A stretch of DNA of 64,000 bases from Maribacter sp. HTCC2170 (lineage in GTDB: Bacteria; Bacteroidota; Bacteroidia; Flavobacteriales; Flavobacteriaceae), in NCBI RefSeq assembly GCF_000153165.2, contig NC_014472.1, positions 1,423,501-1,487,500 of the forward strand, written 5' to 3'. This document shows positions 1 through 64,000 of this stretch, piece by piece. The translations under genes were made by a program, and so were the position numbers. Position 1 is the first letter of the stretch. Every line of letters begins with the position of its first letter. The notes under the pieces are model-generated. The model saw nothing but the letters and a program-made list of their open reading frames with translations. It searched no databases and was not told where the DNA came from.

Positions 1-1580
1 GGTACCGGTTTAATGAATCTGAACTTTATATTATAATAGCCTTCTTCGATTGCAACATTCCATTTACCATAAATCTCTTCTTGGTCCCAGATACCTCGCT
101 CACCACCAGCATCGTTCCTATTGAGAAAAACCGGATTTTCAAACTCTGTACCGATTTTGATTTTTGGCTGTTCAATTATGTTTTCGGATGCTATTAACTC
201 ATTGAACCTTAAATCCAATTCATTTCTTAATGAAGCTGCAATTTCATTATTGTCAGCAACCAAATTATGTTGTTCGTAAGGGTCATCCTTAAGATTGAAC
301 AATTCAAAATCATTGAGTTGAGCATTATAATCCGTGTGCCCAACCAGCTTATAGGGTCCTTTTTGCAATGCCATATTTTGATACAATTCAGGGTAGCGTC
401 GAGTCCAATAAAAGAATAAGGACCTGTCTTGCCACTCAGCTTCTTTTCCGTCAAAAAGAGCCGTGAAACTTTTACCATCAATCTTTCGATTTTCAGGTAA
501 CTTAACATCGCAAATTTCTGAAAGGGTAGGAAGAACATCAATATGCGCCGTGGTGGTTTCTACATCTTGATTTCCTTGCCACTTTGAGGGATATCTTAAG
601 TAAAAAGGAACTCGCACACCGCCTCTGTAAACACTGCCCTTTCTTCCTCGCATACCTGCCACATATCTTACCTGCTGCGGTCCATTGTCAGTCATAAAGA
701 CAACTAACGTATTCTCGGCAATCTTGAGGTCATCAAGCTTACGCATCAACTTACCAATATTATCATCGATATTGGAAACCATGGCATATACCTTTCGGGC
801 ATCTTCTTTGTTCTTCTTGGTCATTTCTACAAACGGCCTGGAATCATCCTCAAAACCAGAAGAAGGGTCTATGTCTTTATACTGTTGATAATACTTGTCC
901 GGAACCTGAAGCGGCGTATGCGGGGCGTTAAAAGAAAGGTAACAGAAAAAAGGCTGATCATGATTCTTTTCAATAAAATCTATGGCATTTTCTGCAAATA
1001 TATCACTGCAATAACCCTCATATGATTCCCGCTCACCATTGTGCCATAATACTGGGTCAAAATAACTTCGTTCTTTTTGAAAATAAGTTGTAAAATCACC
1101 TACCTGTCCCATTCCGCCTGAAAGGTGAATCAATGATTCATCAAATCCTTGGTCATTGGGACGTGAGGGATAATTGTCACCTAAATGCCATTTGCCAAAA
1201 ACTCCTGTTTTATAATTGGCCTGCTTAAGCATTTCTGCTATTGTGACTTCGTTGGACGCCATTATTGCCCCACCATTGTATGTGTCCCTAATTCCTGTTC
1301 TGAGCGAATATCTCCCCGTCATTAAACTCGCCCTTGTAGGGGCGCAAACAGGTGAAACATAAAAGTTGTTCATACGAATACTTTCACTTGCAAAAGAATC
1401 AATGTTTGGGGTTTTTACATGTGGATTCCCTGTATAACCTAAATCACCATACCCTTGATCATCTGTTATGATGATGATGACATTAGGTCGTTTATTTTCT
1501 TGAGATAAGCTCACCAGGGGATAAAGGAACATCAATGAAGACGTCCAAAAAATAGTAAATAAAAACCTTTTGCTTTTCAT
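1..1580 (-). CDS. Sulfatase (family S1), C-terminus cut by window edge
   Basis: Exported sulfatase that hydrolyses sulfate esters, probably on polysaccharides. Translating the minus strand from the ATG at 1580 gives an open frame of 526 codons to the window edge, so the C-terminus is missing. The first ~27 residues form a signal peptide ending near LVSLSQ. The metal-binding start PNVIIIITDDQGYGD follows, and then the signature CAPTR, whose Cys is the residue normally converted to formylglycine. An anaerobic-type maturase or FGE would be needed; neither is in view. A second sulfatase lies at 28004. The substrate cannot be read from the sequence. The family is certain. Confidence 0.93.
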   Translation of the reverse strand, partial: MKSKRFLFTIFWTSSLMFLYPLVSLSQENKRPNVIIIITDDQGYGDLGYTGNPHVKTPNIDSFASESIRMNNFYVSPVCAPTRASLMTGRYSLRTGIRDTYNGGAIMASNEVTIAEMLKQANYKTGVFGKWHLGDNYPSRPNDQGFDESLIHLSGGMGQVGDFTTYFQKERSYFDPVLWHNGERESYEGYCSDIFAENAIDFIEKNHDQPFFCYLSFNAPHTPLQVPDKYYQQYKDIDPSSGFEDDSRPFVEMTKKNKEDARKVYAMVSNIDDNIGKLMRKLDDLKIAENTLVVFMTDNGPQQVRYVAGMRGRKGSVYRGGVRVPFYLRYPSKWQGNQDVETTTAHIDVLPTLSEICDVKLPENRKIDGKSFTALFDGKEAEWQDRSLFFYWTRRYPELYQNMALQKGPYKLVGHTDYNAQLNDFELFNLKDDPYEQHNLVADNNEIAASLRNELDLRFNELIASENIIEQPKIKIGTEFENPVFLNRNDAGGERGIWDQEEIYGKWNVAIEEGYYNIKFRFIKPV

Positions 1581-1603
1581 ATTTGTAACTCTATGTTCAA
1601 AGG

Positions 1604-1625
1604 TCTCGACTCCGCTCGACCAGAC
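1604..1625. repeat. REP-like repeat, copy 1 (3' side of GIY-YIG gene)
   Basis: Contains the core CTCGACTCCGCTCGA at 1605-1619. It lies 6 bp beyond the stop codon of the GIY-YIG gene. The same core occurs twice more on the other side of that gene. Confidence 0.75.
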
Positions 1626-1630
1626 AGGAA

Positions 1631-1948
1631 TTAATGCTCACTTTTGTTTTTAAAGTGACTTTTATTTTTACATTCAGCCAACAATGGAGGAAGGTCATAT
1701 TTCCCTTCCGCCAAAGCCAACTTCTTTTTTCTACTCCACTTTTTAATTTTCTTTTCAAAATATTCAGCTTGAACAAACTGCATGAATTCTTGATGAAAAA
1801 TTAAATCTACTGGCCTTCGTTTTGCAGTGTATGAATTATCATTAATTCCAACATTATGTTCTTTTAATCTACGTTCTAAATTATTAGTGAGTCCTGTATA
1901 AATAGAATCATCCGAACATCTTACCATATACACATAATAAAACTTCAA
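1631..1948 (-). CDS. GIY-YIG endonuclease-domain protein, REP-associated
   Basis: A 105-residue single-domain GIY-YIG nuclease (UPF0213-like). The N-terminus carries the family pattern YYVYMV ... IYTGLT at about residues 4-20, then NNLERRLKEHN, a central RPVDLIFHQEF segment, and EKKIKKWSRKKKLAL near residue 65. The tail is basic and rich in Lys. The length is usual for these stand-alone nucleases. The gene is bracketed by three copies of a palindrome-forming repeat with the core CTCGACTCCGCTCGA, one just after the stop codon and two as an inverted pair upstream of the start. This looks like a nuclease linked to REP sequences, as transposase-like RAYT proteins are in other bacteria. That link is inference. 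Confidence 0.88.
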   Translation of the reverse strand: MKFYYVYMVRCSDDSIYTGLTNNLERRLKEHNVGINDNSYTAKRRPVDLIFHQEFMQFVQAEYFEKKIKKWSRKKKLALAEGKYDLPPLLAECKNKSHFKNKSEH

Positions 1949-1976
1949 TTTGGTGTTTGATTTATTAAACTACTGT

Positions 1977-2042
1977 CACTTCGAGCGGAGTCGAGAAGAA
2001 ATTAGGTGAAAAAATCCTTTATCTCGACTCCGCTCGATATGA
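1977..2042. repeat. Inverted pair of REP-like repeats (REPIN-like), copies 2 and 3
   Basis: Copy 2 (1977-1997) reads TCACTTCGAGCGGAGTCGAG. Copy 3 (2022-2042) is its near-perfect reverse complement, with two mismatches, across a 24-nt spacer, so the pair could form a long hairpin. It lies between the GIY-YIG start (1948) and the stop of the propeller gene (2063). Confidence 0.75.
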
Positions 2043-2062
2043 CTGATTTATTTGTATTTACC

Positions 2063-5000
2063 CTAGTCTTCTACAAACAGGTAATTCAATTTTAATTCAT
2101 TGAAGGCATCATTGAACTCTTTTAGCTCTTTTGAAACTACCTCGTCAAACGCCTTTAGTTGATTATCGATTTGCCCTGTCAATTCATCTTTTACAACAAT
2201 ATCTTGCTCAGTGGGTGGGAAATCATCAATGGCAACCAAACTGTTTAAATGCCCTAATTTGTTATTCAATCGAATAGGGAAATTCAAAGGGTCTTGTCCA
2301 CTTCTATTTTTAGTTTGATACAAGGCTTTTTCAACAGTGCCCAAGCTCTCTTTCATCTTCTTAGCTTTTTCTACCAATTCCTTGGTTTGGTCATTGTCCT
2401 TGTATTGTTTGGAGAAGGCGTCCAATTGCTTCGTTATTTTTCTGATTTTTTCTATTGATTTATGGGCGTTATCAATAGTAGTGTTGATATCAGTTATAAA
2501 ATCGAATTGTTTTTGCATATCAGCAACAGAAACCTCTGCCCTTGGGTCAGGAATAATCTTAAAAGTCTGCGACTGTGAATCTCCATTCACATTTAAATGC
2601 ACTTTATAATCTCCAGGAACTGCTTTTGCCCCATCTAAGCTTGCCCACCAAAGAATCATTCCCTTAAGTAGTTTAGCCCCTTTGCCGCGTGTATCCCAAA
2701 CAAAGGTATTTCCTCCTTTTTCAACCTTTAGCTTTTTGTCTTTTTCTTTCGCTGTATTACTATAATTGGCCAAAGTATCACCCGCCATAGAAGTAAAGGT
2801 CAATTTAACAGTGTCTTTTTCAGCAAGGCTCTTTAAATAAAAATGTGTTATCACTCCGTTCGGATGATTAGCTCCAGAGGTTTTAGAAGGAGTTCGAGTG
2901 GTACCACCTTTTGTTCTATATGAATCTTTTGGTTGATATAAAATAGCAGAAGCATTTTTCTTGCTTGCATCTATTTGATGTAAGACTGTTAAGTCATCCA
3001 ACATCCAAATACTTCGCCCTTGTGTTGCCACAATTAAATTGTTGTCTTTTATAGTCAAATCAGTAATTGGAACAATAGGTAAGTTCATTTGGAATGGACT
3101 CCAATTTGCGCCATCATCAAAAGAAATATACATTCCTGTTTCGGTACCAGCATAGAGTAATCCCTTACGCTTAGGGTCTTCGCGAACCACGCGTGTAAAA
3201 TGTTCTTTTTTTATACCATTCGTTATTTTTTCCCAAGTTTTACCAAAATCCGCTGTTTTAAAGAGGTAAGGTTGGAAATCTCCCAGCTTGTATCTTGTAG
3301 CTGCAACATAGCAAGTTCCTTCATCATAGGCTGAAGGTTCAATGCTATTAATCATACTCCATTCAGGCATATTTGGCGGAGTAATATTCTCCCAATTAGC
3401 ACCACCGTCTTTTGTAATATGAATCAAACCATCATCACTACCAACCCACAATAATCCATCTTTTAAAGGACTTTCATTGGCCGCGAAAATGGTACAGTAA
3501 TATTCAACACTGGTATTATCTTGCGTAATCGGCCCTCCACTGGAAACTAATTTAGTTGGGTCATTTCTTGTGAGGTCATCACTTAATAACTTCCAACTTT
3601 GTCCTTCATTTTCAGTAACATGAACATGATTCGAAAAGGTATACAGTTTTTTAGGATTGTGTTTACTGAATATTATCGGGAAATTCCACTGGAATCTATA
3701 TTTCATCCCTTCAGCTCCATGACCCATAGGATTGTCGGGCCAAACATTAATACCCCGAACCGTATTTTTATCGTGATTTACTCGGGTTAAGAAACCATCA
3801 TAACTGCCTCCATACACAATATCATTGTTCAATGGGTCAACCGCTATATGCGCCGATTCTCCTCCGGCCGTAGGTTCCCAATCATTTTCACCAATGGTTC
3901 TACCATCACTGCGGTGATTAATTCTCAACGTAGAATTATCTTGTTGTGCTACATAAATTCGGTATGGAAACGCATTATCAGTCGTAACTCTATAAAACTG
4001 TGCTGTAGGCTGATTGTAGTATGTACTCCATGTTTCACCCCCATCATAAGATACTTGAGCACCGCCATCATCGCCAATAATCATTCGCTTACTGTTTTCT
4101 GGAGAAATCCATAAATCATGATGATCACCATGCGGAGCATTAAATGTGTTAAATGATTTACCACCATCGGTGGATTTGTGATAACGTACATTTAGGACAT
4201 AAACAACATCCTCATCCTCCGTATCGGCATACACTCTGGTGTAGTACCAAGCCCGTTGACGCAACTTACGTTCGCTATTTACTTGTGTCCATTTTTTGCC
4301 ACCGTCATCAGAACGGTATAGTCCGCCTTTTTCCTTGTTCTCTACAATGGCCCAAACGCGCTCTGAATTTTTTGGAGAAACTGTTACCCCGATAATTCCA
4401 AGAGTATCTTTTGGAAAACCTTCATTCTTAGAAATTTCTTTCCAAGTTTCACCACTATCAGTACTTTTCCAAAGTGCAGAACCGTCGCCACCACTACTCA
4501 AGCTGTAAGGCGTTCTTTGTGCTCTCCAAGTTGAAGCATATAGAATGCGTGGATTATTTGGGTCGAAAGTCAAATCAACCGCACCGGATTGATTGTTCAC
4601 AAATAATTTCTTGCTCCACGTTTTACCTCCATCCGTACTTTTATAAATACCGCGCTCTTGTGTTGGTTTGTATATGTTGCCAAGTACCGCAGCATATACG
4701 ATATCTGGATTTGTAGGATGGATTCTTATTCTTGGTACATGTCTACTATTTTTCAGTCCAGCTGAAGTCCATGTTTTCCCTGCATCCTCCGTTTTCCATA
4801 TCCCATATCCTGAGGAAACATTTCCGCGAAGAGTTTTTTCACCGCCGCCAACAAAGATGATATTTGGGTCGCTTTTAGCAACCTCAACAGCGCCTATACT
4901 ACCCCCGAAATAGCCATCGGAAATATTCTCCCAAGAACGACCACCATCCAAAGTTTTCCAAACACCACCGCCAGTAGCACCAAAATAAAAGAGGTTAGGT

Positions 5001-5200
5001 TCGCCAGGAACACCAGTAACAGCCGCCGAACGGCCACCACGAAACGGACCTACCAATCGGTATTCCATACTCGAATACAGTTCCTCTGGATATTGCGGCG
5101 TTACTGTTGTAGATTTTTTTCGCCTTTGTGCAAAAGTAGAAGTTGGTAATAGTAAAATGGCCAGCATAAACATGCTCGCCCAAGCGTAGAAAGTTTTCAT
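2063..5200 (-). CDS. Exported VPS10/BNR-repeat beta-propeller protein
   Basis: A 1045-residue secreted protein. Residues 1-25 form a signal peptide ending TSTFAQ. The next ~750 residues hold many Asp-box blades of the type DGGKTW, KSTDSGETW and SYDGGETW, as in sialidase and sortilin (VPS10) propellers. A conserved opening LVGPFRGGRSAAVTGVPG begins the first propeller. Residues ~790-900 look like an Fn3-like beta domain, and the last ~130 residues are charged and helical. It is annotated in Bacteroidota as a glycosyl hydrolase or WD40/YVTN/BNR-like protein, but no catalytic activity is established. A paralogue with the same layout lies at 57240. It lies 99 bp downstream of the lactonase gene. 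Confidence 0.88.
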   Translation of the reverse strand: MKTFYAWASMFMLAILLLPTSTFAQRRKKSTTVTPQYPEELYSSMEYRLVGPFRGGRSAAVTGVPGEPNLFYFGATGGGVWKTLDGGRSWENISDGYFGGSIGAVEVAKSDPNIIFVGGGEKTLRGNVSSGYGIWKTEDAGKTWTSAGLKNSRHVPRIRIHPTNPDIVYAAVLGNIYKPTQERGIYKSTDGGKTWSKKLFVNNQSGAVDLTFDPNNPRILYASTWRAQRTPYSLSSGGDGSALWKSTDSGETWKEISKNEGFPKDTLGIIGVTVSPKNSERVWAIVENKEKGGLYRSDDGGKKWTQVNSERKLRQRAWYYTRVYADTEDEDVVYVLNVRYHKSTDGGKSFNTFNAPHGDHHDLWISPENSKRMIIGDDGGAQVSYDGGETWSTYYNQPTAQFYRVTTDNAFPYRIYVAQQDNSTLRINHRSDGRTIGENDWEPTAGGESAHIAVDPLNNDIVYGGSYDGFLTRVNHDKNTVRGINVWPDNPMGHGAEGMKYRFQWNFPIIFSKHNPKKLYTFSNHVHVTENEGQSWKLLSDDLTRNDPTKLVSSGGPITQDNTSVEYYCTIFAANESPLKDGLLWVGSDDGLIHITKDGGANWENITPPNMPEWSMINSIEPSAYDEGTCYVAATRYKLGDFQPYLFKTADFGKTWEKITNGIKKEHFTRVVREDPKRKGLLYAGTETGMYISFDDGANWSPFQMNLPIVPITDLTIKDNNLIVATQGRSIWMLDDLTVLHQIDASKKNASAILYQPKDSYRTKGGTTRTPSKTSGANHPNGVITHFYLKSLAEKDTVKLTFTSMAGDTLANYSNTAKEKDKKLKVEKGGNTFVWDTRGKGAKLLKGMILWWASLDGAKAVPGDYKVHLNVNGDSQSQTFKIIPDPRAEVSVADMQKQFDFITDINTTIDNAHKSIEKIRKITKQLDAFSKQYKDNDQTKELVEKAKKMKESLGTVEKALYQTKNRSGQDPLNFPIRLNNKLGHLNSLVAIDDFPPTEQDIVVKDELTGQIDNQLKAFDEVVSKELKEFNDAFNELKLNYLFVED

Positions 5201-5299
5201 TTTTTAAATGTTGTAATTAGTCAACACTAAATGTAAGGAAAAAGCTTGAATTTTAATTCAATGTGATTCATTGATTATTTAGCAGCACGGATAAGGAAA

Positions 5300-6412
5300 C
5301 TACTCCAAAAATTCCAAACACACAGGACTAGATAATTTCTCTTCGTGAAGAAAAGTTAGTGTTCCATCTTCGGTATTTCTGCCATAAACAGTGATGTTGT
5401 TACTACGTTGATTAGCCACTAAAAGAAATTTGCCTGTAGGATCCAAAGTGAAATTTCTAGGCCAGTCCCCTTTTACAGATTCGCGCCCAACTAAACTCAA
5501 CTTTCCATTGGTCTCATGAACTTTGAAGACCACGATGGTGTTTTCCCCTCGATTGGAACCATAAAGAAATTTACCGTCATCTGACAAATGAATGTCTGCA
5601 CAATAACTATCCCCATCAAAATCGGCTGCAATTGTACTTTGGGTTTCTAATTCTGTATACGAGAAATCAGGATTACGTTGTAAAACTGTTATGGTTGAAT
5701 TCAATTCATTAATGACATATAAGAATTTACCATCCTCATTAAACGTAAAATGCCTTGGACCTGCTTTGGGCGCCATTACTAACGGCGGTTGTTTATAGGG
5801 CTCCCAATTATCATTTTGAAAATTATATCGTAAAACGGCATCCAGTCCCAAATCGGCTACAAAGAGCTCGTCTTTTGTAAATAGGGCCGAATGAGCATGT
5901 GAAGTGCTTGTACTATCAAGTACTTTATGATCTATGAACTGGGGATTGGTTTTTAGTGCTCCATTTGGCCCCAATTTAAAGACCGCCACACTACCTCCAC
6001 TGTAATTTGAGGTGGCCAAGAACTTGCCATCCTCAGAAATTCCTATATGACAAGGATGGGCGCCAAGAGTTTTACCATCATTGATTTTCTTCAACGAATC
6101 ACCTATTATTTCAAAAGCAGCAACCGCACCACTTTTACCCTCATGACTGTCCGTCTCTTCAACGGCGTACAAATATTTTTTATCTGGGGAAATCTTCACA
6201 AATGACGGATTTCCTATTTTCACAGATAATTTTTTATGTGATAATTCGCCAGAGGTTGAGTCAAAGGAGTAACTATAAATACCTTCACTCCCATTATCTG
6301 TATAGGTACCAACAAAAAGTGTATGGTTTTTCAATGTTTCGGTTTTTTTGCATCCATTGATGGATATTACTATACAAATCAATAAAAAAAGATACTTTTT
6401 CATAGTGTTCAA
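5300..6412 (-). CDS. Lactonase-family (6-phosphogluconolactonase-like) lipoprotein
   Basis: A seven-bladed propeller of the PF10282 lactonase family, 370 residues. A short hydrophobic N-terminus ends in the lipobox ISINGC, so it is a lipoprotein. The start could be the second Met (6403), which gives a more typical signal peptide. Typical blades include LFVGTYTDNGSEGIYSY, HPCHIGISEDGKFL, GPRHFTFNEDGKFLYVINE and WPRNFTLDPTGKFLLVANQ. The exported form argues against a role as a cytosolic pentose-phosphate enzyme; the real substrate is unknown. It follows the MATE gene by 44 bp and is probably co-transcribed with hemH and MATE. Confidence 0.88.
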   Translation of the reverse strand: MNTMKKYLFLLICIVISINGCKKTETLKNHTLFVGTYTDNGSEGIYSYSFDSTSGELSHKKLSVKIGNPSFVKISPDKKYLYAVEETDSHEGKSGAVAAFEIIGDSLKKINDGKTLGAHPCHIGISEDGKFLATSNYSGGSVAVFKLGPNGALKTNPQFIDHKVLDSTSTSHAHSALFTKDELFVADLGLDAVLRYNFQNDNWEPYKQPPLVMAPKAGPRHFTFNEDGKFLYVINELNSTITVLQRNPDFSYTELETQSTIAADFDGDSYCADIHLSDDGKFLYGSNRGENTIVVFKVHETNGKLSLVGRESVKGDWPRNFTLDPTGKFLLVANQRSNNITVYGRNTEDGTLTFLHEEKLSSPVCLEFLE

Positions 6413-6456
6413 TTCAATTAAGCCTTAAAAATAACAAGTTAATTCGAGAATCAAAT

Positions 6457-7836
6457 CTAAGTGGACAATGTATGCTTTACTTCTTTCCTTAAAAAATAAC
6501 CAGTGACAATAGTTGCTAATAGGTCAGAAATAGGAAAAGATATCCATACTCCTAATTCCCCTAAAAAGTTTGGGAGTATCAATATCAAAGGAATAAAAAA
6601 GAAACCTTGACGTGTTAACGTCAACAACAATGCTGGAACCGCTTTACCCACGGCCTGAAAATAAGCCGCTCCAATCAATTGCAGGGCAATTATCGGGGTT
6701 GCAGCAAACACCCAACGCATCGCAGCTGGCGTATGCTCCAAAACGAAGGCATTTGTTGCCAATTCCAAATCAGACAGATCAGGTTTATTACTTAAAAACA
6801 AAGATGCTATTTCAGCAGGAAACACCATTAATCCAATAAAAACAAGAGTTGCCATCAAAGCTGAATATTTAATTGCCGTATAAATGGATTCTTTGACCCT
6901 TTTATATTTATGCGCACCATAGTTATACCCTGCAATAGGTAAAAACCCTTGAGTGACCCCAAAAACAGGAAATAAGGCAAACATTAGCATACGACCAATA
7001 ATTGCATATACGGCCACCATGGCTTCTCCTCCCAGATCAAAAAGAATATTGTTCATCAAAAGGTAAATAATACTCACCACTGCTTGCCTTGCCATGGTTA
7101 CAAAACCCAATGAGCCTATTTCTTTAAGAATCAAGATGTTCAAAGCGAAGTCTGGTAAACGTAATTTAAGTTCTGAGTTCTTGGATAAAAAAAAGTATAA
7201 CACGTAGCTAAAACATAGGAAATAGCTAATTGTACTTGCCCAGGCTGCACCCGCCATACCCCAATCAAAAACATAAATAAATAGATAATCCAAAAACAAA
7301 TTACCAATTGATGGGATTATCATGGCAATCATGGCAAATTTAGGTTTCCCTTCCGCTCTAATTACCGTATTCCCCATCATGCAAAGTGCAAGAAAAGGCA
7401 CTCCACAGACCACAATAACATAATAGATTTTCGCAGGATCAAAAATGGCACCCTTGCCTCCAAAAGCAGGAATCAATTCGTCAACATAGGTCAACCCAAG
7501 AATCACCATGGTCAAGGTAATCGTTAGGGTCAACATTATTTGGTTACCAAATGTCTTTAAAGCTTTAGCCTTGTTTTCGGCTCCCAGCGCACGTGATATT
7601 ATACTAGAACCCCCAATACCTATCGCCATGCCCAAAGCACCAATAAAAAAGGAAACAGGAAGCACAACATTGATCGCGGCTATGGCGATAGAACCAATCC
7701 AATTACCAACAAAAACCGAGTCGACCAAAACATTTAGTGACATAACCAAAATGCCAATAGATGCCGGTACTGCCTGTTTAACAAGCAATTTACCTATAGG
7801 CTCTGTTCCTAACTGGTCTGAAGTAACTCTAGCCAT
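6457..7836 (-). CDS. MATE family efflux transporter
   Basis: A 459-residue inner-membrane protein with about twelve hydrophobic segments and the two-fold MATE architecture. It begins TEPIGKLLVKQAVPASIGI, followed by NVLVDSVFVGNWIG and GIGGSSIISRALGAENK, the characteristic first-half motifs. The second half contains PVFGVTQGFLPIAGYNYGA. It would export drugs or metabolites by cation antiport; the substrate is not visible. Its start codon directly abuts the hemH stop codon (TAA at 7839-7837), so the two genes are translationally linked. This raises the possibility that it handles porphyrin or another toxic intermediate, which is inference only. Confidence 0.93.
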   Translation of the reverse strand: MARVTSDQLGTEPIGKLLVKQAVPASIGILVMSLNVLVDSVFVGNWIGSIAIAAINVVLPVSFFIGALGMAIGIGGSSIISRALGAENKAKALKTFGNQIMLTLTITLTMVILGLTYVDELIPAFGGKGAIFDPAKIYYVIVVCGVPFLALCMMGNTVIRAEGKPKFAMIAMIIPSIGNLFLDYLFIYVFDWGMAGAAWASTISYFLCFSYVLYFFLSKNSELKLRLPDFALNILILKEIGSLGFVTMARQAVVSIIYLLMNNILFDLGGEAMVAVYAIIGRMLMFALFPVFGVTQGFLPIAGYNYGAHKYKRVKESIYTAIKYSALMATLVFIGLMVFPAEIASLFLSNKPDLSDLELATNAFVLEHTPAAMRWVFAATPIIALQLIGAAYFQAVGKAVPALLLTLTRQGFFFIPLILILPNFLGELGVWISFPISDLLATIVTGYFLRKEVKHTLST

Positions 7837-8868
7837 TTACCCAGGCAGTATTTCAGTAGTTTGCCAAGTATCTATCCAGTTGGCCATAACTTGTACCCAA
7901 ACATCGCTATCATTCAAGCAAGCAATATGCTTATAGGTTTCCCCACCAGCTTCTTGAAACTGATGCTTGCCCTCCATGGCAATTTCTTCCAAGGTTTCAA
8001 GACAATCGGCAACAAAGGCAGGGGTAATAACCGCCAGACGTTTTTTGCCCTCTTTGGCTAAGCGAACAAATTCAAAATCGGTAAAAGGTTTTAACCAAGG
8101 ATCATTCGGTAACCTTGATTGGAAAGAAATACTATATTTACTTTCTTCCAATCCCAAATTCCGGATCACTAATTCAGTGGTTTTAAAACATTGATGACGG
8201 TAACAGGAATGATGAGCAACTGAGTTCGTTGTACAGCAGCTATTATCAATCTTACAATGGAATTTTGTAGGGTCCGACTTTCGAATATGACGTTCAGGAA
8301 TACCATGGTAAGAGAATAGCACGTGATCATAATCAAAACCGTTCAAACCTTCAGCAATACTATCAGAAAGGACTTTTATATAATCCGTGTTTTTATAAAA
8401 CGCAGGCAAGGTTGTCAAATGCATACTGGGGAAAAACTGCTGTTGATCTTCCAACGCTTTTACGACCACGGTTTCAAAAGAAGACATGGCGTATTGTGGA
8501 TATAATGGTACCAACAAGACCTCATCCACGCCCTTATCATGTAGTTCTTGTAAACCGCTCTTAATTGTCATACTCCCATAACGCATACCCAATGCAACCG
8601 GAATTTTAACTTCTTTCGTTACTTTCTCTGAAAAACGTTCGGAGATTACTACCAAAGGTGAACCTTCTTCCCACCAAATTTTTTGATAAGCTTCGGCCGA
8701 TTTTTTTGGCCTGGTCTGAAGAATTATTCCACGTACAATGATATTGCGCAACCATTTGGGAACATCAATAACCCGCGGATCCATCAAGAATTCATCTAAA
8801 TATGGTTTTACATCTTTGGGGGTAGGGCTATCAGGAGAACCCAAATTGACCAATAAAACTCCTTTCAT
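7837..8868 (-). CDS. hemH: Ferrochelatase
   Basis: Inserts ferrous iron into protoporphyrin IX, the last step of heme synthesis. It has 343 residues, the usual bacterial length. It begins with GVLLVNLGSPDSPTPKDVKPYL and contains the catalytic-histidine motif SYHGIPERH near residue 187. The segment FQSRLPNDPWLKPFTD and the C-terminal glutamates in PAFVADCLETLEEIAMEG are typical. CKIDNSCC and HHSCYRHQCF add several cysteines. A good flavobacterial promoter sits just upstream (8890-8918). It is the first gene of a likely hemH-MATE-lactonase unit, divergent from the DUF1460 gene. Confidence 0.97.
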   Translation of the reverse strand: MKGVLLVNLGSPDSPTPKDVKPYLDEFLMDPRVIDVPKWLRNIIVRGIILQTRPKKSAEAYQKIWWEEGSPLVVISERFSEKVTKEVKIPVALGMRYGSMTIKSGLQELHDKGVDEVLLVPLYPQYAMSSFETVVVKALEDQQQFFPSMHLTTLPAFYKNTDYIKVLSDSIAEGLNGFDYDHVLFSYHGIPERHIRKSDPTKFHCKIDNSCCTTNSVAHHSCYRHQCFKTTELVIRNLGLEESKYSISFQSRLPNDPWLKPFTDFEFVRLAKEGKKRLAVITPAFVADCLETLEEIAMEGKHQFQEAGGETYKHIACLNDSDVWVQVMANWIDTWQTTEILPG

Positions 8869-8889
8869 AAATCATTTTCTTTGTTAGCG

Positions 8890-8918
8890 CAAAAATACCA
8901 AATGTGGGCAAACCTCAA
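8890..8918 (-). promoter_or_regulatory. Promoter of hemH
   Basis: Minus strand: TTG (8918-8916), an 18-nt spacer, and TATTTTTG (8897-8890), a full match to the Bacteroidetes consensus TTG-N17-23-TAnnTTTG. It ends 22 bp before the hemH ATG. Confidence 0.6.
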
Positions 8919-9038
8919 GGGCATATCATTAATAAGTGTCAATATAGCCATAAGAAATCATGATTATCCAGAATGTCAAAATTTGAACACTACAATCAAT
9001 CCCCATTAATCATTAACTTTGAAAACAAAATGCATCCT

Positions 9039-9878
9039 ATGAGGTTTCTTTCTATATTTCTTATGCTTTTCGGTTTATTGAAAATAGGCAATGCCCAACA
9101 AATCACCTGTTCGGTTAAAGACAAGCAGGCTTTTGAAGATAAGGTCATTGAGGTAGATGGGTATTTAGAAAAAGATTTGGGCAAGACCTTAATTTCGGTC
9201 GGGAAAACTTTTTTGGGCACGGCTTATGTTGCCAAAACCCTTGAAATTGGAGAAACAGAAACTTTGGTCGTTAATCTTCATGGGTTGGATTGCACCACTT
9301 ATGTCGAAAACGTACTAGCTTTTAGTCTGCTTTTAAAAGATGAAAAGTCCGATTTTGATTCCTTTGTCGACGCACTTGAAACCATTCGGTATAAAAATGG
9401 AAAACTCGATGGGTACGCGTCTCGACTACATTATTTTTCGGAATGGATCACCAATAATGAAGTAAAAGGACTTATAAAGGATATGACCTCTGAAATCGGT
9501 GGAGTTGAAATAACTAAGAAAATCAACTTTATGAGTGAACATCGTGAGCTTTATCCTTTCTTAAAAGACGACACCAATTTTGAGAAAATAAAAGCTTCTG
9601 AAAACTTTTTGAACAATGAAGCCATTTGTTATTTACCCCAAGACCAAATCGGGGCAAATGAACATTTAATCCAATCAGGGGATATTATTGCATTGACAAC
9701 TTCAATAAACGGCTTGGATATTACGCATACAGGTTTCGCATCGCGAGAAAAAAATGGCAGAATTCACCTTCTGCATGCCTCTTCATCGGGTGAAGTTATG
9801 CTCTCGGAAGAACCTTTGGTCGATTATCTTAAAAAGGTGAAAAAGAATACAGGAATCATGGTTGCTAGGGTGCAATAA
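9039..9878 (+). CDS. DUF1460 (NlpC/P60-like N-acetylmuramoyl-L-alanine amidase-like) exported protein
   Basis: A cysteine-peptidase-fold protein of the DUF1460 family (PF07313), thought to cleave peptidoglycan amide bonds. The catalytic Cys lies in HGLDCTTYVENVLAF and the His in LDITHTGFASR. The open frame begins at 8973, but I choose the ATG at 9039. It gives a clean signal peptide (MRFLSIFLMLFGLLKIGNAQ), and a -7 element TAACTTTG at 9014-9021 lies only 18 bp upstream, so transcription would begin inside the longer frame. The ATG at 9030 is the alternative. It should act in the periplasm on wall fragments. Confidence 0.85.
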   Translation: MRFLSIFLMLFGLLKIGNAQQITCSVKDKQAFEDKVIEVDGYLEKDLGKTLISVGKTFLGTAYVAKTLEIGETETLVVNLHGLDCTTYVENVLAFSLLLKDEKSDFDSFVDALETIRYKNGKLDGYASRLHYFSEWITNNEVKGLIKDMTSEIGGVEITKKINFMSEHRELYPFLKDDTNFEKIKASENFLNNEAICYLPQDQIGANEHLIQSGDIIALTTSINGLDITHTGFASREKNGRIHLLHASSSGEVMLSEEPLVDYLKKVKKNTGIMVARVQ

Positions 9879-9902
9879 CCATCCTATTAAATCTAAACAA
9901 AA

Positions 9903-10052
9903 CAAACTACCTAGTTGGTTTTATTCCCAATGCACCTTTTTAAGTTCCGATATTTTGCATTTACCCGATATTTTCTGGATTTCTAACCTTAAAAATGCAT
10001 GATTTAAGGTGCCAAGCACCAATAGACCACAAACTACTCAGTCGGTTTACCC
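9903..10052. repeat. MITE-like repeat, copy 1 (150 bp)
   Basis: Fills most of the gap between two convergent genes. The ends are imperfect inverted repeats: left AAACTACCTAGTTGGTTTTA, right CACAAACTACTCAGTCGGTT. A 149-bp relative with matching ends and a matching inner block (TTTTGCATTT ... GATATTTTCTGG) lies at 24802-24950. Inside is a small hairpin, GGTGC-CAA-GCACC (10008-10020). No ORF. Confidence 0.6.
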
Positions 10053-10089
10053 TAAAATGGTATTATGGTCTAATGCGGTGGTTACAACT

Positions 10090-10983
10090 CTAAGATTTTG
10101 CCAAGGAGAGCACATATTTCTTAGGCGTAGTGCCGTATTTCTTTTTAAAAGCAGCAATAAAATGACTCGAGGTACTGTAACCTACTTTTAACCCAACTTC
10201 ATTCACATTGTGCTGACCGGTTTCGAGCAATCTACGGGCATGTTCCATCTTATAATCAAACAAAAAACTATAGACTGAGTCACCATAGATCTGTTTGAAG
10301 CCTTCCTTTAATTTCTTTAAACTGAGTCCTACTTCTTTCGCCAATTCGGGCAGCGAAGGTGGTTCGGCCATATGGGAAATCATAACTTCTTTTGCTTGTC
10401 GAATGCGCTTTACATTATCTTCATCGACCAAAAACGGACATTGTTCTAAATCAGCATCGGTACTTTTATTAAAATACAATGAAATAAGCTCATATACTTT
10501 ACCCATGATGTACAATTCCTTGATTGAGGGGTGCAGGTTGTAATTCATGATTTGACTAAGTACAACAGCTATGGCAGGGGAAACTGCTTCTTGGGCATAA
10601 TACTTTTTCTCTTTGTTCTCTTCACTTAAAAAAGGAATGTAATCTGCTTCTTTTGAAAATAAGGAGTGAAACTTTCCTATGGTCATAACCACAGATACAA
10701 TCCAAGAATTAGGAGCCATTTCGAGGTTCATGGGTAAATCTACCTGAGTATTATATAAAAGCAACGAATTTTCCTCGGTTACCTCTAGAGCATATCTACC
10801 TTCATTAAATACAAATTTGGCGTTGCCCTTTAAACAAAAATGAAATTGAATAAAAGAACTATCAATCTCACGGGTAACTCTTTGAATGTCATTATGATCA
10901 TTTTGTAATTTCAGAACATAAAATCCGTCCTCAATCAGCACTTCATTAAATGACCCTTGAGCGACATTTTCTTTTAAAGTCAT
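10090..10983 (-). CDS. AraC-family transcriptional regulator next to hemA
   Basis: A 297-residue regulator. The N-terminal ~180 residues are a cupin-like sensor domain. The C-terminal ~100 residues hold two AraC helix-turn-helix units: SLPELAKEVGLSLKKLKEGFKQIYG (about 205-230), then NVNEVGLKVGYSTSSHFIAAFKKKYGTTP (about 262-290). The overall form is like PchR-type regulators that respond to iron chelates. It is divergent from hemA across ~200 bp that contain two perfect palindromes, so it probably controls the heme genes and itself. The ligand is not visible. No perfect promoter is seen; TTAATTTG lies just before the ATG. Confidence 0.9.
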   Translation of the reverse strand: MTLKENVAQGSFNEVLIEDGFYVLKLQNDHNDIQRVTREIDSSFIQFHFCLKGNAKFVFNEGRYALEVTEENSLLLYNTQVDLPMNLEMAPNSWIVSVVMTIGKFHSLFSKEADYIPFLSEENKEKKYYAQEAVSPAIAVVLSQIMNYNLHPSIKELYIMGKVYELISLYFNKSTDADLEQCPFLVDEDNVKRIRQAKEVMISHMAEPPSLPELAKEVGLSLKKLKEGFKQIYGDSVYSFLFDYKMEHARRLLETGQHNVNEVGLKVGYSTSSHFIAAFKKKYGTTPKKYVLSLAKS

Positions 10984-11002
10984 GGATTCAAATTAAATTT
11001 TT

Positions 11003-11021
11003 ATTTAGAAATATTCTAAAT
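11003..11021. promoter_or_regulatory. Perfect 8-bp palindrome, PerR-box-like, in araC/hemA spacer
   Basis: ATTTAGAAATATTCTAAAT: perfect inverted arms of 8 bp around ATA. The central 15 bp match the Bacillus PerR consensus TTATAATnATTATAA at 12 of 14 defined positions. It lies 20-38 bp upstream of the araC start. Confidence 0.5.
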
Positions 11022-11034
11022 AGTGATTATTGAA

Positions 11035-11049
11035 ATCGTTCGAAACGAT
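11035..11049. promoter_or_regulatory. Second inverted repeat in araC/hemA spacer
   Basis: ATCGTTCGAAACGAT: perfect 6-bp arms around CGA, 14 bp from the first palindrome. A candidate operator for the divergent pair. Confidence 0.4.
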
Positions 11050-11153
11050 AAATAATTAATGGTTTAGGGCTAATTTACGACGAAAAGGTCTTAAAATCAC
11101 CGAAATCGATATTAATTGTTCCTCTAGCGTTACTTTTATACAAATGATGCTTC

Positions 11154-11161
11154 TATTTTTG
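11154..11161 (+). promoter_or_regulatory. -7 element of hemA
   Basis: TATTTTTG, a full match to TAnnTTTG. No TTG stands at the expected 17-23 nt spacing. Its last base is the G of an in-frame GTG, so the GTG start would lie in the promoter. The ATG at 11182 is preferred. Confidence 0.4.
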
Positions 11162-11181
11162 TGCACGTTCCAAACGGACCT

Positions 11182-12438
11182 ATGAAAGATTATCATATTT
11201 CAAAACATAATTCTTTTTACACCATTGGCTTGAATTACAAAAAAGCTGATGCTCTTATTCGAGGTAACTTCAGTTTAGATGAAGCTGCCATGAAAAATTT
11301 ATTGACTCAGGCCAAGGCACAAGACCTTGACGGTTTATTGGTTACGTCTACTTGTAATCGTACCGAGCTTCATGGTTTTGCCCAGCACCCCTTTCAACTT
11401 ATAAAGCTTTTATGTGACAATACGTTAGGTACTATTGAACAATTTCAAGAAGTAGCTTATGTGTACAAGAACAATGATGCCATTTCACACTTGTTTCGGG
11501 TGGGCACAGGATTGGATAGTCAAATTTTAGGAGATTTTGAAATAATCAGTCAATTGCGTCAAAGTTTCAATCGTTCGAAAAAACATGACATTGCCAACCC
11601 TTTCATTGAGCGCTTATGCAATTCAGTGATTCAGGCAAGCAAACGTATTAAGAACGAAACCGAAATCTCATCTGGTGCAACTTCTGTAGCTTTCGCATCG
11701 GTTCAATACATCCTTAAAAATGTAGAGAACATTTCAGACAAGAATATTCTGCTCTTTGGAACTGGAAAAATAGGAAGGAATACTTGTGAGAATTTAATTA
11801 AGCATACGCATAATTCACATATAACATTAATCAACCGAACAAAGGACAAGGCAGAAAAAATTGCCGGAAAGTTCAACTTGGTGGTAAAGGATTATGGTGA
11901 CCTACAGACTGAGATTCGGAATTCTGATGTGTTGATAGTAGCAACTGGGGCTCAAACTCCTACCATATCCAAAGAATTATTATATACCAAAAAACCTTTA
12001 TTGATCTTGGATCTTTCAGTCCCTAAAAATGTTGCTGAAGACGTTACCGAAATGGAAAACGTGACTGTTATTCATTTGGATCATCTTTCTCAGATGACTG
12101 ATGAGACTTTGGAGCGAAGAAAACAATTCATTCCCCAAGCGGAACGTATTATCGAGGCTATTAAAGGCGAGTTTATTCAATGGCTGGAAACTAGAAAGTT
12201 CGCACCCGTGATTAAGGCACTTAAGAATAAGTTGAATACCATGAAGGTTGAAGAGCTTGATTATCAATCTAAAAAGTTATCGGACTTCAACTCAGAACAG
12301 GCTGATGTCATATCGGACCGTATTATTCAAAAAATCACCAAACAATTTGCCAACCACCTTAAGGATGCCAATGGTGATGCAGGTGAAAGTTTGGCACTTA
12401 TCCAAAAAGTTTTTCAGTTAGAACTAAATTCCCAATGA
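11182..12438 (+). CDS. hemA: Glutamyl-tRNA reductase
   Basis: Reduces glutamyl-tRNA to glutamate-1-semialdehyde, the first committed step of C5 heme synthesis. From the ATG at 11182 it has 418 residues. The catalytic Cys is at about residue 58 in VTSTCNRTEL. The tRNA/active-site region GLDSQILGDFEIISQLRQSF and the NADPH-binding LLFGTGKIGRNTCENL follow, and the C-terminal helical dimerisation domain is present. The frame is open from a GTG at 11161, but that codon overlaps the -7 box TATTTTTG. It overlaps hemCD by ATGA, so translation is coupled. It heads the hemA-hemCD-hemE-GNAT-hemF cluster. Confidence 0.97.
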   Translation: MKDYHISKHNSFYTIGLNYKKADALIRGNFSLDEAAMKNLLTQAKAQDLDGLLVTSTCNRTELHGFAQHPFQLIKLLCDNTLGTIEQFQEVAYVYKNNDAISHLFRVGTGLDSQILGDFEIISQLRQSFNRSKKHDIANPFIERLCNSVIQASKRIKNETEISSGATSVAFASVQYILKNVENISDKNILLFGTGKIGRNTCENLIKHTHNSHITLINRTKDKAEKIAGKFNLVVKDYGDLQTEIRNSDVLIVATGAQTPTISKELLYTKKPLLILDLSVPKNVAEDVTEMENVTVIHLDHLSQMTDETLERRKQFIPQAERIIEAIKGEFIQWLETRKFAPVIKALKNKLNTMKVEELDYQSKKLSDFNSEQADVISDRIIQKITKQFANHLKDANGDAGESLALIQKVFQLELNSQ

Positions 12439-14024
12439 GTAAAATAATTAGAATAGGTACCCGCGATAGTGAATTGGCGCTATGGCAGGCAAATGCCGTT
12501 AAAAACCAACTTGAAGCTTTAGGACACCAGACCACTTTAGTACCTGTAAAATCTACAGGTGATATTGTTCTTGATAAACCTCTTTATGAATTGGGGGTCA
12601 CTGGTATATTCACCAAGACATTGGATGTCGCTATGCTCAATGGCGATATTGACATTGCCGTGCATTCGATGAAGGATGTTCCCACAGCATTACCAAAAGG
12701 TATAGTACAAGCTGCAGTTTTGAAACGTGCTAATTATTTGGATATTCTTGCCTATAATGACAATGAAGAATTTTTGGGCGGCAGGGATGCCATTATTGCC
12801 ACAGGGAGTTTGCGTAGAAAAGCGCAATGGCTCAACAGATACCCGACTCATACTGTAGTTGATCTACGGGGGAACATTAACAGTCGAATGCAAAAGCTGA
12901 ACGATAATGATTGGAACGGGGCAATTTTTGCCGCAGCCGGTTTAGATCGTATTGGTTTGGAGCATGAAAACACAATTGGTCTTACTTGGATGGTTCCTGC
13001 TCCCGCACAAGGGGCAATTATGGTGGTTGCCTTGGAAAATGACGAGTATGTCCTAGAAGCCTGTGCTCAAATGAACCATGAAGCAACCGAAATCTGTACT
13101 GGATTGGAGCGTGAGTTTTTGCGCATTTTAGAAGGAGGTTGTACCGCCCCAATTGGAGCCTTGGCATATATAAACAAAGAGGAAGAAGTAAAACTTAAAG
13201 GTGTATTGCTTTCCTTGGACGGGAAGAAAAGATTGGAAGCAGAGTTTGCCGAACCTTTGGGCAAACACCAAAACATGGCACGCGATTGCGCCAATAGTAT
13301 CTTGGCACGTGGTGGCAAACGCCTTATGGGTGAAATACTTAACAGTAGTACAAAAACGACCATTTTTTCAACTAAAAAATTAACGCAAAATCAGCGACTA
13401 CAGTTTAAAGATGACCTTCATGTAGCCTCTGAAGATTTTATAAAAACAAGCCCCACGCGTATTCCACTTAAAGAATTAAAGACCGAAATACAGAATGTTG
13501 TTCTAACAAGTAAAAATGCGGTAGAGGCATTATTGACCAATATAAGTGCCAATGAACTTAAGTTCAAAAATATCTACTGTGTTGGGCGCAAAACAAAACG
13601 TTTGGTTGAAAACCGTATTGGAAAAGTCACTCATTTTGAAAGAAATGCAAAGAAGCTTGCCGAGCATTTGGTCGAATTCATGGATGGTACCGAAGTAACA
13701 TATTTTTGTAGCAATATTCGGTTAGATGACTTTCCTAAAATAATGAAGGATAATAATATTGTTGTTCATGAGATTGAAACTTACCGAACTAAACTTACGC
13801 CCATTGAGATTGAAGATAGCGTAGAAGGGGTGTTATTTTTTAGTCCGTCGGGTGTTGAAAGTTATCTGCAAAAAAATAAGGCGAACAAAATAGCCTACTG
13901 TATTGGAGAAACGACCGCAAAGGCGGCAAGAGTACATTTTCAAGAAGTTAAAGTAGCCAAAATCCCTGACGTTAGCGGCGTTATTGATTTAGTGAATGAA
14001 CATTTTAAAATAGCCAATAGCTAA
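12435..14024 (+). CDS. hemC-hemD: Hydroxymethylbilane synthase / uroporphyrinogen-III synthase fusion
   Basis: Bifunctional enzyme of 529 residues. Residues ~1-305 are porphobilinogen deaminase: [26 protein letters not shown], and the dipyrromethane-cofactor Cys236 in [10 protein letters not shown]. Residues ~320-529 are a HemD domain that makes uroporphyrinogen III, weakly conserved as usual, with [34 protein letters not shown] and [12 protein letters not shown]. Fused HemC-HemD proteins are usual in Flavobacteriia. The frame is continuous with no stop between the halves, so this is a true fusion. It overlaps hemA by 4 bp and is followed 7 bp later by hemE. Confidence 0.95.
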
Positions 14025-14031
14025 GAACTAT

Positions 14032-15060
14032 ATGAAAAACGATTTATTCCTAAGAGCGTTAAAAGGTGAGACTGTAGAAAGACCACCCGTTTGGATGATG
14101 CGCCAAGCAGGTAGGTATTTACCTGAATTTATTGAGATTCGTAAAAAGTACGATTTCTTTACGCGTTGTCAAACCCCGGAATTGGCCTCTGAGATTACGG
14201 TACAACCTATACGCCGATACGGTATGGATGCTGCTATTCTTTTCAGTGACATTCTTGTGATACCGCAGGCAATGAATATAGAGGTGCAAATGAAACCAAA
14301 TTTTGGACCTTACCTTCCCAACCCTATACAAACCCAAAAGGCTGTTGATAACGTAATAGTTCCTGATGTAACTGAAGAATTGGATTATGTGATGCAGGCT
14401 ATAAAAATGACAAAAGAGAAACTGAATGATGAGATTCCATTGATCGGATTTGCAGGTTCCCCTTGGACGATACTTTGCTATTGCGTACAAGGTCAAGGCA
14501 GCAAAACATTTGACAAAGCCAAGGAATTTTGTTTTACACAGCCCGTCGCAGCTCATCAACTACTTCAAAAAATAACAGATACCACAATAGCCTATCTAAA
14601 GGAAAAAGTAAAAGCTGGAGTGAACGCCGTACAGGTTTTCGATTCTTGGGGAGGAATGCTTTCTCCTACCGATTATCAGGAATTCTCATTTCAATACATT
14701 CAACAGATTATTGATGCATTAAAAGAGGAGGCTCCTGTCATAGTTTTCGGAAAAGGGTGTTGGTTCGCTTTAAATGATATGGCAAAATCAGGAGCATCGG
14801 CCTTAGGCGTCGACTGGACATGCTCTCCAAAAAATGCGCGCTATCTGTCAGGTGGCAATATAACGTTACAAGGGAATTTTGACCCTTCACGGTTATTGTC
14901 TCCTCCTGCTGAAATCAAAAAAATGGTAACCCAAATGATCAATGAATTTGGCAAGGACAAATACGTTGTAAATCTTGGTCATGGTATATTACCAAATATA
15001 CCATTGGATAATGCCAAGGCCTTCATTGATGCAGTAAAAGAATACAAAAGTTCCGTTTAA
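14032..15060 (+). CDS. hemE: Uroporphyrinogen decarboxylase
   Basis: Decarboxylates the four acetate side chains of uroporphyrinogen III to give coproporphyrinogen III in the cytosol. It has 342 residues, the usual length. Near the N-terminus are [16 protein letters not shown] and the active-site Asp in [16 protein letters not shown]. Further on are [49 protein letters not shown] and [11 protein letters not shown]. The start is the ATG 7 bp after the hemCD stop. It belongs to the hem operon. Confidence 0.97.
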
Positions 15061-15074
15061 TACCAATTGGTTTA

Positions 15075-15608
15075 ATGATTTTAGAGCTTGAAAACTACAG
15101 CATAGAAGCCATAGCGGAGAAAGATGCATGGCGGCTTTGTGATTTTGTAGTTTCAAACGAAGACCGTTTAAAACGTTATTTTCCAAAGACTTTAGAACAA
15201 AATCTTAATCCAACTCTAGCCGCAAATTTCGTAGCTAAAAAAGCCCGACAATTTATAGCTAAGGAAGAACTATTATACGCCCTTAAACATAAAGAAAACA
15301 GAACAATCATAGGTCTGGTCTATATCAAGGAATTGGATTGGAAAAAGAAACAGGCCGAACTCGCCTATTGCATAGGTTACCAATATGAAGGTAAAGGTTG
15401 GATGTCTCGAGCCGTCGAAAAACTATCTCAATATGCCTTTGAGAATCTGCGACTAAACAAACTTCAAATTATAGTGCACAATACAAATATTGGAAGCATA
15501 AAGGTTGCGCAGAACAATGGTTATATTTGGCAACGTACTTTGAAAAAAGAACATACTCCTCCAGGGGAAGATGCCTTGGATATGGAACTTTACGAACTAT
15601 ACGGATGA
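15075..15608 (+). CDS. GNAT-family N-acetyltransferase (RimJ/RimL-like) within the hem operon
   Basis: A 177-residue acetyl-CoA-dependent acetyltransferase. The fold is seen from the N-terminal MILELENYSIEAI strand, the central WKKKQAELAYCIGYQYEGKGWMSRAV acetyl-CoA loop (Q/R-x-x-G-x-G/A type, here YEGKGW) and LRLNKLQIIVHNTNIGSIKVAQNNGY, typical of RimJ/RimL enzymes that modify protein N-termini or small molecules. It lies between hemE (14 bp gap) and hemF (ATGA overlap). Co-transcription with heme genes is therefore likely, but a role in heme metabolism is unproven. The substrate is unknown. Confidence 0.88.
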   Translation: MILELENYSIEAIAEKDAWRLCDFVVSNEDRLKRYFPKTLEQNLNPTLAANFVAKKARQFIAKEELLYALKHKENRTIIGLVYIKELDWKKKQAELAYCIGYQYEGKGWMSRAVEKLSQYAFENLRLNKLQIIVHNTNIGSIKVAQNNGYIWQRTLKKEHTPPGEDALDMELYELYG

Positions 15609-16507
15609 AAGATAAATTTTACAATTACATACTTAAACTTCAAGACAGCATAACTTCAAAATTGGAAGAAGTTGATGGGCAGACGTCTTTTATAGAAGAC
15701 CTTTGGAAAAGACCGGAAGGCGGCGGCGGGAGAACACGTGTAATTGAAAATGGTGCCGTCTTTGAAAAGGGTGGTGTGAATATTTCGGCGGTACACGGAG
15801 CTTTACCTGAAAGCATGCAAGCCTATTTTGGGGTTAAAGATGCTGATTTTTTTGCCTGCGGATTGAGCTTGGTCCTCCATCCCAAAAACCCAATGGTACC
15901 AACAGTACATGCCAATTGGCGTTATTTTGAAATGTATGACAAAAAAGGGAATATTGTTGATCAATGGTTTGGAGGCGGACAGGATTTAACTCCGTATTAC
16001 TTATTTGACGAGGACGCTAAACATTTTCATGCTGTTTGTAAAAGAGCCTGTGACCAACATAATCCCGAGTTCTACCCTACCTATAAAAAGAAATGTGATA
16101 ATTATTTCTGGAATGCACACAGAAATGAGGCCCGAGGTGTAGGCGGGCTATTTTTCGATTACTGTAAGGCAACCAAAGATATATCTATGCAAGATTGGTA
16201 TAAATTTGTAACTGAAGTGGGAGATAGTTTTTTGTGTGCCTACGTTCCTATTATTGAGAAAAGAAAAGAACTTACGTATTCAAAAGAACAGCGCAATTGG
16301 CAAGAAATAAGACGTGGTCGTTATGTTGAATTTAATCTGGTTCATGATAAAGGTACCTTATTTGGTTTACGAACTAACGGTAGAATTGAAAGCATACTAA
16401 TGAGTTTACCTCCTCATGTACAATGGCAATACGACCATCATCCTATAAAAGGAAGTGAAGAAGAAAAATTGATTAGTGTTTTACAAAGGCCTAAAAATTG
16501 GGTATAA
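15605..16507 (+). CDS. hemF: Oxygen-dependent coproporphyrinogen-III oxidase
   Basis: Oxidatively decarboxylates coproporphyrinogen III to protoporphyrinogen IX using O2, so the organism makes heme aerobically. I take the ATG at 15605, which overlaps the GNAT stop codon (ATGA), giving 300 residues, the family length. The longer frame from 15527 is only overlap. Family motifs: RPEGGGGRTRVIENG, VSAVHG-type NISAVHGALPES, MVPTVHANWRYFE, WFGGGQDLTPYYLF, ARGVGGLFFDY, RRGRYVEFNLVHDKGT and ILMSLPPHVQWQY. It is the last classical hem gene of this cluster. Confidence 0.97.
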   Translation: MKDKFYNYILKLQDSITSKLEEVDGQTSFIEDLWKRPEGGGGRTRVIENGAVFEKGGVNISAVHGALPESMQAYFGVKDADFFACGLSLVLHPKNPMVPTVHANWRYFEMYDKKGNIVDQWFGGGQDLTPYYLFDEDAKHFHAVCKRACDQHNPEFYPTYKKKCDNYFWNAHRNEARGVGGLFFDYCKATKDISMQDWYKFVTEVGDSFLCAYVPIIEKRKELTYSKEQRNWQEIRRGRYVEFNLVHDKGTLFGLRTNGRIESILMSLPPHVQWQYDHHPIKGSEEEKLISVLQRPKNWV

Positions 16508-16518
16508 GTATTCATATT

Positions 16519-16671
16519 ATGGCTAAAAAGGGTAAAGAGAAAAATACGGTCAATAAAGCAAAGCATACAAAACTCTTAAACCAGAAAAAGAACAAACTAA
16601 AAAAAGAAAAAGAGACTCGTAAAGAAAGATTAAAGGCTATTGTTAAAATGCATCATGAAAAAAATGAGTAG
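16519..16671 (+). CDS. Small Lys-rich basic protein (50 aa), unrecognised
   Basis: A 50-codon ORF starting MAKKGKEKNTVNKAKHTKLL and ending with TAG at 16669-16671. It is extremely basic, with nearly 40% Lys, few hydrophobic residues and a predicted helical or disordered nature. The ATG lies 11 bp after the hemF stop, and the end overlaps the start of the next lipoprotein gene, so it fits neatly as a link in the operon. It could bind RNA, DNA or ribosomes. No known family is recognised. The spacing and overlap, rather than homology, support it as a real gene. Confidence 0.6.
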   Translation: MAKKGKEKNTVNKAKHTKLLNQKKNKLKKEKETRKERLKAIVKMHHEKNE

Positions 16672-17266
16672 ACATTTCCTATTCTTATTGGCCTTTTTAA
16701 GCTTCTTTTCTTCCTGTAATTCAAAAAAGAAGACTAAAAGCGATTTAGAAATTGAATTTACCAAAGACACCTTAGATGTGGGATATACCTATTGGTGGCC
16801 AGAATCAGGTGCGTTCATTGGTCAATGTGGTGATGAATTATCCTTGGTGTTCAGTGGCACAATTACTGATATTCTTGAACCGACTGATGAAGCTGGCCCT
16901 TTATATACTTCCCAAAAAGGATATGTTCTTATTGACCGTGTATTCAAAGCAAAGGACCTTGGACAGCAGAGTTATAAGAGCCAACAATTTTTCGTAAGTG
17001 ATTGTTTTAATGGATTAAATCTAAAAGTAGATGACCACCTTTTGGTCTTTTGTTATGATTATGAAAATGCCTTGAGTATTCCGGGGAATAAGTCTATTTT
17101 GAGAATAGAATCCTTGGATGACCCGCTGATTGATTCCATCAAAAAATATATAGATGCCGACCAGAATCCCAAAAACATCGAAAAAGATGTAAAGTTATGG
17201 GAGAAACACGGATTGAATGAGGATTTAATGCGCATCCTTGACTGTTCGCAAACCGTAGATCCTTGA
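16655..17266 (+). CDS. Lipoprotein of unknown function
   Basis: About 203 residues. The frame is open from a TTG at 16640, but ATG codons at 16655 or 16664 (MKKMSRHF or MSRHF) fit better. A hydrophobic stretch LFLLAFLSFFSSC ends in a lipobox Cys, so it is membrane-anchored on the periplasmic side. The rest is an all-beta-looking domain with two further Cys in FIGQCGDEL and FVSDCFNG, possibly a disulfide, then FCYDYENAL. The GQCGDELSLVFSGTITD segment resembles beta-barrel or TIMP/OB-like exported proteins, but I make no family call. It overlaps the small basic gene upstream and ends 13 bp before phzF. Confidence 0.75.
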   Translation: MKKMSRHFLFLLAFLSFFSSCNSKKKTKSDLEIEFTKDTLDVGYTYWWPESGAFIGQCGDELSLVFSGTITDILEPTDEAGPLYTSQKGYVLIDRVFKAKDLGQQSYKSQQFFVSDCFNGLNLKVDDHLLVFCYDYENALSIPGNKSILRIESLDDPLIDSIKKYIDADQNPKNIEKDVKLWEKHGLNEDLMRILDCSQTVDP

Positions 17267-17279
17267 TTAATTACTAATT

Positions 17280-18068
17280 ATGAAATTAAAAATATATCAA
17301 ATAGATGCATTTACAGACAAGGTCTTTTCTGGTAATCCCGCTGCGGTTTGTGTGTTGAATGCTTGGTTAGACACCGAATTAATGCAAAAAATAGCAGCAG
17401 AAAACAATTTGGCTGAAACCGCTTTTATCGTAAAAAATAAGAACCGTTATGAAATACGCTGGTTTACTCCTGAAATCGAGGTTGATTTATGTGGACACGC
17501 TACTCTTGCTTCGGCCTATGTCTTATTCAATCGCTTTATTCCCAAAACCACTCATATAGATTTTTATTCAGAGAGAAGCGGTGCATTGGCAGTACAAAAA
17601 GAAGATGATGGTTCTTTTACGATGGACTTCCCTACTGATGAACTGATAGAAGTGAAATCGGTTTCAAAAATAAATGAAGCATTAAACATTTCACCTAGAA
17701 TCACTTTTAAAGGAAAGACTGATTATTTGGTTATCTGTAAAAATCAAGCGGAAGTAGAGCGAATAGTTCCAAACTATTTTATTTTGGATCAAGTTGATGC
17801 AAGAGGAGTTATTGTTACAGCTCAAGGCAGAGAGGTGGATTTTGTTTCTCGGTTTTTTGCTCCACTATGTGGCATACCGGAAGATCCCGTTACTGGATCA
17901 GCACATACATCCTTAACACCTTATTGGTCAAAGGTTTTGGGAAAAGACAAACTTTTCGCCAAACAACTGTCGAAAAGAGGTGGAGATCTTGTTTGTGAAA
18001 ATAGAGGTAATCGGGTAAGCATTTCTGGAAAAGCGGTAGCTTACCTAGAAGGTGAAATTGAGGTTTAA
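17280..18068 (+). CDS. PhzF-family isomerase/epimerase
   Basis: A 262-residue member of the PhzF (phenazine biosynthesis-like) family with two diaminopimelate-epimerase-like halves. It starts LKIYQIDAFTDKVFSGNPAAV, with the catalytic Glu in NNLAETAFI. IDLCGHATLAS-type VDLCGHATLASAYVLF and DPVTGSAHTSLTPYW complete the active site. No other phenazine genes are present, so it is probably one of the many PhzF proteins with unknown small-molecule isomerase activity. Its stop codon overlaps the stop codon of the convergent helicase gene (18065). Confidence 0.92.
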   Translation: MKLKIYQIDAFTDKVFSGNPAAVCVLNAWLDTELMQKIAAENNLAETAFIVKNKNRYEIRWFTPEIEVDLCGHATLASAYVLFNRFIPKTTHIDFYSERSGALAVQKEDDGSFTMDFPTDELIEVKSVSKINEALNISPRITFKGKTDYLVICKNQAEVERIVPNYFILDQVDARGVIVTAQGREVDFVSRFFAPLCGIPEDPVTGSAHTSLTPYWSKVLGKDKLFAKQLSKRGGDLVCENRGNRVSISGKAVAYLEGEIEV

Positions 18069-20701
18069 CCCCAAATAACCGATTTCTTGGTTCTCTTTTC
18101 TTCTGAATTGCCCATGTGGAACATCCGAGCCTTCAGCAGCAACTTTCTGCCTTCTAAATGACGGGTATAAATAATTCGTGCATTGCCAACATTTGTTTTC
18201 CAATGCTTCAAAAAGATTAAGGCATTTTCCTTTTTATCACCAAACAATTCCGGGATAACAAAAAAGCGCTCTACACCTATCAGTTTCCGCATCCATTCTT
18301 TTCTTACTATCAAATACCTGGGATTTTCAATTGGAGCGATAACCTCATCCAACGCGTTTACAAATAAAGTGCTCTCATAAGTGGTCATACCTTTAGGAAC
18401 GCACGAAACGGTACCATTAGGGCCAAGGTCAACTTCAATGTTAATATCGGATATCGTACTTTTTAAATAACCAAGTTCCTTGTGCGTCTTGATTATTGCC
18501 CAACCAATTTTAAAAATGTCTTTATGCAAACGGCCATGAACAATATATAATCTAATTGCCTTATAGGTTTTTGCCCCATAACCTAACACCAATGCTGACA
18601 AGAGAATGTAAACAAATTTTAACCAACCCCCTTGTAGTAATATGTTCAAATTCTTTAAAACAATTTCAGGAATAAAGAAGCTTAAACCTAGAATCAACTC
18701 CATAACAACATTCAAAACAACATCATTATAATAGAGTCTCTTTTGCTTGGAATAGTCTGTATCCCCCGAATAAAAATGTTTTAACTCCTTCACTAAACTA
18801 CGCCCTGTGGTTATCGCTTTTTCCCACTTTTCTCGAATTATTGAACGATTCATGGCAAGAGACGAACTATAATTATTTATTCGTTCAACCTCGGTCTCAG
18901 TTTTTGGCAAACCAAGATTCAGCCTTTCAATGCCATTTTCAATTACCAAAGTTTCGGTATTGGATATTCCCATGAAAGCGGCGAACCTCTTACTAAGAAT
19001 TTCATAATCGCTCCCCCCGTTCTCATCTGAAGGGTCCAAACATGCCAAATGCCAAATTGTCGCCGTTTTATCGGGAACTTGTTCAAAAGTCCTAATAGCT
19101 CTTCCTCGCATTTGATTCGAGGTCACGAAGGAGCCTACAGATGAAGCCAAAATCAATGTATTTATTGCCGGAGCATCCCAACCTTCTCCAAGAAGTGCTT
19201 TTGTGCCAATAAGAATTGTAATCTCCCCTTTTTGAAACCATTCGGTTACCATTTCGACCAGGCTTTTGGCATTACTGTTATTCCCTTTTAGAACTACAAA
19301 GGATGAATCGATTTTTAAAGGTGTGGTACTAAGGTTGTTTTGTCCTGAATTTTTTAAAGCAAAGTCATAGACCTGGGAGCTAACAATCACCACACTTCCT
19401 GTGAGAACGGCAATTTTGGATTTATTGGTCATTGAGGTTCTCAACTTTTGAAAAATGGGAATCACACCTAACTTTTCAATTTCATTGATTCTATCATCAC
19501 CCAATTCTAAATATTCCTTTCGGATATAATCAGACAATACAACCGTCCTTAAATCCGCTCCCAGCTCGTGTTCTGCGGCTTTCGCTATTTCAACAATGCT
19601 TTTAAGTTTACTTGGACTATTGGAGAGTGTCTTATAAAATCGGTCATTACCAATTAAATCGACCCGATGTGTCTTTAGCACCCCTATTTTTTTGAGTTTT
19701 CTTTCGAAGGCAGTAACAATACCTTCTTCCGCCGACAATTGATCCCGGTCAGCGAAGAACATAAAATTGAGCAGCACACTGGCCCAGTCATGGGTAAATG
19801 ATGGGTAAGTAACTTTTTCCTTAGCATTAAAACCCAATATCTTCAGTTTTTCTTTGGGAATTTCAACACCAACGTTGTTTAGAAAAATTAGTTGTGCCGA
19901 AAAAACAGCAGGATACCTGTAGATTTCCTCTAAACTGTTTTCAGTATCCGAATAAAATCTATGATTAATTACAAGATCAATGAACCCTTGGTCAAACTTT
20001 AGCCCTTCAATAAGTCGGGCAACCTTTAACCTGAAATCCACTATATAATCAATGGTCAACTGATCAGGTAATGAGAAATGAACAAAATCCTGATGCGGAC
20101 ATAGGTCACCTTCCTTAATTAAGTTAGGAATCGCAATTTGGTCATCTACCTCGCCACATAAATCAAAATATCGTTTTATCTCGGCTCTACTGCTATCAAA
20201 AGGTGGTGTTGCCGTAAGAGCAACTATAGTAAGGCCTTGATCCTCTTTAAGTGCAAATAAGCACTTCCACCATTCATTCTTTAAATGATGTGCTTCATCT
20301 AAAACAATGGTCTTTATTCCTTTACTTTTAAAATGTTCCAAAAAATCCTGAACATCATTCTGCTTTTTAAAAAAAGCATGTAACCCTTGATAGGTACTAA
20401 AAGTAATATCCCTTGGTTCATTTATATCAAAAGAGGTATTAACAAATGGTCTCCCCGTGGTAAAATATTGCTGTAGTCTGTCTTCCCACTGATTTCTAAT
20501 AGTCAATGTTGGTGATAGAACAAGGGTTTTTTTTCCTATTTGTCTTAATATCTCAATTCCCAAAAGGGTCTTTCCTGAACCCGGTGGTGCGATTACATGA
20601 AGGTGATTGTCAAGAACATGTTCAGCAAAGTGCCGTAAGAACTGTTCTTGATACTTCCGCCAGGGAAACTTGAATTTTAAGGATTTGAAACTCTCTAACA
20701 A
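18065..20701 (-). CDS. SF2 DEAH-box helicase with C-terminal membrane segments
   Basis: An 878-residue protein. Helicase motifs in order: Walker A PPGSGKT (39-45), TLVLSPTLTIRNQW (motif Ia), DEAH (135-138), TATPP (164-168), an insert of ~300 residues, LLGEGWDAPAIN and motif VI NQMRGRAIR (about 529-537). Two hydrophobic stretches follow near 660-682 and 693-712, then a ~165-residue soluble tail. So the ATPase is probably tethered to the membrane. The start is odd: a TGA lies six codons upstream, no ATG precedes Walker A, and TTG at 20701 is the likely initiator. It is related to the ResIII/type III restriction helicase group. It lies inside the heme region, convergent with phzF. The function is unknown. 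Confidence 0.85.
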   Translation of the reverse strand: MLESFKSLKFKFPWRKYQEQFLRHFAEHVLDNHLHVIAPPGSGKTLLGIEILRQIGKKTLVLSPTLTIRNQWEDRLQQYFTTGRPFVNTSFDINEPRDITFSTYQGLHAFFKKQNDVQDFLEHFKSKGIKTIVLDEAHHLKNEWWKCLFALKEDQGLTIVALTATPPFDSSRAEIKRYFDLCGEVDDQIAIPNLIKEGDLCPHQDFVHFSLPDQLTIDYIVDFRLKVARLIEGLKFDQGFIDLVINHRFYSDTENSLEEIYRYPAVFSAQLIFLNNVGVEIPKEKLKILGFNAKEKVTYPSFTHDWASVLLNFMFFADRDQLSAEEGIVTAFERKLKKIGVLKTHRVDLIGNDRFYKTLSNSPSKLKSIVEIAKAAEHELGADLRTVVLSDYIRKEYLELGDDRINEIEKLGVIPIFQKLRTSMTNKSKIAVLTGSVVIVSSQVYDFALKNSGQNNLSTTPLKIDSSFVVLKGNNSNAKSLVEMVTEWFQKGEITILIGTKALLGEGWDAPAINTLILASSVGSFVTSNQMRGRAIRTFEQVPDKTATIWHLACLDPSDENGGSDYEILSKRFAAFMGISNTETLVIENGIERLNLGLPKTETEVERINNYSSSLAMNRSIIREKWEKAITTGRSLVKELKHFYSGDTDYSKQKRLYYNDVVLNVVMELILGLSFFIPEIVLKNLNILLQGGWLKFVYILLSALVLGYGAKTYKAIRLYIVHGRLHKDIFKIGWAIIKTHKELGYLKSTISDINIEVDLGPNGTVSCVPKGMTTYESTLFVNALDEVIAPIENPRYLIVRKEWMRKLIGVERFFVIPELFGDKKENALIFLKHWKTNVGNARIIYTRHLEGRKLLLKARMFHMGNSEEKRTKKSVIWG

Positions 20702-20837
20702 ACCGGGGTTGTTTATTCAGATTAAAAATATGTATAGAACGTTAGAGGAACTAATTATATTGGCGGATAGTACTTTCTAAGCCACATTTTCTTTACTTTG
20801 TAGTGATTAACGCGTCAATATTAAAGACAAACCGGTT

Positions 20838-21827
20838 ATGTATCCAATCATAAGAAATAGAAGGCTTCGCGCCAATGAATCAATACGCAGGTTAGTCCGG
20901 GAAACAACCATTGGCCCTGATGACTTTCTTGTACCTCTTTTTGTGGTTGAAGGAAAAGGAATCAAAGAAGAAATAGCTTCCATGCCCAATTATTATAGGT
21001 TAAGCCTTGATAATCTTGATAAAGAAGTCAAAGAGTTGTGGAAAATGGGACTTTGCTCAGTTTTGCTGTTTGTAAAAGTACCAGACAACCTCAAAGACAA
21101 TAAGGGAACAGAGGCTTTAAATGCCGATGGTCTAATGCAACGTGCAATAAAAACAGTTAAGAATGCCTGCCCAGAAATGTTGGTCATGACTGATGTAGCC
21201 TTAGATCCTTTTTCATCTTACGGACATGACGGAATTGTAGCAGACGGACAAATATTGAACGATGAAACCACTGAGGTCTTGGCAGAAATGAGCGTATCCC
21301 ATGCTGAGGCGGGAGCTGATTTTGTGGCCCCAAGTGATATGATGGATGGAAGGATTCTGACCATAAGAGAGGCTTTGGAAGAAGAAGGTTATATCAATAC
21401 TGGGATTATGAGTTATAGTGCAAAATATGCGAGCTCATTCTATGGGCCTTTTCGTGATGCACTGGATTCGGCACCTGTAGATATTAAAAACGTGCCTAAA
21501 GACAAGAAGACCTATCAAATGGATTTTGCCAACAGATTTGAAGCGATTCGTGAAACCCAAATGGATATTGATGAAGGTGCTGACATTGTCATGGTAAAAC
21601 CGGGAATCGCCTATCTGGATATTATTCGTGAAATAAGAAATGAGGTTGATGTGCCTATTGCAGTATACCAAGTATCTGGTGAATATGCCATGTTAAAAGC
21701 TGCGGCTGAAAAAGGTTGGTTAGATCATGATGCAGTTATGATTGAACAACTCCTGGCAATCAAAAGAGCTGGTGCGAATATCATCGCCAGTTACTTTGCC
21801 AAAGATGTTATTCGTGTTTTGGAGTAA
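20838..21827 (+). CDS. hemB: Delta-aminolevulinic acid dehydratase (porphobilinogen synthase)
   Basis: Condenses two 5-aminolevulinate molecules to porphobilinogen. It has 329 residues. Motifs: RRLRANESIRRLVRET, LVPLFVVEG, MTDVALDPFSSYGHDGIV (the metal-site region, in which the zinc-type Cys are replaced by an Asp/Ser set, indicating the Mg-dependent class), the Schiff-base lysines in MSYSAKYASSFYGPFRDA and DIVMVKPGIAYLD, and VAVYQVSGEYAM. It is divergent from the helicase and 6 bp upstream of a serine-hydrolase gene. It completes the run from ALA to protoporphyrinogen together with the hemA cluster 5-10 kb away. Confidence 0.96.
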   Translation: MYPIIRNRRLRANESIRRLVRETTIGPDDFLVPLFVVEGKGIKEEIASMPNYYRLSLDNLDKEVKELWKMGLCSVLLFVKVPDNLKDNKGTEALNADGLMQRAIKTVKNACPEMLVMTDVALDPFSSYGHDGIVADGQILNDETTEVLAEMSVSHAEAGADFVAPSDMMDGRILTIREALEEEGYINTGIMSYSAKYASSFYGPFRDALDSAPVDIKNVPKDKKTYQMDFANRFEAIRETQMDIDEGADIVMVKPGIAYLDIIREIRNEVDVPIAVYQVSGEYAMLKAAAEKGWLDHDAVMIEQLLAIKRAGANIIASYFAKDVIRVLE

Positions 21828-21833
21828 AATATT

Positions 21834-23162
21834 ATGAGATTCTTACTTATTATACTATTTGGTTTATTCTATTTGAGTGCCTATTCCCAGGAAGATACGG
21901 CAATTCCTCTTAATATTGAAGTTGATGATGGTCTATCATTTTCAACTTTATCTAATATGGGTATGGACTCTACATTTGTTTATAACAAAGTAGATTCAAT
22001 AATAACGAATGGTATAAAAAAGAAAGCATTTCCGGGAGCGCAAATTCTAGTAGCAAAAAACGGTAGTATCGTATTTCATAAAAGTTATGGTCATCATACC
22101 TATGACAGTATTCAATCTGTCTCGAATGATGATATTTACGACTTGGCATCTGTCACAAAAATAAGTGGTCCTTTACCTGCATTGATGAAATTGGTACAAG
22201 AAGGCAAACTTGATTTGGACGAACCTTTTAGTACCTATTGGCATGACTGGAAAAGCAAAAAAGACAAAAAGGATCTTACCCTTAGGGAAATATTGGCCCA
22301 CCAAGCTGGCCTAACTCCATATATTGTATTTCTAAGCAAGACCATTAAGAAAAACGGAAAACTGAAAAGCCGTTTTTTAAGAACTACATCCAATTCAAGG
22401 TTTAATAATCAAGTTTATGACCACTTATATGTGAAGAGCAATTTTAATCGAAAAATGTATCGGATAATAAAGAGGTCAAAAGTCGATGACGAAAAAAAAT
22501 ACAAGTATTCGGGCCTTACGTTTCTTATCTTTCCTGAACTCATTGAGAGATTGACAGGAAAGAGTTATGAGGATTATCTAACAGAGAACTTTTATGAACC
22601 TCTGGGTGCAAATACGCTAGGATTTAACCCAAAAACTAAAAACTTTCCAAACCAAATAGTTCCGACTGAAATAGATACTTTATATAGGCATGATTTGACC
22701 CAAGGCTGGGTACATGACGAAAATGCTTCATTACTGGGCGGTGTTTCCGGTAATGCCGGACTGTTTGGCACTGCTACTGATTTAGCGAAATTGATGCAGA
22801 TGTATCAGAATTATGGTTCATTCAACGGTAAGCAAATCCTAACTGAAGCAACCTTAAAAGAATTTACCAAGGTGCAATATCCAAAGAATAAAAACAGAAG
22901 GGGATTAGGGTTTGATAAACCTATGATTGGAAATGACACATTGGTACTAAAAGAGGCCTACCCTGCGCCTGAGGTTAGTTCTTATAGCTTTGGACATAGC
23001 GGTTTTACAGGTACTTTCGTTTGGGCTGACCCTAAAAACCAATTGGTATATATATTTCTATCTAATCGAGTAAATCCATCAAGAACGCATAGAAATTTAT
23101 ATAATTTAAACATTAGACCTGCAGTTCAACAAGTGTTTTATCAAGCTGTTTTGTCCAATTAA
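21834..23162 (+). CDS. Serine hydrolase, class C beta-lactamase fold
   Basis: A 442-residue exported serine hydrolase of the PF00144 group. The signal peptide is MRFLLIILFGLFYLSAYSQ. The nucleophile motif SxxK is SVTK in LASVTKISGP. The second motif appears as KYSGLTF (YSG in place of YxN). The third is HSGFTGT near the C-terminus. IYDLASVTK and LREILAHQAGL are typical of esterase/peptidase members rather than true beta-lactamases. It follows hemB by 6 bp and is probably co-transcribed, a neighbourhood repeated in Flavobacteriia as far as I recall. The substrate is unknown. Confidence 0.9.
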   Translation: MRFLLIILFGLFYLSAYSQEDTAIPLNIEVDDGLSFSTLSNMGMDSTFVYNKVDSIITNGIKKKAFPGAQILVAKNGSIVFHKSYGHHTYDSIQSVSNDDIYDLASVTKISGPLPALMKLVQEGKLDLDEPFSTYWHDWKSKKDKKDLTLREILAHQAGLTPYIVFLSKTIKKNGKLKSRFLRTTSNSRFNNQVYDHLYVKSNFNRKMYRIIKRSKVDDEKKYKYSGLTFLIFPELIERLTGKSYEDYLTENFYEPLGANTLGFNPKTKNFPNQIVPTEIDTLYRHDLTQGWVHDENASLLGGVSGNAGLFGTATDLAKLMQMYQNYGSFNGKQILTEATLKEFTKVQYPKNKNRRGLGFDKPMIGNDTLVLKEAYPAPEVSSYSFGHSGFTGTFVWADPKNQLVYIFLSNRVNPSRTHRNLYNLNIRPAVQQVFYQAVLSN

Positions 23163-23201
23163 CACTTAATATCATTATTTTAGTCTTTACAAACCGAGTT
23201 C

Positions 23202-24323
23202 ATGGGATTACTTTTATTTTACGCATTTATATCAATTTTTTTCTCTTTTCTATGCTCCATTTTGGAGGCTGTTTTATTGAGCATAAACCCAACGTTTATC
23301 AACTTAAAGTTGAAGGAAGGAAAGCCCTATGCTGAGACCTTGGAGGCTCTAAAAAAAGATGTTGACAAGCCTTTAATCGCCATTCTTACGTTAAATACTA
23401 TAGCACATACCGTCGGAGCCATTTTGGTTGGTGTACAGGCAAAAGCAGCGTATGGCAGTATGTACGGCAGCGCTCAAAGAACCATTCTCGGAATAGAGTT
23501 TACCGAAGATTTAATGGTTGGTGTGGTTTCAACCATTATGACCATTCTCATTTTAGTGGCTTCCGAGATAATTCCCAAGACCATTGGTGCTACCTATTGG
23601 AAGAAGTTGGCAAATTTTACGGCCAAAACATTAAAGGTCATGGTCATGATCTTGAAGTATACAGGATTACTTTGGATATTGCAGTTATTCACCAAGTTGG
23701 TTGGTGGCAAAGGGCATCACGGTAGCGTACTGAGTCGGGAAGATTTTACAGCAATGGCAGATATCGCCCATGAAGAAGGAGTATTTCAAGAATCTGAATC
23801 ACTTATCATAAAAAATCTATTGAAATTCGATGAAATCTTGGCAAAAGATGTGATGACCCCAAGAACGGTAATGAAGATTGCTCCTGAGAGTATGACCATC
23901 AAAGAGTTTTTTGATGATAATCCAAAACTTCGATTTTCTAGAATTCCAATTTATAAGGATAAGATGGATAATATCACTGGTTTTGTCTTAAAAGACACGG
24001 TCATGGAAGAAATGATCTACGAAAATGGTGACAACCCTTTGTCATCTATCAAAAGGGAGGTCTTTGTGGTTGACCGCAACAAACCCATCCCAGATTTGTT
24101 CGAAACATTTATCTCTGAAAGAAAGCACATAGCGCTTGTTGTTGATGAATATGGTTCAGTAAGTGGATTGGTGTCAATGGAAGATGTCATAGAAACACTC
24201 TTGGGCCTCGAAATAGTAGATGAGAGCGACAATGTGGAAGATTTGCAACACCTTGCACGTGAAAATTGGAAAACTCGCGCTAAACGCTTAGGTATTATTG
24301 ATGAAGATGCAACAATAGACTAG
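23202..24323 (+). CDS. CNNM/hemolysin-C-type membrane protein (DUF21 plus CBS pair)
   Basis: 373 residues. Residues ~1-165 form the DUF21 transmembrane domain with three to four helices, starting LLLFYAFISIFFSFLCSILE and containing ASEIIPKTIGATYW. Residues ~210-330 form a CBS pair: KDVMTPRTVMKIAPESMT and the second with LVVDEYGSVSGLVSMEDVIETLLG. The family is linked to Mg2+/Co2+ efflux or ion homeostasis. There is no C-terminal CorC/HlyC transporter-associated domain of full length. The stop overlaps the GTG start of ogt (TAGTG). Confidence 0.93.
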   Translation: MGLLLFYAFISIFFSFLCSILEAVLLSINPTFINLKLKEGKPYAETLEALKKDVDKPLIAILTLNTIAHTVGAILVGVQAKAAYGSMYGSAQRTILGIEFTEDLMVGVVSTIMTILILVASEIIPKTIGATYWKKLANFTAKTLKVMVMILKYTGLLWILQLFTKLVGGKGHHGSVLSREDFTAMADIAHEEGVFQESESLIIKNLLKFDEILAKDVMTPRTVMKIAPESMTIKEFFDDNPKLRFSRIPIYKDKMDNITGFVLKDTVMEEMIYENGDNPLSSIKREVFVVDRNKPIPDLFETFISERKHIALVVDEYGSVSGLVSMEDVIETLLGLEIVDESDNVEDLQHLARENWKTRAKRLGIIDEDATID

Positions 24324-24796
24324 TGGATACTGCATTCATACATACACCACTGGGAATTACCAAAGTAGAAGGTGATGAAAATGGTTTGACTTCCATTACA
24401 GTTCTCAACAGTGAAACACCTATCAGTACCGTAATCCCTGAGTCCCTTGAAGATTCTGTTTATCAACTTCAAGAATATTTTAAAGGAGATAGAGAGGCAT
24501 TCAGTTTAACACTTAATCCCAATGGTACGGAATTCCAAAAAAAGGTTTGGAAAGCACTTGAGCAAATCCCTTTCGGAAAAACGGTTTCTTATCTAGAATT
24601 GTCTAAAACACTGGGTGACGTAAAAGCAATTAGAGCGGTTGCAGCAGCCAATGGTAAAAACCCATTATGGATTGTTGTTCCCTGCCATCGTGTTATTGGT
24701 AGCGACGGTTCTTTAACCGGTTATGCAGGTGGTCTTCATCGTAAAAAATGGTTGTTAGACCATGAGTCACCTGTAAAACAACAATCTCTCTTTTAG
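24323..24796 (+). CDS. ogt: Methylated-DNA-protein-cysteine methyltransferase
   Basis: A suicide DNA-repair protein of 157 residues that transfers alkyl groups from O6-alkylguanine to its own Cys. The active site is VPCHRVIG, followed by GSLTGYAGGLHRKKWLLDHE. The helix-turn-helix region FQKKVWKALEQIPFGKTVSYLEL and AIRAVAAANGKNP are canonical. No ATG suits the conserved N-terminus (DTAFIHTPLGITKVE), so the GTG that overlaps the preceding TAG is chosen as start. This means coupled translation with the CNNM gene. Confidence 0.94.
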   Translation: MDTAFIHTPLGITKVEGDENGLTSITVLNSETPISTVIPESLEDSVYQLQEYFKGDREAFSLTLNPNGTEFQKKVWKALEQIPFGKTVSYLELSKTLGDVKAIRAVAAANGKNPLWIVVPCHRVIGSDGSLTGYAGGLHRKKWLLDHESPVKQQSLF

Positions 24797-24801
24797 AATT
24801 T

Positions 24802-24950
24802 ACCGACCAGCTAGTTTGTTATTCCCTTCTTTTTAGAATAAATATTCACTTTTGTGCATTTCATCGATCTTCTCTGGTCCCAAATTGGGATTTTGGCCGT
24901 TACGAAGGCCTGAAATGATACATTTCACAAACCACTCGGTCGGTTTTACC
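24802..24950. repeat. MITE-like repeat, copy 2 (149 bp)
   Basis: Begins 6 bp after the ogt stop. Terminal inverted repeats: left ACCGACCAGCTAGTTTGT; right, read on the minus strand, ACCGACCGAGTGGTTTGTG. It shares length, ends and a central block (TTTTGTGCATTT ... TCTTCTCTGG) with the element at 9903-10052. It carries a small hairpin, TCCCAA-A-TTGGGA. No ORF. Confidence 0.6.
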
Positions 24951-25058
24951 AGTTTTCGAGAAATCATGAAAATATCCACATTTTTCGACTAAAATTGAAC
25001 CGAAACACCTCAAAAACAAGTTAGAATTTGTTTGTATATTTAAGTGATATTGCTCAAT

Positions 25059-26852
25059 ATGAATCTACCCTCAATCAATGAAATCACCCAAAAGGCACTC
25101 AATGCCTTTAATAGATTTCCTATTACAATTTCTTGGGCAATTGTAGGGAGTCTCATTTGTATTGCCATTGTCAATGTAGATGGAAACCTTTTCTCTGATG
25201 AGTATTCAAGTCTTTTACAAACCTTTGTATTAGGAATAAGTTGGTTTATTGGAGTTCGCTTTTTTATTGAGCAGTCAAAAAATCCAGAGAAATGGGAATG
25301 GCTGAAACTGTTGACACTGATTCTTTTGGTGTTGTTTTATTTGCATTTGCCAGAGTTCAAAACCTACGATATAGACCCAAAATACAATATCCGTTTCTTT
25401 TTGTACTTCCTAGCTGGTCATTTATTCGCCTTCGTGGCTCCGTTTATCCTTAATTGGGACAAAAAAGCATATTGGAATTATCTAAAATCAATGTGCATTG
25501 CTATTGGTCGAAGTGCCTTATTTTCAGGTGTTCTATATTTAGGACTGGTCTTGGCATTGGCGGCAATACAGGCCTTGTTCGATGTAGATATTAAACCAAA
25601 ACGCTACGGGCAGCTATTTATATTTTGCCTGGGCATCGTCAACACCTGGACATACCTTTCTGATTTCCCCAAAAATGTATTGGTACAGACAACTATTAAC
25701 TACAATAAGGCGCTGGAAGTTTTTGTGAAATACATTTTGATACCGCTTGTGATATTATATCTGATAATTCTTTATGCCTACACCATCAAAATAGTATTGG
25801 AATGGAGCTTACCAAAGGGCTGGGTTTCTTATTTGGTTATTGCACTTTCATTATTGGGATTCATCATCCAGGTCATGATCAATCCCATCCAAAAAACAAT
25901 AAAGTCATGGATTATAAATAAGTTTCGTCCTTGGTTCTACATATTATTACTTCCGTTAGTAGTATTGTTATTCGTTGCAATCTTTAGACGTATTGGAGAC
26001 TATGGTATTACTGAAAACAGATACTTTGTACTGCTCATCGCGTTTTGGATTTTAGGAATGGCTCTTTTCTTATTGTTCAGCAAGAGAAAGCAATTAAAAG
26101 TACTGCCCATAGCTCTCTGTGCTATCGCCCTGTTGTCTTCTTTTGGATTCTGGGGAGCCTTTAGTATCTCAAAAAATAGCCAATTAGCACAGTTTCAAAA
26201 TATCTTTCAGGAGGTCAAAACAAATAAGAATATGGCCTCAAATGAACAGTATGAACGCCTAAGGTCTATAATTGACTTTCTAGCAGACCGAAAATCAGTG
26301 CAAATGCTGGATGAAATTGTTGGTTTATCAACCCACGAAATCTGTCGTGATACTAGTGAAAATTCTAGACGAACTTATGATTATGGTGCTGCAAATATGC
26401 TTCTGGATAGTCTCAAGATTGAGGTAGAGCCAGACAGTACTATTAACATCATAAATGGTGAATATTACCATTATTCTTCTTGGAATATTGAAACAAATAC
26501 AGATATATCAGGGTATGACTATTTTACTACACTTTCTTTAAATGACCGCGAGGAATATGAAAAAGAAATCGGCAAATACAAAGTATATTATAGTCAAAAA
26601 AGAAAAACGCTTTCATTTTTTACAATAAGAGACAGCAAATTGATCCTTGACGTGCCCATAAGACCAAAGTTAATGCATTTAACAAAGCACGGTCAAAATC
26701 TCAATGGCGCTCCAAAAAAAGAATTGGAATTAGACACTGGAAATGACAGCATTATGTTTAAGCTTATGTTTTCTGACTTGGATTATTATATAACTAACGA
26801 CACAATAGAGTTGAATCAAGCGAGATCTTTTATATTTCTAAAACATAAGTGA
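25059..26852 (+). CDS. DUF4153-type polytopic membrane protein
   Basis: About 597 residues. The frame is open from a GTG at 25044, but the ATG at 25059 (MNLPSINEITQ) looks like the true start. Residues ~15-370 hold around ten hydrophobic segments, including ISWAIVGSLICIAIVNV and WFYILLLPLVVLLFVAIF. The C-terminal ~220 residues are soluble and charged, containing a region about a YDYGAAN and a YHYSSW segment. This is the layout of DUF4153 proteins, whose function is unknown. It follows the MITE-like element. The next gene (26854) begins 1 bp after its stop. Confidence 0.78.
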   Translation: MNLPSINEITQKALNAFNRFPITISWAIVGSLICIAIVNVDGNLFSDEYSSLLQTFVLGISWFIGVRFFIEQSKNPEKWEWLKLLTLILLVLFYLHLPEFKTYDIDPKYNIRFFLYFLAGHLFAFVAPFILNWDKKAYWNYLKSMCIAIGRSALFSGVLYLGLVLALAAIQALFDVDIKPKRYGQLFIFCLGIVNTWTYLSDFPKNVLVQTTINYNKALEVFVKYILIPLVILYLIILYAYTIKIVLEWSLPKGWVSYLVIALSLLGFIIQVMINPIQKTIKSWIINKFRPWFYILLLPLVVLLFVAIFRRIGDYGITENRYFVLLIAFWILGMALFLLFSKRKQLKVLPIALCAIALLSSFGFWGAFSISKNSQLAQFQNIFQEVKTNKNMASNEQYERLRSIIDFLADRKSVQMLDEIVGLSTHEICRDTSENSRRTYDYGAANMLLDSLKIEVEPDSTINIINGEYYHYSSWNIETNTDISGYDYFTTLSLNDREEYEKEIGKYKVYYSQKRKTLSFFTIRDSKLILDVPIRPKLMHLTKHGQNLNGAPKKELELDTGNDSIMFKLMFSDLDYYITNDTIELNQARSFIFLKHK

Positions 26853-26853
26853 C

Positions 26854-27567
26854 ATGTTGCACAAACTTCATTTAGAGAATATTCTATTCCTGGATATTGA
26901 AACGGTTCCAGAAGTAGAGAATTACGTTGATTTGGATGATTCAAAAAAAGAATTGTGGGACCATAAATCCCAATACCAACGAAAAGACGAATTCACTGCT
27001 GAAGAATTTTATGAAAGGGCAGGTATATGGGCAGAATTCGGAAAGATTATTTGTATTTCTGTTGGGTATTTCAACATGAAAGGTGATATAAGAGAGTTTA
27101 GGGTTACGAGCTTTCACGGGGAGGAATCAAAATTACTCAGAGAATTCAAAACCCTCTTGAACAGTCATTTTAGGTATCCCAAGAATTTGCTTTGTGCACA
27201 TAATGGCAAGGAATTCGATTTTCCATACATAGCAAGACGTATGATCATTCATGGAATTGATTTACCCCATAAATTAGATCTTTTTGGTAAAAAACCTTGG
27301 GAAGTACCGCATTTGGACACCATGGAGCTATGGAAATTCGGAGACTACAAACACTTTACTTCACTAAAATTAATGGCAAATATTTTGGGCATTCCCTCTC
27401 CAAAAGAAGACATAGACGGTAGCATGGTGAGAGATGTATATTATATTGATAAGGACATCGATAGAATAATAAAATATTGTGAACTGGACGTTGTTACGAC
27501 CGCCCAAGTCTTCTTGAGGCTTCGCAATGAGCAACTTCTTGTCGACTCTGAAATCAAGAAAGTTTAA
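26854..27567 (+). CDS. PolB-like 3'-5' exonuclease (DnaQ/RNase H fold)
   Basis: A 237-residue stand-alone exonuclease of the predicted PolB-exonuclease family (PF10108). The DEDD acidic residues are visible: ILFLDIETVPEVEN (ExoI, D and E), LCAHNGKEFDFPYIARRM (ExoII), and KYCELDVVTTAQVFLRL (ExoIII). GEFGKIICISVGYF-type WAEFGKIICISVGYF is also typical. There is no polymerase domain. It may trim DNA or RNA in repair; the substrate is unproven. It is followed 21 bp later by a small hypothetical gene and probably shares a transcript with it. Confidence 0.9.
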   Translation: MLHKLHLENILFLDIETVPEVENYVDLDDSKKELWDHKSQYQRKDEFTAEEFYERAGIWAEFGKIICISVGYFNMKGDIREFRVTSFHGEESKLLREFKTLLNSHFRYPKNLLCAHNGKEFDFPYIARRMIIHGIDLPHKLDLFGKKPWEVPHLDTMELWKFGDYKHFTSLKLMANILGIPSPKEDIDGSMVRDVYYIDKDIDRIIKYCELDVVTTAQVFLRLRNEQLLVDSEIKKV

Positions 27568-27588
27568 AATCGATTTAACCTCTTTATA

Positions 27589-27981
27589 ATGGAATTTTTT
27601 AGAACAATTGACATTAAAACCACCGAAAATAAAATTCAAGAAACATTTATTTTGGAAAGACTAGAGGAATTCACTGATGAATTTGTTTTACTCGAGCAAA
27701 TCAATGAAATATCGGCCTCAATTGGTGGTATCTGGGGGGAGTTTACTTTGGAGAAAAGCACAATTAATGGTGGTGTGCGCTATGCATTGAAGGAATGTCC
27801 AAATGCCTTAGTATGGACCATTACCACAGGATATCCCCCAGCACCCGATAGCATTATAATCCATTTAACCATGAACAGGCATGAAAAACCCAATGATTTT
27901 ATAGAAGAAACTGAAGAGTTTCTTGATAATCACAGGAAATGCATTCACAATTGTCTAGTAAAAAACAACCCATCTAATTAA
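27589..27981 (+). CDS. Hypothetical cytosolic protein
   Basis: 130 residues, no signal peptide or membrane helix. It is acidic, with an alternating alpha/beta appearance (segments VLLEQINEISASIGGIWG and GVRYALKECPNALVWTITTGYPPAP). Two Cys occur late (HRKCIHNCLVKN). I recognise no family. It lies 21 bp after the exonuclease gene and 22 bp before the sulfatase gene, so it is likely part of the same transcript. Normal codon use and a compact fit support it as a true gene. Confidence 0.75.
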   Translation: MEFFRTIDIKTTENKIQETFILERLEEFTDEFVLLEQINEISASIGGIWGEFTLEKSTINGGVRYALKECPNALVWTITTGYPPAPDSIIIHLTMNRHEKPNDFIEETEEFLDNHRKCIHNCLVKNNPSN

Positions 27982-28003
27982 AGACAAAACTATTAGCTAA
28001 CCA

Positions 28004-29614
28004 ATGAAAAATAACTACAGAAATCTACCATTAATAGGGTCAATATTTTTTATACTTCTCTTAATGTCGTGCAAAGAACAAAAAGAGACTATTGAAACTG
28101 TTAGGCCCAATGTACTTTTTATTCTTGCAGACGATTATGGCAATCATGATTTAAGTAGTACAGGAAGTAATTTTTATGAAACTCCTAACATAGACCGTAT
28201 TGGTAATGAAGGGATGACCTTTACAAATGGCTATGCCACTTGTCAAGTATGTAGCCCCTCAAGAGCAAGTATCATGTCCGGTAAATTCCCGGCGCGCCAC
28301 GGAATTACAGACTGGATTGGTGCCCGCACAGGAACTGAATGGCGAAAAGTAGGAAGACATAACAAGCTCCTCCCACCGAAGTACGTTCATAACTTATCAC
28401 ACGACATTACTACTTTACCGGAAGCGTTAAAGGCAAACGGTTATAAAACCTTTTTTGCAGGAAAATGGCATCTTGGTGGCGAGGGGTCTTGGCCAGAAGA
28501 TCACGGTTTTGACATTAATAAAGGCGGTTGGCACGCTGGGAGCCCTATCGGAGGTTACTTTTCACCCTATGAAAATCCTAATCTAATAAATAAAGAAGAC
28601 GGTCAAAATCTTTCCATGCGTTTGGCTCAAGAGACAGTTCAATTTTTAGAGGAAAATAATCCCAAAACCACAGGTCAGCCTGTTTTTGCCTTTCTCTCTT
28701 TTTATGCCGTTCATGGGCCAATACAGACCACAAAAGAAAAATGGACCAAATACAGGAAAAAGGCCATGGATCTAGGCTTGGCGGATAAAGGGTTTGAAAT
28801 GGGTCATTTTCTTCCTATTCGGAAAGTACAGGACAATCCCGTTTATGCAGGGCTTGTTGAAGCTATGGACGATGCCGTTGGGACGGTATTGAATAAATTA
28901 AAGGCAATGGGGCTAGATGATAACACTATTGTAGTGTTTACCTCTGACAACGGAGGAGTTGCTGCAGGAGATGCCTTTGCCACCTCCAATTTACCGCTTC
29001 GGGCAGGAAAAGGATATCAGTTTGAAGGTGGAATTCGAGAACCCTATTTTATAAAAGTGCCAGGTCTGACCAAAAGTGGTCAGCAATCAGATATTCCAGT
29101 TACCGGAACGGATTTCTATCCCACACTACTTGAATTGACCGGAATGGATTTGAAACCTGAGGAACATCAGGACGGTGTGAGCTTAGTGCCACTACTTAAG
29201 AACAAATCAATTGAAGAAAGATCACTGATATGGCATTATCCCCATTATGGTAATCAAGGAGGAGAGCCCTCATCGATAATCAGAAAAGGAGAATGGAAGC
29301 TTATTCATTATTATGAAGACGGTAGGGAAGAACTATACAATCTTGAAAACGATTTGTCTGAAACTATGGATATTGCTAATGAGAAGCCTAAATTGGTTCA
29401 GCAATTAAGTAAAGACTTATTTAACTATCTAAACGAAGTCGGAGCAAGATTCCCAGAAAGGGATCCAGAACACGACATATCTAAAGAGCAAGCTTACCTA
29501 AAAAATGTGGTTGAAAAAAAATGGCCGCAATTGGAAGAGCAACGCATGGAATTTTTATCCGAAGACTTTGACCCCAAAAATAATTGGTGGGGAAGTCAAT
29601 TAACCAAAGATTAA
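28004..29614 (+). CDS. Sulfatase (family S1) lipoprotein
   Basis: Exported sulfatase of 536 residues, complete. An N-terminal hydrophobic stretch ends in the lipobox LLLMSC, so it is anchored in a membrane. PNVLFILADDYGNHDLSSTG holds the metal-binding Asp residues. The signature CSPSR in ATCQVCSPSRASIMSGKFP carries the Cys to be modified to formylglycine. FFAGKWHLGG and the late motif TSDNGG, with Asp/Asn ligands, follow. No SusC/SusD pair or glycosidase lies next to it, so its target polysaccharide is unknown. It differs from the sulfatase at 1-1580 in lipid anchoring and motif (CSPSR versus CAPTR). Confidence 0.94.
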   Translation: MKNNYRNLPLIGSIFFILLLMSCKEQKETIETVRPNVLFILADDYGNHDLSSTGSNFYETPNIDRIGNEGMTFTNGYATCQVCSPSRASIMSGKFPARHGITDWIGARTGTEWRKVGRHNKLLPPKYVHNLSHDITTLPEALKANGYKTFFAGKWHLGGEGSWPEDHGFDINKGGWHAGSPIGGYFSPYENPNLINKEDGQNLSMRLAQETVQFLEENNPKTTGQPVFAFLSFYAVHGPIQTTKEKWTKYRKKAMDLGLADKGFEMGHFLPIRKVQDNPVYAGLVEAMDDAVGTVLNKLKAMGLDDNTIVVFTSDNGGVAAGDAFATSNLPLRAGKGYQFEGGIREPYFIKVPGLTKSGQQSDIPVTGTDFYPTLLELTGMDLKPEEHQDGVSLVPLLKNKSIEERSLIWHYPHYGNQGGEPSSIIRKGEWKLIHYYEDGREELYNLENDLSETMDIANEKPKLVQQLSKDLFNYLNEVGARFPERDPEHDISKEQAYLKNVVEKKWPQLEEQRMEFLSEDFDPKNNWWGSQLTKD

Positions 29615-29625
29615 ATAATTTTAGG

Positions 29626-30600
29626 TTAACCGTTATATTTCAATTGAATATAGACTGGGAAGTGATCGCTATAGCCACCTATATATTTACGACCAGCATA
29701 GGTGCGAAACGGGGTTCCCTTAAATTTACCTTTCCATTCCGTCAATAGGTTATCATCAAAGATGTTGGCATGAGCGAAACTGTGCGTGCCTTTTTCATAA
29801 TTAAAGAAATTATGGGAGACCATAATTTGGTCAAATAGACTCCAACTTCTTCTGTAATTGGCGCTTCCTCTTTCCGGGGATCCCAATTTTTCCATTGGGT
29901 TATAGAGATTGGAATCCTCAAGCAACAACTGAATACTTTTAGAATCAGGGTTATCATTAAAATCACCCATGATAATATAATTTGGATTTTCAAATTGTTC
30001 CTCAATTTGCGCCATTTTAAATTTAATGGTCTTTGCTGCCTCTACCCTCTTATAACCTGTTTCCTCCTCACCATCACGACGCGAAGGCCAGTGGTTAACA
30101 AAAACATGCACTACTTCACCATTCAACTTTCCGTGTACATATAAAATATCACGGGTTGTGTCCCGTGCTCCATCAGGATTATAGACCATTAATGTAATAG
30201 GTTCTGAAAACAGAACTTCAAAATAGTCTCTATGGTATAGTAGACCAGTGTCGATTCCACGCTCATCGGGAGAATCATAGTGTACATAATCATAGGCTGT
30301 CTTTCGTAAAGGTTCGGCATTTATCAAATCCTGTACGACCATTTCATTTTCTACCTCAGCAATCCCAACCAAAGCCGGTGGTCTATTCGCAGATTCGAGC
30401 CCAATTTCCGATATGGTCTTGGCCAACTTATATACTTTTTTCTTATACCGCTTTGGTGTCCATTTTTTAAATCCTTCTGGCGTGAAATCATCATCCATGG
30501 TTTCTGGATCATCTATTGTATCAAAAAGATTTTCAAGGTTATAGAATGCAATCGTATGAAGATTATGTTTCTTTTTTTTCTTGAAAAGTGAAAATACCAT
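29626..30600 (-). CDS. Endonuclease/exonuclease/phosphatase-family protein
   Basis: A 324-residue member of the EEP superfamily (DNase I-like fold). Motifs: TIAFYNLENLFDTIDDP at the N-terminus with the catalytic Asn/Glu, VGIAEVENEMVV, VNHWPSRRDG, IIMGDFNDNPDS (catalytic Asp/Asn) and YSDHFPVYIQL (terminal Asp-His). No clear signal peptide: the N-terminus is basic (FSLFKKKKKHN). The substrate may be nucleic acid or a phospho-compound. It is divergent from hflX, and both genes have a TAAATTTG -7 box in the 77-bp spacer. Confidence 0.92.
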   Translation of the reverse strand: MVFSLFKKKKKHNLHTIAFYNLENLFDTIDDPETMDDDFTPEGFKKWTPKRYKKKVYKLAKTISEIGLESANRPPALVGIAEVENEMVVQDLINAEPLRKTAYDYVHYDSPDERGIDTGLLYHRDYFEVLFSEPITLMVYNPDGARDTTRDILYVHGKLNGEVVHVFVNHWPSRRDGEEETGYKRVEAAKTIKFKMAQIEEQFENPNYIIMGDFNDNPDSKSIQLLLEDSNLYNPMEKLGSPERGSANYRRSWSLFDQIMVSHNFFNYEKGTHSFAHANIFDDNLLTEWKGKFKGTPFRTYAGRKYIGGYSDHFPVYIQLKYNG

Positions 30601-30620
30601 GCATTTTATTTAAAGGGACA

Positions 30621-30661
30621 CAAATTTACAAAAATAGCTTGGTCAGTATTATGTAAATTTG
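30621..30661. promoter_or_regulatory. Paired divergent -7 boxes between EEP gene and hflX
   Basis: TAAATTTG occurs on the minus strand (30628-30621, 20 bp before the EEP start) and on the plus strand (30654-30661, 16 bp before the hflX ATG). Both match TAnnTTTG, but I see no TTG at ideal spacing for either. Confidence 0.4.
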
Positions 30662-30677
30662 CACTTTAATTCAAAGT

Positions 30678-31889
30678 ATGCTAGAAAAGAAATCCATTGA
30701 ATACGAAAAAGCTGTCCTAATTGGTGTCATCAATAGAGAGCAAAATGAGGAAAAGGTAAATGAATACCTAGATGAGCTGGAATTTCTAACCTATACGGCG
30801 GGAGGTGAAGTCTCCAAACGCTTCGTGCAACGTGTAGAGGTTCCCAATCCCAAAACCTTAATAGGAAGTGGGAAGATGCAAGAGGTAGAACATTATGTCG
30901 AAGAAAATAAAATAGGGTCGGTCATCTTTGATGATGAACTATCCCCCGGTCAACAACGAAATATTGAAAAGCAATTGCGATGCAAAATATTGGATCGCAC
31001 AAGTTTGATTCTCGACATATTCGCCCAACGGGCGCGTACAAGCTATTCACGCACCCAAGTAGAACTTGCACAATATGAATATCTTCTACCAAGATTAACA
31101 GGTCTGTGGACTCACTTGGAGCGTCAAAAAGGGGGTATTGGTATGCGTGGTCCTGGTGAAACCGAAATTGAAACCGATAGACGTATAGTTCGGGACCGTA
31201 TTTCATTGTTAAAGAAAAAGCTTTTAAAGATTGACAAGCAAATGGAGACCCAAAGGGGCAACAGAGGGGCTATGGTACGTGTTGCACTTGTGGGGTATAC
31301 CAATGTTGGAAAATCAACCTTAATGAATGTTATCAGCAAAAGTGATGTATTCGCCGAAAACAAGCTATTTGCAACTTTGGATACAACTGTTAGAAAAGTT
31401 GTGATTGGAAATTTGCCTTTTCTATTGAGTGATACTGTTGGTTTTATCAGGAAGCTCCCTACCCAGTTGGTCGAAAGCTTTAAGAGTACATTGGACGAAG
31501 TACGTGAAGCAGACTTATTACTACATGTGGTGGATATCTCGCACCCCAATTTTGAAGAGCACATAGAATCGGTAAACAATATTTTGGCAGAAATTAAAAG
31601 TGCCGATAAAAAAACCATAATGGTCTTCAACAAGATCGATCAATATAAACATGAAACGATTGATGACGATGACCTTATTACTGAAAGAACTTCTAAGCAT
31701 TTTACAATCGAAGAATGGAAACGTACATGGATGCAAAGGATGGGCGAAAATGCCTTGTTCATTTCTGCGTTGAACAAAGAAAATCTTGATGAATTTAGAA
31801 AAAGGGTCTACAATGTAGTTCGGGACATTCATGTTACCCGTTTCCCTTACAACAACTTTTTGTATCCTGAGCATTTAGATCAATATTAG
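30678..31889 (+). CDS. hflX: GTPase HflX
   Basis: Ribosome-splitting stress GTPase of 403 residues, cytosolic. Its N-terminal HflX domain contains NPKTLIGSGKMQEVE and VIFDDELSPGQQRNIEKQL. The linker GGIGMRGPGETEIETDRRI is highly conserved in the family. The G domain (from ~200) has G1 GYTNVGKSTL, G3 DTVGFIRKLP and G4 FNKID. The C-terminal tail is short. It is divergently transcribed from the EEP gene. Its stop lies about 130 bp before the first of the three tandem sRNA-like units; no terminator is apparent right after it. Confidence 0.96.
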   Translation: MLEKKSIEYEKAVLIGVINREQNEEKVNEYLDELEFLTYTAGGEVSKRFVQRVEVPNPKTLIGSGKMQEVEHYVEENKIGSVIFDDELSPGQQRNIEKQLRCKILDRTSLILDIFAQRARTSYSRTQVELAQYEYLLPRLTGLWTHLERQKGGIGMRGPGETEIETDRRIVRDRISLLKKKLLKIDKQMETQRGNRGAMVRVALVGYTNVGKSTLMNVISKSDVFAENKLFATLDTTVRKVVIGNLPFLLSDTVGFIRKLPTQLVESFKSTLDEVREADLLLHVVDISHPNFEEHIESVNNILAEIKSADKKTIMVFNKIDQYKHETIDDDDLITERTSKHFTIEEWKRTWMQRMGENALFISALNKENLDEFRKRVYNVVRDIHVTRFPYNNFLYPEHLDQY

Positions 31890-31945
31890 AGCCATATTCT
31901 GGATAATCACAGGTAGTTCATCGAGGAAATCATACCGTTAATTTT

Positions 31946-31975
31946 TTCACCACAAATTGACCCTGCTTCACAACA
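31946..31975 (+). promoter_or_regulatory. 9-12-9 direct repeat upstream of sRNA unit 1
   Basis: TTCACCACA (31946-31954) and TTCACAACA (31967-31975), 21 bp apart start to start. This is the geometry of LytTR-type activator sites. They lie ~30-60 bp upstream of the -7-like TATCTTTA. Confidence 0.5.
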
Positions 31976-32017
31976 TTATTTAGGTAAATGTAGAGGTCTC
32001 AACGTATCTTTACATTG

Positions 32018-32175
32018 TAATTAAGTGATAGTGTTGACCCCAAATCATATCATGAACTTAATCTAAATTAAAGTATTTGTTTCCCCAAAACCTATACATA
32101 GCCTAAATAAGCTAAAACCAAATTTTACAGACCTACTTAACTAAAAAAAAGGCCCTTTCAAAAGGGCTTTTTTAT
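32018..32175 (+). ncRNA. Candidate small RNA, tandem unit 1
   Basis: No ORF of note lies in the 904-bp gap after hflX; three tandem units fill it. In this one, a -7-like TATCTTTA at 32005-32012 is followed by a predicted stem (ATTAAGT 32020-32026 with ACTTAAT 32056-32062, and GATA 32027-32030 with TATC 32048-32051). C-rich unpaired stretches TGACCCCAAA and TTCCCCAAAA and a rho-independent terminator at 32149-32175 follow. The 56 nt at 32008-32063 are identical to unit 2. The start site is estimated from the -7 box. No family is recognised. Confidence 0.6.
32149..32175 (+). terminator. Rho-independent terminator of sRNA unit 1
   Basis: GCCCTTTCAAAAGGGC hairpin (32152-32167) followed by a run of T. 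Confidence 0.85.
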
Positions 32176-32253
32176 TTTCACATACTTCGCTTAACTTCAT
32201 TTTTTTTCGGCGTAAAACAAACCGTTCATCGAAGATATCGCACCTTTAATTTT

Positions 32254-32283
32254 TTCACCACATTTTAGCCTTGCTTCACAACA
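32254..32283 (+). promoter_or_regulatory. 9-12-9 direct repeat upstream of sRNA unit 2
   Basis: TTCACCACA (32254-32262) and TTCACAACA (32275-32283), the same sequences and 21-bp period as unit 1; the 12-bp spacer differs between units. The -7-like box is TACCTTTA at 32312-32319. Confidence 0.5.
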
Positions 32284-32324
32284 TTATTTAGGTCATTTTA
32301 TGTGACCAACATACCTTTACATTG

Positions 32325-32481
32325 TAATTAAGTGATAGTGTTGACCCCAAATCATATCATGAACTTAATCAAAAAACAAAGTGTGTGTTTCCCCAAAACA
32401 AACACAAACCTATAAAAAGCTAATACCCAAAATTACAAACCTACTTTACCTAAAGGCCCTTTTGCGAAAGGGCTTTTTTTG
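32325..32481 (+). ncRNA. Candidate small RNA, tandem unit 2
   Basis: Offset 307 bp from unit 1. It repeats the whole layout: upstream direct repeats, -7-like box, a 56-nt identical block (32315-32370) with the same stem, TTCCCCAAAA, then a poorly conserved AT-rich stretch and a terminator whose loop differs (TGCGAA instead of CAAA) while its stem is kept. A reading frame MNLIKKQSVCF exists here but stops after four codons in unit 1, so the unit is not protein coding. Such pairing-preserving variation supports a functional RNA. Confidence 0.6.
32452..32481 (+). terminator. Rho-independent terminator of sRNA unit 2
   Basis: GCCCTTTTGCGAAAGGGC hairpin (32456-32473) followed by seven T. Confidence 0.85.
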
Positions 32482-32536
32482 CACTTAATCCTAAAAAACA
32501 AGCATTTTATCGGATAAATCATACATTTTAACGTAG

Positions 32537-32566
32537 TTCACCACATTTACAAGATGATTCACAACA
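32537..32566 (+). promoter_or_regulatory. 9-12-9 direct repeat upstream of sRNA unit 3
   Basis: TTCACCACA (32537-32545) and TTCACAACA (32558-32566): both 9-mers are identical to those of units 1 and 2 although the surroundings have diverged. Confidence 0.5.
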
Positions 32567-32601
32567 AAAATTTAGTGGAAGAATATAAGCCGTTTACATT
32601 C

Positions 32602-32772
32602 GTCCTGTATTTATGATTTATAACACCCAGATTAAAACATTACTTAACCAAATAAGTATTTGGATTTTTCCAAGTCTAAATGTATTAGACAAGGATTAAT
32701 TTTGACTGATTAACCCAATATTACAAATCCTACTTAACAAAAAAAGCCCTGACGAAAACGTCAGGGCTTTTA
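32602..32772 (+). ncRNA. Candidate small RNA, tandem unit 3 (divergent)
   Basis: Same architecture as units 1 and 2, but the body sequence has diverged: direct repeats at 32537, CGTTTACATT at 32591-32600 in place of the -7/start region, an internal hairpin around AGTCTAAATGTATTAGACA (32673-32690), the shared tail ACAAATCCTACTTAAC and a strong terminator. No ORF. The start is uncertain because the -7 box is weaker here. Confidence 0.45.
32741..32772. terminator. Bidirectional terminator: sRNA unit 3 and DUF3078 gene
   Basis: Perfect 9-bp stem GCCCTGACG / CGTCAGGGC (32746-32767) around AAAA, flanked by A-run on the left and T-run on the right, so it works for both strands. The DUF3078 gene stops at 32794. 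Confidence 0.85.
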
Positions 32773-32793
32773 ATGTATCTAGCAATACTATTT

Positions 32794-33723
32794 TTAGAAT
32801 GCATAATTAAGTCCAAACAGCCAATACGTTTGTAACTCATTATCAACATTGTCAAATGTAGCTCCAGTGTCAGGTGTAGGTCCGTTCAATGCATAATTAA
32901 GTGCTTCTTGTTTATTGTTTCTAAGACCAAATTCAAAACCTAAACCAATACCGTTCCATATGGTATACCCCAATGAGTTAATCCATGTCCAATTTGAAAG
33001 ATTAGATGATTTATAACTGTTGAACATCGAAAGGTTGGTCTTGAAATTAACAGCGCCAATTTTTCTAGTATAATCAGCAACAATTTTAGCACCTAAAGAA
33101 GATTCGAAGATTGCATCCTCATCACTGAATACAAAGTTGTAGTTCAAAGGGTGTATAACAATAACCAAATCAGTAATCGGAGTCCAAGTTCCACCAACAC
33201 CAAGATCCAAATATCCAGGATCATTAAAATTGCTCAGTAAAGTTGTTCTATATTCCCCTAAAGCAGAAATAGCAAATTTTTCACTGATTTTTTGACCGTA
33301 AAGTGATGTGATTGTAAATACATCTGTTGCTTCTTTGAAGCTGTCATCATCCGTGGAATCATCTTTATCATCGAATTTAACCCAGGCAACATTTACGTTA
33401 CCAGAATTTCTCCAGAAAAACTTCTCTTGATTTAGGTTGGCAAAACCGTTTACGGTAATTCCAATATTACCAGCACTTGAATTAGCCTGACCTTTCGAAT
33501 ACCAATTGCTAAAACCAGAAAGGTTAGCCCCAATAGTACCGAAGGCACCTTTTTTCCACCCGGGGAGGGCATCAATTTTTGCTTGAAGGGCATCAACCCT
33601 TCCTTGAATTGCCGCAATAGAATCTTTTTTAGGTCCTTGTAGCGCTTTAAGCTCATCTGCAGTTTGTGCATTGGTAGCTGTCAATGTTAAGATAGCGACC
33701 AAAGTAAATACTAATTTTCTCAT
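32794..33723 (-). CDS. DUF3078 exported protein
   Basis: 309 residues with a signal peptide (LVFTLVAILTLTATNAQ), then a short coiled-coil-like stretch (KKDSIAAIQGRVDALQAKIDALP), then a beta-rich domain of DUF3078 (PF11276). It contains IGANLSGFSNWYSKGQANSS, WRNSGNVNVAWVKFDD and a C-terminal WLFGLNYAF, typical of an outer-membrane beta-barrel end with a terminal Phe. The function is not known; it is probably an outer-membrane protein. It has its own promoter at 33756-33784 and shares the bidirectional terminator at 32741, so it is a single-gene unit downstream of the suf operon. Confidence 0.9.
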   Translation of the reverse strand: MRKLVFTLVAILTLTATNAQTADELKALQGPKKDSIAAIQGRVDALQAKIDALPGWKKGAFGTIGANLSGFSNWYSKGQANSSAGNIGITVNGFANLNQEKFFWRNSGNVNVAWVKFDDKDDSTDDDSFKEATDVFTITSLYGQKISEKFAISALGEYRTTLLSNFNDPGYLDLGVGGTWTPITDLVIVIHPLNYNFVFSDEDAIFESSLGAKIVADYTRKIGAVNFKTNLSMFNSYKSSNLSNWTWINSLGYTIWNGIGLGFEFGLRNNKQEALNYALNGPTPDTGATFDNVDNELQTYWLFGLNYAF

Positions 33724-33755
33724 AATGTTTAGTGTTTAATTAATGTTATGAGGTG

Positions 33756-33784
33756 CAAAAATAAGAATTGTTAACTATAAACAA
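33756..33784 (-). promoter_or_regulatory. Promoter of the DUF3078 gene
   Basis: Minus strand: TTG (33784-33782), an 18-nt spacer, and TATTTTTG (33763-33756). Full match to TTG-N17-23-TAnnTTTG, 32 bp upstream of the ATG. Confidence 0.65.
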
Positions 33785-33800
33785 TTACCGTTATTAACAA

Positions 33801-34307
33801 TTATCGCTTTTTAAAAAGTGGCACCGAAGAGCATGCCTCACCGTACATGACGCTTTTTGCAACAGGAATCAGTTTTGCAGTTATCCACAAATATGCATTG
33901 GGAGGGACAGGTTTATTACTACACCCTTTTATAATAACAGGTTTGTCCTTAAATTCCGAAATATCCAGATTTTCAATGATGGTCTGGTACAAAGATGTTT
34001 CCAATTGCTCCAAATTTCCTTGAACAGTTTTATTGGCAAAGGGTTGCAATTTGGATGCGATTAACATATACGCCCAACCAGGAACAATTGCATCGGAAGA
34101 ACAATCCATGGCCACATATTTGTCTTGATATTGATTCCAATCATGTGCTTTGATACTGGACCTGAAATCTTTTTCCCGAAGTACAAAGCCCTCATGAAGC
34201 CAATCTTTTATATCAAGCAAGACCCTTTCCCCAACTGGATAATAGTCTTCAAGATCAATAGTCATTAATTGACTTTGAGCAACACGATTTATGATTTCCT
34301 CTTCCAC
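33801..34307 (-). CDS. DUF2480 family protein, SUF-linked
   Basis: 168 residues, cytosolic, DUF2480 (PF10652). Conserved stretches include DLEDYYPVGERVLLDIKDWL, WNQYQDKYVAMDCSSDAIVPGWAYML and VIIKGCSNKPVPPNAYLWI, with two Cys that could bind metal. The family is largely confined to Bacteroidota and commonly lies next to suf genes, as here, 73 bp after the SufT-like gene. A role in Fe-S assembly is inferred from context only. Confidence 0.88.
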   Translation of the reverse strand: MEEEIINRVAQSQLMTIDLEDYYPVGERVLLDIKDWLHEGFVLREKDFRSSIKAHDWNQYQDKYVAMDCSSDAIVPGWAYMLIASKLQPFANKTVQGNLEQLETSLYQTIIENLDISEFKDKPVIIKGCSNKPVPPNAYLWITAKLIPVAKSVMYGEACSSVPLFKKR

Positions 34308-34380
34308 GGGTTATTAGATTTCAGGGATCAGGGTATTTAAAATGGATTCTCTCCTAGCGATAGAACGACAACCAAGATGG

Positions 34381-34704
34381 TTAAAGCATCCCCAGTTCCA
34401 ATTTTGCTTCTTCACTCATCAAATCTTGGGTCCAAGGTGGGTCAAAAGTAATTTCGACCATAGCATCTTTGACCGCATCAAGTGACTTTACTTTTTCCTC
34501 AACTTCAACAGGAAGCGTCTCTGCTACAGGGCAGTTAGGTGATGTTAAGGTCATTAAAATCTTGACATCATAATCCTCATTTACAAAAACGTCATAAATC
34601 AATCCCAATTCATATATATCAACAGGGATTTCTGGATCATAAATTGTTTTCATGACCTGTACTATTTTTTCTCCCAATTCCTGGGTATTTATCTTTTCAC
34701 TCAT
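34381..34704 (-). CDS. sufT: SufT-like MIP18 (DUF59) iron-sulfur assembly protein
   Basis: 107 residues with the DUF59/MIP18 fold. It starts around TQELGEKIVQVMKTIYDPEIPVDIYELGLIYDV. The reactive Cys sits in LTSPNCPVAETLP, and the ending VEITFDPPWTQDLMSEEAK is typical. Members mature Fe-S proteins, probably as late carriers or targeting factors. It lies 10 bp downstream of sufE in the suf operon. The symbol sufT is used because of this location; the true SufT family assignment needs a profile search. Confidence 0.9.
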   Translation of the reverse strand: MSEKINTQELGEKIVQVMKTIYDPEIPVDIYELGLIYDVFVNEDYDVKILMTLTSPNCPVAETLPVEVEEKVKSLDAVKDAMVEITFDPPWTQDLMSEEAKLELGML

Positions 34705-34714
34705 TTTTCATCCT

Positions 34715-35137
34715 TTAGTTCAATTGAGTTTGGTATGCAATAGCATACATTTTCAACTGTTTAATCATGCTCACAAGTCCATTTGCCCTTGTCGGAGACA
34801 AATGCTCCTTTAATCCTATTTCATCAATAAAACTTGTATCTGCATTTATAATATCCTGTGGTTTTTGATCACTGAAAACACGAATCAATATTGCTATGAT
34901 TCCCTTGGTAATAATCGCATCGCTATCGGCAGTAAAAATTAATTTATCACCATCCAATTCAGCATGTACCCATACCTTACTTTGACAACCTTTGATAATA
35001 TTATCATCGGTCTTAAACTTCTCATTGATCAAGGGAAGGGATTTGCCCAGGTCTATCATATATTCATAGCGCTGCATCCAATCCTCGAACATCGAGAATT
35101 CATCAACAATTTCTTCTTGTATTTCTTGTATTCCCAT
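34715..35137 (-). CDS. sufE: SufE sulfur acceptor protein
   Basis: Accepts persulfide sulfur from the cysteine desulfurase SufS and passes it to SufBCD. The frame is open from a GTG at 35200, but SufE proteins begin near IQEIQEEIVDEF, so the ATG at 35137 is taken (140 residues). The catalytic Cys is in NIIKGCQSKVWV. LPLINEKFKTDDN and LSPTRANGLVSMIKQLK are typical. It lies 68 bp after sufS. Confidence 0.93.
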   Translation of the reverse strand: MGIQEIQEEIVDEFSMFEDWMQRYEYMIDLGKSLPLINEKFKTDDNIIKGCQSKVWVHAELDGDKLIFTADSDAIITKGIIAILIRVFSDQKPQDIINADTSFIDEIGLKEHLSPTRANGLVSMIKQLKMYAIAYQTQLN

Positions 35138-35205
35138 TACCTGACTTTGTGCAAAAATACGATAAGTATCTGTGGTTTTCAATTCTGCCTTTTCACACAC
35201 AAATA

Positions 35206-36432
35206 CTATTGAAGCATCGATTTAGCGCGTTTTATACTTTCGACCAAAACATCAATTTCTTCCATAGTATTGTAAAAGCTAAAACTAGCCCTTACAGTAC
35301 CGGGTATTTTATAAAAGTCCATTATTGGTTGTGCACAATGATGGCCAGTTCTCACGGCAACCCCTAATTTATCGAGAATTGAACCAATATCATAAGGGTG
35401 AATACCTTCGATGTTAAATGAAATTACTGAAGTCTTATTTTTTGAAGTTCCATAAATACGTAAACCATCAATGCTCAATAGGCGTTCTGAGGCATATTGC
35501 AACAATTCATTCTCATAGGCAGCAATTTTGGAAATGCCAATAGAGTTCATATAATCCAATGCGGCACCAAATGCTATACCGCCACAAATATTTGGCGTAC
35601 CAGCCTCAAATTTATGAGGTAGATCAGCATAGGTTGTTTTTTCAAAAGTGACTTCAGCTATCATCTCACCCCCACCTTGATAAGGTGGTAATTTGTTTAA
35701 CCATTTTTCTTTTCCATATAGAATGCCAACACCTGTTGGGCCACACATTTTATGGGCAGAAACCGTATAAAAATCCACATTCAATTCTTGTACATCCGCC
35801 TGAATATGAGGGGCAGCTTGTGCGCCATCAATCAATACGGCTGCTCCAACCTCATGCGCTCGGTCAATAATCTCTTTTATAGGATTTACAGTTCCCAAGG
35901 CATTTGACACATGATTACAAAAAACCAATTTGGTTTTATCTGACAACAAACTATAATATTCATTCATAACCAATTCCCCATCTTCATTCATGGGAATAAC
36001 CTTTAGTACAGCTCCTGTACGTTCGCATAACATCTGCCACGGCACAATGTTCGAATGGTGTTCCATGGCCGAAACAATCAACTCATCCCCTTTTTTTAAG
36101 AGAGAAGTAAATCCATTTGCAATCAGATTTATACTATGTGTTGTCCCAGATGTAAAAATAATTTCATGGGATTCGGCAGCATTAAAATGTCTTTGGATTT
36201 TTATACGTGCCTGCTCATATTTATCCGTCGCCTCTTGAGAAAGTGTATGTACCCCTCGGTGAATGTTGGCATTATAATTACTATAATAGCCCACAATAGT
36301 GTCTATCACTTGTTGTGGTGTCTGCGAAGTGGCCGCATTGTCAAGATAGATTAACGGTTTGCCATTCACCTCGCGATTAAGGATTGGGAAATCTTCTCGT
36401 ATTAATTTTGGATTGATAGAACTCATCTCCAT
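35206..36432 (-). CDS. sufS: Cysteine desulfurase SufS
   Basis: A PLP enzyme that removes sulfur from cysteine for Fe-S cluster assembly. About 408 residues from the ATG at 36432; the ATG at 36426 is close by. The stop of sufD (36434) lies 1 bp before this start. Motifs: DFPILNREVNGKPLIYLDNAATSQ, EIIFTSGTTHSINLIA, PLP lysine in TVSAHKMCGPTGVGILYG, and the active-site Cys in AVRTGHHCAQPIMDFY. The last section ASFSFYNTMEEID is typical of group II desulfurases (SufS type). Confidence 0.96.
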   Translation of the reverse strand: MEMSSINPKLIREDFPILNREVNGKPLIYLDNAATSQTPQQVIDTIVGYYSNYNANIHRGVHTLSQEATDKYEQARIKIQRHFNAAESHEIIFTSGTTHSINLIANGFTSLLKKGDELIVSAMEHHSNIVPWQMLCERTGAVLKVIPMNEDGELVMNEYYSLLSDKTKLVFCNHVSNALGTVNPIKEIIDRAHEVGAAVLIDGAQAAPHIQADVQELNVDFYTVSAHKMCGPTGVGILYGKEKWLNKLPPYQGGGEMIAEVTFEKTTYADLPHKFEAGTPNICGGIAFGAALDYMNSIGISKIAAYENELLQYASERLLSIDGLRIYGTSKNKTSVISFNIEGIHPYDIGSILDKLGVAVRTGHHCAQPIMDFYKIPGTVRASFSFYNTMEEIDVLVESIKRAKSMLQ

Positions 36433-36433
36433 T

Positions 36434-37750
36434 TTACAAATCAAACCCCAGACTAACTCCTAATTTCTCAGCAATCAATTTGTTTATTCTTGATTTTAGC
36501 TCAGGAATAAGCACACTTGCCAACACATTATTGGCAAAAGCATACATTAGTAGGGCTCTTGCTTCTTTCTTAGGAATTCCCCGTGATTGAAGATAAAAAA
36601 GTGCATCTTCATCCAATTGCCCAATGGTACACCCATGCGAACATTTTACATCATCCGCAAAAATCTCTAATTGTGGTTTGGTGTTGATTGTTGCCTTATC
36701 ACTGATCAATATATTATTGTTCTGTTGAAAGGCGTTGGTCTTTTGCGCAATTTTATCGACTATGATCTTTCCGTTAAAAACACCGGTCGAATTCTCTCCA
36801 TAAATGCCCTTATAATCCTGATGACTCTCACAATTTGGTTCAATATGGTGCACCAGCGTATGGTGATCAACATGTTGCTTATATCCTAATATAGTAACCC
36901 CTTTCATGGTCGAATCAATATGCTCACCATTCTGATAGAAGTTCAGGTTATTTCTTGTCAATTTCCCGCCAAACGAAAAGGTATGCACCTTTACAACACT
37001 TTTGCTTTTTTGATTGATATATGTATTGTCTATCAAAGATGCCGTTTTGCTATCATTTTGAACTTTATAGTAGTCTATAATGGAATTCTCTGCGGCAAAA
37101 ATCTCTGTCACTGCATTCGTCAAAACTTCATTGGAAGTCAAACTTTGGTGCCTTTCAATAATCTGCACCTCAGCATTTTCCTCAACAACAACCAAACTTC
37201 TTGGTTGCAACATTAACGAAGCTTCATTTCCCGTTGAAAAGTACAAGATTTCAATCGGTTTTTTAGGCATTTTGTTCTTGGGAATATAGATATATGCCCC
37301 TTCCCTACTAAACGCTGTGTTCAACGTTGTTAGCGTTTCGTCCTTAGAAGCAATTTTATTAAAATAGACATCAATCACCTGCTTGTACATTGGCTTTGTA
37401 AGCGCCGCGCTCATCAAGCAGATATCTACTCCATCATGTGTGGTTTCAGAAAGAAAAGAAGAATATATCCCATCAATAAAAACAATCTTATAGGATTCAA
37501 TCTCATGCAAGAAAAATTTCTTTACATCTTTATATTCCAAGGCATTTACCTCTTTTGGGAAAATGCTAAAATCTATTTTCTGTAAACCTTTCAATGAGGT
37601 GTACTTCCAAGCTTCATCCTTTTTACTTGGAAAACCTTTTTCCTCGAAATTCTTGATAGCCTCGGAACGAATATCGTGAACAGGGTGTTCAACATCCACT
37701 TTATTCTCAAATGCCATGAATGAAGAAACCAGTTTATCTTTTAAATCCAT
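36434..37750 (-). CDS. sufD: SufD scaffold subunit
   Basis: Part of the SufBC2D scaffold where Fe-S clusters are built. 438 residues, starting with the ATG at 37750. The beta-helix core includes NAEVQIIERHQSLTSNEVLT, GKLTRNNLNFYQNGEHIDST and QHVDHHTLVHHIEPNCESHQDYKG. The C-terminal signature DDVKCSHGCTIGQLDEDALFYLQSRGIPK contains a Cys/His set that is conserved in SufB/SufD. It is preceded by sufC across a 52-bp gap holding a REP-like hairpin, and it touches sufS. Confidence 0.96.
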   Translation of the reverse strand: MDLKDKLVSSFMAFENKVDVEHPVHDIRSEAIKNFEEKGFPSKKDEAWKYTSLKGLQKIDFSIFPKEVNALEYKDVKKFFLHEIESYKIVFIDGIYSSFLSETTHDGVDICLMSAALTKPMYKQVIDVYFNKIASKDETLTTLNTAFSREGAYIYIPKNKMPKKPIEILYFSTGNEASLMLQPRSLVVVEENAEVQIIERHQSLTSNEVLTNAVTEIFAAENSIIDYYKVQNDSKTASLIDNTYINQKSKSVVKVHTFSFGGKLTRNNLNFYQNGEHIDSTMKGVTILGYKQHVDHHTLVHHIEPNCESHQDYKGIYGENSTGVFNGKIIVDKIAQKTNAFQQNNNILISDKATINTKPQLEIFADDVKCSHGCTIGQLDEDALFYLQSRGIPKKEARALLMYAFANNVLASVLIPELKSRINKLIAEKLGVSLGFDL

Positions 37751-37769
37751 CTTTTATAATTTACTTTGG

Positions 37770-37789
37770 ATTCCTGACTTATCAGGAAT
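37770..37789. repeat. REP-like hairpin between sufC and sufD
   Basis: Perfect 8-bp stem ATTCCTGA / TCAGGAAT around CTTA, in the setting GGATTCCTGA...TCAGGAATGACA. This has the pattern of common dispersed REP-like elements of the GGATTCC...GGAATGAC type. It could be a mobile remnant or an mRNA stability hairpin within the operon. Confidence 0.6.
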
Positions 37790-37802
37790 GACATATCAAA
37801 GG

Positions 37803-38555
37803 TTATACTGCTGCCTCTTGTTTGATCCAGTCGTACCCTTTTTCCTCTAATTCATGTGCCAACTCTTTAGTACCTGATTTCACGATTTTACCTTCATGCA
37901 AGACATGAACAAAATCTGGTACTATATAATCCAATAATCTCTGATAATGTGTGATAACGATGACTGCATTGTCCTTGCTTTTCAATTTGTTCACCCCATT
38001 GGCAACAATACGCAAAGCATCAATATCAAGACCAGAATCAGTTTCATCCAAAATCGCCAACTTAGGTTCTAGCATGGCCATTTGAAATATCTCATTTCTT
38101 TTCTTTTCACCACCGGAAAACCCTTCATTCAGTGAACGCGATAAAAATTTTCGGTCAATTTCCAATAATTCAGATTTTTCGCGAATCAACTTCAACATTT
38201 GATTGGCAGGCATATCCTCAAGACCTTTGGCTTTTCTAGATTCGTTGATAGCCGTTTTCATAAAATTGGTAACAGAAACTCCTGGGATTTCAACAGGATA
38301 TTGGAAGGAAAGAAAAATACCTTTGTGCGCTCTTTCCTCTGGAGCATCATCTTCAAGATCCTCGCCGTCCAAAACAACGTTTCCTTTTGTAACCTCATAT
38401 TCTTCTTTACCGGCAATAACTGCAGCCAAAGTACTTTTACCTGAGCCATTTGGCCCCATAATCGCATGTACTTCTCCCGCATTAACCTCAAGGTTTATCC
38501 CTTTTAGTATATCGTTATCTTCTATACCTGCGTGCAGGTTGCTAATCTTTAACAT
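37803..38555 (-). CDS. sufC: SufC ATPase of the SUF complex
   Basis: Cytosolic ABC-type ATPase that drives the SufBC2D scaffold. 250 residues. Walker A GPNGSGKSTL (about 34-43), the Q-loop region, the signature SGGEKKRNEI (about residue 150), Walker B LAILDETDSGLDIDALR and the switch His in VIVITHYQRLLDYI are present. SufC-specific features are VTKGNVVLDGEDLEDDAPEERAHKGIFLSFQYPVEIPGVS. It lies 22 bp after sufB and upstream of sufD. Confidence 0.97.
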   Translation of the reverse strand: MLKISNLHAGIEDNDILKGINLEVNAGEVHAIMGPNGSGKSTLAAVIAGKEEYEVTKGNVVLDGEDLEDDAPEERAHKGIFLSFQYPVEIPGVSVTNFMKTAINESRKAKGLEDMPANQMLKLIREKSELLEIDRKFLSRSLNEGFSGGEKKRNEIFQMAMLEPKLAILDETDSGLDIDALRIVANGVNKLKSKDNAVIVITHYQRLLDYIVPDFVHVLHEGKIVKSGTKELAHELEEKGYDWIKQEAAV

Positions 38556-38577
38556 CTTTTCTTTTTTATAATAAATA

Positions 38578-40023
38578 TTATCCTACTGAACCTTCAAGAC
38601 TTATTTCCAATAATTTTTGGGCCTCAACCGCAAACTCCATTGGCAATTTGTTCAACACTTCCTTGCTAAAACCATTTACAATCAATGCAATGGCTTTTTC
38701 GGTTTCAATTCCGCGTTGATTACAATAAAATATTTGGTCTTCACCAATTTTACTTGTTGTCGCCTCGTGTTCTATTTGTGCCGTTTTATTTTTAGCTTCT
38801 ATATAAGGGAATGTATGTGCACCACATTCATTACCCATTAGCAGCGAATCACATTGCGAAAAGTTCCTAGCATTCTTAGCACGCCTATTAACTTGTACCA
38901 ACCCACGGTAACTGTTTTGTGATTTACCCGCAGAAATACCTTTAGAGATAATCGTGCTCCTAGTATTCTTACCTATATGCACCATTTTAGTGCCTGTATC
39001 TGCTTGCTGAAAATTATTGGTCACAGCAATCGAATAGAATTCACCTATCGAATTATCTCCTTTCAAAATACAAGATGGGTATTTCCAGGTAACAGCAGAA
39101 CCTGTTTCTACCTGCGTCCAAGAAATCTTTGAATTCTTCTCACAGATACCACGTTTAGTTACAAAGTTGTAAACACCGCCTTTACCTTCTGAATTGCCAG
39201 GATACCAGTTTTGTACCGTTGAGTATTTTATTTCAGCATCATCCAACGCAATTAGCTCAACAACAGCTGCATGTAATTGGTTTTCATCCCTTGATGGTGC
39301 AGTGCAGCCTTCTAAATAACTCACGTAACTACCTTTGTCTGCAATTACAAGTGTTCTTTCAAACTGACCTGTGCCACCTTCATTAATTCTAAAATAGGTA
39401 GATAATTCCATAGGGCACTTCACACCTTTTGGAATATAACAGAAAGATCCATCTGTAAAGACAGCTGAATTTAAAGCCGCATAAAAATTATCTGTCTTTG
39501 GAACAACAGTACCTATGTATTTTTTTACCAACTCTGGATGTTCCTGAATTGCTTCTGAAATAGGCATGAAAATAATTCCTTTTTCCGCTAAAGTCTTTTT
39601 GAAAGTTGTTGCAACCGAAACGGAATCAACTACAATATCAACAGCTACATTTTGCAATTTCTTTTGCTCATCAACAGAAATTCCTAATTTTCGATACATT
39701 TCCAACAAATCGGGATCCACATCATCCAATGTTTTATTTGGATCTGCTGCTATAGGTGCGGAATAATAACTGATAGCCTGAAAATCAGGTTTCTCATAAT
39801 GAACATTTGCCCACTCCGGTTCTTCCATTTCTTCCCAAATACGAAAAGCTTCCAAACGCCAATCGGTCATCCATTCAGGTTCGTTCTTTTTTTTAGAAAT
39901 CGCTCGAACTATATTTTCATTTAATCCTTTAGGAAAAGTATCCGATTCAATATCAGTATAGAAACCATACTCATATTCTTTGGTTTCGAGCTCCTTCTTT
40001 AATTCCTCCTCAGTATATGCCAT
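38578..40023 (-). CDS. sufB: SufB scaffold subunit
   Basis: Core scaffold of the SUF machinery. The frame is open from 40056, but the conserved start [13 protein letters not shown] is at the ATG 40023, giving 481 residues. Motifs: [63 protein letters not shown] (with catalytic Cys), [13 protein letters not shown], and the C-terminal [15 protein letters not shown]-like [22 protein letters not shown]. It follows sufA by 8 bp and is the second gene of the operon. Confidence 0.96.
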
Positions 40024-40031
40024 GCTTTGTC

Positions 40032-40361
40032 TTATAATGAAAAACTCTCGCCGCACCCACAGGTACGTTGCGCATTAGGGTTGTTGAATACAAATCCTTT
40101 TCCATTCAATCCTCCTGAATACTCCAAAACGGTTCCTACAAGATATAAAAAGCTTTTCTTGTCAACGAGAATTCGAACTGCGTTGTCCTCAAAAACCTTA
40201 TCGGTTTCATTGATTTTGTTATCAAAGTCCAGCTCGTAAGATAATCCGCTACAACCTCCGCTCTTAACACCAACACGCACATAGTCCTTTGAAGCATCAA
40301 AGCCTTCTTCTGTCATTAGGCTAATAACTCTTTGTTTTGCCGTTTCTGAAACTTGTATCAT
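40032..40361 (-). CDS. sufA: A-type Fe-S carrier SufA/HesB
   Basis: Carries Fe-S clusters from the scaffold to target proteins. The frame is open to 40382, but the ATG at 40361 ([16 protein letters not shown]) is the family start, giving 109 residues. The three conserved Cys are visible: SGGCSGLSY and [11 protein letters not shown] at the C-terminus. [20 protein letters not shown] and [13 protein letters not shown] are typical. It is the first gene of the suf operon, with a clear promoter at 40413-40442. Confidence 0.96.
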
Positions 40362-40412
40362 TTTTCTAGTTCTTTGTACCAATCCTTATTTGGTACGATT
40401 CTAAATAGTTTA

Positions 40413-40442
40413 CAAATATAGGTTATAAGTAGGGTTTTGCAA
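40413..40442 (-). promoter_or_regulatory. Promoter of the suf operon
   Basis: Minus strand: TTG (40442-40440), 19-nt spacer, TATATTTG (40420-40413); a full consensus match. It lies 51 bp upstream of sufA. No IscR-like palindrome is seen. Confidence 0.65.
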
Positions 40443-40513
40443 CAAAACCTAACATTATTATAACGTATAGATTTATAAGATTTTTCTATGGGTAAAAGGA
40501 TAAATAAGATTAA

Positions 40514-41866
40514 CTATTTGATTTTGATCACTATTAAATCTGACATTCCCTTATTTTGAAGATTAGGAAAATCAATACTTGCACTTTCGCCAACGACTAT
40601 TACGCTTTTATCAGCATTTTCAAGAACATCGAAACCGTAGTCCAAGTCGGCACCACCAAAGGTCTGCTGCCATATTAAATCTCCGTTAAAATTGGTTTTT
40701 ACGACCCACAAGTCGTTTTCGCCATTATTGGATCTTGTATCAAAATCCGAGCTTTTGGAGTTCCCTGCTATAAGAAAACCTCCATCGATACAGGTGCTTA
40801 CTCCCTGAGCCGCATCAAACTGGGTACCTCCATAGGTTTTTTCCCAAATGAGATTACCACTGTCATCAATCTTAATCATCCAAATATCCGATTCTCCACT
40901 ATTCGAGGTAACATCGGCATCATCACTAAAAGTATTACCCGTAATAACGTATGCGTTGTCCAAAGTTTTTGCAATATCGTAGGAAATCTCAATGCCTGAC
41001 CCTCCAAACGAACGTTCCCAAACCAAATCGCCGCTACTTGTAATTTTAACTACCCAAAAATCATAACTGCCCTTTGTCTCACTGATATCAAAATCGTCGC
41101 TTTCGGAAAAACCCGCCATCACAAATCCGCCATCGTTTGACTGTACTACGGCATGCGCTCTGTCATTATTTGTACCTCCAAAGTATCTACGCCACTGAAT
41201 ATTCCCCTGCTCATCAATCTTGGTACCCCAGAACTCACCCACACCGTGTCTTGTCAAAAAACGTCCTTTCTCAGTATAACCATCTGCCTTGGCTGCCGTA
41301 ATATCTAAAAAACCAATAAAAAAATATCCACCATCTTGTGTTTGAATAATGTCGTATGAATGGTCATGGCCAGAGAAACCAAAACTTCTTTCCCATTCCA
41401 ATTCTCCCGATGCATCCAGTTTTAAAATCCAATTGTCATGAAATCCTTCGTTATTCGTTCCGTCACCATCATCACTCATGGCATAACCTGTAAGAATATA
41501 GCCTCCATCATTGGTCTGGGCCAAAGATTGACCTCTATCATCTTTGCTGCCGCCATAGGTTTTGTTCCACTCCAAATTCCCAGAACCATCCAATTTTAAA
41601 AGCCAATAATCATTTACAGCTGTCGATTTGCCCACGATATCACCATCGGTACTGTTTGAATATCCCAAAATGGCATAACCATCATCTATGGTTGAAATTA
41701 CTGCCTGAGCCGTTTCTTCTCCTGAGCCACCAAAACTCTTTACCCATTCAACTTCTTCCAGAAATTCAATTTGTCCGTCGGGTTTTAGAATAATCCCGTC
41801 CTTGCCATCATCTGAAGAACAGCTAAAAAGACCAAGTACAATTAGGAAGGAAAAAAGCCTTTGCAT
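40514..41866 (-). CDS. Repeat-bearing lipoprotein (beta-propeller-like)
   Basis: 450 residues. The lipobox LGLFSC sits near residue 17 after a signal sequence. The body consists of about seven tandem repeats of ~55 residues with the shared pattern DGGY-x-x-x-G-x-S-x-S-DGD ... YDFWVVKITSSGDLVWERSFGGSG. This suggests a beta-propeller or similar repeat fold that reads out as GGS...W blades. No catalytic residues are recognised. It overlaps the 410-residue choice-of-anchor B gene (TAATG), so the two are made together and may act as a pair on the cell surface. Confidence 0.85.
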   Translation of the reverse strand: MQRLFSFLIVLGLFSCSSDDGKDGIILKPDGQIEFLEEVEWVKSFGGSGEETAQAVISTIDDGYAILGYSNSTDGDIVGKSTAVNDYWLLKLDGSGNLEWNKTYGGSKDDRGQSLAQTNDGGYILTGYAMSDDGDGTNNEGFHDNWILKLDASGELEWERSFGFSGHDHSYDIIQTQDGGYFFIGFLDITAAKADGYTEKGRFLTRHGVGEFWGTKIDEQGNIQWRRYFGGTNNDRAHAVVQSNDGGFVMAGFSESDDFDISETKGSYDFWVVKITSSGDLVWERSFGGSGIEISYDIAKTLDNAYVITGNTFSDDADVTSNSGESDIWMIKIDDSGNLIWEKTYGGTQFDAAQGVSTCIDGGFLIAGNSKSSDFDTRSNNGENDLWVVKTNFNGDLIWQQTFGGADLDYGFDVLENADKSVIVVGESASIDFPNLQNKGMSDLIVIKIK

Positions 41867-43098
41867 TATTCTGATTTTTTAATCACAAACAACCCAGAGT
41901 TAATATCGCTCACTATGATTTTTCCACTTTCAAAATAGGGATAAATACTCCACACCCCATCAAAACCAGCACTATTACTCGAAGGAAAAGTATCGAAGAA
42001 GCTTTCTTCTGCAATATTTTTATTTGCGATATCAGAAATATCCAACACTCTCATTCCGGCTCTATAGTTTGCCAAGAAATACTGATCCTCTTTTACGTAG
42101 CCATTATGATCAATAGCCGTTGTTTGCCCAGAATATGTAGTGTGCAAAACAGGACTGTCCAAATCAGTTAGGTCAAAAACCAGCGTTCGTGAATCAAATC
42201 CAAAATTAACCTCATCCAGTTCATCCCCAAGAATTAAATACCGCTGATCCTCTGTAAACCATCCTTGATGTGTATATGCCAAATTAGAGTATCCGAATGT
42301 TGATATCTCAACAGGATTATCCTTATCGGTTATATCTACTATGGCCACTTGATTTTCATTCGCTCCTATAAAAATCTCGGCGCCCGCATAATCAGTATCT
42401 GGGCCATTGTATATAACGACTTGAGCATCGTGGGAATAACCATTAACGCCATAACCGCCAGCGGATATAGGGTTTTTTGGATTCTGTAAATCTAAAAAAT
42501 GAACACCACCATTAAATGCATCATCCCTTGCTGTTCCTACGGGATAGGCAAAACCTGTTTCTTCATTAATTACCACATTATGGGCATTACCAAAACCTGT
42601 ATAAAGACCATCATCTTCAAAAACTTGGGGAGCATCGGTTGTATTACGTAAACGGGTCAGGTCAAAAACCTGCATGCCATGGCCATCAGCTTCAGAAACA
42701 ATATAGGCGTGATTTTGATAAACCTTAATATCTCGCCAAGAACTAGAACTTGTTGCTGATGGTAATTTGCCTAGGTACACAAGGTTTTCTGTATCGGTTA
42801 TATCAACAAAGGCCGTTCCGTTATCCAAACCCAATAGGGCGTATTCTTTATTTGTTGTAGGGTCTGTCCATCCCCAAATATCGTTTCCTTTGGATGCCGA
42901 AAAATTAGATAGCGATATTCTTCCCAGTAAATCGTAACCGTTACAAGGGTAAATGTCTGCCATGCCGTTTTCACATGGTGTAAACACAGCTGTTTGTTCA
43001 TCATCCAATAAATCAGTATCAGAATTGCCATCATCGCTTGAGCAGCCAAAAACTAGCATTAGGGCAAATACAAGTGCGTAGAACCTATTCTTAATCAT
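41866..43098 (-). CDS. Choice-of-anchor B family lipoprotein (LVIVD repeats)
   Basis: 410 residues, lipoprotein with the lipobox LVFGCSS. The repeats are of the LVIVD type, each a blade with a D-I-T-D or D-L-x-D centre: AFVDITDTENLVYLGKLPS, MQVFDLTRLRN, VAIVDITDKDNPVEISTFG, LVFDLTDLDSPV and MRVLDISDIANKN. GMADIYPCNGYDLLGRISL is typical of this group. No enzyme site is known. The start is preceded by a -7 box TATCTTTG at 43130-43123. Partner of the overlapping downstream gene. Confidence 0.87.
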   Translation of the reverse strand: MIKNRFYALVFALMLVFGCSSDDGNSDTDLLDDEQTAVFTPCENGMADIYPCNGYDLLGRISLSNFSASKGNDIWGWTDPTTNKEYALLGLDNGTAFVDITDTENLVYLGKLPSATSSSSWRDIKVYQNHAYIVSEADGHGMQVFDLTRLRNTTDAPQVFEDDGLYTGFGNAHNVVINEETGFAYPVGTARDDAFNGGVHFLDLQNPKNPISAGGYGVNGYSHDAQVVIYNGPDTDYAGAEIFIGANENQVAIVDITDKDNPVEISTFGYSNLAYTHQGWFTEDQRYLILGDELDEVNFGFDSRTLVFDLTDLDSPVLHTTYSGQTTAIDHNGYVKEDQYFLANYRAGMRVLDISDIANKNIAEESFFDTFPSSNSAGFDGVWSIYPYFESGKIIVSDINSGLFVIKKSE

Positions 43099-43198
43099 AG
43101 CATTGATTTAGTTCTTTTTACTCAAAGATAGGGTTTATTACTAACCTTGCTTTGATAGTAGCACTCAACACCTAATTAAAACAACAGGACTATGGGGC

Positions 43199-46123
43199 TC
43201 AAAGTCCTAGGTCATCACCGGGTTTTTTTGTCATCGTATACCATGTTTCCGTTGACCACAGGGATTGACCATTCTCACTTTTAAAAGGTTTCTTTATATG
43301 AATGTAAACTACTTTTTTCTCTTCTATTCCATCAATTTCCAAGAAAACCTTCTTTCTGTCATTCGATAAATTCACTGAAACAACCTTCAAATCCTCTTCC
43401 CCCATTTTAGGGCCGCCGTATTGATCGGTCGCCACATAATAATATTGTTGAGCATCAAAATTTTCAACACCTAATTGTGTATCGGATGCAACAGGTTCGG
43501 TGAATTCTATTTCCATTCCATTGCGCTTTGCCCTTACGGCCAACATTTCGAAAGTTGATTTTTGGTTATAGTTAAATCGATGCAGGGCATACCATAGTCG
43601 ACCCTCGTGTCTCCAATTTCCACCAGATCCAACTCCGCCTGCATACAAATTCCCGTCGGGACCCCAAATCGTTCTGTTTATTCCTGCATCCAAACCTTGA
43701 ATAAAACGGAAAGCCGCTCCTTGTTTTACACCATCAACTTCATCAATAAAAACCCTTTTTATTCCACCATGGGTGACATCGCCATGAATCATTTGATTTT
43801 TATATGGTCCAATATTTAAAATTGCAGGCTGACTAGGCGAATTGCTAATTTCCCCATGGGGTAGCCAAACCAAAGGTGGATCTTCTTCATAATCTTTCAC
43901 ACGTTCCCAATCGGCATGTTTAAATCCATAAAACTTACCTTTTTCCACACGAACAATTTTACTTGTGGGTATCCAATTTCCTTGATTGTCAGCAACATAA
44001 AGTGCGCCATCAGGACCTTCGGCAATACCATTAGGTGTTCTAAAGCCTTCTGCTATGAACTCAATTTCACTGCCGTCTTTTCTAATACGCACTACTTTGC
44101 CCCGATGTTCCACATCTTTGAATTCGGACCCTAAATCGGTGGCCAAAGTGGCGTAAAAACTACCCTCTTTATAAACCAAACCAAATGCAAATTCGTGATA
44201 ATGTGAGGTAACATTCCATGAATCACATACTTTTTGGTATTCGTCTATGATTTCATCACCGTTGGTGTCTATCAATTTGGTAAGCTCCTGTTTTTGTAAT
44301 ACAAACAACTCCCCATCAACATATTTTATTCCTAAGGGTTCTGCCAATCCTGTTGCGATTTGTTTTACTTCAATTGACTCAGGGTCATTGGTATTATAGT
44401 TTTTCAATATATAAACTGCACCTGTTTCGTCCCAAGTGCAAATCACCATTTTATCCTTGTCTATAAAATCTATTCCCCCTATTCGTGGATGAAAATCGGC
44501 TGGTTTTGCTTGGTACATATCAAAGGAAGGATGAACTGCGTCTAATGACATTTGATCGCCAGGTGTTTTACTTGCCGTTTTTGGAACATACGGCGTTAGC
44601 TTTCGAAAAGCCGATGCGTCATGGTAAAAAACAGAATCAGGAACAACCGTAAAGTTTTCTCCATCATCCGACCATTGTAATGAGAGTCCGTATCCGCCAC
44701 CACCTTGATGAAATTGCAATAGAAAGTCATTAAACCCTTTGTTCAACCTTATTTGAGCATTCACTGCCTGAGGTGCATGATATCCCTTGTTATCAATGGC
44801 CTCCTTACCATTAAGTTTAAGAACAGAACCGTCATCACTAATCAATCGAAACGTTTTTTCAACTTGGGTTTCCGATTTAATAAAACCATTGAACTCCATA
44901 TAAAAGTTCTCGTTGATTTCACCCAAGATGCCAGATGTTGGCATATGTATAGCAGGTGCTACAGTATTATAAATTGGCAAGGTGCTTTTGGTCAATTCCT
45001 CATAAAGGTTTCCACTATCGTCTTGCAAATAAAAACTGATGGCAACTCCTTCTTTCTTTAGATACTGGTCTTCTATTGTTCTATCAGTAACATCCAATTC
45101 AATTGGTATATCAGGAGTATCCAATGCAAGGTCAACACTCCTTGTAGATGGCTCAGCTTCCCCATCCAAGGATAGAATATAATACGCCATTTTTTGCGTA
45201 TCAGCCTTAGAGAGGTCGGGATGTGCAGTCATTAAAAGGTCTCCCCAAACACCAGTACCGCCCAGTTTGATTTTGTCTGCAAGCAAATCTACACTCGCCC
45301 AATCAAAAGGATATCTCGTGGCGATGGAATCATATGCAGGCCCAACTAAATTCTCATTGATTAAATGACACGCTTTACAATCACTTTGTTCAGCCAATTG
45401 CATCCCATCAGAAATAAGGCCCAAATAATCAATGACAGGTGGCTTCCAATCCTTGGGAGGTTGATTAAAATAGGTTTTTATCGTTGTGTTTTTGGTAATT
45501 TCCAATTGATCTGAAACTTCATTCCTGGTACTTCCGGTAATTGTTTCATTTTGAACTTTTTCCTTATCCAGGTTATAGGTCAAGATTGGCACCATCTCCA
45601 TCGAAGAACCTTCCAAAATTTGAAATTTTCGAATCATACCTATCGTGCTATCCTTTAGGCCCACTTCTGGTATTTCACGAATTTTTATTGATTTTCCCGC
45701 TTGTGATTTTAGTTCAAAATCAAGAGCTACCTGACCTTTGATCAAGGTATAGCCCAAATAATTGATTTTTGGGATTTCCAGTGTTTTATCTGATTTTATA
45801 GCCCATTGGGTCTCAAGCGAATCGTCTTGCATGTACGGAAAACCGAAACTGGTGGGTTGAATCCCATGAGCTGTCGTGTAGACCGCCCCATCGTAGTTAA
45901 CACCGCCTTTCCAAATCTTATACAAATTCCCAGATTGTAGATTGTAACACGCATATAAGTCTTTATGCAGAGCTACTGTGAGCATTCTTGGTTGCTTGTC
46001 TATCACGGAGCGAAAAACCCAATTCTCAATAGGGCGGTCGTGGTCAATTGTTCTTTCACATGAGATTGTGCCAACCGTAATAATCAGAATGATTACCAGT
46101 TGGAAAAGTTTGGTTTTTTTCAT
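43199..46123 (-). CDS. PA14-domain/cytochrome c/sorbosone-dehydrogenase-like lipoprotein
   Basis: A 974-residue multi-domain exported protein. The lipobox TISC ends at residue 22. An N-terminal domain (~25-225) has no family I recognise. A class I cytochrome c domain follows with CKACH at residues 249-253 and a possible distal Met ligand in LLMTAHPDLS (~298). A PA14-like carbohydrate-binding domain (~355-520; LNKGFNDFLLQFHQGGGGYG) is next, then a soluble-dehydrogenase-type propeller (~540-890; LAEPLGIKYVDGELFVLQKQ, FRTPNGIAEGPDGALYVADNQG). The C-terminus is beta rich. A periplasmic or surface sugar/alcohol dehydrogenase passing electrons to its own heme is the likely role. The substrate is unknown. 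Confidence 0.85.
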   Translation of the reverse strand: MKKTKLFQLVIILIITVGTISCERTIDHDRPIENWVFRSVIDKQPRMLTVALHKDLYACYNLQSGNLYKIWKGGVNYDGAVYTTAHGIQPTSFGFPYMQDDSLETQWAIKSDKTLEIPKINYLGYTLIKGQVALDFELKSQAGKSIKIREIPEVGLKDSTIGMIRKFQILEGSSMEMVPILTYNLDKEKVQNETITGSTRNEVSDQLEITKNTTIKTYFNQPPKDWKPPVIDYLGLISDGMQLAEQSDCKACHLINENLVGPAYDSIATRYPFDWASVDLLADKIKLGGTGVWGDLLMTAHPDLSKADTQKMAYYILSLDGEAEPSTRSVDLALDTPDIPIELDVTDRTIEDQYLKKEGVAISFYLQDDSGNLYEELTKSTLPIYNTVAPAIHMPTSGILGEINENFYMEFNGFIKSETQVEKTFRLISDDGSVLKLNGKEAIDNKGYHAPQAVNAQIRLNKGFNDFLLQFHQGGGGYGLSLQWSDDGENFTVVPDSVFYHDASAFRKLTPYVPKTASKTPGDQMSLDAVHPSFDMYQAKPADFHPRIGGIDFIDKDKMVICTWDETGAVYILKNYNTNDPESIEVKQIATGLAEPLGIKYVDGELFVLQKQELTKLIDTNGDEIIDEYQKVCDSWNVTSHYHEFAFGLVYKEGSFYATLATDLGSEFKDVEHRGKVVRIRKDGSEIEFIAEGFRTPNGIAEGPDGALYVADNQGNWIPTSKIVRVEKGKFYGFKHADWERVKDYEEDPPLVWLPHGEISNSPSQPAILNIGPYKNQMIHGDVTHGGIKRVFIDEVDGVKQGAAFRFIQGLDAGINRTIWGPDGNLYAGGVGSGGNWRHEGRLWYALHRFNYNQKSTFEMLAVRAKRNGMEIEFTEPVASDTQLGVENFDAQQYYYVATDQYGGPKMGEEDLKVVSVNLSNDRKKVFLEIDGIEEKKVVYIHIKKPFKSENGQSLWSTETWYTMTKKPGDDLGL

Positions 46124-46262
46124 GGTTTTGGTAATTGTATAGCTATAAAGCTAACAGATAATCGCCGATCTACAAGTAAATTAAAACCCATTTTATATAA
46201 TGAACAGACAAAGAGGCCTTAGCTTTAATCATAATTTAAATGCTTGTTTTGTAATTACTACC

Positions 46263-46270
46263 TACTTTTG
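46263..46270 (+). promoter_or_regulatory. -7 box of thiL; near-leaderless mRNA
   Basis: TACTTTTG (TAnnTTTG) ends 4 nt before the thiL ATG at 46275. A TTG lies 16 nt upstream (46244-46246). If used, the transcript begins close to the start codon. Confidence 0.45.
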
Positions 46271-46274
46271 CCAA

Positions 46275-47324
46275 ATGCTAGAAGACAAAAATCAAGAAAA
46301 AACGGACTTGGAAAATTTGGGGGAATTTGGGTTAATTGAGCACCTGACGAAACACTTTTCCATTAACCATAAAACAACCTTCAAGGGAATTGGTGATGAT
46401 GCGGCGGTTCTGGATTTCAAAGAAAAGCAAACCGTGGTTTCTACTGATCTTTTGATTGAAGGCGTACATTTTGACCTCAGCTACATGCCTTTAAAACATT
46501 TGGGCTACAAAGCGGTTATGGTGAATCTTTCTGATATATACGCCATGAACGCGAAGGCAACACAGATTACGGTTTCGATTGCCGTATCAAATAGGTTCCC
46601 CTTAGAGGCCTTGGAGGAATTATATGCTGGTATTGCCTTGGCCACCAAAAGCTACAATGTTGATTTGGTAGGTGGTGACACTACTTCATCTTTGACCGGG
46701 CTCATAATAAGTATAACTGCCATCGGGGAAGCAAACGAGGATGAAATTGTCTACAGGTCTGGTGCAAAAGCCAATGACCTACTGGTCGTAACTGGAGATT
46801 TGGGAGGTGCCTATATGGGGTTGCAAGTACTTGAACGTGAGAAAGAGGTCTTTAAAGTGAACCCTAACAGCCAGCCAGATTTAGAACCCTACTCTTATAT
46901 CGTTGAGCGCCAATTAAAACCCGAAGCAAGAAGGGATATTTCAGAATTACTAAACAAATTAGAGGTGCGACCAACTTCAATGATCGATATTAGTGACGGC
47001 CTCTCTTCTGAAATATTGCACTTGTGCAAACAAAGTAATGTAGGCTGTAATTTGTTCGAGGATAAAATCCCGTTGGACCCAACAGTGATATCCGCCTGTG
47101 AAGAATTTAAAATGGACGGCACTTTGGTCGCCCTTAGTGGTGGTGAGGATTATGAGTTATTGTTTACTATAGACCAAAAAGAATTCCCGAAAATAAAGGG
47201 CAATCCTAACTTAACAGTCGTGGGGCACATGACTGCTGAGAACGAAGGTGCACACTTAATTTCCAGGAATAACTCTAAAATTCCATTGACCGCTCAGGGT
47301 TGGAATTCGTTTGCCAAAACATAA
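46275..47324 (+). CDS. thiL: Thiamine-monophosphate kinase
   Basis: Phosphorylates thiamine monophosphate to the active coenzyme TPP. 349 residues from the ATG at 46275. The longer frame (46200) runs through a promoter-like TACTTTTG and is unlikely. Motifs: GIGDDAAVLDF, VSTDLLIEGVHFDLSYM, GYKAVMVNLSDIYAM, DLVGGDTTSS, LVVTGDLGGAYMGLQ, MIDISDGLSSEILHLC and SGGEDYELLFTI. No TPP riboswitch is seen upstream. No thi genes are adjacent. It converges with the zinc-ribbon gene at 47325. Confidence 0.95.
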   Translation: MLEDKNQEKTDLENLGEFGLIEHLTKHFSINHKTTFKGIGDDAAVLDFKEKQTVVSTDLLIEGVHFDLSYMPLKHLGYKAVMVNLSDIYAMNAKATQITVSIAVSNRFPLEALEELYAGIALATKSYNVDLVGGDTTSSLTGLIISITAIGEANEDEIVYRSGAKANDLLVVTGDLGGAYMGLQVLEREKEVFKVNPNSQPDLEPYSYIVERQLKPEARRDISELLNKLEVRPTSMIDISDGLSSEILHLCKQSNVGCNLFEDKIPLDPTVISACEEFKMDGTLVALSGGEDYELLFTIDQKEFPKIKGNPNLTVVGHMTAENEGAHLISRNNSKIPLTAQGWNSFAKT

Positions 47325-47543
47325 TTAGGCTGCGTGATCCGCAGTTCTATGTCTTCTTTGATAAATATTTTCTAGAGTTTTGTTGATATCTTGTAATTCT
47401 GGTGTTAACACAGATAGATTTCCATCCACATCAGTAGTTACTTCTCTATCGCAATGAATGCATTTATATTCCTTGATGTGTTTGGTGACTTTTTTGGAGA
47501 CTGTGTAGTGGTGTCCAAAAAGTTGGCATATCATTTTTTTCAT
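47325..47543 (-). CDS. Small zinc-ribbon protein (DUF1660-like)
   Basis: 72 residues. An N-terminal CQLFGHHY followed ~15 residues later by KCIHCDRE gives a four-ligand metal site (Cys-His-His / Cys-x-x-Cys). The remaining C-terminal half is a polar helix. This resembles the small DUF1660-type proteins. No partner is visible. Its start has no ideal promoter; it ends on the base after thiL. It could be regulatory, but I cannot assign a function. Confidence 0.75.
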   Translation of the reverse strand: MKKMICQLFGHHYTVSKKVTKHIKEYKCIHCDREVTTDVDGNLSVLTPELQDINKTLENIYQRRHRTADHAA

Positions 47544-47770
47544 GCTGTAGGTTTTTAGGCGCGCATTTATTGAGATTTGGGAGCCAAATAAATGCTATAG
47601 TTCGATTTTAGGTTATTCAAAAAAGTCTCTTATAAAACTCTTTATGCTACAACGCCGCATTACTGCTTTTTATTGGCACTGACACCATTTTGGAGTCGTT
47701 TATTCGTTGAATTGCACATATTTCGATTATCGGTATGCTTTTATCGACGAAATACATAATCGTCTTTAGC

Positions 47771-47778
47771 TATTTTTG
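47771..47778 (+). promoter_or_regulatory. -7 box of brnQ
   Basis: TATTTTTG (TAnnTTTG), 28 bp upstream of the ATG at 47807. No TTG stands at proper spacing. Confidence 0.35.
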
Positions 47779-47806
47779 CTCTATCTTTCCAATCAATTTA
47801 CCAACA

Positions 47807-49072
47807 ATGATTAAAACCAAAGAAACCCTAGTAATTGCCTTTGCCCTTTTTTCATTATTCTTCGGAGCAGGGAATTTAATCCTCCCGCCCTTACTGGGAT
47901 TCAAATCAGGTGATTTTTGGTGGCTGGTAACTTTGGGGTTTTGTGTTTCAGCCGTTTTGATACCCATTCTGGGAATTTTGGCACATGCCAAATTACAGGG
48001 CACTATGTTCGATTTTGGCAAGAAAGTTTCCCCCACCTTTGCCCTGGTATACTCTTTTATCGTTTATGCCATCTCTATTGCATTGCCCTCACCCCGTACA
48101 GCATCGGTCACCCATGAAATAGCCATACAGCCTTTTTTTGAATCTTCGTCTTTGGTTACCAGTTTTATTTACTTTGGCCTGGTCTACCTCTTTGTAATAA
48201 ATAGATCTAAAATATTGAATGTAATAGGCAAAATACTTACACCTGCAATTATTAGTATTCTGTTGTTGATTATAGGCGTGGCTACCTTCTCTTTTGATTT
48301 TGACTTTGGGGAAATCATTTTTACCAAACCTTTTACCGATGGAATTCTGGAAGGCTACCAAACTTTTGATGCTATCGGGGCGGTGGTCGTTGGTGGGGTC
48401 ATTATTATTTCGATAAACCTTAGAAAAAAGAATGCTTCCTATGCCGAGAAAAAGAGTTTGATACGCCGAGCAGGTTGGCTCGCTGGTCTGGGCTTGTTCC
48501 TGATCTATGCCGGACTCATTTTTACCGGTGCCCTGATGCACAATGAGTTTGATGCTGATATTTCACGTACTGCATTGTTAAATGGTATTAGTATTAAAAC
48601 ATTGGGCAACACTGCAAACCTCTTTTTAAGCATTTTGGTTAGTTTGGCCTGTTTTACCACAGCGGTAGGTATTGTTACCGGTACAGCCGATTTTATGAAA
48701 TATAAATTTGGAGACTCACAATTGGCGTATACCATTACGGCAATCGTAGGTTGTGTCCTTGGTGTGGTCATGGGACAGTTTGATGTACATTATATAATTG
48801 CGGTTGCTGTGCCTGCCCTAATGTTCATTTATCCCATTACCATAATATTGATTTTATTGAATGTGATGCCAGAAAAATATACCTCCCCTCTGGTTTTTAA
48901 AGCAGTTGTTGTTACCACCATCCTATTTAGTATACCTGACTTTTTAGGGAGTATTGGGTTTGAAAATTCCATTGCCTCAATTAAAGAGTTGATCCCTTTG
49001 GGCACTTTTAGCATGGGATGGGTATTACCTTCTTTATTGGTAATGCTTCTGGTTAATGCGTTGAGAAAATAA
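47807..49072 (+). CDS. brnQ: Branched-chain amino acid transport system II carrier (BrnQ/LIVCS)
   Basis: 421 residues from the ATG at 47807; the longer frame from 47735 is not supported. It is a polytopic inner-membrane protein of the LIVCS family, moving leucine, isoleucine and valine with a cation. It begins MIKTKETLVIAFALFSLFFGAGNLILPP, the hallmark of the family, with about twelve hydrophobic segments and the core LVSLACFTTAVGIVTGTADFM. The gene stands alone; no valine or leucine biosynthesis genes are adjacent. Confidence 0.93.
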   Translation: MIKTKETLVIAFALFSLFFGAGNLILPPLLGFKSGDFWWLVTLGFCVSAVLIPILGILAHAKLQGTMFDFGKKVSPTFALVYSFIVYAISIALPSPRTASVTHEIAIQPFFESSSLVTSFIYFGLVYLFVINRSKILNVIGKILTPAIISILLLIIGVATFSFDFDFGEIIFTKPFTDGILEGYQTFDAIGAVVVGGVIIISINLRKKNASYAEKKSLIRRAGWLAGLGLFLIYAGLIFTGALMHNEFDADISRTALLNGISIKTLGNTANLFLSILVSLACFTTAVGIVTGTADFMKYKFGDSQLAYTITAIVGCVLGVVMGQFDVHYIIAVAVPALMFIYPITIILILLNVMPEKYTSPLVFKAVVVTTILFSIPDFLGSIGFENSIASIKELIPLGTFSMGWVLPSLLVMLLVNALRK

Positions 49073-49097
49073 AGGAAGGATTAAAATTTATCAACTA

Positions 49098-50120
49098 TTA
49101 CAGGATTAACTTTTTATCCTTTTCATCCATGGGTAAGAAGTTGATATCCAAATAACCACCACTGGCATTGTCATCTGCAACTATTTGTGGTTTTCCTTTG
49201 ATCATTTCAATAGAATTTCGATGAATATGTCCCGCAAAAATGCCTAGTACATTTGGCGCATTAAAAACTTTCTTGTGAAAATCACGCGTTGTTTGCGTAT
49301 GTCCACTTTCTGGCCATTTAGGGCGTCTTTCCAGATTAAAATTGCGATCAGTGGCTGCTCCCCAATCCGGATTTCCGCAACCAAAAGAAATACTCTTTCC
49401 AGGAGCGTACATTGGAATATGAACCAATAAAACCAATGGCATTCCAGTGGCAACTTGGTCCGTAAAAAAGGCCAATTGCTCCTCATTGATTTGATAGGTA
49501 GAGTTATCAATGGCCAAAAACCGGATTCCTTTGATATCGTAAGCCGCCATTAAAGGGTTATTTCCTTGATACAAGGGCAATAATCGCTTTGCAATCCACG
49601 TATCACGTAAAGATTCCAATGTGCCTTTCATACCTTCATAATGCCAATCGTGATTTCCTGCTGTATAAATGTACGGGATACCCGTATCCTTCAATTTTGA
49701 GAGAACCCACTCTATTGCCGCTTCAGACGGGAAACTAAAAATATCACCTATCAAGGTTATCACATCGGCTTTTTCTTCTTTGGCAAATGCCAGTGTTTGT
49801 TCAAAGGCTTCCTCCGGAGTGGTATTTATGCCCGTTTGAAAATGTATGGTTTGATTGTAAGCCTTCGCCATTCGATCACTATACTCCTGGTACGGAATTC
49901 CTCTTTCATCATCTTTAAACAAATGCGTGTCGGCTATGTGAATTACCTTTATCGACTCATTGATAACCTCAGCGTAGAAAGAAACTTTTTGCTGGTCAAT
50001 AGTTGCACAAACCTTAACTGGTTTCTTGATTTTCTCCTGAGTTGTATTGGCACAAGAAGTTGTAAGTCCAAGTCCTGCAATGGCTGTGGTGGTTCCTTTT
50101 AAAAATGATCTACGTTTCAT
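49098..50120 (-). CDS. Tat-exported metallophosphoesterase
   Basis: 340 residues. It starts with a twin-arginine motif KRRSFLK and a hydrophobic stretch AIAGLGLTTSC, so it is Tat-translocated, possibly also lipid-anchored (LTTSC). Calcineurin-like metal motifs: HIADTHLF, LIGDIFSF, YTAGNHDWHY, LLVHIPMY and FAGHIHRNS. The enzyme splits phosphomono- or diesters in the periplasm. The C-terminus is YLDINFLPMDEKDKKL. The neighbouring gene (50287) is divergent. No substrate can be deduced. Confidence 0.93.
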   Translation of the reverse strand: MKRRSFLKGTTTAIAGLGLTTSCANTTQEKIKKPVKVCATIDQQKVSFYAEVINESIKVIHIADTHLFKDDERGIPYQEYSDRMAKAYNQTIHFQTGINTTPEEAFEQTLAFAKEEKADVITLIGDIFSFPSEAAIEWVLSKLKDTGIPYIYTAGNHDWHYEGMKGTLESLRDTWIAKRLLPLYQGNNPLMAAYDIKGIRFLAIDNSTYQINEEQLAFFTDQVATGMPLVLLVHIPMYAPGKSISFGCGNPDWGAATDRNFNLERRPKWPESGHTQTTRDFHKKVFNAPNVLGIFAGHIHRNSIEMIKGKPQIVADDNASGGYLDINFLPMDEKDKKLIL

Positions 50121-50286
50121 AAACTGTAGTTGAATGTTAGCGGTTGGTTTTTGTTCAACAACCTAACCTGCGATAATCGAAGTTATAATAAATTCAAGTA
50201 TTGAGGAAATCAAAAAACACCTGAACTAGTAAGAAATTTTAAATTGTTTACCTTGTATAGCTCCCCCAAAGAAATTAGATACGTTA

Positions 50287-52263
50287 ATGAGTACAAACCA
50301 TAAATTGGACGATAGTTTTCAAAAAAAATCCTCGGGTGGAACTTTGGTCGATAAACTGACCCAAACAATTGAGTCCAATCTTAATAATGAGCAATTCGGC
50401 GTTGATGATCTAGCACAAGCGGTTGGCATGAGCCGATCCAGTCTTCATCGAAAACTGCAAAAGCTATTGGGTATTTCAACCAGCCAATTTATTCGAGAAT
50501 ATCGGCTAAAAAGAGCCTTGGAGATTCTAAGGAACGAAAGGGTAACCGCTTCTGAGGCTGCATATCGGGTAGGTTTTAGCAGCCCCACCTATTTCAATAC
50601 CTGTTTTCATAAGTTTTATGGCTTCACCCCAGGAGAAGTCAAATCAAAAACCAACGATGAGATTGAAGGTCTTATCAGTGGAGAAAGCACCAAAACGGTA
50701 AGAAAATCTACGAACAAAAAATTACTTTGGGCCATATTTTTGGTTCCCGCAATTCTATTGGTAATCTACTATTTCTTTGGATCGGATACCACACAGCATA
50801 AAGAATCGCTAACACAGGCAACCGCCATCGATAATAAATCAATAGTTGTATTACCCATTAAAAACTGGACAGGGAATCCCGAGTTGGAGTATATTTCTGA
50901 TGGTATGACCGATGCCATTATCTCTAGACTCACCAAAATCGAGGCTATTGATAAGGTAGTTCCTTTTACCTCTGCCCTTCAATACAAGCAGACCGAAAAA
51001 ACCTTACAAGAAATCGGCAAAGAATTAGGAGTGGCGAATGTTTTACAGGGGAATCTCCAGATTTCCGGTGATCAGATAAAAATCAACCTACAATTGATCC
51101 ATGGGCGCTCAGATGTGCATCTTTGGTCCGAGGAGTATATGAAAGAATGGAAAAGTGACGAAATTTTTAAGATACAGACTGAGGTGGTCGAAGCCATAGC
51201 CAAAAATATGAGTGCTACAATTTCAGAAAACGAATTGGCAGCTATCCAAAAAATACCCACACAAAGTAAACAGGCCTATTCCTATTTTCTTCAAGCTGAG
51301 TTTCAACGCAACAAAGCCAATGAATCAACGTATAAGAATGCCATCGCTCTTTACCAAAAAACGATAGAAATAGACTCGAATTTTGTTGAGGCCTATACCA
51401 GCCAGGCAAGGGTATGGAGTTTTGGGGGATTGGTTTGGGGAATTTTTGATGAACAAATTGCCTGGGAGAATACAAAAAAGTTGCTGGAAAAAGCATTGGA
51501 GTTGGATCCTGACAATGCAGCCGTAGAAGAAGAACTATATTCTGGTTATTACTATTTTGATTGGGATTTTGAAAAGGTAGAGCCCTACTATCAACGATTG
51601 TTGAAAGATCCTTATTACGATGATACGCCATCAATCAATGCGGATTATGCAATAAAAACAGGAAGATATCAAGAGGCTATAGATGATATGAACGAATTTC
51701 TTATGATCGACCCTTCTTTTGGTGTTCTTTTTTGTTTCAAGGCGGAAGCTAACCTATTTCTTGATAAAAAGAGTGAAGCATTCGATTTGTTGGAAACCAA
51801 CAATAGTTTATATGACGACAATTTGTGGTATTTACGAGAATCTGCGAAGATCTATTTCTATTTAGGGGAATATGAAAAGTCAAAGGTTCAGCTACATAAA
51901 ATATTGACCAAATTTCCTGATTATCCGCCTATTTTAATGTGGCTGAATGCGGTTTATGCCCAAATGGATGGGGATTCAAAAAATACAGCCAAGTACTTGG
52001 CCGAGCTGCATGCAGCATACAACGCTGGTTCTTCCGGTAGCCCTGCCTGGTTTCTTGCCATGTATTATTGCAGCTTAGAAGATTATGAAGCGGCATTTAA
52101 ATGGTTACAAAAATCGTATGACAGGCATGAAGTTGAAATGACCTGGATACGCGAAGAACCCCTTTTGGCCCCTTTAAGAAACGACCCACGGTACAAGGAG
52201 CTGTATGACAAAGTTGGCTTTTCAAGTATTGGTTTGGCCATAAAGTCCACCTCCGAGTTTTGA
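50287..52263 (+). CDS. AraC-HTH / TolB-like / TPR transmembrane regulator
   Basis: 658 residues. Residues ~20-120 form an AraC-type DNA-binding domain (LAQAVGMSRSSLHRKLQKLLGISTSQFI; EAAYRVGFSSPTYFNTCFHKFYGFTPGEV). A single membrane segment follows at ~145-165 (LLWAIFLVPAILLVIYYFFG). A TolB-like/FlgO domain at ~185-300 begins SIVVLPIKNWTGNPELEYISDGMTDAII. Then come TPR-like repeats to ~640, including LEKALELDPDNAAVEEE. Regulators of this form sense envelope or nutrient signals. Downstream lie two SnoaL/NTF2-like lipoprotein genes on the same strand that may be its targets. Confidence 0.88.
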   Translation: MSTNHKLDDSFQKKSSGGTLVDKLTQTIESNLNNEQFGVDDLAQAVGMSRSSLHRKLQKLLGISTSQFIREYRLKRALEILRNERVTASEAAYRVGFSSPTYFNTCFHKFYGFTPGEVKSKTNDEIEGLISGESTKTVRKSTNKKLLWAIFLVPAILLVIYYFFGSDTTQHKESLTQATAIDNKSIVVLPIKNWTGNPELEYISDGMTDAIISRLTKIEAIDKVVPFTSALQYKQTEKTLQEIGKELGVANVLQGNLQISGDQIKINLQLIHGRSDVHLWSEEYMKEWKSDEIFKIQTEVVEAIAKNMSATISENELAAIQKIPTQSKQAYSYFLQAEFQRNKANESTYKNAIALYQKTIEIDSNFVEAYTSQARVWSFGGLVWGIFDEQIAWENTKKLLEKALELDPDNAAVEEELYSGYYYFDWDFEKVEPYYQRLLKDPYYDDTPSINADYAIKTGRYQEAIDDMNEFLMIDPSFGVLFCFKAEANLFLDKKSEAFDLLETNNSLYDDNLWYLRESAKIYFYLGEYEKSKVQLHKILTKFPDYPPILMWLNAVYAQMDGDSKNTAKYLAELHAAYNAGSSGSPAWFLAMYYCSLEDYEAAFKWLQKSYDRHEVEMTWIREEPLLAPLRNDPRYKELYDKVGFSSIGLAIKSTSEF

Positions 52264-52402
52264 TTTCCACAAATAACCATTTCAACACCATTTAAAGGTT
52301 CTGCACCATAATTTAAACCCTCGAACAAAAAACTAACAACATCGCAACATGCCTGTTTAGTGGTGTTTTACACTTCTTGTCATCTTTATTACATACAAAA
52401 TC

Positions 52403-52427
52403 TTGGTGTAAGAAGGTCTTGCACCAA
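52403..52427. promoter_or_regulatory. Large inverted repeat upstream of NTF2-like lipoprotein gene
   Basis: TTGGTGTAAGA (52403-52413) and TCTTGCACCAA (52417-52427) are inverted copies around AGG, with one mismatch (10 of 11 pairs). It ends 29 bp upstream of the ATG. Suitable as an operator or a 5' UTR hairpin. Confidence 0.5.
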
Positions 52428-52456
52428 AACAAAACCAACCATATAAATTATTTAGT

Positions 52457-52945
52457 ATGAAATCAAGATTAACGTTAGCAAGTATTATTCTATCGGGTTT
52501 TTTAACTGCCAGTTGCGCCGCACAGGTAGATTTGGTCAATGATGAATTTCCTGAAGCCAAACAAGAAGTAATGGAAACCTTTGGGGCAATAGCACAGAGT
52601 ATTAAAGACAAAGACCTGGACAAGCTCATTTCTTTTCACGCCTACAGCCCAAAGTTCACAGAATTCAAAAATGGTGAACCTAGAAATGGTGGTGAAGCAA
52701 ATGAAACACACGAACGCAGTGTTTTTGGATCTGTGACCGAAGTCGTAAAATTTGATGCCAACGATCTACAGATTGCCGTATATGGCGATGTGGCCAATTT
52801 AACCTTTCATTCTGATTTTCAACTCAAATTTGGGGAAGACCTTGTAGTGGTAAACGATCAGATTACGTTGCTATTTGTTAAAACCAAGGATGGGTGGAAG
52901 ATGGTTCATGAGCACCATTCGCCTTTGAAAAAGGAAGAGGGTTAA
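52457..52945 (+). CDS. NTF2/SnoaL-like lipoprotein, single domain
   Basis: 162 residues with a lipobox in SGFLTASC. The body has one NTF2-like domain (~30-155): EVMETFGAIAQSIKDKDLDKLISFHAYSPKF at the start, then EFKNGEP, HERSVFGS, and VANLTFHSDFQLKFG, and the end ITLLFVKTKDGWKMVHEHHSPL. The gene at 53312 carries two copies of the same domain. No enzymatic residues are known. The gene follows the AraC/TPR regulator, suggesting regulation by it. Confidence 0.85.
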   Translation: MKSRLTLASIILSGFLTASCAAQVDLVNDEFPEAKQEVMETFGAIAQSIKDKDLDKLISFHAYSPKFTEFKNGEPRNGGEANETHERSVFGSVTEVVKFDANDLQIAVYGDVANLTFHSDFQLKFGEDLVVVNDQITLLFVKTKDGWKMVHEHHSPLKKEEG

Positions 52946-53046
52946 AAAGTGACATTAATGTAAAAAAGGCGGACTTTCTAGTTATACCGACACTTCATTT
53001 AACATGGAAAACAAAAAATAAAGGCGGTTGTGATAATCCATTCTTT

Positions 53047-53065
53047 TACGCCCGTTCAGGGCGTA
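53047..53065. other. Hairpin in the 366-bp gap 52946-53311
   Basis: TACGCCC-GTTCA-GGGCGTA: a perfect 7-bp stem around a 5-nt loop. No T-run follows on the plus strand. The rest of the gap shows no ORF or promoter of the consensus form. Confidence 0.5.
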
Positions 53066-53311
53066 TACTAACGCAATTGGTCAGTGTATGAATGTAGTTG
53101 CTGCTGTTTTTTGAATCTGTAAAAAAAGAACTGGTGGATTTGCTTGCAGAATAATATACACTGAAGCCTTGGGATTCTGTTTCTTTTCCTCCGGAATCTG
53201 CCTAAAAATGAGTATGAGCCTATGGTCCTTGTTTAAGAAGGAACATATACCTGGAACCTTGAACGTTCCTTGACATCCTCCTGATTTTTCAGCAATCTTA
53301 ATATAATTATC

Positions 53312-54406
53312 ATGAAAACAAAACTAGTAGTAACTGTATTTCTTACATCCTTATTATTTTTATATGGGTGTTCGCAAAATGAAGACAATGTTCAAGAGAC
53401 ACAATCGAAATCTCAAGATTTGACTAAAGTCAAGGGCAAATCCGCATCAAAGGGCTCATCTGAAATTCACCGGAGATATCCAAAAGAACAAGCAGAGGTC
53501 TTAGCAACTTTTGGGGCCATTGCAACAAATATTACACTCGGAGCAGGACTTGGACCTAATTCCGACTTTATGGACCAACTTATCTCTTTTCATGCCTATG
53601 ACGATAATTTTGTTGAATTCAATAATGGACTATCTTACGATAGTGCGGGTAATGAAGCTAATGAACGTGCGCTTTTTGGTACTATAGTAGACCCAGGAGG
53701 AGTTCAAAAATTTGCAGCTGTTCCTGGAACTTTGAAAGTTGCTGTTTATTTTGGAAATGTAGCTAATTTGACTTTTATCTCAGATTTTGAACTGATGATA
53801 GGTGGAAATTTACATAAAGTCAACAATCTAATTACTTTATTATTTGTTAAAACAAATGGTGAATGGAAAATGAACCACGAACATCATTCTCCCGTCAATG
53901 TTGAAGAAGCAATAGAGAGCTCAACTGGATCCAACCCTTCTGTTCCTGATTTTGGTTCAGAAGCGCAGCAAGAGGTCTTAACAACTTTCGGAGCTATTGC
54001 ACAAACTATAATAGACGGAGCCGGAAAAGGATATGATAGCGAATATATGGACAAGCTGATTTCTTTTCATGCCTATGGAAAGAAGTTTGTTGAATTCAAT
54101 AATGGAGAATCTTTTGATAGTGCGGGCAATGAACATAACGAACGTACTTTATTTGGCGAAGTAGTGTCTAATGTTCAATACTTTAACGCTGCCCCTGGAA
54201 CTTTGAAAGTTGCTGTATATAATGGGAATGTTGCTAATTTAACCTTTCTCTCAGATTTTATACTGGATTTTAATGACGGGACAACAGGTTTTAGAGTCAA
54301 TAATCTAATTACATTATTATTTGTTGAAGTAAAGGGTGAATGGAAATTGGTACACGAACATCATTCTGATTATAAAGGCCAAATCGATTGGCCATACCCT
54401 CTCTAG
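53312..54406 (+). CDS. Lipoprotein with two tandem NTF2/SnoaL-like domains
   Basis: 364 residues. Lipobox LFLYGC (Cys20), followed by a Ser/Lys-rich linker. Two copies of an NTF2-like domain occur at about 57-202 and 218-355. The shared landmarks are FGAIA, LISFHAY, FVEFNNG, SAGNE-x-NER, LKVAVY, GNVANLTF-x-SDF and VNNLITLLFV-x-x-x-GEWK-x-x-HEHHS. The single-domain gene at 52457 shares all of these, so a domain duplication arose within this gene or was transferred to it. The function is unknown. The next feature downstream is a strong terminator. Confidence 0.88.
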   Translation: MKTKLVVTVFLTSLLFLYGCSQNEDNVQETQSKSQDLTKVKGKSASKGSSEIHRRYPKEQAEVLATFGAIATNITLGAGLGPNSDFMDQLISFHAYDDNFVEFNNGLSYDSAGNEANERALFGTIVDPGGVQKFAAVPGTLKVAVYFGNVANLTFISDFELMIGGNLHKVNNLITLLFVKTNGEWKMNHEHHSPVNVEEAIESSTGSNPSVPDFGSEAQQEVLTTFGAIAQTIIDGAGKGYDSEYMDKLISFHAYGKKFVEFNNGESFDSAGNEHNERTLFGEVVSNVQYFNAAPGTLKVAVYNGNVANLTFLSDFILDFNDGTTGFRVNNLITLLFVEVKGEWKLVHEHHSDYKGQIDWPYPL

Positions 54407-54424
54407 ACTCAAATTTTTAAACAC

Positions 54425-54460
54425 AAAAAAGCGCAAATTAATCTCTTGCGCTTTTTTTGG
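54425..54460 (+). terminator. Rho-independent terminator after two-domain lipoprotein gene
   Basis: GCGCAA (54431-54436) pairs with TTGCGC (54446-54451), followed by seven T; an A-run precedes it. Confidence 0.85.
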
Positions 54461-54641
54461 TTACATACTAATTTCACTATAAGAATAAAAAAGTAATTAT
54501 AAATTCAGCTGCTCTAATCTACTATCATTCTATACCAAAAGAAATTAATTGTAGAGGGCATATGTCATAAGAGTGTGCAGTACTGATCCTTGTCATTGCC
54601 GACCGTAGAAAAACACGATAGTTTTATTGGTATAAACAGAA

Positions 54642-54654
54642 GGGGCTATGCCCC
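54642..54654. other. GC hairpin 21 bp upstream of lipocalin-like gene
   Basis: GGGGC-TAT-GCCCC, in a 269-bp AT-rich spacer that otherwise contains only the terminator. A candidate 5' UTR hairpin of the gene at 54676. Confidence 0.4.
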
Positions 54655-54675
54655 CCTCTTCAAAAATTTATCGCT

Positions 54676-55158
54676 ATGAAAACGTACCTACCACTCTTTT
54701 TGCTCGCTTTGATTTCCCTGACTTTCTCCTGTACTAAGGATGATGATCCCGAAGACCTACTCACCAAAGACGGTAAGTTCCCAATCAGCGAACTCGCTGG
54801 AACCTGGGAGGCCACAAAAGCCCAATTTAGTGTAAGCTCCGTATCAGTAGACGTGGTCGAAGACGGCGGTACAGCCAGCATGACTGTACAATCTAATGGA
54901 AAGTTTGTTTTGACCATAAATCCCTTGGACCGCAATGCATATACTGTAAGTGGGGAACTGTTCTGGGAAGAATGGCAAGAAACCTACTACTTTGCAATTG
55001 TCTGGGATGATTATCCTGATGATTGGGATACCTACGGCCATACTTTTGATGGGACAACCCTATCCTTTAACGGGGGCACCGATAACGGAGAATATGACTT
55101 TAACAATGACGGGAATTCGGTGTCGTGCTCCATTCATTTCATTTTCACTCGTTCCTAA
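54676..55158 (+). CDS. Lipocalin-like lipoprotein
   Basis: 160 residues with a lipobox in ISLTFSC. After an acidic linker (TKDDDPEDL) comes a beta-rich domain starting LAGTWEATKAQF, the G-x-W motif of lipocalin-like domains in Bacteroidota. VQSNGKFVLTI, FAIVWDDYPDDWDTYG, and the final CSIHFIFTRS follow. One internal Cys near the end. A surface or periplasmic binding role is likely, with an unknown ligand. It is preceded by a hairpin and a 269-bp gap, so it is probably its own unit. Confidence 0.78.
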   Translation: MKTYLPLFLLALISLTFSCTKDDDPEDLLTKDGKFPISELAGTWEATKAQFSVSSVSVDVVEDGGTASMTVQSNGKFVLTINPLDRNAYTVSGELFWEEWQETYYFAIVWDDYPDDWDTYGHTFDGTTLSFNGGTDNGEYDFNNDGNSVSCSIHFIFTRS

Positions 55159-55304
55159 GGTTTCTCGACACTCCTAATCATAGTTGATACGATTACGAAT
55201 GGTGCCATCTGCGCTATGAATGATCACATTGGCCTTATATTTTCGAACAAGAATATATGATGGTGGATTTCTAGCCTATATTTACACTCCTAATTGGATC
55301 AATC

Positions 55305-55784
55305 ATGGAGCATTTTACTTTGGCGCGGGTCATTCACGTTATCGCCGTCGTCTTATGGATCGGTGGGGTAAGTATGGTGACCACCGTAATCATCCCTGCC
55401 GTAAAAAAAATGAAATCCAAAGAGGAGCAATTAAAGACTTTTGAACAAATTGAGGGCAGGTTTGCGCTACAAGCCAAAATCACTACCGTTTTAACAGGTC
55501 TCTCAGGATTTTATATGCTTTACGTTCTCGATGCTTGGGATAGGTATTTGGATTTTAAATTCTGGTGGATCCATGCCATGACCTTGGTCTGGATACTCTT
55601 CACCATCGTATTGTTCATCCTAGAACCGCTGGTGCTACATAAATTATTCAGAAAATATGGGAATGAAAACCCAGGGCGCACATTTGCCATCATGCACAGG
55701 GCACACTGGATATTATTGATACTTAGTTTAATTACCACAGCCGGAGCAGTTGCTGGTAGCCATGGCTGGTTATGGGTGAACTAA
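55305..55784 (+). CDS. CopD-like small membrane protein
   Basis: 159 residues with four hydrophobic helices: VIHVIAVVLWIGGVSMVTTVI, ITTVLTGLSGFYMLYVL, WWIHAMTLVWILFTIVLFI and AHWILLILSLITTAGAVAG. His residues occur near the helix starts (LARVIHVIAVVLWIGG, WWIHAMTL, MHRAHW), as in CopD or DUF2269-type membrane proteins that bind metals or hemes. The family is not certain. The stop lies 5 bp before the convergent stop of pepP. Confidence 0.75.
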   Translation: MEHFTLARVIHVIAVVLWIGGVSMVTTVIIPAVKKMKSKEEQLKTFEQIEGRFALQAKITTVLTGLSGFYMLYVLDAWDRYLDFKFWWIHAMTLVWILFTIVLFILEPLVLHKLFRKYGNENPGRTFAIMHRAHWILLILSLITTAGAVAGSHGWLWVN

Positions 55785-55789
55785 ACAGG

Positions 55790-57085
55790 CTATGCCTGCT
55801 GCATCAAGTCCTCGATTTCTTCTATTTCAATAGGAATATTGGCCATTAGGTTGAATGGTTCTCCTTTTTCCTGGATCACCACATCATCTTCTAAACGAAC
55901 ACCCATATGCTCAGCAGGGATATAGATTCCCGGTTCTACCGTAAAAACCATATTGGCTTTCATAGGGGTTTTGAGTTCTCCATAATCATGGGTATTCAAT
56001 CCAATATGATGGCTCGTGCCATGCATAAAGTACTTTTTATAGGCTGGCCAATCCTTATCCTCGTTCTGGACATCGGCCTTGTCCAACAAACCTAAATCCA
56101 ATAATTCTGAGGTCATGATCTTACCTACCTCTTTATGGTATTCTGCCCAAATGGTTCCGGGAACCAATAGCTTGGTCGCTTCGTTCTTTACCTTTAATAC
56201 CGATTGGTACACAGCTCTTTGTCGCTTGGTAAAGCTACCATTTACAGGGATGGTACGGGTTAGGTCACTGGAATAATTGGCATATTCAGCAGCGACATCC
56301 ATCAACAACATATCGCCATCTTTACATTGTAAATTGTTCTCTATATAGTGCAACACATTGGCATTGCCCCCAGATGCAATTATGGGTGTATAGGCAAAAC
56401 CCTTTGAACGATTACGTACAAACTCGTGCAACAATTCCGCCTCGATCTCATATTCCCAAACTCCCGGTTTAACAAATCCCAATAATCTTCGAAATCCTTT
56501 TTCGGTGATATCACATGCATTTTGCATCAATGCAATTTCCTCAGGCTCTTTGACCCCACGAATTTCCTGCATGATCGGGAAACTTTTGGCCGGTTGGTGC
56601 GCTGGGAATTTTTGTTTGCAATCCAAGATAAAACGGTCTTCCCTTGTTTGGGTGGTTACCGCTTGCCGGTAATGTTCATTGGTATTGAAATAAATGGTGG
56701 ATACCTCAGTCATTAAATCGAAGAAAACCTTGTCAAAATCGGTCAACCAATAAATAGTCTCTATCCCCGAGACTTCGGTCGCTTTTTCTTTGGTCAATTT
56801 TGGGCCTTCCCATACCGCAATATGGTCGTTGGTCTCGCGAACGAACAAAATTTCCCGGTGCTTTTTATCCATCGCATCAGGAAACAATACTAAAATGGTT
56901 TCCTCCTGATCGGCACCACTTAAATAAAAAATATCGCGATGCTGTTCAAAATCTAAAGTAGAATCTGCACCTACCGGATAAATATCGTTGGAATTGAAGA
57001 CCGCAATGCTCGATGGCATCATTTTAGACATAAATTTTTTGCGGTTCTTAATGAAGAGTTGACTGCTAATCTGTTCGTATTTCAT
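55790..57085 (-). CDS. pepP: Xaa-Pro aminopeptidase
   Basis: A 431-residue aminopeptidase P that removes N-terminal residues before Pro. The N-terminal creatinase-like domain contains IAVFNSNDIYPVGADSTLDFEQHRDIFYLSG. The C-terminal pita-bread domain has all metal ligands: LLMDVAAEYANYSSDLTRTIP, MHGTSHHIGLNTHD, FTVEPGIYIP and VRLEDDVVI. No signal peptide, so cytosolic. Nothing in the surroundings links it to a pathway; it faces the CopD-like gene. Confidence 0.94.
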   Translation of the reverse strand: MKYEQISSQLFIKNRKKFMSKMMPSSIAVFNSNDIYPVGADSTLDFEQHRDIFYLSGADQEETILVLFPDAMDKKHREILFVRETNDHIAVWEGPKLTKEKATEVSGIETIYWLTDFDKVFFDLMTEVSTIYFNTNEHYRQAVTTQTREDRFILDCKQKFPAHQPAKSFPIMQEIRGVKEPEEIALMQNACDITEKGFRRLLGFVKPGVWEYEIEAELLHEFVRNRSKGFAYTPIIASGGNANVLHYIENNLQCKDGDMLLMDVAAEYANYSSDLTRTIPVNGSFTKRQRAVYQSVLKVKNEATKLLVPGTIWAEYHKEVGKIMTSELLDLGLLDKADVQNEDKDWPAYKKYFMHGTSHHIGLNTHDYGELKTPMKANMVFTVEPGIYIPAEHMGVRLEDDVVIQEKGEPFNLMANIPIEIEEIEDLMQQA

Positions 57086-57169
57086 ATCACTATTTATAAA
57101 GGATAAATTTAATAATTAGATATTTGAAAGGGTCAATTTCTGAATTTAATTATCTTAGTGAATGCAACT

Positions 57170-57177
57170 TATCTTTG
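57170..57177 (+). promoter_or_regulatory. -7 box upstream of second VPS10-like gene
   Basis: TATCTTTG (TAnnTTTG), 62 bp before the ATG at 57240. No TTG at ideal spacing. Confidence 0.35.
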
Positions 57178-57239
57178 AATTTCCCCGATTCATTCAAATA
57201 GCAACCAATTAAAGGAATTTTTCTGCAGACAACCACCAT

Positions 57240-60200
57240 ATGAAATCAAAACTATTCACCCTTTGCCTTCTCTTTTTAGTAACATTTTCCAACAACGCAC
57301 AAACCGATAACGAAGTTTTTAAAAACCTGAAATTCCGATTTATTGGTCCAGAAGGCAATAGGACCATAGCCATAGCCGCAGTGCCAGGCGACAATATGAT
57401 CAGTTATGTTGGGGCTGCATCCGGTGGCCTTTGGAAAACCGAAGATGCCGGGGCCACTTGGAAATCTATTTTTGACGACCAAGATGTTTCCTCTGTTGGG
57501 TCTGTGGCCATAACCCCCTCTAATCCTGATATTGTTTGGGTAGGAACGGGCGAAACCTTTGTAATCAGGCCAGCGCATGCCATGGGTGATGGTATTTACA
57601 AGTCAGAGGACGCAGGTAAGACCTGGAAAAATATGGGTCTTGAAAAAACTGGGCGAATTGGTCGTGTTATTGTACACCCTACAAATCCCGATATCGTCTA
57701 TGCCGCGGCATTGGGTCACACGTACGGACCTCAACAAGAACGTGGTATCTATAAAACAACCGATGGTGGTAAAAACTGGAAACGAATTCTATTCGTCGAT
57801 GAAAATACGGGTGCTGCGGATATTGGTTTAGATCCCCAAAATCCGGATCGCCTTTTAGTCGGCATGTGGTCTATTCATATAAATACCTGGGGATTACGCA
57901 GTGGTGGTCCTGGCGGAGGAATTTATCGCTCTTTGGATGGTGGTGATTCTTGGGAAGCCCTATCCAAAAATGGGCTGCCAGGAGGAAAAAACAATCCCGT
58001 GGGAAAAACCGGAATAGCCATTTCGCATTCCAATCCCAATGTGGTATATGCTTTGTTTGAAATTGATAGTCCGGCTTTATATAAGTCCGAGGATTTTGGT
58101 GAAAGCTGGACCTTACAGACACGTAATCACGATATTAATGAGCGTGCCCCGTATTATACCCGAATGGCGGTTTCTACGGCTGATCCCAACGAGGTTTATT
58201 TTGCCAACGTAAAATTCAGCACCTCAAAAGATGGTGGTAAAACGATAAAAGGCGGTTATAAGGCAGGAGGGGATAATCATGATATTTGGGTAGACCCTAC
58301 CAATGCAGATCGCATAATGGTCGCGCACGATGGTGGTGCCAGTATAAGTTTGAACCATGGTAAAACTTTTCAAAGAATAGTGCTCCCCATTGCCCAGATG
58401 TATCATGTTTCTGTTGATGATCAAATACCCTATAATGTCTACGGTAACCGTCAGGACGGGTATTCCTATAAAGGCCCCAGCAATAGCCTACAAGGTTATA
58501 TACCGATTGGTCTTTGGGAAGGCGTAGGTGGCTGTGAGAGCGGGTTTGCGCAACCCGACCCGTTTGACAATGATATAATTTGGTCCGGATGTTATGATGG
58601 TGGACTCGAGAGATTCAATGCCAAAACAGGGCATGCGCAAGATGTTCGGGTTTGGCCAGAAGCTGGTTACGGTTGGGCACCTGCGGATATGAAATACAGA
58701 TGGTATTGGTATTTTCCGCTTGAGTTTTCAAACCATGTAAAGCATCGTGTTTATGTAGGTAGCCAATTTGTACATAAAACTGACGATAATGGGCAAAGCT
58801 GGCAGGTGATCAGCCCAGATTTGACCTTGAACGACAAATCGCATCAACAGAGTTCTGGCGGTATTGCAACCGACAACCTAATGACCTTTGATGGTTCTAC
58901 CTTGATATCAATTTCAGAATCGACCCTAGAAGAAGGGGTCATTTGGACGGGTAGCAATGATGGCCAAGTACATATTACCCGAGATGGTGGAGAAAATTGG
59001 ACCAATGTGAGTTCAAATATCACGGATCTTCCAAAGTGGAGCACCATATCAAATATAGAAACCTCCCGTTATAAAAAAGGCACTGCTTATATAAGTGTTG
59101 ATTTGCACCAAATGGGTGATTTTGACCCGTATATTTATAAAACTGAGGATTATGGGCAAAGCTGGAAGAAAATCAGTGACAATATCCCGAAGTCCGTTCA
59201 TAGTTTTGTGCACGTGGTTAAAGAAGACCCAAAGCGTGAAGGTATGCTGTATGCCGGGGTTGACAACGGGCTTTACATAAGTCATGATGATGGCGAACAC
59301 TGGATGCGTTTCCGAAACAATTTGCCGCCAGTTCCGGTATACTGGCTCGCAATTCAAGAACGGTTTGATGATTTGGTCGTAGGAACCTACGGAAGAGGCT
59401 ATTATATTTTGGATAACATTGCGCCACTGCGAGAGTTTGATTTAGATGCAAAAGATAAACAAGCGCATCTTTTTAGTTTGCGACAGGCTTATAGATTCCA
59501 TGATAAGCAAAGCATAAAGACGGATGGTCCCAGTAATAATTCCGGGAAAAACCCTGGTTATGGGGCAGACATTCACTATTACTTAAAAGACAGTACGGAT
59601 CAAAAGGTGGAAATACAGATATTAAATGCCAATAATGAAATCATAAGAACCTTAAAAGGCAAAAACGATAAGGGCATACATAGAACCATGTGGGATTTGC
59701 GATATGAACCCACTTATAAACCAAAATTAAAATCGACCCCTCCAGGAAGACCATGGGTACAGCTGAAAGGAGAAGGTTGGCGACCATTAGTGACTTGGGA
59801 TTTGGATCTATGGCGCGGACAATTTGGTCCAAAAGCGGTTCCTGGCAATTTCAAGGTAAAACTTGTTATTGGCGAGGAAGAATATGTACGAGATCTGGAA
59901 GTACTCAAAGATCCCGTTTCAGAAGGGTCCTTAGAGAGTATACAGGAACAAGTAGCTTTTTCATTGGAACTGCGTGATGCCATGAACCTTGCGGTTACCA
60001 TGATCAATGATATTGAGGACATTCGTGCCGAACTGAACGAAATCATCCCTGCCTTAAAACGTAAAAGCGATATTAATCACGCAACTGAGTTACGCTCTGT
60101 GGCAGAGGAAATTGTAGGCCATCTTTATGATATTCATTTGACCGGAGCAAGGGAAGATGCCTTTAGATCTCCGATGAAATTATACGGTAGACTAAGCGCT

Positions 60201-60401
60201 TTGGCAAGCGATATTGGCGGACATGGAATAGACTTTAAACCCACCGATCAGCAACGCGATGTGTATGCAATCTTTAACAAACGATTGGAAAATGTGAACA
60301 AGAAGTTCAAAACCTTTATGAAGGTAGAGGTGAAAAAGCTTAATTCCCAATTGAAAAAAAGCAAGCTGCAGATCCAATTGGACAAAAAAATTAAATCGTA
60401 A
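57240..60401 (+). CDS. Exported VPS10/BNR-repeat beta-propeller protein (paralogue)
   Basis: 1053 residues. Signal peptide LFTLCLLFLVTFSNNAQ. The propeller region starts FRFIGPEGNRTIAIAAVPGD and contains many Asp-box blades (TEDAGATW, KTTDGGKNW, SLDGGDSW, TRDGGENW). It keeps the landmarks NPDIVWVGTGE, QERGIYKTTDGGKNW and DNHDIWVDP, each with a counterpart in the protein at 2063. The C-terminal ~270 residues hold a beta domain (PTYKPKLKSTPPGRPW) and a helical tail. Paired, distantly placed copies suggest a paralogous family. The biochemical role is unknown; sialidase-type hydrolase activity is unproven. Confidence 0.88.
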   Translation: MKSKLFTLCLLFLVTFSNNAQTDNEVFKNLKFRFIGPEGNRTIAIAAVPGDNMISYVGAASGGLWKTEDAGATWKSIFDDQDVSSVGSVAITPSNPDIVWVGTGETFVIRPAHAMGDGIYKSEDAGKTWKNMGLEKTGRIGRVIVHPTNPDIVYAAALGHTYGPQQERGIYKTTDGGKNWKRILFVDENTGAADIGLDPQNPDRLLVGMWSIHINTWGLRSGGPGGGIYRSLDGGDSWEALSKNGLPGGKNNPVGKTGIAISHSNPNVVYALFEIDSPALYKSEDFGESWTLQTRNHDINERAPYYTRMAVSTADPNEVYFANVKFSTSKDGGKTIKGGYKAGGDNHDIWVDPTNADRIMVAHDGGASISLNHGKTFQRIVLPIAQMYHVSVDDQIPYNVYGNRQDGYSYKGPSNSLQGYIPIGLWEGVGGCESGFAQPDPFDNDIIWSGCYDGGLERFNAKTGHAQDVRVWPEAGYGWAPADMKYRWYWYFPLEFSNHVKHRVYVGSQFVHKTDDNGQSWQVISPDLTLNDKSHQQSSGGIATDNLMTFDGSTLISISESTLEEGVIWTGSNDGQVHITRDGGENWTNVSSNITDLPKWSTISNIETSRYKKGTAYISVDLHQMGDFDPYIYKTEDYGQSWKKISDNIPKSVHSFVHVVKEDPKREGMLYAGVDNGLYISHDDGEHWMRFRNNLPPVPVYWLAIQERFDDLVVGTYGRGYYILDNIAPLREFDLDAKDKQAHLFSLRQAYRFHDKQSIKTDGPSNNSGKNPGYGADIHYYLKDSTDQKVEIQILNANNEIIRTLKGKNDKGIHRTMWDLRYEPTYKPKLKSTPPGRPWVQLKGEGWRPLVTWDLDLWRGQFGPKAVPGNFKVKLVIGEEEYVRDLEVLKDPVSEGSLESIQEQVAFSLELRDAMNLAVTMINDIEDIRAELNEIIPALKRKSDINHATELRSVAEEIVGHLYDIHLTGAREDAFRSPMKLYGRLSALASDIGGHGIDFKPTDQQRDVYAIFNKRLENVNKKFKTFMKVEVKKLNSQLKKSKLQIQLDKKIKS

Positions 60402-60409
60402 CCAATAGA

Positions 60410-60979
60410 TTATTTTATTACACCAAACTCTTGAAGGTCTTTTGCTTTCATTTTAATGATATTCACATCCATAGTTATTGGGGTAAGGGGTTCGTCTATT
60501 GAATCCCTTGGGCTGTTAACGATAGCATCGACGACACCCATCCCTTTTATCACTTTTCCATAAACGGTATAGTCGCCATCCAAACGATGCTCCCCTTTCT
60601 TATTGTGTACAATATAAAACTGACATCGTGCCGATAGCTTATCAGGGTTACCATCCCTACCAGCACCAAAGGCACCATATTCATGTAAAAGTTTATCGTT
60701 GAATTCTGGCTCCAACAAATATTCCGGGTCATTAAAACCCTCAGGAGTATCTGGGCAACCTCCTTGGGCAACAAAATCTGGAATAACCCTATTAAAAGTG
60801 AGGGAGTCCCAATAACCGTCATTTGCCAGTTGAACAAAGCTATTCTTATGATTTGGGGTTTCTTCATAAAGCCAAACCAGTATTTCACCCTTTGGAGTAT
60901 CTATCTGCCCTACGTCATACATCTTTTCAGAAGAGCAGTTTGACAATAAAAAAACGATGGGAATCAATAACTTATACAT
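60410..60979 (-). CDS. Cyclophilin-type peptidyl-prolyl isomerase lipoprotein
   Basis: 189 residues. Lipobox VFLLSNC places it in the envelope. Cyclophilin domain: GEILVWLYEETPNHKNSFVQLANDGYWDSLTFNRVIPDFVAQGGCPDTP holds the catalytic Arg/Phe region (FNRVIPDFVAQGG). ARCQFYIVHNKKGEHRLDGDYTVYGKVIKGMGVVDAI is the C-terminal half. It helps fold periplasmic proteins. The gene is convergent with the VPS10-like gene, with a 9-bp gap. A terminator for the upstream Gly-rich gene lies between. Confidence 0.92.
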   Translation of the reverse strand: MYKLLIPIVFLLSNCSSEKMYDVGQIDTPKGEILVWLYEETPNHKNSFVQLANDGYWDSLTFNRVIPDFVAQGGCPDTPEGFNDPEYLLEPEFNDKLLHEYGAFGAGRDGNPDKLSARCQFYIVHNKKGEHRLDGDYTVYGKVIKGMGVVDAIVNSPRDSIDEPLTPITMDVNIIKMKAKDLQEFGVIK

Positions 60980-61003
60980 GTGATGATTTCTTTTCAGGAA
61001 AGA

Positions 61004-61034
61004 TAAAAAAAAGAGGCCAAATTGACTTAGCCTC
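61004..61034 (-). terminator. Terminator of the small Gly-rich gene
   Basis: Minus strand: GAGGC (61034-61030) pairs with GCCTC (61017-61013), then eight T. It ends the gene whose stop is at 61064. Confidence 0.7.
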
Positions 61035-61063
61035 CTTCCTTGATTTAAGTTGGTTAATTTACT

Positions 61064-61348
61064 TTATTTAGCCATGGCTTTTTTAATAACACCTATAATT
61101 GCCATTAAAACACCACCACCAACACCACCGCCAGCAACACTACCTAAAATTCCTGCTATGTCCATTCCTCCAGCATCAACGTCCATTCCAAGCATGCCTA
61201 GAAGTTGACCTCCCAATCCACCACCTAGAATACCAACAATTGAATTTCCTAGGGTACCCAAGGACATATTCTTTAATAACTTTCCAGCTACATTGCCCCC
61301 AAGGGCACCTGAAACCAGTTGAATAATTAACGGTAAATACTCTTCCAT
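61064..61348 (-). CDS. Small Gly-rich hydrophobic protein
   Basis: 94 residues, with repeated Gly-rich hydrophobic stretches: VSGALGGNVAGKLLKN, VGILGGGLGGQLLGMLGM, AGILGSVAGGGVGGGVLMAIIGVI. The C-terminus ends KKAMAK. The Gly spacing is typical of small membrane-inserting or glycine-zipper proteins. It starts MEEYLPLIIQLVSG. I recognise the type but no function. It is followed by a clear terminator, so it is a single-gene unit. Confidence 0.75.
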   Translation of the reverse strand: MEEYLPLIIQLVSGALGGNVAGKLLKNMSLGTLGNSIVGILGGGLGGQLLGMLGMDVDAGGMDIAGILGSVAGGGVGGGVLMAIIGVIKKAMAK

Positions 61349-61493
61349 TTTTAAAATGATTTAGTTGATTATAATCATAAATTTAACAAAATATTGCACA
61401 TATATTCATTTTACAAGTTAATTATTGCTGATTTGTAATTTTTAAACTCTTTTTTATAACGATTTGAAAATCAAGGAAAACACCAGTGAAACC

Positions 61494-61524
61494 TTGTAAA
61501 TTGAAGTATGATACCTTATTTTTA
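61494..61524 (+). promoter_or_regulatory. Candidate promoter of the ThuA gene
   Basis: TTG (61494-61496), 20-nt spacer, TATTTTTA (61517-61524): 7 of 8 in the -7 box; the ATG is 22 bp further on. Confidence 0.35.
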
Positions 61525-61546
61525 ATGACAGTTAAATTCTTATAAA

Positions 61547-62533
61547 ATGCGATTGAAATCCCTTATACTATTACTAACATTATGCCTTTCCTTTTCAGCA
61601 ATTTCCCAGGAAAGATCTAAAGGTCAAGAGAAGAAAATAACGGCACTTATCATTGATGGTCAGAACAACCATGATCAATGGCCTAAAACAACTTTCATGT
61701 TGAAAAAATATATGGAGGAAACGGATTTGTTCAAAGTTGATATAAAGCGTACAGCATATACTTGGAAAGGCGAGCCATTTTTATCGGATTTTGCTATAAA
61801 AGGAATGGATAAAACAATAGCTAAGAATGAGCCACAAACCGACCCTGATTTTAAACCTGATTTTTCCAAGTATGATGTAATCCTATGCAATTTTGGATGG
61901 AATGCCGCACCTTGGCCCAATGAAACCCAGACAGCATTTGAAACGTACATGAAAAATGGAGGGGGATTGGTGGTTTTTCATGCCGCAGACAACTCTTTTC
62001 CAAAATGGACCGCATACAATCAAATGATTGGCTTAGGGGGCTGGGGCGATAGAACGGAGAAGGATGGTCCTTATGTTTATTATAATGATTCTGGTGAAGA
62101 GATTCGCGATATGACCCCGGGAAATGGTGGCTCCCATGGACCACAACATGAATATACCATTCAACTAAGAAATTCAGAACACCCGATAACCCGAGATATG
62201 CCCTCTAAATGGCTGCACACCAAAGATGAATTGTATGAGCAACTTCGTGGTCCTGCCAAGAATATGGAGATTCTGGCCACTACATACGCTGCCAAGGAAT
62301 ATAAAGGAACAGAAAGGCATGAGCCAGCATTAATGGTAATAAATTATGGTAAGGGACGTGTTTTTCATAATATCATGGGGCATGCAGACTATTCGGTACA
62401 ATGTGTTGGTTTCATAACCACCATGCTTCGTGGCGCAGAGTGGGCTGCCACCGGAAATGTAAGCATCCCTATTCCGGATGATTTTCCCACTGCTAATGAA
62501 TCAAGTGCTCGAATTTTTACAAAAAAAGAATAG
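61547..62533 (+). CDS. ThuA-domain exported protein
   Basis: 328 residues with a signal peptide (LILLLTLCLSFSAISQ). ThuA (trehalose-utilisation-like) domain with a class I glutamine amidotransferase fold: ALIIDGQNNHDQWPKTTFMLKKYME, YDVILCNFGWNAAPWPNETQTAF, NGGGLVVFHAADNSFPKW, and the C-terminal GKGRVFHNIMGHADYSVQ. In Bacteroidota such proteins accompany sugar degradation, often with PA14/propeller proteins, but no activity is proven. It is directly followed by the DUF2721 gene (stop and start adjacent). Confidence 0.9.
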   Translation: MRLKSLILLLTLCLSFSAISQERSKGQEKKITALIIDGQNNHDQWPKTTFMLKKYMEETDLFKVDIKRTAYTWKGEPFLSDFAIKGMDKTIAKNEPQTDPDFKPDFSKYDVILCNFGWNAAPWPNETQTAFETYMKNGGGLVVFHAADNSFPKWTAYNQMIGLGGWGDRTEKDGPYVYYNDSGEEIRDMTPGNGGSHGPQHEYTIQLRNSEHPITRDMPSKWLHTKDELYEQLRGPAKNMEILATTYAAKEYKGTERHEPALMVINYGKGRVFHNIMGHADYSVQCVGFITTMLRGAEWAATGNVSIPIPDDFPTANESSARIFTKKE

Positions 62534-62926
62534 ATGCAGCTGACCTTAAGTATTCCCGCGCTGCTTTTTCCGGCAATTTCATTATCAATGTTGGCATATA
62601 ATGCGAGATACTTGGCAATTGCCGCTTTGATTCGACAATTGCATCAGAAATATCAGGAAACCGAATCTACCACTGTGGGTTTACAAGTTAAAAAACTGAG
62701 AAAACGATTAACTATTATCAAGAATATGCAGGCCGTAGCTATAATAAGCTTTCTACTGGCTGTTATTACCATGTTTTTGATATATGTTGAGCTTGATTTT
62801 TGGGCCAATCTGGTCTTCGGAATAAGTTTATTCGCCTTGATGGTTTCTTTGATTCTATCATTGATTGAAGTACAATTATCAACGAAAGCATTAGGAATAC
62901 AGTTGGAAGATATGGATGTCTCTTAA
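62534..62926 (+). CDS. DUF2721 small membrane protein
   Basis: 130 residues. Three hydrophobic segments: LTLSIPALLFPAISLSMLAYNARYLAI, AVAIISFLLAVITMFLIYV and FWANLVFGISLFALMVSLILSLIEVQLS. The central soluble part KLRKRLTIIKNMQ is charged. This matches the DUF2721 family, which is of unknown function. Its ATG follows the ThuA stop codon with no gap, and the DUF5916 gene begins 30 bp later, so all three may be one transcript. Confidence 0.88.
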   Translation: MQLTLSIPALLFPAISLSMLAYNARYLAIAALIRQLHQKYQETESTTVGLQVKKLRKRLTIIKNMQAVAIISFLLAVITMFLIYVELDFWANLVFGISLFALMVSLILSLIEVQLSTKALGIQLEDMDVS

Positions 62927-62956
62927 AACTAAAAGGATTAGCGTAAAGAACTCATT

Positions 62957-64000
62957 ATGAATCGCTTTTTAATGAATATTGTTAATGTAATTTGTCTGAT
63001 TCCTTTATGTTTTTTTTCACTTCTAGGATCAAGTCAGGATATTGGCAATGGGCAGGCGCCTAAGGAAATTAAAGGACGTTTACTCAATAACACTGAGCTA
63101 CATTTAGATGGTATAGTAGACGAGGAATTTTGGGTGAATATTCCGGGAAATGGAAATTTTCTAATGCAAGAACCGAAAGAGGGCGGTGAACCAACGGAGC
63201 GCACAGAAATAAGGATCGCATTCGATCAGCAAAATATCTATATCTCAGTAATTTGTTATGACAGCGATCCATCAGGGATAAAGGCTTTTCAAATGAAAAG
63301 AGACGCATCACTGGAAACGGACGATCGATTTAGATGGGTTTTTGACACATTCATGGACAAACGAAGGGCTTATTTTTTTGAAATAAATCCTTTGGGATTG
63401 CGTGGAGATGGTCTTATTTCTTCAGGACAAGGGCAAACTCTGAATCAAGACTGGGATGGTATCTGGAAAGCATGGACACATATTGGCGACTTTGGCTGGT
63501 CGGCCGAAATTAGGATTCCTTTTAGGAGCATAAACTTTGATTCCAAAAGTGATACCTGGGGGATAAATTTTCAAAGAACAATCCGTCGTAAAAATGAGGA
63601 ACTACTATGGACAGGTCACCACCGTAATCAGGGATTGTTACGACCACAAAATGCCGGCATACTTACAGGCCTTGTTAATCCATCACAGGGAATAGGGCTT
63701 GAAGTCGTCCCTTACTTCATAACACAGGTAGGAAAGGAATATAACAATGAAATAGATGAGTATACAAATGACGAATCTGCGGATATGGGATTTGATATTA
63801 ATTATAACATTACGCCCCAATTGAAGGCTTCTTTCACGTATAACACTGATTTTGCACAGACCGAGGTAGACGATAGACAAATAAACCTTACTCGTTTTCC
63901 TTTACGTTTTCCTGAAAAAAGAGATTTTTTCCTTGAAGGATCTTCAATTCTACAATTTGCTCCTCAAAGTCGTGTAGATCCTTATTTTAGCCGTAGGATC
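62957..64000 (+). CDS. DUF5916/CBM9-like exported protein, C-terminus cut by window edge
   Basis: An open frame of 348 codons from the ATG at 62957 to the window end. Signal peptide ~1-27 (MNRFLMNIVNVICLIPLCFF). The N-terminal domain resembles carbohydrate-binding family 9: LHLDGIVDEEFWVNIPG and GWSAEIRIPFRSINF. Then DTWGINFQRTIRRKNEELLWTG and a region ending LRFPEKRDFFLEGSSIL lead into the expected beta-barrel part. DUF5916 proteins are thought to be outer-membrane anchored. The rest lies outside the window. Confidence 0.88.
   Translation, partial: MNRFLMNIVNVICLIPLCFFSLLGSSQDIGNGQAPKEIKGRLLNNTELHLDGIVDEEFWVNIPGNGNFLMQEPKEGGEPTERTEIRIAFDQQNIYISVICYDSDPSGIKAFQMKRDASLETDDRFRWVFDTFMDKRRAYFFEINPLGLRGDGLISSGQGQTLNQDWDGIWKAWTHIGDFGWSAEIRIPFRSINFDSKSDTWGINFQRTIRRKNEELLWTGHHRNQGLLRPQNAGILTGLVNPSQGIGLEVVPYFITQVGKEYNNEIDEYTNDESADMGFDINYNITPQLKASFTYNTDFAQTEVDDRQINLTRFPLRFPEKRDFFLEGSSILQFAPQSRVDPYFSRRI

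Follow-up and report, generated by a model that had tools for sequence, protein, structure and literature searches.

To our knowledge, the upstream regulators and the targets of small RNAs (sRNAs) of Bacteroidota are hardly known. In Clostridium perfringens, the LytTR-type regulator VirR acts partly via a regulatory RNA, VR-RNA; that system has one RNA and a Firmicutes host, unlike the multicopy family described here. The LhrC sRNAs of Listeria monocytogenes come in several homologous copies under one two-component system, and their redundant C-rich UCCC motifs, placed in loops and single-stranded stretches, are thought to meet Shine-Dalgarno regions (PMC4132741). The Cia-dependent sRNAs are also multicopy sRNAs under a two-component system (PMC11697453). 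FopS of Bacteroides thetaiotaomicron is described as a multicopy sRNA family of about 65 to 70 nt with a conserved 5′ part and canonical sigma promoters, and GibS as having an extra promoter motif (PMC11697453, PMC7366714); one of these reports calls the activator of GibS elusive and presents that of FopS only as a possibility (PMC11697453). The Rfp sRNAs of Flavobacterium psychrophilum are described as independent short transcripts, of which Rfp18 was tested by deletion (PMC9723704). In the LytTR Regulatory Systems, a LytTR protein is paired with a membrane inhibitor and there is autoregulation; the same report defines LytTR sites as two 9-bp direct repeats with 11 to 13 bp between them, mostly 12 bp apart and just upstream of the promoter, with letters that vary and a spacing that is kept (PMC6193735). 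Among the titles listed for the open-access literature there was no paper on the RNAs or the regulator considered below, subscription papers and preprints lying outside that scope.

Results

Three related units follow hflX

In the window, the whole 64-kb stretch of DNA that was analysed, the 904-bp interval between hflX and a DUF3078 gene (positions 31890 to 32793) contains three head-to-tail related units (Table 1). Their start-to-start distances, 308 and 281 to 289 bp, agree with an earlier note on this DNA, which had described three tandem related units of about 280 to 310 bp. The block of 56 nt that it had reported as identical in units 1 and 2 was found at both places, and the CCCC stretches that it had called unpaired sit in the predicted loops of stem-loops SL1 and SL2 in the same two units. 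The predicted RNA bodies begin with G, 5 nt past the −7 box, and a GC-rich hairpin with a T-run closes every unit (3/3), in keeping with the rho-independent terminators noted earlier. A consensus scan called terminator-like sites at two of the three hairpins, both on the minus strand, and a sigma-70 consensus scan of the sequence was uninformative (5 found versus 4.1 expected). By its minus-strand call the unit 3 terminator looks bidirectional, and it may also end the convergent DUF3078 transcript.

Table 1. Features of the hflX–DUF3078 interval and of the loci compared with it (window positions unless another sequence is named)
Feature	Position	Strand	Remarks
hflX	30678..31889	+	upstream neighbour; PF13167, PF16360, PF01926
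Palindrome-like element TTCATCGAGGAA, unit 1	31917..31928		29 bp ahead of repeats; sequence
Putative LytTR-type direct repeat, unit 1	31946..31975	+	TTCACCACA-N12-TTCACAACA, exact match
−7 box TATCTTTA, unit 1	32005..32012	+	29 bp past repeats; place kept in relatives
56-nt identical block	32008..32063 = 32315..32370	+	part of −7 box, RNA 5′ end, SL1 with loop ACCCCAAAUC
sRNA w1 (unit 1)	32017..32173	+	type A, ~157 nt, predicted
SL2 hairpin, unit 1	32073..32097	+	CCCC in loop; RNAalifold and pair counts
ACCTACTT preceding unit 1 terminator	32131..32138	+	present in many units
Intrinsic terminator, unit 1	32146..32173	+	sequence
Palindrome-like element TTCATCGAAGAT, unit 2	32225..32236		29 bp ahead of repeats; sequence
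Putative LytTR-type direct repeat, unit 2	32254..32283	+	TTCACCACA-N12-TTCACAACA, exact match
−7 box TACCTTTA, unit 2	32312..32319	+	28 bp past repeats; place kept in relatives
sRNA w2 (unit 2)	32324..32480	+	type A, ~157 nt, predicted; terminator ~32452-32480
SL2 hairpin, unit 2	32381..32405	+	CCCC in loop; compensatory changes versus unit 1
Degenerate palindrome TTTATCGGATAA, unit 3	32506..32517		4 mismatches by eye; sequence only
Putative LytTR-type direct repeat, unit 3	32537..32566	+	TTCACCACA-N12-TTCACAACA, exact match
−7 box TACATTCG, unit 3	32595..32602	+	28 bp past repeats; place kept in relatives
sRNA w3 (unit 3)	32607..32771	+	type B, ~165 nt, predicted; terminator ~32742-32771
DUF3078 gene	32794..33723	−	convergent neighbour on downstream side; PF11276
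REC-LytTR response regulator	G000:C1:3176026-3176781; L142:3524-4282		outside window; receiver domain PF00072
TPR-HisKA_2 kinase gene	L142:830-2803		downstream of REC-LytTR gene
Second-family sRNA copies	L142; L186, L187; L196-L225 except L199	− (L142)	in L142, behind regulator gene

The units share a promoter signature

The upstream direct repeats recognized earlier are real and sharper than described: each of the three units has exact 9-bp repeats with a 12-bp spacer, and the pattern has no further match with up to three mismatches elsewhere on either strand of the 64-kb window. The −7-like boxes of the earlier description are likewise present in all three units and fit TAnnTT. When the distance was left free and about 60 positions after the repeats were searched, 30 of 35 rows had the box 28 or 29 bp downstream; of the remaining five, three were picks in a register shifted by 21 bp, one was spurious (L016 u2) and one had a box that the pattern did not cover. 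A two-strand scan of 30 sequences, the window plus 29 loci (328,919 bases), for repeats with a box at 27 to 29 bp gave 37 matches, every one of them with the box at 28 or 29 bp. The 35 matches with a score of at least 15 all lie in the interval after hflX, 34 on the hflX strand and one on the opposite strand (L008), and the reversed-sequence control gave six matches, one with a score of 15. Over all loci compared, with only these two distances allowed, the gap was 28 bp in 143 and 29 bp in 9 of 152 distinct sites, which derive from related genomes and are not independent.

The 9-12-9 geometry of all three units fits the published repeat length and spacer of LytTR sites, and, as in LytTR-type sites, the repeats hold a fixed place just upstream of the core promoter. 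Their letters differ from what we take to be the textbook LytTR consensus. By geometry and by the co-occurrence described below, we regard the direct repeats as LytTR-type regulator sites, with putative binding; this character is a point beyond the earlier interpretation, which had not identified it. A palindrome-like element also lies ahead of the repeats. Its consensus, TTCATCGATGAA, occurs with up to three mismatches upstream of 57 of the 152 sites, versus 9.6 in letter shuffles, and in 43 of the 57 it starts 29 to 31 or 39 to 40 bp ahead of the repeats. This spacing suggests helical phasing and a second input, and the element is perhaps the site of a second regulator.

One stem of the RNA covaries, and unit number varies among relatives

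Eleven of the 34 extracted units, all of type A, were aligned and folded without an imposed structure; left out were L005b (a near-duplicate), L014a, L014c, L012b, five type B units, ten type C units and four divergent units. De novo, RNAalifold found SL2 and the base of the terminator, with changes on both sides, in some sequence, in 9 of 11 pairs. The earlier note had proposed a covariation test on related loci, and SL2 does covary, six of its seven pairs being changed on both sides. SL1, which varies little, was added by hand from the w1 fold, and the pair counts therefore favour it. With SL1 added, 85.3% of cells pair, versus 75.8 in shuffled alignments and at most 45.8 in slid versions; the covariation score was 0.333 versus 0.171 shuffled (0 of 500 shuffles as high), and further pair types were less striking (18 of 500 shuffles). 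Single-sequence folds of the bodies without terminators were unremarkable, with modest z-scores against shuffles (−1.15, −1.98 and −2.19).

A type A covariance model searched over 87 sources, with rough E-values, finds w3, which lies outside the model, at E 1.7e-6. It also finds other units outside its training set, at E below 0.001 in L014a, L014d, L007, L023, L004, L006, L013 and L178 and more weakly in L010 (E 0.013) and L030 (E 0.053); L011 and L016 gave no match at E 0.1, and two matches near E 0.04 to 0.09 fall outside any unit. Rfam gave no match at gathering score in the window; the earlier note knew of no named family for the units. At a lax threshold there were 18 weak matches in the interval, the best on the minus strand at the last terminator (E 0.008), and 11 in six other loci, all below gathering scores. 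Rfam holds an LhrC model, and LhrC is not among the 18 matches in the interval, so that the search gave no sign of homology to it.

The hflX loci came from the best 80 of 588 relatives, and the interval was read in 25 of them and in the window. The units read have predicted lengths of 113 to 201 nt. Zero to four scored units follow hflX in a relative: one in 11 of the 12 Muricauda/Flagellimonas/Allomuricauda loci read (none in L015), two in Arenibacter (L012), two near-identical ones in Maribacter (L005), three in Zobellia (L020, Zobellia uliginosa) and in two MAGs (L009, L033), four in L014 and none in Eudoraea (L028). From one relative to another the sequence of the body and the number of copies change, but the promoter site, the −7 box, the 5′ end of the RNA and the terminator hold their place. 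In all four other arrays that have a type B unit (w3-like, assigned by eye), it is the last one, adjoining DUF3078. The 29-letter type A 5′ end, with up to three mismatches, occurs in 6 of 80 genomes, and all six carry the regulator described next.

A REC-LytTR regulator co-occurs with the repeat sites

With up to two mismatches, the repeat occurs 23 times in the host genome (3.87 Mb, one contig), versus 6 times when reversed. Outside the window, two repeat sites lie between a gene for a REC-LytTR response regulator and a TPR-HisKA_2 kinase gene (L142). Orthologs of this regulator (E ≤ 1e-60) are found in 14 of 80 family genomes, its own included. These 14 genomes hold 109 repeat sites with up to one mismatch (1 to 14 each; one each in G056 and G085), versus 17 in the 66 genomes without the regulator (0 to 4 each), and reversed controls gave 0 to 2 per genome; repeat sites go with regulator presence at a Mann-Whitney p of 1.3e-11, uncorrected for kinship. 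Comparing the hflX locus with the regulator in 48 of the 80 genomes that supplied hflX loci, we found units in the interval in 19 of 28 genomes with the regulator and in 0 of 20 without it (Fisher 6e-7); the nine regulator genomes without a scored hflX unit are L008, L015, L024 to L029 and L077. Of 28 regulator loci from named records, 27 (all but L240) have the signature on the downstream side at no more than about 350 bp, as do 12 of 14 loci of an earlier set, where it stands behind the regulator. The co-occurrence of regulator and units may reflect the kinship of the carriers.

A LytTR pair in L107, which adjoins a 35-codon ORF and stands beside another repeat site, was rejected as the regulator, since its distribution does not match that of the repeat sites. 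Orthologs with at least 52% identity occur in 12 of 80 genomes, of which 4 are rich in repeat sites and 8 have none or one, and an ortholog is missing from 10 of the 14 genomes bearing the favoured regulator.

Several other loci bear the signature. In L153 (G082) and L154 (G102), several tandem, apparently repeat-driven short transcripts stand behind the regulator gene, pointing to amplification at the regulator locus as well. Repeat-controlled genes for secreted-like proteins in L089 and L180 share VKIG..PN.IDAAS near the N-terminus and are a possible conserved direct target. In L106 (G000:C1:3124429, minus strand), a weak repeat site with 28 bp to TAGTTTTA lies, by eye, ahead of an ECF-like sigma factor gene.

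The same signature marks a further, dispersed family of predicted sRNAs

In 18 of the 28 regulator loci, the signature would drive a member of another sRNA family that hardly varies in sequence. Its short RNA, predicted at roughly 75 to 100 nt, has the block TTTTTTCATTTTCATATAGTGTTCTCG ahead of the terminator. With up to one mismatch, its 19-letter core has 38 copies in 12 of 80 genomes. Eleven regulator genomes account for 37 of these, with 3 to 5 each; the remaining copy, in G051, has no repeats and box, in a genome without a regulator ortholog and with a single one-mismatch repeat site elsewhere. The core is absent from three regulator genomes (G056, G085 and G102). Repeats and box at exactly 28 bp (27 to 29 allowed) accompany 29 of 30 copies examined; in two of the 29 the repeats score weakly, at 12 and 13. 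The UAGUGU of the block recurs near the 5′ end of 20 of the 34 hflX units, including w1 and w2 and not w3. The reverse complement of the second family resembles a start region and has ten genome matches with up to three mismatches, versus none in the control; three of them are sRNA genes, and five of the other seven lie at apparent start codons, with secreted or lipoprotein-like genes. Because start regions share ATGAAA by composition, this antisense idea is a lead and not a result.

A model of co-activated sRNA genes and its alternatives

Our best reading of the three units, whose transcription is predicted, is that of an amplified regulatory RNA gene family, as the earlier note had suggested; the kept places of promoter, 5′ end and terminator, the covarying stem and the lack of a fixed ORF support it. 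We consider it probable that they are paralogous noncoding sRNA genes with their own activator-dependent promoters, co-activated by the REC-LytTR regulator, and that the RNAs act post-transcriptionally. The sequence itself supports the promoter geometry, the multicopy units, their conservation, the stem covariation and the co-occurrence with the regulator, and comparison among genomes points to binding of the repeats by the regulator and to activation. In such a model, the kinase would sense some signal, to judge from its TPR part and, by eye, a signal-like N-terminus. The regulator would bind the 9-12-9 repeats, about two helical turns apart, upstream of the sigma-A-type TAnnTT box and, once bound, would switch on all three units together; it would also activate its own TPR-HisKA_2 kinase gene and the second sRNA family. 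Several copies would raise the dose and allow divergence, here into two similar type A RNAs and one of type B. The RNAs would then pair with targets, probably through their conserved 5′ part and, for units 1 and 2, also through the CCCC stretches in the SL1 and SL2 loops.

The least certain step is that the RNAs act by base pairing, and we lean slightly against it. Eight segments from w1, w3 and the second family were each set against 269 start regions and against interior parts of those genes, and start regions were not preferred; for the second-family segment the loss was smaller than for its reversed control, no more than a suggestion. For w2 and the kinase start region, 3% of 40 shuffles did better in one genome, and w1 to w3 paired less strongly with the second family than shuffled sequences did on average. 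Pairing of w3 with the start region of the regulator (−28.3, 0 of 40 shuffles, z −3.4; L009c, z −2.8) was not supported across the type B RNAs, the others (L033c, L014d and L020c) giving z of −0.6, −0.5 and 0.2.

CsrB and RsmZ titrate CsrA, and the RNAs could be decoys of this sort, which we think unlikely. Their repeated CCC(C)AAA hairpin loops and the ACCUACUU stretch would then sequester an RNA-binding protein that recognizes this motif in mRNA leaders. Most type A RNAs have two or three C-rich motifs of the CCAAA type, and in w1 and w2 two such motifs fall in predicted loops, but the motif is absent from type C units and weak in unit 3, and such a protein is not known here. Although similar bits stand ahead of the start codon in some repeat-controlled mRNAs (L088, L089, L103), CCCCAAA is not enriched in 60-nt leaders, with 3 sense versus 6 antisense occurrences in 12.8 kb. 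The genome has 15 copies of ACCCCAAATC, versus 4 in the reversed control, but the units account for 2 of them and leaders for another 2, and the other 11 are in or across ORFs. On the leader and ORF counts, a decoy for a protein reading a common leader motif was rejected.

It is rather improbable that the repeat sites are bound by another LytTR protein or another kind of regulator. The host genome has 19 LytTR genes, and distribution was compared for the favoured regulator and one competitor, the L107 pair; against this alternative stand the placement of sites behind the favoured regulator and their absence or rarity where it is missing. Still less probable is a role of the units as DNA, with the repeat sites titrating the regulator and the short transcripts as by-products: the binding sites are among the best-kept parts and copy number varies, but the RNA 5′ ends, the covarying stem and the terminators are kept as well, and the second family holds about 25 RNA letters nearly unchanged.

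No reading frame of constant start and length recurs in the units

The ORF beginning MNLIKKQ, which the earlier note had called not conserved, has 13 codons common to units 1 and 2 because the DNA is identical there; it then stops in unit 1 and continues only in unit 2, where it has 27 codons. Across units, no ORF recurs with a constant start and length; the longest ones differ in position, size and sequence, and two units contain none. Most type A units give a VLTPN-like reading in the frame through ACCCCAAAUC, since the letters of the RNA are kept; this frame spans 9 to 27 codons, its start codon is not kept and it is broken in L009b. The three units are apparently noncoding, although a very short ORF may be present.

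Short repeat-controlled ORFs occur elsewhere. One of 35 codons (MEAQINHAPSPKK..; L088, G000:C1:1500705, minus strand) has a leader that resembles the sRNA units, and a homologous short ORF (MDAQMNHAPAQEE..) lies on the minus strand of L008 after 5808, preceded by the scored site. L103 holds twin short ORFs, MLYDTYGEEYL.. and, following it, MANQNPDNAAYLNF.. / MAKQNPDNAAYLNF.., and the same start recurs in L166; these ORFs, about 150 to 330 bp past the repeat site, are apparently paralogous, conserved micropeptides. That the three units are themselves short mRNAs or relics for micropeptides, with the RNA as leader and a small protein as product, is hardly credible: related leaders precede these other short ORFs, the type A model weakly matches the L088 transcript (E 0.056) and the VLTPN-like reading recurs, but neither that frame nor the longest ORFs are consistent among units, and in the window the terminator comes directly after the ACCTACTT stretch.

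Discussion

The analysis brings together a candidate sensor, a candidate regulator with its putative site, a promoter geometry and two predicted sRNA families. Our results, all from sequence, are best read as a two-component system of the LytTR type whose predicted major outputs are two multicopy sRNA families. It seems to us somewhat likelier than its opposite that a group of Flavobacteriaceae has a dedicated, self-controlled LytTR two-component system whose main outputs are the hflX-side array (0 to 4 units), the dispersed family (3 to 5 copies in eleven genomes, with a near-invariant segment like the antisense of a start-codon region) and micropeptides, with a second, helically phased palindromic input, TTCATCGATGAA; it would be a Bacteroidota counterpart, of independent origin, of regulators acting via sRNAs. 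One two-component sensor system may thus work largely through switching on sRNA families, and the promoter signature is a way to find further sRNAs by sequence alone.

The array resembles several known systems in part. Repeated GGA in hairpin loops, which is characteristic of CsrB and RsmZ, is lacking: GGA does not occur in w1 or w2, whose loops carry CCCC instead, and occurs twice in w3. The LytTR Regulatory Systems, as far as the report describes them, share the 9-bp repeats, mostly 12 bp apart and placed ahead of the promoter, and the autoregulation that is predicted here; the REC-LytTR protein with its PF00072 receiver and the HisKA_2 kinase gene downstream, in place of a pairing with a membrane inhibitor, and the predicted sRNA outputs set the present system apart from them. 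The Rfp sRNAs are likewise flavobacterial short transcripts; the comparison is by description, and the main text of that report does not contain the words LytTR or hflX (PMC9723704). FopS shares the phylum Bacteroidota, the multicopy state and the conserved 5′ part, but its RNAs are shorter and the published descriptions compared mention no LytTR repeats, a distinction by description and not by sequence. The LhrC sRNAs, as reported, are alike in being multicopy homologous sRNAs with two-component control, which is predicted here, and C-rich loop motifs; they differ in their regulator, LisR, which is not of the LytTR type, and in an unrelated host. By the tests made the units are not members of LhrC or CsrB, and in functional kind they would be like the multicopy sRNAs under two-component systems, LhrC and the Cia-dependent sRNAs.
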